Positions 1 to 35,316 of a stretch of 35,316 nt of DNA are shown one piece after another. The notes under the pieces are model-generated. The model worked only from the letters and a program-made list of their open reading frames with translations. It was not told where the DNA came from and searched no databases. How positions within the stretch are numbered: position 1 is the stretch's first letter; every line of letters begins with the position of its first letter. Source of the DNA: an uncultured Allomuricauda sp. (GTDB taxonomy: Bacteria; Bacteroidota; Bacteroidia; Flavobacteriales; Flavobacteriaceae); contig CALBPG010000134.1 in the NCBI GenBank assembly GCA_937899065.1, forward strand, positions 1 through 35,316, in the 5' to 3' direction. The position numbers and the translations under genes were made by a program.

Positions 1-1
1 G

Positions 2-211
2 AACGCGCCGCCTAAAAAGGACTATGTGGATTTGACTTTTTGGAACTCTGCCCATTTGACCCAACACATCGAGTTGATGATATCTGAAAAAAGAAAAGTG
101 GTAAAATCGTTGCGATATACCACTTTGGAATCTATTGATGAAACCATTTTAGTCGAAGTGCTGACCGAAGCGGACCAACTAAAGGAAAAAGGTTTTTACA
201 AGCGGGATTAA
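2..211 (+). CDS. C-terminal fragment of an unidentified protein running off the left edge
   Basis: The frame is open from base 2 (NAPPKKDYVDLTFWNSAH...) through the listed ORF to a stop at 211; no recognisable family. Confidence 0.6.
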   Translation, partial: NAPPKKDYVDLTFWNSAHLTQHIELMISEKRKVVKSLRYTTLESIDETILVEVLTEADQLKEKGFYKRD

Positions 212-213
212 AC

Positions 214-2196
214 TTATTTTCCTTCTGATTTCCGAATAGTGATGGTTGCATTATTGTGCTGGTCCACCGCATAGGCAAAAAACTCACGCAACGGTTGATA
301 AGTATTTGTTGGAAAAAATGATTGTTTAAGGGTAAGCTCATAGGTGATTTTGGCACGTTGCCCTTGGGTAATACTAACAATTTTCAGATAGCCCAATCCT
401 TGCCCTAATTGCACCTCTTGGTTTTCCGGAAACTGCTGAATTTCATAACCCTCGGGCAGTGTCAAATTCACATCAAACTTCCAGCTTCGGCTATGCCCTA
501 AATCTACCGGGAAGGTTCTTTCCTCCAGATGAAAGGGATTACTGTCAAAGAAATCCCCTACAAATGGATTCAAAATCAAGGTATCGTCAAGGGATAAATC
601 TGTTTCAAAGGAAAAATTCTCCCAGGTACGCTCTTCAGAACTTTTCGCTTCTACAAAGTTGTACTCTTCAATTTCAAAATAGTCTCCATAAGCGTCATCA
701 AGTTCGTCTAAAACTTTATCCGTGTCGTTGTCGAGCTCTTTTAGCTGTTTTCTGCGGCCAATGCCGTCGTAACCCATACAGATTTGATCCACCGTTCCAG
801 TAAAGGCATCCAAGTCTGTATCATATTGAAGGTTGGTTCTGAAAATGATTTTGTTTCCTTCTTTTGGGGTAATGTTCTCCCAAAAGCTATCTTCTTTAAA
901 ATCCATCACCCTACCATAATGGTTCAAGCATTTATAAGGAACTCTTCCAAAGGGCATCATTTTATCCGTAGCATCCAAAAGATAGGTCTTTCCGTCAATT
1001 TCGGTATAGGCCACTAGGTAATTGAAATCATCCATTACTGGATATATTTTTTTTGCCAAACCACTACCACGCGTTGAGAGCAGCATCATATTGGCTTTAA
1101 TATCTGCTGCATTCAGCAAGTTTATCAAGGACATATTGATTTCAGCAGCAGTGCCTTTTCGATTATTAAAAGCCTGTCTAACTCGGGCTTTCCCGTAGCG
1201 CCCGTTTTCTTCATTCCAGGTGTAATGCTCCTTTACAAATTTGAATATGTTTTTGGCCTTGGTCATGGTATTTGCTTCCTGAAAAAGACTTTCAGGAACA
1301 TTACTTTCAAAGAATCCTTTTTTGGTCAATTGCCCGCCAATATCTTTGTCGTTTTTAAACTTTTTGTCTACACTTTTCCAGCTTGTTGTATAATCAGTAA
1401 CTTCTCCGTATCGATTGGTGTATTTGGATATCTCAAAATTCAAACGTGCTACATAATTTCTATCGGAAAGCATATACTCTTGATCGAATTCAAACGCTGG
1501 AACATCTTTCATAGCGAAGGTTAAATCTTCACAATCGGCCCCCTCACTTTCATTAGGAAAGTAAAAACATCGTTTTTTTACTTTGGCCTCATTGATATCT
1601 AAGGGTAGGCTTCCGACCAAAGCTTTGTTGAACGTATAGTTCGCAGGGATAAGAGCGCGATATTGGCTAAAAATCACAGGTATGTCAGTTTGAAAAGCCC
1701 AATCTTTCAAATTTCGAAGAAATGGGGAAACTAAAGTGTATTCATATTCCAGAATGGCCCCTTTTTGAACTTTCGGGAAGGTAAATTTTACTTGTTTCCA
1801 ACGTTCTGTATAATCGGATTCGAACATTTCAGATGGAGCAACATATTGTTTTTGTCCATTGATATAGGTTACGGCTTGAAAGTCTTCAATTTTTTGGGAT
1901 GTTCCATCGCTGTGGTACAAGAATATCTCGGGAGTACTTTGTTTGATATCCTCATTTTTAAGGACTTTCACTCTTATATGTACCTTCTTTTTTAAGACAA
2001 CCCATTTGTCTCCTAATTCAAATTTTAAATCACTGGTTGCAAAAAGGCATACCGCGGCTGCCGTAGTATCCTTTTCATAAACAGTCATGTTTTTTTCTTC
2101 GGCACTATAAACGCCAAATTCAGATTGCGCAAAAGAGCATAGGATTCCTGAGAAAAATAGGGTGGATACTAGAAGTAGTACTTGAGGTTGTTTCAT
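214..2196 (-). CDS. DUF3857/transglutaminase-like domain secreted protein
   Basis: Signal peptide (MKQPQVLLLVSTLFFSGILCSFAQ; start likely at 2196, not 2247). DUF3857-like N-terminus, transglutaminase-like core (RKGTAAEINMSLINLLNAADIKANMMLLSTRG...), typical Bacteroidota length. Confidence 0.85.
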   Translation of the reverse strand: MKQPQVLLLVSTLFFSGILCSFAQSEFGVYSAEEKNMTVYEKDTTAAAVCLFATSDLKFELGDKWVVLKKKVHIRVKVLKNEDIKQSTPEIFLYHSDGTSQKIEDFQAVTYINGQKQYVAPSEMFESDYTERWKQVKFTFPKVQKGAILEYEYTLVSPFLRNLKDWAFQTDIPVIFSQYRALIPANYTFNKALVGSLPLDINEAKVKKRCFYFPNESEGADCEDLTFAMKDVPAFEFDQEYMLSDRNYVARLNFEISKYTNRYGEVTDYTTSWKSVDKKFKNDKDIGGQLTKKGFFESNVPESLFQEANTMTKAKNIFKFVKEHYTWNEENGRYGKARVRQAFNNRKGTAAEINMSLINLLNAADIKANMMLLSTRGSGLAKKIYPVMDDFNYLVAYTEIDGKTYLLDATDKMMPFGRVPYKCLNHYGRVMDFKEDSFWENITPKEGNKIIFRTNLQYDTDLDAFTGTVDQICMGYDGIGRRKQLKELDNDTDKVLDELDDAYGDYFEIEEYNFVEAKSSEERTWENFSFETDLSLDDTLILNPFVGDFFDSNPFHLEERTFPVDLGHSRSWKFDVNLTLPEGYEIQQFPENQEVQLGQGLGYLKIVSITQGQRAKITYELTLKQSFFPTNTYQPLREFFAYAVDQHNNATITIRKSEGK

Positions 2197-2405
2197 CGGG
2201 GTTATGTATTTGGAACGGAAAATTAACTTTTTGGCTTTTTTTAACACATCCTAAATGGATAAATGGTCAAAAAAATGGATGAATAGCTACAACAAAACCT
2301 TAAATGGACTACAAAAAAAACGTAAGTAATTCTGATAAGGCATTGGCAGAACCATCCTAAGGTCGTAAGGTGTTATTTTAAAATGACAAGAAAGTGTAAA
2401 AGGTT

Positions 2406-3227
2406 CTACCCAATGCGTACAACGGTTTCGCGAAGTGCTACTAAACCCGATAACAATTTTTCTAAAAGACTTAGGTCGAGCATATTGGCTCCATCACTTT
2501 TTGCATTTTTAGGGTCGAAATGGGTTTCCATAAAAAGACCATCTACACCGGCTGCGATTCCTGCCCGTGCCATAGTGCCAATCAAAGCAGGACGTCCCCC
2601 AGTAACACCAGAAGATTGATTGGGTTGTTGTAGCGAGTGGGTTACATCCAAGACGACGGGTGCAAATTGTTTCATAGTCGGAATCCCTCTGAAATCCACA
2701 ACCATGTCTTGATACCCAAACATAGTCCCTCGGTCGGTTATCCAAGCCTTTTCGTTACCAGAGTCTTTGACTTTCCGCACAGCGTGTTGCATGCTTTCAG
2801 GACTCATGAATTGCCCTTTTTTGAGGTTTACTACTTTTTGGGTTTCAGCAGCCGCCACAACCAAATCAGTTTGGCGCACTAAAAAAGCGGGAATCTGTAA
2901 AACATCGACATATTCAGCTGCTTTTTTGGCATCATCAACTTCGTGAATGTCGGTAACAGTAGGTACCTGAAAGGTTTCGGATACTTTTCTGAGGATTTTC
3001 AAGGCTTTTTCGTCCCCAATTCCGGTAAAAGAATCAATTCGACTCCGATTGGCCTTTTTGAAGCTGCCTTTAAAGACATAAGGAACTTTGAGTTTATCAG
3101 TAATGCTGACTACAGACTCAGCAATACGCAGCGCCATATCTTCACCTTCAATAGCACAGGGACCTGCTAGTAAAAAAAAGTTGTCTCCGTCCGTATGTTT
3201 GATTTGTGGAATAGCTGCTAGGTTCAT
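2406..3227 (-). CDS. kdsA: 3-deoxy-8-phosphooctulonate synthase (KDO-8-P synthase)
   Basis: FFLLAGPCAIEGEDMALRIAE, FKGSFKKANRSRIDSFTGIGDEKAL and DVTHSLQQPN are KdsA hallmarks; full length of 273 aa. Confidence 0.97.
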   Translation of the reverse strand: MNLAAIPQIKHTDGDNFFLLAGPCAIEGEDMALRIAESVVSITDKLKVPYVFKGSFKKANRSRIDSFTGIGDEKALKILRKVSETFQVPTVTDIHEVDDAKKAAEYVDVLQIPAFLVRQTDLVVAAAETQKVVNLKKGQFMSPESMQHAVRKVKDSGNEKAWITDRGTMFGYQDMVVDFRGIPTMKQFAPVVLDVTHSLQQPNQSSGVTGGRPALIGTMARAGIAAGVDGLFMETHFDPKNAKSDGANMLDLSLLEKLLSGLVALRETVVRIG

Positions 3228-3241
3228 GCCGAAATTTTGGG

Positions 3242-3249
3242 CAAAGGTA
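3242..3249 (-). promoter_or_regulatory. Bacteroidota -7 element TACCTTTG upstream of kdsA
   Basis: + strand caaaggta is minus-strand TACCTTTG (TAnnTTTG), 15 bp upstream of the kdsA ATG. Confidence 0.6.
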
Positions 3250-3255
3250 GCGAAC

Positions 3256-3978
3256 TTAGAGTATTAATTTCTTCAAAGTATCCATGTACCCACGGCTTAC
3301 CCGAACGACCTCTCCATTGGACATGGTCACGTCATAACTCTTGCCATACCGGTCCAATTCTTTGACCTGGTCTAGGTTAATGATGGAAGAGCGATGTACC
3401 CTAACAAAAACATCAGGATTTAACTTGTTTTCTAAATCGGAAATGCCATAGTTGCTCAAAAAAGCGTTGGAACTCGTATGCACTTTGGAATAGTCGCCAT
3501 AGGCTTCTACCCAAACAATATCCTCAACTTTAATGGAAACCAACTTTTTATTAAACTGTACCAAAACGCGACTTGGGAAAGTGCAATCATTCAAAACCAC
3601 ATTTTGAACCAGCGCTTGCAATTGATTTTGGTCCTGAGAAAGACGTTCAATAGCCGTTTTAAAACGCGCCTTGGTGTAGGGTTTCAACAAGTAATCCACT
3701 GCATGTACTTCGAAGGCTTTCAAGGCATATTCGTCATAGGCCGTAGAAAAAATGATTTTTGGGATTTCATCTAGGTAGTTTAGCACCTCAAAACCAGTCT
3801 TTCCCGGCATTTGGATGTCCAAAAAAATCAAATCAGGTTTAAATTCGTTGATTTCCTTAATAGCATCTACACCATTATTGGCTTCACCTACCAAAACCAA
3901 ATCAGGATAATCAGAAAGATATTCCTTGATGAGCTGCCTTCCGGCTTTCTCATCATCTGCAATTACTACTTTCTTCAT
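3256..3978 (-). CDS. LytTR-family response regulator
   Basis: Receiver domain (VVIADDEKAGRQLI...LIFLDIQMPGKTGFEVL...FSTAYDEYALKAFEVHAVDYLLKPY) followed by a LytTR DNA-binding domain (VEDIVWVEAYGDYSKVHTSS...FVRVHRSSIINL). Confidence 0.95.
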   Translation of the reverse strand: MKKVVIADDEKAGRQLIKEYLSDYPDLVLVGEANNGVDAIKEINEFKPDLIFLDIQMPGKTGFEVLNYLDEIPKIIFSTAYDEYALKAFEVHAVDYLLKPYTKARFKTAIERLSQDQNQLQALVQNVVLNDCTFPSRVLVQFNKKLVSIKVEDIVWVEAYGDYSKVHTSSNAFLSNYGISDLENKLNPDVFVRVHRSSIINLDQVKELDRYGKSYDVTMSNGEVVRVSRGYMDTLKKLIL

Positions 3979-5034
3979 ATGGCGAAAGTAATCTTAATCC
4001 CCTGCGGTAGATTGTCCAATACTTGAAGTTGGGATTGATACATTTTTTGCAAACGTAAACGGGTATTCGTCAAGCCGACCCCCTTACCAAAAATGGACTC
4101 TTTATCCCGGATGCCTACTCCAGTATCTGCAATTTCAAACTTGAGTTTTGAACCCTCTTTGAATATCGAAATGGAAATTTCCCCACCCTCTATGCTATTG
4201 GATATGCCATGTTTCACCGAATTTTCGACTAAAGGTTGCAGCAGCATAGGAGGAACCTTTTCATCCAGAATATCAGGAGAAACATTGAAGTCAATTTTGA
4301 GGCGCTCTTCAAAACGGGCTTTTTCCAATTCAAGATACTTCCGAACAAAATCCAGCTCTTCGCGTAAAGTGACGAGCTCTTCTTTGGTAGCTTTCAATTG
4401 GTATCGAAAGAGATCTGAAAGGGTGGCGACCATGTCTCTTGTACTTTCCAGATGGGGTGGAATAGTCGCATTTATCGTATTGAATACATTGTATAAAAAG
4501 TGAGGATTCAATTGTGCTTTAATAGCAGCTAATTCACTTTTTAGTGCGGCTTGTTTCAACTCTCCTTCAAGCTTGAGCTTTTTCTGGTTTTCGACATAAT
4601 ATTCATACACGTGATAAATGGCAAATTGAATCTGATAAAAAAGGGCTGGAATATAAATGTCCCATACTTCAGCAGTCCCTTTCAAATGTATCCAACCAAG
4701 TGATTCGCAAAGGGTATAGTAGATGTATTTTGAACCAAAAACAAAAAGCGGGAGTAAAGCCAAGTGTAGAGAAATACGTAACCAGAAGGACTTTTTCTTG
4801 AGTTTCGAGAACAGTAACCACCATATAGGAATCGTAAACAAAAGAAAGACCATATATTGTAAACCAGCGCCATCAATGTATGCTGTAAGACTAGCAAAAT
4901 CTACGTTGTCCCTACGAGAGACTGGAACACTTAACCAAACAGCAAGGTGGTACACCCATGAAGCAAAAAGATAAAGCCCCAAAACAGCCAGAAGTTGTTT
5001 TCCGGTAATCCCCCAAATGATTTTTCTATCCATG
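3975..5034 (-). CDS. LytS-type sensor histidine kinase (His_kinase family)
   Basis: AQLNPHFLYNVFNTI H-box region and PPMLLQPLVENSVKHGI N-box. The ORF opens at 5105, but MDRKIIWGITGK at 5034 is the better start (TACCTTTC box just upstream). Overlaps the regulator start by 4 bp. Confidence 0.93.
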
Positions 5035-5126
5035 ATAATCAACCTTTTGGGAAAGGTAGTTAATTCAATAACACGCAAAAAAGGTGCGTCGACGAAGTGA
5101 CCCATAGCCCGACGGATGGCCCTGGT

Positions 5127-5160
5127 CCACTCATCGGGTTATAAGCCCACCCATCGGGTT
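5127..5160. promoter_or_regulatory. Tandem direct repeat CCAC[T/C]CATCGGGTT x2 with 20-bp period; candidate response-regulator operator
   Basis: ccactcatcgggtt (5127-5140) and ccacccatcgggtt (5147-5160), in the intergenic region between the LytS/LytTR operon and a divergent receptor gene. Confidence 0.5.
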
Positions 5161-5219
5161 GTTATTTTTTTTGTGTAACCTTATTCCAAATTTTGGGTAA
5201 TCATAATAAATAACCCATC

Positions 5220-7619
5220 ATGAAACATGTATTTTTTGCGCTCCTTTCTTTTTTTACGCTTTGCACGAGTGCGCAAACCATCAAAGGAAAACTAACCAAT
5301 GCAACGGATGCACCGGTGCCCTATGCGGCGGTCACCTTAAGTTCTCCTTTAGATTCTAGTTTGGTAAAGGCTACTATAAGCAATGAAGAAGGAATGTATG
5401 TTTTAAAAGACCTACAGCCCAGCGAGTACTTATTTAAGGTGAATGTTCTGGGCTATGCCGATTTGGAACGCAAAATCAACTATGAAAACGGAGATTTGGA
5501 TATGGGTACCCTTGTACTGACCGAGGTAACCGAAAATCTGGCAGAGGTTACTGTGGTGGCCGAAAAACCCATGGTGCAAGTCATGGCAGATAAAACCGTA
5601 TTCAATGTTCAAAACACTATTAACGCTACGGGAACTAGTGCTTTCGAACTGTTGCGCAAAGCGCCTGGGGTGATTGTCGACAACAATGGAGGAATCATTG
5701 TGGAAGGTAAGTCCGGCGTTCAGTTTTTTATTGATGGGAAGTTGTCGGTGCTGCAAGGCGACGATTTGGTGAACTTTTTGGAAAGTCTACAAGCTACTGA
5801 TATTGAATCCGTTGAAATAATCACTCAACCTTCTTCCAAATACGATGCAGCGGGGAATGCAGGTATCATCAATATTAAGCTGAAGAAAGACAAAAGTTTG
5901 GGAACCAACGGAACTTATACTACCGGAGTAACGACTGGGGATTTTTCCCGATACAATAACAGTTTGAACTTTAACAATAGAGGTGAAAAGGGAAACTTGT
6001 ATGGAACCTACAGCAATCGCTTTGGAAAAACAACGGGATTCATCAATCTATTTCGAACGCAGTCCGAGACCCAATTTGATGCAGTGACCAATAGTGTTTA
6101 CGACCGTAACAGCAACAACTTGAAGTTAGGGTATGATTACTATGTCAACAAAAAGCATACGATAGGGGCCATCTTCAATGGGAACTTCAATAACGGATTC
6201 AGTACGGATAACAATCGCACCCCCATTCGCCCAGTTGGGAATGTTGAAAACGACAGTGTTTTGGTCGCTTTGAACCAAACGGATAACACTTCCTACAACA
6301 TCAACGCAAATATGAATTATCGGTATGCCGATACCTTGGGATACAGTGTAAACGTGGATTTGGACTATGGGCGTTACAACAGTGACAGGAATGCCTTTCT
6401 CCCCAACACCTATTTTGATGGAACCGAAAGTATTATTCTCAGTCAACGGACGACCCTACAAGAAACACCTATCAACATCGATATCGCCACTATAAAAAGT
6501 GATTACGAACAGAACTTTTTAAAGGGAAAATTAGGCCTTGGCTTCAAGTTTTCTTGGATTGAAACAGACAATACTTTCAACCAATTCAATCAGATAAATG
6601 GCGAACCCATCCTGGATACGGACCAAAGCAATATTTTCACGTATTCAGAAAACATCAATGCGGCCTATTTCAACTACAATCGAAAATGGGGTAAATGGAA
6701 TTTGCAGTTTGGTTTGCGAATGGAAAACACCATATCAGATGGCAATCTAGAAAGTGAACAGGCCAATGAAAATGAACGTGTTGAAAGAAACTATACAGAT
6801 TGGTTTCCTTCAGGTGGATAGACGTATCAATTGAATCGAAAAAACCAATTAGCGCTTACCTACAGTAGAAGGATTCAACGTCCAAACTACCAATCCTTGA
6901 ACCCTTTCAAATATCAGCTCAACGAGTTATCCTTTAGTCAGGGGAATCCCTTTCTGCAACCACAATACACCAATAATGTAAAGTTGTCCCATACTTTTAA
7001 TTACAGACTGACTACCGCCTTGAGCTATACGCGTATCACTGACTTTTTTGCTCGAGTAACCGTAGCGGAAGGAGAGACCTCCAACTTTTTGACCACTTTG
7101 AACGTGGCCAATCAAAGTGTGTACAACTTAGGGGTTTCATATCCTAAGAAAATACTCAGCTGGTGGGATGTCTACGTTAGCGTTAATGCTTACATCAGCG
7201 ATTATGAAGCCACAAGTCCAGAGTTTTTGCCCGTACGCCAAGAGACTTTGAGTTTCTACGGACAGAATACCTTTAATCTTGGAAACGAATGGCGGGCTGA
7301 AGTATCCGGTTGGTATAACTCGCCATCTGTTTGGGGTGGAACATACCAGACCCGCTCATTAGGTTCCTTGAATGCAGCCGTTCAGAAAAAATTCTTTGAC
7401 GATCGTTTTACCGCAAGACTAGCGATGAACGATATCTTGTTCACCTCACCTTGGGCAGGGGTCACACAGTTTGGAGATTTGTTCATTGATGGTAGTGGAG
7501 GGAGTGATTCTCGTAGAGTGGCATTTAGTCTGACGTATGATTTTGGTCGCAGCGAAATCAAAAAAGCGCGTAAGCGTAAAACCGGACTTCAAGATGAGTC
7601 CGACCGAATTAGCAGCTAA
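5220..7619 (+). pseudogene. TonB-dependent receptor-like outer-membrane beta-barrel protein (carboxypeptidase-regulatory-like N-terminus), interrupted by an in-frame TAG at 6819-6821
   Basis: Frame +5220 runs to WFPSGG*TYQLNRKNQLALTYSRRIQRPNYQSLNPF with no frame change. N-terminus: signal peptide plus KGKLTNATDAPVPYAAVTL; plug-like KAPGVIVDNNGGIIVEGKSGVQFFIDGK; C-terminal barrel strands to the stop at 7619. Confidence 0.88.
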
Positions 7620-7667
7620 AAGTTTCCAAAAAAGTAAAACACACAGGTCTCCCTTTAAAATTAGCAG

Positions 7668-7675
7668 TACCTTTG
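7668..7675 (+). promoter_or_regulatory. -7 element TACCTTTG upstream of typA
   Basis: Exact TAnnTTTG match 18 bp before the typA ATG. Confidence 0.65.
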
Positions 7676-7693
7676 CGGCCTTAAACTGAGGGT

Positions 7694-9493
7694 ATGGCCA
7701 AAATTAAGAACATCGCAATCATCGCCCACGTCGACCACGGGAAGACCACTTTGGTTGACAAAATCATGTATCACTGTCGTTTATTTCGCGACAATGAGAA
7801 CAAAGGAGAGTTGATTCTTGACAATAATGACCTGGAACGCGAACGAGGGATTACCATTGTTTCCAAAAACGTTTCGGTAACGTATAAGGATACCAAAATC
7901 AACATTATCGATACACCCGGTCACGCCGATTTTGGAGGTGAAGTGGAACGCGTATTGAACATGGCGGATGGTGTTTTACTTTTGGTAGATGCCTTTGAAG
8001 GTCCAATGCCCCAAACGCGATTTGTGTTGCAAAAAGCGATTGACCTTGGTCTAAAGCCTTGTGTGGTCATCAATAAAGTGGACAAGGAGAACTGCACCCC
8101 TGAAGACGTTCATGAAAAAGTTTTTGATTTGATGTTTGAGTTGGGGGCCGAGGAGTGGCAATTAGACTTCCCCACGGTTTACGGCTCAGCCAAACAAGGT
8201 TGGATGAGCGAAGATTGGCAAAACCCTACTGAAGATATTTCACCTCTATTGGACATGGTTTTGGAGCATGTGCCTGAATTCAAACCGGAACAAGGCTCAA
8301 CCCAAATGTTGATTACCTCTTTAGATTTTTCAAGCTTTACAGGGCGAATCGCCATTGGTCGTTTGCAACGCGGTAACCTAAAAGAAGGTCAACAAGTAAC
8401 CTTGGTCAAAAGGGATGGGAGTCTTGTAAAATCCAAAATCAAAGAGGTATTTGTCTTTGATGGGTTGGGACGAAAGAAAGTGCAAGAAGTTCAAACTGGA
8501 GATATTTGCGCTTTGGTAGGAATGGATGGTTTTGATATTGGCGATACTGTCGCGGATTTGGAAAATCCTGAAGGGTTGAAAACCATAGCTATCGACGAGC
8601 CTACCATGAGCATGTTGTTTACCATTAACGATAGTCCATTTTTTGGGAAGGATGGTAAATACGTTACTTCTCGACACATCAAAGAACGTTTGGAGAAAGA
8701 GCTGGAAAAGAATTTGGCGCTTAGGGTAGAAGAAACCGATAGTGCTGAGAAATTCATGGTATATGGCCGCGGTGTTCTGCACCTTTCCGTATTGATTGAA
8801 ACCATGCGAAGGGAGGGCTACGAACTTCAAATTGGGCACCCTCTAGTATTCATAAAAGAAGTTGAAGGTGAAAAAAGTGAGACTATCGAGCATTTGACCA
8901 TTGATTTACCAGAAGAAGTATCCGGAAAAGCAGTTGAAATGGTCTCTATCCGAAAGGGAGAAATGACCAGTATGGAAGCCAAAGGTTCGCGCATGTTGTG
9001 CGAGTTCATGATTCCTTCTCGGGGGATTATTGGTTTGCGAAATCAATTATTGACCGCTACCGCTGGTGAAGCGATTATGGCGCATCGTTTTAAAGAGTAT
9101 CAGCCGTTGAAAGGCGATATTGCCCAACGTATCAATGGTTCCTTGGTATCCATGGAAAACGGAACAGCTATCCCTTATTCCATTGACAAACTTCAAGAAC
9201 GCGGAAAGTTCTTTATCGACCCAGGGGAGGATATCTACGAAGGTCAGGTGATTGGCGAGAATTCAAGGAATGATGATATGACCGTGAATGTGACCAAAAC
9301 CAAAAAGCTATCCAATGTTAGAGCCGCAGGTTCCGACGAAAAAGTGCGTATTGTTCCAGCCATTAAATTCTCTCTGGAAGAAGCTTTGGAATACATCCAA
9401 AAAGATGAATACGTAGAGGTTACACCGAACCACTTGCGTTTGCGGAAAATCTTCTTGAAAGAAGTAGATAGAAAACGGAATAAGATTACTTAG
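7694..9493 (+). CDS. typA: Translational GTPase TypA/BipA
   Basis: [54 protein letters not shown]; 599 aa with the TypA-specific C-terminus. Confidence 0.98.
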
Positions 9494-9513
9494 CATAGTC
9501 CAGTATTTTAGAT

Positions 9514-9732
9514 GGATTACAGCTTTCGCAGGAATGACATGCAGAGTGTTCTTTGGTCATTCCGCACTTGATGCGGAATCCACTCCGAACTTTTAAGTTG
9601 TTTTTGCTTATTCCGATAGCTGTTTTTTAAATTGGGATTCCTGCTTTGCGCCACCGTTGAAGCTAGACGACACGCGGTCTCAGGGATGAATTATTGAGGT
9701 TCTTTTGTCATTCCGCACTTGATGCGGAATCC
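9514..9732. repeat. BIME-like cluster of alternating palindromic repeats (four units)
   Basis: Units: ggattacagctttcgcaggaatgac 9514-9538; gtcattccgcacttgatgcggaatcc 9556-9581; a longer variant ggattcctg...cagggatga 9635-9689; gtcattccgcacttgatgcggaatcc 9707-9732. The 26-bp units at 9556 and 9707 are identical and self-complementary (ATTCCGCA cttga TGCGGAAT). Confidence 0.85.
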
Positions 9733-9735
9733 ATA

Positions 9736-10047
9736 TCACTCATACCAATCCTTAGCTAAGTCTATCCAGTCTGGATTTGTACTTGCAATAAGCTCTAGTT
9801 TCCACGTCCTTTTCCATTTTTTTATTCGCTTTTCGCGTAGAATAGCATCCTTTACTTGGTTATGTATCTCAAAATACACCAGCATGTCCAAACCATATTG
9901 AGCACTAAATCCTTTGTAGGTGTGATGTTTGTGCTCATGGATTCTACGTTTGAGATTATTGGTCACTCCAACATATAGAGTGCCATTCTTTTTATTGGTA
10001 AGAATATAAACAAAATAGCTTGAGAGCATAACGACAATTTCAAACAA
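9736..10047 (-). CDS. GIY-YIG nuclease family protein (UPF0213-like)
   Basis: YFVYILTNKKNGTLYVGVTNNLKRRIHEHK...GLDMLVYFEIHNQVKDAILREKRIKKWKRTWKLELI: canonical small GIY-YIG domain. Confidence 0.96.
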   Translation of the reverse strand: MFEIVVMLSSYFVYILTNKKNGTLYVGVTNNLKRRIHEHKHHTYKGFSAQYGLDMLVYFEIHNQVKDAILREKRIKKWKRTWKLELIASTNPDWIDLAKDWYE

Positions 10048-10063
10048 CGCGATTGTCGAGGTT

Positions 10064-10088
10064 GGATTCCTGCCTCCGCAGGAATGAC
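10064..10088. repeat. Palindromic repeat unit on the 5' side of the GIY-YIG gene
   Basis: ggattcctgcctccgcaggaatgac; shares GTCATTCC/GGAATCC ends with the units at 9556 and 9707 but in opposite orientation. Confidence 0.8.
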
Positions 10089-10207
10089 AAATTCTAAAAA
10101 TGTTTTGCTAGGTTATCTCAATGAATATCCAAGTCCTTTTAGGACTTTGCTAGCACATACAATGGTCGGATTTGATTAATTAGACGCGAAAAAAAGCAAA
10201 GTAAATC

Positions 10208-10966
10208 CTAAACCACATGCCCATGATGCTGCTCGCGTAAGCAGGAGACTGCAGCACCTATGATGCCGGCACTGTTCATTAGTTCAGCCTTGACCACTTT
10301 GGTGTCTACGTCAATGTATTCATGGAATTCATGCCATTTTTTGCTGGTACCACCTCCCACAATAATCAAATCGGGAGCAGTAATGACTTCTACCAACTTT
10401 AGGAATTTATTGAAACGCTTGCCCCATTTTTCAAAAGAAAGCTTCTCGCGCTCTTTGGCCGAGGCAGCAGCCCACTCTTCTATCTTTCTGTATTTTTTGT
10501 AGGGAATTTGGCCTAACTCAAAATTGGGGAGCAATACCCCATTGTGAAAGACACCACTTCCAAGACCGGTGCCAATAGTAATCATAATGACCAATCCTTG
10601 TTGACCTTTGCCCACGCCATAGTTCATACTGGCATACCCGGCTGCATCGGCATCATTGACTACAGTAAAGGGCTGACCTACCACTTTGGTGAACAATTCA
10701 TCAATATTTACGCCAACCCAGCTTTTATGAAGATTACCGGAAGACTTGCATACGCCGTCCTTAACGATACTCGGAAAACCGCAACCTACGGGGCCTTTAT
10801 AATTGAAGTGTTCTACGATTTGTCCGACCACTTCGGCCATTTCATCTGGTTTTCGAGAAGGTGGGGTGGGAATTCGATGGCGCTCACTTACCATTTCACC
10901 CGTTTCCACATTTACCAAAGCTCCTTTAATACCGGTTCCGCCGATATCAATGCCCAATATTTCCAT
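10208..10966 (-). CDS. ppgK: Polyphosphate glucokinase (ROK family)
   Basis: LGIDIGGTGIKGALVNVETGEM, VNDADAAGYASMNYG, TIGTGLGSGVFHNGVLLPNFELGQI; 252 aa, PPGK-like. Confidence 0.9.
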   Translation of the reverse strand: MEILGIDIGGTGIKGALVNVETGEMVSERHRIPTPPSRKPDEMAEVVGQIVEHFNYKGPVGCGFPSIVKDGVCKSSGNLHKSWVGVNIDELFTKVVGQPFTVVNDADAAGYASMNYGVGKGQQGLVIMITIGTGLGSGVFHNGVLLPNFELGQIPYKKYRKIEEWAAASAKEREKLSFEKWGKRFNKFLKLVEVITAPDLIIVGGGTSKKWHEFHEYIDVDTKVVKAELMNSAGIIGAAVSCLREQHHGHVV

Positions 10967-11022
10967 GAATTGGTTTTTTATTCACGCAGGCAAAGAAACA
11001 AAAAACTTTAAAAGTTGAAGGG

Positions 11023-11047
11023 AAAAGCCGATAAAGGGCTTTTTTTT
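11023..11047. terminator. Hairpin aaaagcc...ggctttttttt
   Basis: 7-bp stem with a T-run on the + side; in the gap downstream of the minus-strand 11062-12173 genes. Confidence 0.45.
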
Positions 11048-11061
11048 GAACTTGGAAACTA

Positions 11062-11487
11062 TTAATCTTCTGTGGGTTCTACGTGATAATCAATCGAATT
11101 CAAAGAGTGGTTGGGGTCGATAAAGTCCAAGATAGTATCAATAAACTTTCCAAATCCGGTCAATGTGCCCAGCTGCTTGTTTTTGCCTAATGCACTGGAA
11201 ATGGTTTCATCACGGTTGCCAAATTTATATCCGTTTTTTTTAATCCAAAGGGAGTTGAATAAATGTTGCATCAAAACATTACCCAACTGGTCTACGGAAA
11301 TGGCCAGTTCCAACGTAAATTCCCCGATGCCTATCAATCCTTTTTTGAACAATTGCCGTACCAACCCATAAAGTAAACCAAGAGGTCCCGTGAACACGAA
11401 TAACACTATGGAAATCAAAAAGAGCAGAATGCCAATGAGAGGATTGGCTTTTCGGTCGGGTTTGCAATCCTGCTGTTTGATTACCAT
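11062..11487 (-). CDS. Hypothetical membrane protein
   Basis: 141 aa with a hydrophobic N-terminal segment (LIGILLFLISIVLFVFTGPLGLLYGLV); directly follows the FtsE-like gene. Confidence 0.75.
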   Translation of the reverse strand: MVIKQQDCKPDRKANPLIGILLFLISIVLFVFTGPLGLLYGLVRQLFKKGLIGIGEFTLELAISVDQLGNVLMQHLFNSLWIKKNGYKFGNRDETISSALGKNKQLGTLTGFGKFIDTILDFIDPNHSLNSIDYHVEPTED

Positions 11488-11489
11488 TA

Positions 11490-12173
11490 TTAAATAGCTT
11501 TTTGAATCACTTCAAAAATTTTGCTTCCCTCACATTTAAGAGTTTTATGGGGATATTTTAAAATCAAGGCGTAATCATGGGTGGCCATGATGATGGTACG
11601 TCCACTATCATTGATTTCTTGCAATACTTTCATAACCTCCACACTGGTCTGTGGGTCAAGGTTTCCGGTAGGCTCATCTGCAAGTATCAATTCGGGGTCG
11701 TTCAAAAGGGCCCTGGCGATGGCAATCCGTTGCTGTTCACCTCCCGAAAGTTCATGGGGATACTTAAAGCCTTTGGTTTTCATACCGACCTTTTCCAGAA
11801 CCTCTTCAATTTTATCGTTCATTTTGTCGGTATCTGTCCATCCCGTGGCACTAAGCACAAAGCGGAGGTTATTATTGATATTACGGTCGGGTAAAAGTTT
11901 GAAATCTTGGAAAACAATCCCCAGTTTCCGTCGGAGATATGGTATGTCTTTCTCCTCAAGCTTTTCCAAATTAAAGTCTACCACCGAACCTTTTCCCTTC
12001 CGCCATGGCAAATCCGCATAAAGCGTTTTCATAAAACTACTCTTACCGCTTCCCGTTTTTCCAATGACGTAAACAAACTCTCCCTTTTTGACGTCAAGGT
12101 TGATATCACTAAAAATCATGTTCTCCTTTTGGAAAACGGCAACGTCTTGCAATTGAACTATGGTTTCGGGCAT
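11490..12173 (-). CDS. ftsE: FtsE-like ABC transporter ATP-binding protein
   Basis: Walker A GKTGSGKSSFMKTL, signature LSGGEQQRIAIARAL, Walker B ELILADEPTGNLD, GIVFQDFKLLPDRNINNNL typical of FtsE. Confidence 0.88.
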   Translation of the reverse strand: MPETIVQLQDVAVFQKENMIFSDINLDVKKGEFVYVIGKTGSGKSSFMKTLYADLPWRKGKGSVVDFNLEKLEEKDIPYLRRKLGIVFQDFKLLPDRNINNNLRFVLSATGWTDTDKMNDKIEEVLEKVGMKTKGFKYPHELSGGEQQRIAIARALLNDPELILADEPTGNLDPQTSVEVMKVLQEINDSGRTIIMATHDYALILKYPHKTLKCEGSKIFEVIQKAI

Positions 12174-12316
12174 TTGTTTGCTTTACGATTAGAGCACTAA
12201 GTTCGTAAAAATGGGCGTGATATGAAGGGATTCACCTCAAGGATAGGTTCAAAACATACTTTGGCTTGGATTTTGACGTTATCATAACAATCAATCGAGA
12301 AACATTCAAGAACACT

Positions 12317-15300
12317 ATGTACCGGATACCTTCTCTTTTATGCCTCATTTTAATGGGGTATGGCGGACTGCTTTCTGCGCAACAAACCAAAGTTTTTTAC
12401 CACGAAAACAAAATGTACCAAGAAGCCTTGGCGCTGTACAATAGTCAGCAGTACCAAGCGGCACAAGCGCTTTTTGATAAGATAAAAGCTTCGGCACCCA
12501 ATGACGAAGTTGAGGCAAACAGCGTGTATTATTCCGCCAACGCAGCCATTCGGTTGAATCAGCGGGGTGCAGATAAAAAGATGGAAGATTTCGTGGAACG
12601 GTATCCCACCTCCACCAAGAGAAACTCTGCTTTTTTGGATGTTGCCGACTACTATTTTGAAACCGGGAAGTACCCGTATGCTCTGAAGTGGTATAAAAAA
12701 GTTGACGCTTCCACCATGTCCAGAAAGAACAAAGAACGTTTCAATTTCAACAATGGCTACGCACTGTATGCTTCAAGACGGCCGAAAGAGGCAGAGCGGT
12801 ATTTAAGTAAGGTGAGCACTACTGAAACCTATGGTTCTCAAGCAAAATATTATTTGGGGTATATCGCTTACGAACAAGATGATTATGAAGGGGCAAGCGA
12901 ACGCTTTGACCAAATCACAGACCCGGAGTTGCTCAACGAAAAGCTTTCCTACTATCAAGCGGATTTGAATTTCAAATTGGGGAATTTCGATGAGGCGATT
13001 GCCATGGCTCAAAAACAGTTGCCTAAATCTGACCGTAAAGAAATCTCAGAGTTGAACAAGATAATAGGGGAAAGCTATTTCAACCTTGGGAAGTATGAGG
13101 AAGCGATTCCCTACCTGCAAAAGTATCGTGGAAAACGAGGTCGCTACAGCAACACGGATTACTACCTAATTGGGTATTCGTATTACCAACAAGGCGACTA
13201 CGAACAGGCCATCGGCCAATTCAATAAGATTATTGGGGGAACCAATAGTGTTTCCCAAAATGCATACTATCATTTGGCCGAGTGTTATTTGAAGCTAGAC
13301 CAAAAGACGGAGGCCTTGAATGCCTTCAGAAATGCTTCGGAAATGGATTTTGGTACCGAAATCAAAAAGGATGCATTTCTCAACTATGCTCGATTGAGTT
13401 ATGAAATTGGGAATCCTTACGAACCGGTACCAGAAGTATTACAAGCCTATTTACAAACCTATCCCAAAAGTGAAGAACAAGAGGAAATACAAGAATTGTT
13501 GGTGGACTCATATATCACTTCAAAGAATTTTGAAGGTGCGATGACGCTTTTGGAACAAAACCAAGGCTACGCCAGTAAAGAAACCTATCAAAAGGTGGCC
13601 TTTTATCGCGGAGCAGAATTGTTTGTTGATGGCGATTATGAAGCTGCTGAAGAACGATTACAAAAATCACTCAAACAGGCTGAGAATGCAGATTTTGAAG
13701 CCCGAGCCCTTTTTTGGAAAGCAGAGGCGCTTTATCAAATGCGAGATTATGAAGCCGCTTTGGATGGATTCAATGCTTTTTCCAAATCTTCGAAAGCTAG
13801 TGTGCAAAAGGAAATGGTGGATTTACCGTATCACTTGGGATACTGTTATTTTAAATTAAAAGAGTATAGGAAAGCGGTTACAGCCTTTAAGGATGTGGTA
13901 GCCTCTTCAGCAATTGAAGATGAAAAAAAGGCGGACGGGCATTTGCGATTGGGCGATAGCTACTTTGTCACTGCCAAAAAATCGTATGATGAAGGTTCAA
14001 AACGGAATGGTCCAGAACGAGACTATGCGGCCTTTCAAAAAGCGCTTTGTGACGGGTTTTTAGGAAACAATACGGCCAAGACCAATGGGCTAAACACTTT
14101 CTTAGAACGGTATCCAAAATCTTCCCTTCGGGACGATGCCTATTTTGAATTGGGCAACACTTACGTAAAAGCTGGAAATGAACGAGAAGGTTTACTGATT
14201 TACGACAAGCTCATTTCCGAATACTCCAAGAGCAAGTTTGCACCAAGGGCGATGTTGCGACAAGGTTTGGTGCATTACAACGCCAGTCGCAACGATGCTG
14301 CTTTGCAGAGACTAAGAGGTGTAGTTAAGGAGTATCCCAAAACCCAAGAAGCCAAACAAGCTGTCGCTACTGCGAAATTGGTTTATATCGACGAAGGAAG
14401 AGTAGGCGAGTATGCTGATTGGGTGCGAGGACTTGATTTTGTGGAAGTAACTGATTCCGAGCTGGAAAGTGCCAGTTACGAAGCCGCAAACCGAAAATAT
14501 GTTGAAGGCAAAACCGATGCTGCTGCCAAGGCATTTAAAGATTACTTGAAAGAATTCCCAAGTGGAATCCATGCACTTGAGGCCAATTTCGCTTTAGCGC
14601 AAATCAATTTTAAAAAGGGTGACAAAAATGCTGCGCTACCCTATTACAAAACCGTGGCGGAAAGTTCAGGAGAATATTCGGAACAGGCTTTAACCCGTGT
14701 TTGTGAGATTTATGTTGGGCAACAAGATTATCGTTCCGCATTACCCTACCTCCAACAATTGGAACAAACTGCCGAAATCTCTCAAAATAAAACCTTCGCT
14801 CAATCGAATTTAATGAAGGGCTACTACGAGGAAAAGAAATACAATCTGACCCTGGAATATGCCGAAAAGGTGCTCAAGGCCCCTAAAATTGACAACCGTA
14901 TCAAGAGCGACGCTCAAATCATGATTGCCCGTTCTGCCATTGAGACAGGGGATGAAAATTTAGCGGAAACCGCTTTTGCCGAGGTAAAAAAGATTGCTAC
15001 CGGAGAAACGGCAGCTGAGGCTTGGTACTATGATGCTTTCTTCAAGAACAAGAATGGCAATTACGAAAAGTCAAATGAATCTGTTCAAAAGTTGGCCAAA
15101 GATTACGCCTCATATAAAATATGGGCTGGAAAAGGTCTCGTGGTCATGGCCAAGAATTTCTATGCGTTGGATGATGCTTTTCAAGCCACCTATATTCTGG
15201 AAAGTGTTTTGACCAATTTCAAGGATTTCGAAGATTTGGTAGCAGAAGCCGAAGGAGAATTGGCCATCATCAAAGCCCGCGAAGCCCAACGCAATTCATC

Positions 15301-15322
15301 AATCGATTCCAATACACCTTAA
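12317..15322 (+). CDS. Large tetratricopeptide repeat protein, exported
   Basis: Start likely at MYRIPSLLCLILMGYGGLLSAQQ (12317) rather than 12266; many TPR motifs (YQAAQALFDKI, YEEAIPYLQKY, YEQAIGQFNKI, ...). Confidence 0.93.
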   Translation: MYRIPSLLCLILMGYGGLLSAQQTKVFYHENKMYQEALALYNSQQYQAAQALFDKIKASAPNDEVEANSVYYSANAAIRLNQRGADKKMEDFVERYPTSTKRNSAFLDVADYYFETGKYPYALKWYKKVDASTMSRKNKERFNFNNGYALYASRRPKEAERYLSKVSTTETYGSQAKYYLGYIAYEQDDYEGASERFDQITDPELLNEKLSYYQADLNFKLGNFDEAIAMAQKQLPKSDRKEISELNKIIGESYFNLGKYEEAIPYLQKYRGKRGRYSNTDYYLIGYSYYQQGDYEQAIGQFNKIIGGTNSVSQNAYYHLAECYLKLDQKTEALNAFRNASEMDFGTEIKKDAFLNYARLSYEIGNPYEPVPEVLQAYLQTYPKSEEQEEIQELLVDSYITSKNFEGAMTLLEQNQGYASKETYQKVAFYRGAELFVDGDYEAAEERLQKSLKQAENADFEARALFWKAEALYQMRDYEAALDGFNAFSKSSKASVQKEMVDLPYHLGYCYFKLKEYRKAVTAFKDVVASSAIEDEKKADGHLRLGDSYFVTAKKSYDEGSKRNGPERDYAAFQKALCDGFLGNNTAKTNGLNTFLERYPKSSLRDDAYFELGNTYVKAGNEREGLLIYDKLISEYSKSKFAPRAMLRQGLVHYNASRNDAALQRLRGVVKEYPKTQEAKQAVATAKLVYIDEGRVGEYADWVRGLDFVEVTDSELESASYEAANRKYVEGKTDAAAKAFKDYLKEFPSGIHALEANFALAQINFKKGDKNAALPYYKTVAESSGEYSEQALTRVCEIYVGQQDYRSALPYLQQLEQTAEISQNKTFAQSNLMKGYYEEKKYNLTLEYAEKVLKAPKIDNRIKSDAQIMIARSAIETGDENLAETAFAEVKKIATGETAAEAWYYDAFFKNKNGNYEKSNESVQKLAKDYASYKIWAGKGLVVMAKNFYALDDAFQATYILESVLTNFKDFEDLVAEAEGELAIIKAREAQRNSSIDSNTP

Positions 15323-15332
15323 GAACACAACT

Positions 15333-17087
15333 GTGATACGACTGCGAAAAAATATATTATCCATTCTTTTATTGAGCCTTTTGGGTCCATTACAAGCCCA
15401 AGAACAAAAGGATATTGGTACCGAAACGGTAACGGTGGTCAAACCATATTCCCCTACCGTTTCGGATGCCTTTAAGTTGAAGTCATCCCCAGTTTTAGAT
15501 GACTCCATCGTCCTGCAAAAGAAAAAAATAGACTACAACATCTTTTCGGTTCCTGTTGCTTCGACGTTTACTCCTGCAAAAGGAAAAGCGGCTAGGGTGA
15601 AGAAAACACCTCCGCCAAGACTCTTTAATTCCTACGCATCGGTGGGCCTGGGGAATTTTAACAACGCCTTATTGGATTTATACACCAGTAGGGAATTGAA
15701 TCGTGGAGAAGATTTGTTCGATATCGGATTACGGCATCATTCGTCTCGGGGCGATATTGAATCCACTCCACTCGATGCCAATTTCTACGACACGAAGCTG
15801 GAAGGTTCGTATGCCAAGAAAAATAGGGACATGGAGTGGGGTGCTGGCTTGGAATTTCAACATCAGCTTTACAATTGGTATGGTGTGGCACAGGAAGAAT
15901 TTGACCCTGCCCTAATTTCAGGTTTGGACGAAACGCAAAACTATTTCAGTATTGGTGCTACAGCCGATATTGAAATGGAGGATGGATTCTTCAAGAAAGG
16001 AAACCTCCTCTTGCGACGATTTTGGGATGCTACGGAATCCGGTGAAAACCGAATTGTGGTGCAACCGACCATTGAATTGCCCATAACCGATGAGCTCGTG
16101 ACCATTGGTACAAAACTGGATTATGTCAGCGGGAATTTTGAGAACGAATCCTTGAACAGTACCGTGAATACCATGGGTTCTAATTACAGTCATTTTCAAG
16201 TAGGAGTTACGCCAAGTTTGTTGATTCTTCGTGATGATTTAACGTTAAATCTGGGAGCTTCCTTAGTGTATGGATTGGATACAGAAAATAGCGATAGCCA
16301 GTTTTTCATCTATCCTTCTGTGACCGCCTCTTATCGGGTAGTTGAAGATAATGTGATTGCCTATGGCGGAATTGAAGGGAAGTTGAGACAAAATTCCTAT
16401 TACGACTTAGTGGCCGAGAATCCTTTTGTATCACCCACTTTGGAAATTCAGCCTACGGACCAACAATATGATGCATACATTGGTTTGAAAGGACAATTGC
16501 TTCCCAATTTAGGGTACAACCTTAAAGGTTCATATACAGCAGAGAATCGCAGACCTTTGTTTTTGCTGAATCCAGAAAATACCTTGCGTACCGATGATAG
16601 TGGATACTTTTTAGGAAATTCCTTTCAAGTGTTTTATGATGATATCAAAACTCTTGGCTTTTTTGGAGAATTGAATTTGGACATCAATCGCAACTTTACC
16701 CTTGGGATGAATGTCGAGTTTTACGATTACGATACCGAAACGGATAACCCTGCATGGAACCTCCCGAATATTAAAGGGGCTTTGTTTATGGATTATCAGA
16801 TTGATGAAAACTGGTTCGTAGGCGGAAATTTGTTCTATGTGGGCGAAAGGGAAGACTTGGAAGCGCAGGCGATTGCCAATGCAACACCTTCTGAGTTTCC
16901 AGCCGCCATTATTTCACTTGACGCCTTTTTTGATGCCAACCTACAAGCGGGGTATCGTTTTAATGAACAATTGACCATTTTTGTTAAAGCTTCCAATCTG
17001 GCCAATAACGATTATCAGCGTTGGGCCAACTTTAGAGTTCAAGGTTTTCAAGCCCTAGCCGGAGTGTCCTACAAATTTGATATGTAG
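15333..17087 (+). CDS. TonB-dependent receptor-like / outer-membrane beta-barrel protein
   Basis: Signal peptide plus alternating barrel strands; C-terminal FVKASNLANNDYQRWANFRVQGFQALAGVSYKFDM is TonB-receptor-like. Likely cotranscribed with the TPR gene (10-bp gap). Confidence 0.85.
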   Translation: MIRLRKNILSILLLSLLGPLQAQEQKDIGTETVTVVKPYSPTVSDAFKLKSSPVLDDSIVLQKKKIDYNIFSVPVASTFTPAKGKAARVKKTPPPRLFNSYASVGLGNFNNALLDLYTSRELNRGEDLFDIGLRHHSSRGDIESTPLDANFYDTKLEGSYAKKNRDMEWGAGLEFQHQLYNWYGVAQEEFDPALISGLDETQNYFSIGATADIEMEDGFFKKGNLLLRRFWDATESGENRIVVQPTIELPITDELVTIGTKLDYVSGNFENESLNSTVNTMGSNYSHFQVGVTPSLLILRDDLTLNLGASLVYGLDTENSDSQFFIYPSVTASYRVVEDNVIAYGGIEGKLRQNSYYDLVAENPFVSPTLEIQPTDQQYDAYIGLKGQLLPNLGYNLKGSYTAENRRPLFLLNPENTLRTDDSGYFLGNSFQVFYDDIKTLGFFGELNLDINRNFTLGMNVEFYDYDTETDNPAWNLPNIKGALFMDYQIDENWFVGGNLFYVGEREDLEAQAIANATPSEFPAAIISLDAFFDANLQAGYRFNEQLTIFVKASNLANNDYQRWANFRVQGFQALAGVSYKFDM

Positions 17088-17166
17088 GTAAATACGCAAT
17101 ATAAAAGAGCGAAAATCGTTATGTATCGTATAAAATTCAAGGTTTTATTTTACCTTGAGTAAGCCA

Positions 17167-18270
17167 ATGGTATTGGAAATCATGCGATTACGATTCTTAT
17201 ATATCACGTTCGCACTCCTTTTCGTGTTCAACCTCACCACACTGCACGGACAAAATCTCGTATTGAATGGTGGTTTTGAAGACTTTTCGGATTGTCCCGT
17301 AAAAATGAGCAATCTCAACAACGATGTCTCATATTGGAATGCTCCTACCTTGGGTACAACGGACTATTTTAACGTTTGCAGCAAGACCAAGTTGGGAATC
17401 CCTATGAATTTTAAGGGCAAACAGGCTTCTCATGAAGGCAACGGCTACGCTGGACTCTATCTCTATGCCCCAAAAGATTATCGAGAGTACATTCAAGTAC
17501 CCTTGCAGGAACCCTTGCAACGAGGACATCGGTATCAATTGACGGCGTATATCAGTCTTTCAGAGAAGTCCGATGGTGCTGTACTTGATTTTGGAGCCGC
17601 TTTTTCCGAGCGTCCACTTTCCGTGCATACCAAAAGGCATTTATCCAATGTTTTGTTGTCTTCTCAAGAAACAAAAACTACACGTCCAAAACCTTTTTCT
17701 GCTAAAGGGTTTTATAAAGAGAAACAAGAATGGATAGCTGTTGAATTAACGCTAGTCGCCAAAGGATTTGAATCGCATCTGATTCTTGGAAACTTTAAAA
17801 GTAACAGTGCTACCAAATATTTACAGCAGAATACCAAAACGGCTAAAGAAGAGGGCTACGCCTACTATTATATCGATACCGTTTCATTGGAATACCTAGG
17901 TCCAGAATATCGCCCAAACCAAAGCTATGTCTTGGACCATGTGAACTTTAATTTTGACAGAGCCAATCTGGGAAACAAGGCCAAAGAAAATCTTCGAGCC
18001 GTATACGGTTACCTTGAAAAGCATCCCAAACTTAAAGTGGATATTAGTGGGCATACTGATGATCAAGGCTCTAAAGAATACAATCATGTACTATCCCACC
18101 GCAGGGCCAAAGCGGTAGTAAAATATCTGGTTGAATTGGGGCTGGATAAAAACCGTATCACTTCCAAAGGATATGGAAATCAAAAACCATTGGATAGCAC
18201 CCAAACGGAAAAAGCTCGACAAAAAAACCGTCGTGTCGAATTTGTCATGACGCAATTCGAGGATAACTGA
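17167..18270 (+). CDS. OmpA family protein
   Basis: C-terminal OmpA domain: VNFNFDRANLGNKAKENL...VDISGHTDDQGSKEYNHVLSHRRAKAVVKYLVELGLDKNRITSKGYG. The ORF call at 17155 is a TTG; ATGs at 17167 or 17182 are preferred. Confidence 0.93.
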   Translation: MVLEIMRLRFLYITFALLFVFNLTTLHGQNLVLNGGFEDFSDCPVKMSNLNNDVSYWNAPTLGTTDYFNVCSKTKLGIPMNFKGKQASHEGNGYAGLYLYAPKDYREYIQVPLQEPLQRGHRYQLTAYISLSEKSDGAVLDFGAAFSERPLSVHTKRHLSNVLLSSQETKTTRPKPFSAKGFYKEKQEWIAVELTLVAKGFESHLILGNFKSNSATKYLQQNTKTAKEEGYAYYYIDTVSLEYLGPEYRPNQSYVLDHVNFNFDRANLGNKAKENLRAVYGYLEKHPKLKVDISGHTDDQGSKEYNHVLSHRRAKAVVKYLVELGLDKNRITSKGYGNQKPLDSTQTEKARQKNRRVEFVMTQFEDN

Positions 18271-18287
18271 GACCCATCTACTTTTCT

Positions 18288-18295
18288 TACATTTG
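18288..18295 (+). promoter_or_regulatory. -7 element TACATTTG upstream of the amidohydrolase
   Basis: Exact TAnnTTTG, 16 bp before the ATG. Confidence 0.6.
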
Positions 18296-18311
18296 AGGAA
18301 AACCCTCAAGC

Positions 18312-19937
18312 ATGAAAATTATTAAAGTCCTTCCTTTTTTATTCTTGGTTACTATTGCCTGTAATCCTAAAGAAGAGGTCGACCTTATTGTCCACAATGC
18401 GAATATTTATACCGTGGATGAAGGCTTTTCCAAAGCGTCTAGTTTGGCCATAAAGGATGGGAAATTTATAGCCGTTTCCGAAGATGGGGATTTAACTGGG
18501 CAGTTTATGGCAAAAAGCCAGATAGATGCTAAAGGGAAAACCATTGTTCCAGGGCTGATTGACGCACATTGCCACTTCTACGGCTTGGGCATGAACCAAC
18601 GTGTAGTTGATTTGGTAGGTACCCAAAGCTATGACGAAGTGATTACCAGAGTTCTTGATTTTCATGAAAAAAATCCTTCGAATGTAGTTCTTGGAAGGGG
18701 ATGGGACCAAAATGATTGGGAGATAAAGGACTTCCCAAGTAAGGCCCAATTGGATGAACATTTTCCTGACATTCCAGTAGTATTGGAAAGGGTGGATGGC
18801 CATGCCTATCAAGTCAATCAAAAAGCGCTTGATATGGCTGGAATCACCAAGGAAACCCAAATAGCAGGTGGTGAAATCGTTAGGGCCGAAGATGGCAATG
18901 CTACTGGTATTTTGGTGGATGCCCCTATGGGATTGGTGGATGCAGTAATGCCGAAACCCACTAAAGAAACCCAAATCATCGCTTTACAACAAGCAGATTC
19001 CATTTGTTTGGATTACGGATTGACCACGGTACACGATGCCGGACTACATCGAAATGTCATTGAATTGATTGATAGTTTACAGCAAGTAGATGCGCTGCAG
19101 ATTCGAATGTACACAATGGTCAGCAATACGCCTGAAAACTTGGACTATTTTCTAAATAAGGGCATCATCAAAACCAACAAATTGAATGTGCGTTCCGTAA
19201 AGGTATACGGGGATGGGGCATTGGGTTCTCGCGGGGCAACCCTAAAGGAACCCTATTCGGATAAGGAAGGCCACTTTGGGGCTATGATTACACCTGCCGA
19301 TGAAATGGAAGCGCTGGCACAGCGTATTGTAAAAACTGATTATCAAATGAATACCCACGCTATTGGCGACTCCGCCAACATCGTGGTTTTACGGGCGTAT
19401 GAAAAAGCGCTAGAAGGACAATCCGATAGAAGATGGCGCATTGAACATGCTCAAATTGTTTCGCCCATTGACTTTGATTACTTCGAAAAAGGCATCATTC
19501 CCTCGGTACAACCTACCCACGCCACCAGCGACATGTATTGGGCAGAAGACCGAATAGGGGAGGAGCGGATGCATGGGGCCTATGCCTTCAAAACACTTTT
19601 GGATAAAGCAGGCACGGTTGCATTAGGAACTGATTTTCCGGTAGAAAGAGTTAGTCCTTTTCTAACCTATTATGCTGCTGTGGCAAGAAAGGATTTGGAT
19701 GATTATCCAGAAGGAGGGTTCCAAATGAAAGATGCGCTTTCGCGGGAAGAAGCTTTGCGCGGAATGACCATTTGGGCAGCGCATTCAGGTTTTGAGGAAA
19801 ACGAAAAGGGCAGTATTGAAGTAGGTAAAGTAGCAGATTTCATCATTTTAAGTGATGACATCATGACGGTTGCTGCAGAACAGATTCCAAACCTTGAAGC
19901 GGAGCAGGTTTTTTTAGGAGGAAAGCAGATAAAATAA
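18312..19937 (+). CDS. Amidohydrolase family (YtcJ-like) lipoprotein
   Basis: Lipobox-like N-terminus (FLFLVTIAC), GKTIVPGLIDAHCHFYG, GDGALGSRGATLKEPYSD, WRIEHAQIVSP, LGTDFPVERVSPFLTYYAAV. Confidence 0.93.
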   Translation: MKIIKVLPFLFLVTIACNPKEEVDLIVHNANIYTVDEGFSKASSLAIKDGKFIAVSEDGDLTGQFMAKSQIDAKGKTIVPGLIDAHCHFYGLGMNQRVVDLVGTQSYDEVITRVLDFHEKNPSNVVLGRGWDQNDWEIKDFPSKAQLDEHFPDIPVVLERVDGHAYQVNQKALDMAGITKETQIAGGEIVRAEDGNATGILVDAPMGLVDAVMPKPTKETQIIALQQADSICLDYGLTTVHDAGLHRNVIELIDSLQQVDALQIRMYTMVSNTPENLDYFLNKGIIKTNKLNVRSVKVYGDGALGSRGATLKEPYSDKEGHFGAMITPADEMEALAQRIVKTDYQMNTHAIGDSANIVVLRAYEKALEGQSDRRWRIEHAQIVSPIDFDYFEKGIIPSVQPTHATSDMYWAEDRIGEERMHGAYAFKTLLDKAGTVALGTDFPVERVSPFLTYYAAVARKDLDDYPEGGFQMKDALSREEALRGMTIWAAHSGFEENEKGSIEVGKVADFIILSDDIMTVAAEQIPNLEAEQVFLGGKQIK

Positions 19938-19963
19938 AAAAGGCGAGGAATGCTCCCCGCCTT
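19931..19963 (-). terminator. Intrinsic terminator for the minus-strand DUF2911 gene
   Basis: Stem aaggcgagg/ccccgcctt with an A-rich flank on the + strand (U-tract on the minus strand), between convergent genes. Confidence 0.65.
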
Positions 19964-19985
19964 CGTAAATATCTTCTATACTAGT

Positions 19986-20525
19986 TTAGAATGTCACAGG
20001 TACCGCAACACGCGTGGTTCCCCATCCCATAATCATATGTACGCCATTATCTACATCTTTATAGGCTATAGAAAATGCTTCCAAGGACTCGCTATCGGAA
20101 GAAACACCACCAGTAACACGAACTACATCGGCAGCGCTGTCATAGGAGTAAGCTCCCCATTGGTTTAAGTTGGAATTCAGAACGATGGTCCACTCACTTT
20201 CACCAGGAATAGTGAACAAAGCGTACGTTCCGGCTTTAACGCTTTTTCCACCAAAAGTGGCATCTTTATAAAAGGTAATCTCGGCAGCTTCATTTGCTCC
20301 AGTTCTCCATACTTTTCCAGCAGGAGCCAGTTCAGAAAGGGTTCTACCTTTCAATTGTGGACGGCTGTAAATCACACGAACTGATTTGTCAGACTCTCGA
20401 TAACTGGTTGGGTAAGAAGCAATATCGGCAGGACTTTTGTCCATACCACTAAATTTTTGAGCAACGGTTTCTGTTGTAAGCCCAACAGATAAAGCACATA
20501 AAATAAAAAGAACAATTTTCTTCAT
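19986..20525 (-). CDS. DUF2911 domain-containing secreted protein
   Basis: SVRVIYSRPQLKGRTLSELAPAGKVWRTGANEAAEITFYKDATFGGKSVKAGTYALFTIPGESEWTIVLN. Confidence 0.93.
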   Translation of the reverse strand: MKKIVLFILCALSVGLTTETVAQKFSGMDKSPADIASYPTSYRESDKSVRVIYSRPQLKGRTLSELAPAGKVWRTGANEAAEITFYKDATFGGKSVKAGTYALFTIPGESEWTIVLNSNLNQWGAYSYDSAADVVRVTGGVSSDSESLEAFSIAYKDVDNGVHMIMGWGTTRVAVPVTF

Positions 20526-20766
20526 GATGTTGTTTTTGAAGTTTCAAAACTAGGACGTTCCCCCAGCTTATACTTCTAAAGAGACGTTAAAATTTAACAA
20601 CCCTTTCAAAGTGAAACAAAATCTTTTCAAAACATAGTTCTGTATTGAAGTTAGATAAGAAAGTAAGGTTTACAGTTTCAAATTGAAATAGGTTTTATGT
20701 TTTTTGTTTTATAATTAAAAGAAAGAATGGAATTTTGTAACACTAATTGATATTAAGAAAAGAGAT

Positions 20767-22437
20767 ATGTGCGGAATTGTGTGCGCTTTTGACGTGAAGC
20801 AAGATACAGAAGAGTTGAGACCCCAACTATTGGAGATGTCAAAAAAAATACGGCATCGTGGTCCAGATTGGAGCGGAATTTTTTCGAATGATAAAGCCGT
20901 ATTGGCCCATGAGCGTTTGGCTATTGTTGACCCCACTTCAGGGAAGCAACCCTTATACAGTGATGATGGCCAGCTAGTTTTGGCAGCCAATGGCGAAATT
21001 TATAACCATCAGGAATTGCGGAAGCGATTCGAAGGAAAATATGAATTCAAAACCCAATCGGATTGTGAGGTCATTTTGGCCCTCTATAAAGAGATGTGAC
21101 CTGATTTTGTGGATGAAATGAACGGAATCTTTGGTTTTGCGATTTACGATGCGGCCAAAGACGAATATTTTATTGCCCGAGACCATATGGTGTTTATTCC
21201 CCTATACATTGGCTGGGATCGCAACGGAACTTTTTATGTTGCTTCCGAATTGAAAGCCTTGGAAGGTGTTTGCAGTAAAATTGAATTGTTTCCTCCTGGA
21301 CATTATTTACACAGTTCTGATGGAGAATTCAAAAGATGGTACCAACGGGATTGGATGGAGTATGAAGCGGTCAAGGAAAACGAAACGAGTATTCAAGAAA
21401 TTAAGGATGCTTTGGAAGCTGCGGTTCACCGTCAATTGATGTCGGATGTTCCTTATGGTGTATTGCTTTCTGGCGGATTGGATTCTTCCGTAACGTCGGC
21501 AGTAGCCAAGAAGTTTTCACAAATGCGAATCGAATCCGGAGATACCAAAGAAGCTTGGTGGCCGCAATTGCACTCGTTCTCTGTTGGTTTGGAGGGTTCT
21601 CCTGATTTGGCAGCGGCGCGAAAAGTAGCGGACCATATAGGAACCATCCACCACGAAATAAAGTTTACCATCCAAGAAGGTCTGGATGCCATCAAAGATG
21701 TGATTTATAACCTGGAAACCTATGATATCACCACGGTACGTGCGTCAACACCCATGTACCTCATGGCCCGTGTCATCAAATCCATGGGTATTAAAATGGT
21801 ATTGTCCGGTGAAGGCGCGGATGAGCTTTTTGGAGGCTATCTGTACTTCCACAAAGCACCAAGTCCAAAAGATTTCCACGAAGAGACCGTACGCAAATTG
21901 GATAAGCTCCATATGTACGATTGCTTGCGAGCCAATAATTCTTTGGCAGCATGGGGTATTGAAGGGCGTGTACCTTTCTTAGATAAAGAATTTATGGATG
22001 TCGCCATGCGCATCAATCCCAAAGACAAGATGATTAATGGCGAACGTATGGAGAAATGGGTCGTTCGCAAGGCTTTTGAGTCCTACTTGCCCGAAAGTGT
22101 GGCTTGGCGCCAAAAAGAACAATTTTCAGATGGGGTCGGCTACAGTTGGATTGACACCTTGAAAGCTTTGGTCGAAAAAGAAGTATCGGATGAGCAACTT
22201 GAAAACGCTCGCTTTAAATTCCCGATTCAAACCCCGACCTCAAAAGAAGAATATTACTATCGTTCCATTTTTGAAGGACATTTCCCTTCTGATGCGGCTG
22301 CGTTGAGCGTGCCACAAGAGCCTTCAGTGGCCTGTAGCACCAAAATTGCCTTGGAGTGGGACGAAGCCTTTAAAAATATGAATGACCCTTCAGGAAGGGC
22401 CGTGGCGCACGTGCACGAGGATGCTTATGTGAAATAG
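20767..22437 (+). pseudogene. asnB: Asparagine synthase B (glutamine-hydrolysing), interrupted by an in-frame TGA at 21097-21099
   Basis: MCGIVCAF with catalytic Cys2, IRHRGPDWSG, then LYKEM*PDFVDEMNGIFGFAIYDAAKDEYF in the same frame, then GVLLSGGLDSSVTSAVAKK and GEGADELFGGYLYFHKAPS. Only one stop breaks a full-length AsnB. Confidence 0.92.
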
Positions 22438-22498
22438 CCACGCACAAAAAACAGAGCGGTAGGTAGGTGACGCTTTGTTTCATTTTCAATTAGTCGGA

Positions 22499-22528
22499 AA
22501 AGCCCCTTTTTTAGGGGCTTTTTTGATG
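22499..22528 (+). terminator. Intrinsic terminator after asnB
   Basis: aaaagccccttttttaggggcttttttg. Confidence 0.8.
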
Positions 22529-22640
22529 GAAAAACCCTGCTTTCGAAGTGCCTCACACTATGTTGGTTTTTCCACAGAAAAGTGTTAATAACTTGAGCGC
22601 TTCAAATACCCTCAACCCCTTAATTTTGCTGGGTTTTCCT

Positions 22641-22648
22641 TATATTTG
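22641..22648 (+). promoter_or_regulatory. -7 element TATATTTG upstream of gyrB
   Basis: Exact TAnnTTTG, 36 bp before the gyrB ATG. Confidence 0.6.
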
Positions 22649-22681
22649 TAAGATTTGAAATTTTCATAGCAAACGAACTAA

Positions 22682-24625
<1,944 letters not shown>

Positions 24626-24647
24626 TTAACCGTTATTTTACAACAAA

Positions 24648-24674
24648 AACTCGCCCTCAGTAGGCGAGTTTTTT
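24648..24674 (+). terminator. Intrinsic terminator after gyrB
   Basis: aactcgcc ctcagta ggcgagtt tttt. Confidence 0.85.
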
Positions 24675-24697
24675 AGTTTTAGGAAAAAGTTTACAAA

Positions 24698-25708
24698 ATG
24701 AAGCGAATTATTTTGGGACTGTGTCTGCTACTCAGCGGCATGGTAAAATCGCAAGACCTCAATGACATTTTTGTAGCAGGTGTTGCCGATGCAGAACGTT
24801 TTTCCAATGCATATTTTGCCCCTGTGGCAGAATCTGCAGTGTATAGTATTTCCAATGGGTGGTACAATTCAGGAAAATCAAAACCTTTGGGAGGATTTGA
24901 GATTTCCATTGTGGGAAATATTACCGGTTTCAAAAACAAAGATGACAAACAGTCTTTTATTTTAGACCCTGCGGATTATGACAACGTAGATTTTGTTGTT
25001 AATCCAGGACAAGCTAGGTCCGTTTCTACAGCTTTAGGGGATATCGAAGGCGTTGTTATCGTAGTAGAAGACGAAGATGGTCTGTTTCGAGAAGAAATTG
25101 AATTGCCATCAGGCTTGGCTTCAGAAGATTTCAACTTTATTCCTTCAGGATACATTCAAGCAGCGGTAGGTTTGGTAAAAGGGTTGGAAGTGAAAGCGCG
25201 CTTCTTGCCCAAAATCAAATTTGATGATGATGCTGAAATTGGTCTTTTTGGGGCGGGAATTCAGTATGAGTTCACGAAATTACTTCCTGCGGATAAAATT
25301 TGGCCGGTCGCCATTTCTGGGGTAATTGGATACACCAACTTGAACGGAGAATACGATTTTACCGATTCCAATGTGATTGACGGTTCTAACCAACGCATTG
25401 ATGCTAATATGCGGTCATGGAACATCAGTGCGGTGATTTCAACTACTAAGATTCCGGTCATCAACTTTTATGGTGGATTGGGATATATTACCGGGAAATC
25501 AGACATTGACGTGTTGGGTACCTACGAAGCAAACGGTCCATTTTTATCCGTAGACGTTACTGACCCTTTTACGGTTGCTACGAATGTTAGTGGTGTAAAT
25601 GCCAATTTAGGGGCCAAAATAAAATTAGGTTTCTTCCGATTGAACGCCGAATACAACTTGGGTGAGTTTAATACCCTTACTTTTGGATTGAATTTCGGAT
25701 TTAGATAA
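24698..25708 (+). CDS. DUF6588-like secreted / outer-membrane protein
   Basis: Signal peptide (MKRIILGLCLLLSGMVKSQ), 336 aa, beta-rich C-terminus (FRLNAEYNLGEFNTLTFGLNFGFR). Confidence 0.75.
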   Translation: MKRIILGLCLLLSGMVKSQDLNDIFVAGVADAERFSNAYFAPVAESAVYSISNGWYNSGKSKPLGGFEISIVGNITGFKNKDDKQSFILDPADYDNVDFVVNPGQARSVSTALGDIEGVVIVVEDEDGLFREEIELPSGLASEDFNFIPSGYIQAAVGLVKGLEVKARFLPKIKFDDDAEIGLFGAGIQYEFTKLLPADKIWPVAISGVIGYTNLNGEYDFTDSNVIDGSNQRIDANMRSWNISAVISTTKIPVINFYGGLGYITGKSDIDVLGTYEANGPFLSVDVTDPFTVATNVSGVNANLGAKIKLGFFRLNAEYNLGEFNTLTFGLNFGFR

Positions 25709-25715
25709 AAGCAGA

Positions 25716-25741
25716 GCACCCCGCTCAATGAGCGGGGCGCT
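25716..25741. terminator. GC-rich hairpin between convergent genes
   Basis: gcaccccgct caatg agcggggcgc; no strong U-tract. Confidence 0.5.
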
Positions 25742-25767
25742 AGATTTCCATAGAGTGCAGGTTTTCG

Positions 25768-26139
25768 TTACTCTCTAATAGCGAAAACTGCTCCGTTAGT
25801 AAGTGAAAGTATGTCCGTGCCGTCTTCTTCAACGAGGCTTACGGCTACCTCCTCAACATCAGTACCGGTATAGGTAATGACATATATGTCGTTATCGTTA
25901 GACCATTTAAAGTCTGTGTAAAAAACCAATTCGTTGTTCGAATAGGCTTGGTATCTACCTAAGTATACATCATTGAAAATCCACTCTTCGCGGGTTATCG
26001 ATGCGGTCCTACTATTTGTTTCTAAAGTGTTGGAATTCGTCCAAACCCCTAAAATAGGGTCGTTGTTTTCTGGAATGTCAGAGCAATTGCTCACCACCAC
26101 CAACAACACGATGGACAAAAAAGAAAAGAGCTTCTTCAT
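25768..26139 (-). CDS. Small lipoprotein, hypothetical
   Basis: MKKLFSFLSIVLLVVVSNCSDIPENNDPILGVWTN: lipobox and a lipocalin-like LGVW start; 123 aa. Confidence 0.8.
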   Translation of the reverse strand: MKKLFSFLSIVLLVVVSNCSDIPENNDPILGVWTNSNTLETNSRTASITREEWIFNDVYLGRYQAYSNNELVFYTDFKWSNDNDIYVITYTGTDVEEVAVSLVEEDGTDILSLTNGAVFAIRE

Positions 26140-26352
26140 AGGTCAAACTCGTTACAATAAGATTTGGGACTAGGAGAACGACCTTATCGAGTGAACTATT
26201 GTACAAAAACCCTACAATCTCTCCAAAAAGCGCATTTTACTCGATAAAATGTACGTTTTGTTAACACTTTTGAGGATTTTACAACATTTTGGTCTTGCTG
26301 CACAATGTCATCTTGTACCCTTTAAAAAACAAGTTTTCTAAGCCAAATGCCT

Positions 26353-26360
26353 TATTTTTG
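26353..26360 (+). promoter_or_regulatory. -7 element TATTTTTG upstream of mdh
   Basis: Exact TAnnTTTG, 25 bp before the mdh ATG. Confidence 0.55.
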
Positions 26361-26385
26361 CATCAGAAAAATTAAAATCTAAACC

Positions 26386-27312
26386 ATGAAAATAACCGTT
26401 GTTGGAGCAGGTGCCGTAGGGGCGAGCTGTGCGGAGTATATTGCAATGAAAAATTTTGCATCCGAAGTAGTTTTGTTGGATATCAAAGAAGGATATGCTG
26501 AAGGAAAAGCTATGGATTTGATGCAAACCGCTTCCTTAAACGGATTTGACACCAAAATTACCGGAAGTACCAATGATTACGGTAAAACCGCAGGTAGCGA
26601 TATCGCTGTAATTACTTCTGGAATCCCGAGAAAGCCTGGGATGACGCGTGAGGAACTTATCGGAATCAATGCGGGAATCGTGAAAACGGTTTCACAAAGT
26701 CTTTTAGAGCATTCGCCCAACACCATCATTATTGTGGTGAGTAACCCAATGGATACCATGACTTATTTGGTGCACAAAACCACTGACCTTCCGAAACACC
26801 GAATCATAGGTATGGGCGGTGCTTTGGATAGTGCACGTTTCAAATATCGCCTGGCCGAGGCTTTGGAGGCTCCTATTTCTGATGTGGACGGTATGGTTAT
26901 CGGAGGACACAGTGATAAGGGCATGGTGCCACTTATTGGTCATGCTACCCGTAATAGTGTTAAAGTCTCTGAATTTATCTCACAAGACAAAATGGACTAC
27001 GTGGTTCAAGAAACCAAGGTTGGTGGTGCTACGTTGACCAAATTGTTAGGTACAAGTGCTTGGTATGCGCCTGGTGCTGCCGTTTCTGGTCTGGTACAAG
27101 CCATCGCATGTGACCAAAAGAAGATGTTCCCATGTTCTACTATGCTTGAAGGCGAGTACGGTTTGAACGATATCTGTATCGGAGTTCCTGTTATTTTAGG
27201 GAAAAACGGGATTGAGAAAATCGTTGATATTGAATTGAGCGATGCCGAAAAAGCGAAGATGCAAGAAAGCGCTGAAGGTGTTTCTAAAACCAATGGTTTG
27301 CTGCAATTGTAG
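26386..27312 (+). CDS. mdh: Malate dehydrogenase
   Basis: KITVVGAGAVGASCAEYIA, GIPRKPGMTREELIGINAGIV, VVSNPMDTMTYL, GMGGALDSARFKYRLAEAL, VIGGHSDKGMVPL. Confidence 0.98.
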   Translation: MKITVVGAGAVGASCAEYIAMKNFASEVVLLDIKEGYAEGKAMDLMQTASLNGFDTKITGSTNDYGKTAGSDIAVITSGIPRKPGMTREELIGINAGIVKTVSQSLLEHSPNTIIIVVSNPMDTMTYLVHKTTDLPKHRIIGMGGALDSARFKYRLAEALEAPISDVDGMVIGGHSDKGMVPLIGHATRNSVKVSEFISQDKMDYVVQETKVGGATLTKLLGTSAWYAPGAAVSGLVQAIACDQKKMFPCSTMLEGEYGLNDICIGVPVILGKNGIEKIVDIELSDAEKAKMQESAEGVSKTNGLLQL

Positions 27313-27478
27313 TAGTTAATCTTATATAAAGATTGCCCTTTCGAACTAGTGGTAAAGAAATCCTTTCGATTAAGATTTCCAGCCTGACCCGAAAGGGCAA
27401 TTTTCGTTTCATTCTGCCCCTTGTCGAATGGCAGTGCAATTCCAATAAAATCTATAATCAATTCTCGAAGGGAAATGA

Positions 27479-27486
27479 TATATTTG
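27479..27486 (+). promoter_or_regulatory. -7 element TATATTTG upstream of secDF
   Basis: Exact TAnnTTTG, 38 bp before the secDF ATG. Confidence 0.6.
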
Positions 27487-27524
27487 CACGCTGTTTAAGA
27501 AAACATCTAAAATTTTAATAATCA

Positions 27525-30497
27525 ATGCAAAATAAAGGACTTATAAGGCTTTTTGCTATCCTTTTTGGTGTGGTGAGCATCTACCAGCTCTCCTACACTT
27601 TCATCACAAGCAAGTTGGAAAAGGATGCCGAAGTATTTGCAGTGAGCCAAATTTCAGAGGCTGAAGAGGATTATGTTGCGAAGCGTGAAGCGTTAGAAGC
27701 ATCTTATTTGGATTCCATCGGCTCGACTTCCGTCTTTGGATTCACGAGTTATGACGATGCAAAGAAGAAAGAACTAAACAAAGGATTGGACCTTAAAGGA
27801 GGTATCAACGTTACCTTACAGATTTCGGTAAAAGACATCTTAAAAGGGCTTGCCAACAATACCAAAAACCCTGTCTTCAATAGAGCCATCGCTGATGCCG
27901 ATGAAGCTTCCAAGGATAGCGATAAAACCTATTTGGAGCTTTTCTTTGAAGCTTTTGACCAAATTAAAGGAGATACCAAATTGGCCTCTCCTGATATTTT
28001 CGCCAATAAAGGTTTGAGCGATGCCATCAATTTCCAGATGACTGATGATGAGGTAAAACCCGTTATCCGAACAAAAATTGATGAGTCTATTGTTTCTGCT
28101 TTTGAAGTACTCCGGGAACGTATTGATGGTTTTGGGGTAACCCAACCAAACATTCAAAGAGAAGGAAATTCCGGACGTATTTTGGTGGAGCTTCCGGGTG
28201 CGCGTGACATTGCAAGAGCACAGGAGCTACTTTCGAGTACTGCACAATTGGAGTTCTGGGAAACCTATAAACAAAGCAACCAAAGCCTAGGGTCTTTCTT
28301 TATCAGTGCCAACGAACGCTTGAAAGAAATTCTAGAGCCTGTTGCAGAACAAGATTCCTCTGCCCTCGCTACGCCAGAGATTGAGATTGATTCGTTACTT
28401 TCTGACGTTGCACAAGATTCATTGGATTTGGCAAATGACGTGAACCCTTTGATGGGTAAACTATTGCCAGCAAGTCCAAATAGTTTTGCCATTGCTAGAG
28501 CGGCTATTGCCGATACCGCTGAAGTTGGTTCCTATTTGAGAATGCCGCAAATAAGAAGATTGTTGCCTGCGGATATCCAATTTGCCAAATTCCTATGGGA
28601 ACGTCCTTCGAAAGAAGCTGAAGTTGCCGAATTGTATGCGTTGAAATCCGATAGAGATGGTGTACCACGCATTAGTGGAGACGTAGTATCTGATGCTCAA
28701 GATACCTTTGACCAATATAACAAACCTGCGGTGAGCATGACTATGAACACTAAAGGTGCTAAGGAATGGGAGCGTCTGACAGGTGATGCCTTCAATAACC
28801 AAACCGGTATTGCTATCGTACTGGATAATAAAGTATACACTGCTCCTGGGGTTTCATCTGGGCCTATTTCCGGAGGTCGTTCCGAAATCACCGGAACCTT
28901 TACCGTAAACGAAACCAAAGATATTGCCAACGTTTTAAGAGCGGGTAAGCTTCCTGCATCTGCTGAAATTATCCAGTCCGAAGTAGTGGGTCCTTCATTG
29001 GGTCAAGAAGCTATCGATAGTGGTTTCATGTCCTTTTTGATTGCCATGGCCTTTGTATTGGTATGGATGATTTTCTACTACGGCAAAGCTGGAATTTTTG
29101 CTGACATCGCTTTGATTTTCAACATCGTTTTGATTTTTGGAGTTTTGACTAGTCTTGGAGCCGTATTGACTTTACCAGGTATTGCCGGTATCGTATTGAC
29201 CATTGGTATGTCGGTGGATGCCAACGTACTGATTTTTGAACGAATCAAAGAAGAATTGGTTCGCGGTAAAGGGAAAGCCCAAGCGGTTGCTGATGGTTTC
29301 AGTAATGCCTTGTCTTCTATTTTGGATGCGAATATCACCACCGGTTTAACTGCGATTATCCTCTTTATTTTTGGTTCAGGACCCATTAAAGGATTCGCGA
29401 CCACGCTTTTGATAGGTATTGTTACCTCTTTGTTCACCGCGATTTTCATTACCCGATTGATGGTTGATGGTTATATCGCCAAAAAAGGTAGAAAGCTCGA
29501 TTTCAGTACGCCAATTACCAAGAACCTGTTTAAAAATATGGGAATCAACTTCCTGGGCAAACGTAAGATTGCATATGTGATTTCTTTGCTTTTGGTAGGT
29601 GTTGGGGCCTTCTCTCTTTTCACTACAGGATTACAACAAGGGGTTGATTTTGTCGGAGGACGTTCGTACCAAATCCGTTTTGACAATGCAGTGAATCCTT
29701 CTGAGATTGCTTCAGAATTGAATACTGTTTTTGGTAGCGGAACCAATGTAAAGACGTTTGGAGAAGCCAACCAGATTAAGGTAACAACGCCTTATAAAGT
29801 AGATGTAGAAGGTATTGAAGTGGATAATGAAATTCAGAACAAGCTTTATACTGCACTTCAAAAGTACTTGCCAGATGGTACCTCTTTCGAGGATTTCACT
29901 GTGGGTGCTTCGGAAAAGTCAATAGGTATTTTGCAATCTGTGAAGGTAGGTCCTACTATCGCGGATGACATTAAAAAGAACGCTTTCTTGGCCATTATTG
30001 GTTCTTTGGCTGTGGTATTCTTGTACATTTTGTTGCGTTTCCGCAAGTGGCAATTCTCCCTTGGAGCGGTTATTGCCGTATTCCATGATGTGATGATTGT
30101 ATTGGGTATTTTCTCCTTAACAGGGAAAATCATGCCTTTCAATATGGAAATTGACCAAGCGTTTATCGCGGCAATCTTGACCGTAATTGGGTATTCGTTG
30201 AACGATACTGTGGTTGTATTTGACCGTATTCGTGAAATTGTCAACCTGAAGGGTTGGAACAACGGCGAGAACATCAATCAAGCCTTGAACAGTACTTTGA
30301 GTAGAACCTTGAATACTTCCTTGACGACCTTAATTGTGCTGTTGGCCATCTTCGTTTTTGGTGGAGAAAGCCTTCGCGGATTTATGTTCGCAATGATCAT
30401 AGGGGTTTTGGTGGGTACCTATTCATCGGTATTTATTGCAACGCCCATTATGTTCGATTCTTTGAAAAAGAAGATAGGTTCTTTAGCCACAGCATAA
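27525..30497 (+). CDS. secDF: Protein translocase SecDF (fused SecD-SecF)
   Basis: SecD: LNKGLDLKGGINVTLQI, EVLRERIDGFGVTQPNIQREG, IVLTIGMSVDANVLIFERIKEEL. SecF: LQQGVDFVGGRSYQIRF, GYSLNDTVVVFDRIREI. Confidence 0.99.
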   Translation: MQNKGLIRLFAILFGVVSIYQLSYTFITSKLEKDAEVFAVSQISEAEEDYVAKREALEASYLDSIGSTSVFGFTSYDDAKKKELNKGLDLKGGINVTLQISVKDILKGLANNTKNPVFNRAIADADEASKDSDKTYLELFFEAFDQIKGDTKLASPDIFANKGLSDAINFQMTDDEVKPVIRTKIDESIVSAFEVLRERIDGFGVTQPNIQREGNSGRILVELPGARDIARAQELLSSTAQLEFWETYKQSNQSLGSFFISANERLKEILEPVAEQDSSALATPEIEIDSLLSDVAQDSLDLANDVNPLMGKLLPASPNSFAIARAAIADTAEVGSYLRMPQIRRLLPADIQFAKFLWERPSKEAEVAELYALKSDRDGVPRISGDVVSDAQDTFDQYNKPAVSMTMNTKGAKEWERLTGDAFNNQTGIAIVLDNKVYTAPGVSSGPISGGRSEITGTFTVNETKDIANVLRAGKLPASAEIIQSEVVGPSLGQEAIDSGFMSFLIAMAFVLVWMIFYYGKAGIFADIALIFNIVLIFGVLTSLGAVLTLPGIAGIVLTIGMSVDANVLIFERIKEELVRGKGKAQAVADGFSNALSSILDANITTGLTAIILFIFGSGPIKGFATTLLIGIVTSLFTAIFITRLMVDGYIAKKGRKLDFSTPITKNLFKNMGINFLGKRKIAYVISLLLVGVGAFSLFTTGLQQGVDFVGGRSYQIRFDNAVNPSEIASELNTVFGSGTNVKTFGEANQIKVTTPYKVDVEGIEVDNEIQNKLYTALQKYLPDGTSFEDFTVGASEKSIGILQSVKVGPTIADDIKKNAFLAIIGSLAVVFLYILLRFRKWQFSLGAVIAVFHDVMIVLGIFSLTGKIMPFNMEIDQAFIAAILTVIGYSLNDTVVVFDRIREIVNLKGWNNGENINQALNSTLSRTLNTSLTTLIVLLAIFVFGGESLRGFMFAMIIGVLVGTYSSVFIATPIMFDSLKKKIGSLATA

Positions 30498-30520
30498 AAC
30501 ATGACGTACATAAAAGAAAA

Positions 30521-30547
30521 AGCCGCTTTAAGCGGCTTTTTTTATTT
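30521..30547 (+). terminator. Intrinsic terminator after secDF
   Basis: aaagccgctttaagcggctttttttatt. Confidence 0.85.
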
Positions 30548-30623
30548 GGGTGGTAGAAGGTTCACGCGATGCAGTATTTCAGTAAATAAGTCTTCAACAA
30601 TATTGCATAATAATTCCATAATC

Positions 30624-32534
30624 TTAGTCTTGAAGCATTGGTAGCTGCAGCAATACTACATTGTATCCTTCAGCGTTGTCCTTTTTGTCTTTATATTTTA
30701 GAAAGTCAGTTGATTTGCGTTTAAAGTACTTCTGTGCCCTTTCCAATAGAATCTGAAGACCCAACGAGCGATGCTCACTGTTTTTGCCAACAAAACCAAT
30801 TCCATTGTCCTTTACTGCACACATCAAATTCCCGTTGAGGCCTTTGCTGAATTCGACGATGATGTTTCCTTTTTCCTTAAGAGAAGACACACCATGCTTT
30901 ATAGCGTTTTCTACTAGTGGTTGTACCATCATTGGAGGAATTCTGTTGGATTCAATATCTAAATCTTCCGGTAGAATTATTTTAAAGCTAAATGGAACAA
31001 CTGTTTGCTGGTAAATTTCCATATAATACTCCAAGGTTTTGATTTCATCTCCCATTTCCACAAAGTCTTCTCTGGAATTCTGCAAGTTCATCCGAAGTAG
31101 TTTTCCAAGTGCCGAAGTCAATTTTTGTGCTTTTTCCGGCCTATCACCAATCATGGATATCACGTTTTGCAAGACGTTAAAGATGAAGTGGGGATTCATT
31201 TGAGACAAGAGCAATCGCTGTTCCAAGGATATTTTTTGCAGTTTTCCCCTTAAACTCCTCCATTGAAAAATACCCAATAGAAATATTACCATCAAAATTG
31301 CTATTACAATACTTAAGGAGAGTTGCGACCTTTTTTTGGCGTAAGCAAGGTCCACATTCGCTTTTTCTGTTTCCAAACGTTGAATGGTTTCTACCTTTTC
31401 CTTCGTCTCATATTCGACGGTAAGATCTTCGATTTTGGATTCCAATTCCTTTTTATGAAAATCCTTGAGAACCGTTTCCTTTGATTTCAAATGAGAATTA
31501 GCCTCCTTATAATTTCCAAGTTTTTCATGCGCTTCCACCAGATACGAATAGGCATCGAGAATCATATCCCGTTCATCCGTATTTCGAGACATGGAATTCA
31601 AAAATCCAATTGCAGACTGCGCACTTTTGATAGCTTCTTGATAATCTTTCTCTTGAAGGCTCACGTAGGCTTTAACCACCAGAATGGATACTTCAATGGT
31701 GGTAGGCTCATAAGGCCCCTCAAAAGAAGGTCTATTCCGTTCGAATGCTTCCAGGGATTTTTTATAATACATTAAAGCAGAATCTTGATGCTGTACTTTA
31801 TAAGAAGCGCCTAAATAAGCATAGGCAAAAGGTAGGTTGTTTTGAAAGCCATTGGAGCGTAACGCAGATTGTATCTCTTTTCTAAAATAATAAGAAGAAG
31901 AATCAGGAATGTTCAAATAGTTTTTGGAATACACAACTCCCAATCGCAAAGTAACAGCAGATTTATTTCTAGTAGAGGCCATATACGAACTGTCCCCTGC
32001 CACCTTCATCAACAATTCTGCAGCTTTTCTATAACTACCTAGCGAAAGATGACATCTAGCCACTAAGTTCAACAAATACGGTTTCCATCTTTGGTCTGGA
32101 TACTTCTTTTCATAAAACAAAGCACTGTTGCCATGTTTCAAAGACTTTTCAGGGTCTTTTTGGGTGGAGTAGATTCTGCCCAACATATAGTTGGCTTCTT
32201 TCATACTCTTGTCGTCCAAATAGTATTTTAACTTCAAATTATTATGATGGTCAATCGCCTCATGGTAATAGATGGCGGCGGAATCCAGTTGGTTTTTCAC
32301 GAAATAAGAGGTTCCCAATTTGGTCAGGTATTCCGCTTTTCCATATAGAGTGCTGTCGCGCTTCAGTAGCATTTTCAGATGCTTCAAGTTTTTGCGGTGA
32401 TTAGGATTTCTGTACGAAAGGCAATCCTTGGCAAAAAGATCTATTCCTAATTGCGAAGTTTTATTGAACTGACTATTAGCTAGCTGGGATATTCCTACTA
32501 GAAAAATGAATATTCTTAACTTGGATGTTGGCAT
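30624..32534 (-). CDS. TPR-containing sensor histidine kinase (LytS-type catalytic core)
   Basis: Signal peptide, TPR-like repeats (LDSAAIYYHEAI, ALMYYKKSLEAFE, YQEAIKSAQSAI), one TM (LSLSIVIAILMVIFLLGIFQW), LLLSQMNPHFIFNVLQNVIS and PPMMVQPLVENAIKHGV. Confidence 0.95.
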   Translation of the reverse strand: MPTSKLRIFIFLVGISQLANSQFNKTSQLGIDLFAKDCLSYRNPNHRKNLKHLKMLLKRDSTLYGKAEYLTKLGTSYFVKNQLDSAAIYYHEAIDHHNNLKLKYYLDDKSMKEANYMLGRIYSTQKDPEKSLKHGNSALFYEKKYPDQRWKPYLLNLVARCHLSLGSYRKAAELLMKVAGDSSYMASTRNKSAVTLRLGVVYSKNYLNIPDSSSYYFRKEIQSALRSNGFQNNLPFAYAYLGASYKVQHQDSALMYYKKSLEAFERNRPSFEGPYEPTTIEVSILVVKAYVSLQEKDYQEAIKSAQSAIGFLNSMSRNTDERDMILDAYSYLVEAHEKLGNYKEANSHLKSKETVLKDFHKKELESKIEDLTVEYETKEKVETIQRLETEKANVDLAYAKKRSQLSLSIVIAILMVIFLLGIFQWRSLRGKLQKISLEQRLLLSQMNPHFIFNVLQNVISMIGDRPEKAQKLTSALGKLLRMNLQNSREDFVEMGDEIKTLEYYMEIYQQTVVPFSFKIILPEDLDIESNRIPPMMVQPLVENAIKHGVSSLKEKGNIIVEFSKGLNGNLMCAVKDNGIGFVGKNSEHRSLGLQILLERAQKYFKRKSTDFLKYKDKKDNAEGYNVVLLQLPMLQD

Positions 32535-32552
32535 TTAATCCCAATTCGTAAG

Positions 32553-35316: not shown

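Follow-up and report, generated by a model that had tools for sequence, protein, structure and literature searches.

CGTC-tagged REPs are known from at least five phyla, and the well-studied repeats of Neisseria and Rickettsia are among them. They are defined by a C/TGTC tag, a stem of 8-9 bp from AT, a loop of 4-5 nt, and a CCA tail (Di Nocera, De Gregorio and Rocco 2013, PMC3733652), and the super-family takes in the Neisseria dRS3 and the Rickettsia RPE-4 and RPE-6 repeats (PMC3733652). The only systematic study that we found reported no dedicated enzyme. According to this study the CGTC REPs "lack a dedicated transposase", and no associated transposase gene was found, transposase genes being what was searched for (PMC3733652). 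The intragenic set of that study excluded REPs inside hypothetical proteins of less than 120 aa, and the GIY-YIG nucleases described here, with about 95-105 aa, are below this limit. Several of the taxa listed there, namely Azospirillum lipoferum, Novosphingobium aromaticivorans, Sinorhizobium meliloti, and Neisseria, carry the GIY-YIG gene. This nuclease is most likely the best candidate for the missing enzyme of the CGTC-tagged REPs including Neisseria dRS3, although its cleavage of the repeats is inferred.

The REP array between typA and ROK

The window, which is the whole stretch of 35,316 nucleotides that was analysed, is contig 134 of an assembly of 4.05 Mb in 269 contigs that is 92% complete. 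From its gene content and its relatives a placement in the Flavobacteriaceae is inferred. In this window, typA (7694-9493) and a ROK-kinase gene (10208-10966, minus strand) enclose five palindromes and a GIY-YIG nuclease gene, which together make up an insert (9494-10207, without strand); in the sisters G277, G253, and G273 typA and the ROK-kinase gene adjoin each other with an empty gap of only a few bp. The nuclease gene is encoded on the minus strand (9736-10047; PF01541, E 5.8e-17). Its longest reading frame starts from TTG at 10047 and comprises 103 aa, and the ATG at 10029 would give 97 aa. A CGTC-2 REP with the stem ATTCCGCA, the 5-nt loop CTTGA, and the tail CCAT (9707-9732, plus strand) is found 3 bp past the stop codon, and a CGTC-1 REP, GGATTCCTGCCTCCGCAGGAATGAC, with the stem ATTCCTGC, a 4-nt loop, and the tail CCAA (10064-10088, minus strand) is located 34 bp upstream of the ATG. 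Both carry a GTC tag that points outward. The type of the 3' REP recurs in congeners, and the 5' REP is also present in the congeners G270, G267, G272, G255, G257, and G309. These two REPs flanking the gene most likely represent the functional pair, and the units further to the left an adjoining REP cluster. This cluster contains a degenerate CGTC-1 REP, GGATTACAGCTTTCGCAGGAATGAC, with GGATTaC as one arm (9514-9538, minus strand, read directly), which is oriented tail-to-tail with a CGTC-2 REP, GTCATTCCGCACTTGATGCGGAATCC (9556-9581, plus strand), that is identical in all of its 26 nucleotides to the REP at 9707-9732. Between the latter two a long-armed, degenerate REP-like palindrome is found (9635-9689, minus strand), whose relatives are at G000:C147:28550-28609 and at the typA/ROK junction of G282.

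The window units, read directly, have the unpaired C/TGTC tag, meet the stem and loop criterion with ATTCCTGC/4 and ATTCCGCA/5 (other lineages have other stems), and meet the tail criterion, so that both forms, CGTC-1 and CGTC-2, are present side by side. An earlier note, made from the sequence alone, had claimed five strictly alternating units, two of them identical 26-mers, with similar linkers (gttcttt) and a GIY-YIG nuclease gene in the array, and all of this held, except that F and R were assigned the other way round than here, where F is 5'-GTC-hairpin-CCA-3'. Its comparison to the architecture of enterobacterial REP/BIME clusters had to be corrected, as the repeats belong to the CGTC-tagged REPs and not to the enterobacterial (GTAG) ones.

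All genome-wide REP counts are based on pattern searches. The pattern GTCATTCCN{4,22}GGAATCC matched eight times in the 4.05 Mb genome of the window, and TCATTCCN{4,20}GGAATC 26 times, about 18 of these looking like true hairpins, while the reversed controls of both gave no match. CGTC REP copies numbered 18, again against none for the reversed control. A chance origin of the palindromes was rejected on the basis of these empty controls. The palindromes of the window are real CGTC-tagged REPs, far above chance expectation. They are repeated in the genome and intergenic at the loci examined, but only one of their clusters has the GIY-YIG gene and most copies are far from any such gene. This would be expected if the remote REPs were non-autonomous copies, which is possible. 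Two other GIY-YIG genes in this genome, which are of another type, have no tagged REPs within 1.5 kb.

Apart from the array, a TonB-receptor-like outer membrane protein gene (5220-7619) is apparently divided into two reading frames (5220-6821 and 6831-7619) by a frameshift, a stop, or an assembly error. An asnB-like asparagine synthetase gene (20767-22437) is interrupted by an in-frame stop near 21100, leaving same-frame reading frames at 20767-21099 and 21109-22437, and a PLP-dependent decarboxylase-like gene (33750-35299) is apparently broken into the overlapping reading frames 34073-35299 and 33750-34076.

REP load and GIY-YIG copy number in Flavobacteriaceae

In 251 Flavobacteriaceae genomes from 237 genera the number of REPs correlates with the number of GIY-YIG copies (rho 0.57, p 8e-23). 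After correction for genome size and RAYT a partial correlation of 0.52 remains, whereas that of REPs with RAYT, given GIY-YIG, is 0.006. The gene is present in 43 of the 46 genomes that have at least ten REPs, and the mean REP number increases from 1.6 in genomes without a copy to 16 with three and 38 with eight copies, a rise per copy that exceeds the two flanking REPs. The distribution of the gene is patchy, with one to nine copies in 145 of the 251 genomes, some of them broken by internal stops. The exceptions G095 and G097 have 48 and 30 REPs, respectively, and no close GIY-YIG match but only weak ones; the homologue in G091 is weak and split into two parts. It could be possible that in such cases the REPs outlast their enzyme.

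No match to RAYT (PF01797) was found in the window genome at its 92% completeness, and RAYT was rejected as the driver because of this and because of the absent partial correlation.

REPs around GIY-YIG homologues in other lineages

Homologues were fetched by protein only, and REP content played no part in their choice. The best Flavobacteriaceae loci have the order GTCATTCC-hairpin-CCAT, gene, ATGG-hairpin-GAC. Homologues from the plasmid collection belong, among others, to Azospirillum, Sinorhizobium, Rhizobium, Shinella, Novosphingobium, Sphingobium, Neisseria, Aeromonas, and Photobacterium, and most of them have inverted CGTC REPs at both ends with differing stems (ATCCTCGGG, ATCCCAGGG, GCCCCGTG, ACCCCGGG, ATTCCCGC); the stem type of the Rhizobiaceae, for example, is ATCCTCGG, and that of the Flavobacteriaceae ATTCCTGC/ATTCCGCA. 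A scan of GTDB gave at least 80 loci in Pseudomonadota, Bacteroidota, Omnitrophota, Nitrospirota, Chloroflexota, Armatimonadota, Bipolaricaulota, Patescibacteria, and others. About ten or more phyla have homologues located between outward-facing CGTC REPs.

Of the tags on hairpins close to homologues GTC dominates, with 128 of 384 hairpin ends. At the GTDB loci GTC-tagged hairpins number 8.9/kb up to 50 bp from the gene, 2.7/kb between 50 and 200 bp, and 0.8/kb between 200 and 400 bp; beyond 400 bp there are 0.16-0.24/kb and beyond 800 bp 0.16-0.19/kb, compared to 0-0.4/kb for eight other trinucleotide tags. Within 50 bp, 63 of 71 tags point outward (63:8, p 1e-11). A REP is found within 100 bp of 25 of the 30 Flavobacteriaceae, 54 of the 80 GTDB, and 10 of the 15 plasmid-collection homologues, but of only one in 21 UPF0213-type GIY-YIG control genes of the Flavobacteriaceae (Fisher tests, 1.3e-8 and 1.2e-7). 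The association is also seen without regard to the tag: at 49 of 79 loci the two 150-bp flanks share an inverted repeat no shorter than 12 bp, compared to none of 70 at a distance of 1 kb and one of 26 controls. From locus to locus the stems on the left and on the right change in concert, with identical arms in 38 of 61 cases compared to 6.4 by permutation (maximum 16 in 10,000). A proximity of all GIY-YIG genes to REPs was rejected given the UPF0213-type control, and a generally high REP density of these loci given the roughly 50-fold fall by 800 bp. The GIY-YIG gene next to REPs is no coincidence, and the enrichment beside such genes, which the earlier note had suggested to look for, held across phyla, with the REP load following GIY-YIG and not RAYT.

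About 26 of the 80 GTDB homologues are without a canonical tagged REP within 100 bp, many of them having imperfect, shifted, or long-armed palindromes. In the whole set the loop class of the REPs tracks the protein tree (none of 500 shuffles was as good) but this is confounded with host taxonomy, and within the Alphaproteobacteria alone it does so no better than shuffled labels (95 of 500 were as good).

It might be argued that the REPs are spread by RAYT or another transposase and that the GIY-YIG gene is just a frequent passenger or an insertion in REP-rich spacers. IS elements are known to target REPs (PMC1525189), and many REPs are remote from GIY-YIG genes. However, the partial correlation with RAYT is nil, RAYT was not found in the window genome, and no transposase gene was found in association with CGTC REPs (PMC3733652). 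In addition, for a passenger one would not expect REPs on either side at a distance of 10-50 bp, with their tags pointing outward, in many phyla, and the other GIY-YIG family would have no reason to avoid REPs (1/21). We therefore regard this explanation as very unlikely.

Some further loci are of interest in their own right. At a Bradyrhizobium locus (L132, 3319-3346), which is one of the apparent negatives for a canonical tagged REP, the Br-REP1 core CCGGAATCTCGAGATTCCGG (Hahn et al., PMC5082802) directly adjoins a GIY-YIG gene of this family, and from this adjacency it is conceivable that the Br-REPs share the GIY-YIG system. GIY-YIG copies in Sinorhizobium and Rhizobium (L081, L076) are located inside mosaic clusters of palindromes whose tag is CCTC and not GTC, the remaining design being kept. 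In Neisseria gonorrhoeae (L144, L075) the homologue is found inside a dRS3 cluster, which makes it a candidate partner enzyme of dRS3. GIY-YIG homologues are also encoded in 40 IMG/VR viral contigs (L162-L201), and a horizontal spread via viruses is possible.

The nuclease

In 117 homologues Y8, Y19, G21, R29, E66, and N85 are conserved in 100% and H33 in 99% of the sequences (numbering of the 97-aa protein). With the Pfam domain and the catalytic Y, Y, R, E, and N the criteria for the GIY-YIG superfamily are met, and the invariant catalytic residues together with the domain suggest a catalytically competent nuclease under strong constraint. The closest solved structures by sequence profile are the UPF0213 proteins 1zg2 (E 1e-8) and 1ywl (E 3e-6), followed by UvrC at greater distance, and the matches to I-TevI and SLX1 are faint. 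Members of the GIY-YIG fold cut nicked, branched, or specific DNA. That the nuclease cuts REP hairpins is inferred, as there are no activity data and the cleavage itself has not been observed.

Loci, empty sites, and gene-less alleles

The adjacency of typA and ROK is shared by dozens of species of the window's genus. The window's sister species have empty typA/ROK sites without palindrome, and in other congeners the junction contains different palindromes. G281 has a GIY-YIG gene at this junction, in opposite orientation relative to typA and with only degenerate repeats. Another family of GTCAT-tagged palindromes (type GTCATTTCGAACGAACGTGAGAAATC) was observed at typA/ROK in congeners (L266, L268). 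In other species of the genus the gene is found between trpB and trpA (G270, G267, G272, G260), between trpD and trpC (G255, G257), or elsewhere (G279), trp gene names being our reading of the translated flanks. Most copies in the genus have a type 1 REP (ATTCCTGC, 4-nt loop, tail usually CCAA) in the 5' part of the unit and a type 2 REP (ATTCCGCA or ATCCCGCA, 5-nt loop, tail usually CCAT) in the 3' part, with outward tags and an interval between both, including the gene, of about 265-335 bp. G279 has a type 1 REP on both sides. The location thus differs within the genus while the association with the gene remains. The earlier note had considered its proposal refuted if genome-wide copies showed no association with GIY-YIG genes or if the orthologues occurred at conserved loci without repeats. 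Neither is the case, since the copies within one genus are at several loci, nearly always with repeats, the exceptions being a copy without any (L283) and that of G281. The empty sites in sisters that it had suggested to look for were found, and gene-less pairs in addition.

At trpB/trpA all steps of a series are present, from 54-84 bp spacers without REP, via gene-less pairs of the same type 1 and type 2 REPs (G332, G257, G309), to pairs with the gene (G319, G330, G260, G267). This location is common to several species, and might reflect inheritance rather than repeated insertion. The trp operon (trpB/trpA, trpD/trpC) is a recurrent site of the REP-GIY-YIG unit in the genus, sometimes with two copies (G319); its units are at the loci L276, L277, L278, L282, L279, L280, L289, L308, L311, and L313. 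Gene-less type 1/type 2 pairs, about 50 bp from start to start, are also found elsewhere (G044, G073, G131, G177, and C65 of the window genome). In Azospirillum the unit is located between sufB and sufC. Insertion may often happen between the genes of operons (trp; sufB/sufC), where it could be harmless and the unit perhaps transcribed by read-through, but this is inferred. The sequences of the empty sites have diverged too far for the insertion boundary to be placed to the base, and no target-site duplication was resolved.

Presence/absence polymorphisms are found between Sphingobium megaplasmids (fnrL/response regulator) and in Sinorhizobium (near purQ). In both, a gene-less allele has a single double-tagged palindrome that combines the outer half of one flanking REP with that of the other, which is CGTC-ACCCCGGG-TCAAG-CCCGGGGT-GACG in Sphingobium TomTYG64/74 and CCCTC...GAGGG in S. 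meliloti. Such palindromes (GTC-hairpin-GAC or CCTC-hairpin-GAGG) were identified at L243 (1516-1557), L241, L245 (about 1366-1401), L118 (2864-2887), and L198 (1571-1591). They could be excision scars, deletion products, or homing targets. The double-tagged alleles are compatible both with a deletion between the palindrome arms and with an insertion as in homing, and the data favour neither.

According to the homing explanation the GIY-YIG gene is a free-standing selfish gene with REPs as its target, which cuts existing palindromes and enters them through the repair of the break but does not itself spread REPs. The double-tagged, gene-less palindromes of two lineages indeed resemble the intact target of such a gene, and the nearest resemblance in NCBIfam, although below the cut-off, is to a group I intron endonuclease. 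However, the insertion into a single palindrome would give the two halves of one, whereas the two REPs differ in type and tail at nearly every locus of the genus. The gene-less pairs bear the same two ends as the unit, the double-tagged alleles are equally explicable as losses by deletion between 8-bp arms, and the REP load per GIY-YIG copy is higher than the two flanking REPs. Homing alone is therefore unlikely. The nuclease could also have a host function, e.g. clearing hairpins that stall replication, and be kept beside its substrates. The strict conservation of the catalytic residues would agree with this, as would the repair nucleases UvrC and SLX1, which have the same fold and act on structured DNA but are only distant matches. 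Against it stand the patchy presence (145/251) in one to nine copies, the broken copies with internal stops, the different loci within the genus, and the presence/absence between close plasmids, and a host function seems very unlikely to us.

A proposed REPtron-like unit

The reading that we prefer is that the outward CGTC REP pair and the GIY-YIG gene most likely form one mobile unit of about 0.4 kb, which is REPtron-like and whose nuclease is cognate to the CGTC REPs. The family of the repeats, the architecture, the association, the copy-number correlation, the different loci within the genus, the empty and gene-less sites, and the invariant catalytic residues have been shown; the cleavage of the REPs, the phosphodiester that is cut, and the route of insertion are inferred. 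The earlier proposal of a REP-like family that is mobilised or maintained by a small GIY-YIG endonuclease is supported to this extent, the catalytic act on the hairpin remaining an inference.

In the proposed mechanism the REP pair would represent the ends of the element. The nuclease would recognise the folded palindrome with its GTC tag and CCA tail, either on single-stranded DNA during replication or on a cruciform, and would cut at or beside the hairpin. The released or nicked unit may then be inserted or copied into a new site via a cut in the target and host repair or replication. Loss of the gene would leave head-to-head REP pairs with the same ends, which might be served in trans as REPIN-like, non-autonomous elements. 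Isolated REPs, and clusters like the array to the left of 9707, would be products of decay and amplification.

A bolder reading, towards which we lean only slightly, is that this is an undescribed class of prokaryotic mobile elements in about ten or more phyla that rely on a GIY-YIG nuclease as their sole enzyme, with tagged DNA hairpins as its substrate. This class would be the origin of the CGTC-REP super-family and, unlike the HUH REPtrons, would use a hydrolytic cut at the hairpin end without a covalent protein-DNA intermediate.

Comparison with known systems

Searches of the open-access literature, which did not include subscription journals or preprints, gave no report linking GIY-YIG to CGTC REPs. 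RepRanger (2025) does not mention GIY-YIG, and CGTC appears only in one reference title. CGTC REPs and GIY-YIG proteins are both known but, as far as the open-access literature tells, their link is likely new. The repeats of the window and the CGTC-tagged REPs of PMC3733652 agree in tag, stem, loop, CCA tail, head-to-head dimers, intergenic location, and many copies; for the latter no dedicated enzyme was reported, and the GIY-YIG partner is the addition made here. A candidate enzyme can thus be named together with its putative substrate (hairpin, GTC tag, CCA tail), and with natural presence/absence and gene-less alleles.

The UPF0213 GIY-YIG proteins are the closest in structure by profile. 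However, UPF0213-type paralogues in the same genome and family are, unlike the gene of the window and with one exception among 21, not flanked by REPs. With the GIY-YIG homing endonucleases (I-TevI, group I introns) the nuclease shares the catalytic domain and residues as well as the selfish spread. The catalytic residues of I-TevI are the same as here. In contrast to these, the unit of the window has no intron, does not interrupt a coding sequence, and has hairpin repeats as ends. If our reading is true, many small genes annotated as "GIY-YIG nuclease family protein" with unknown function would gain a role.

The REPtrons (RAYT/TnpA-REP with GTAG REPs) and REPINs are alike in that a nuclease gene is located between inverted REPs, gene-less dimers are dispersed, and the REP type depends on the lineage. 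REPtrons have an HUH/Y1 tyrosine transposase and GTAG-tagged REPs, whereas the unit of the window has a GIY-YIG nuclease and GTC tags, and at the GTDB loci GTA-tagged hairpins are not enriched near homologues. Because the HUH transposase and the GTAG tag, which are both defining, are absent, the unit would work like a REPtron but is not one. If true, a second, unrelated nuclease superfamily would have independently evolved the lifestyle of REPtrons and REPINs.
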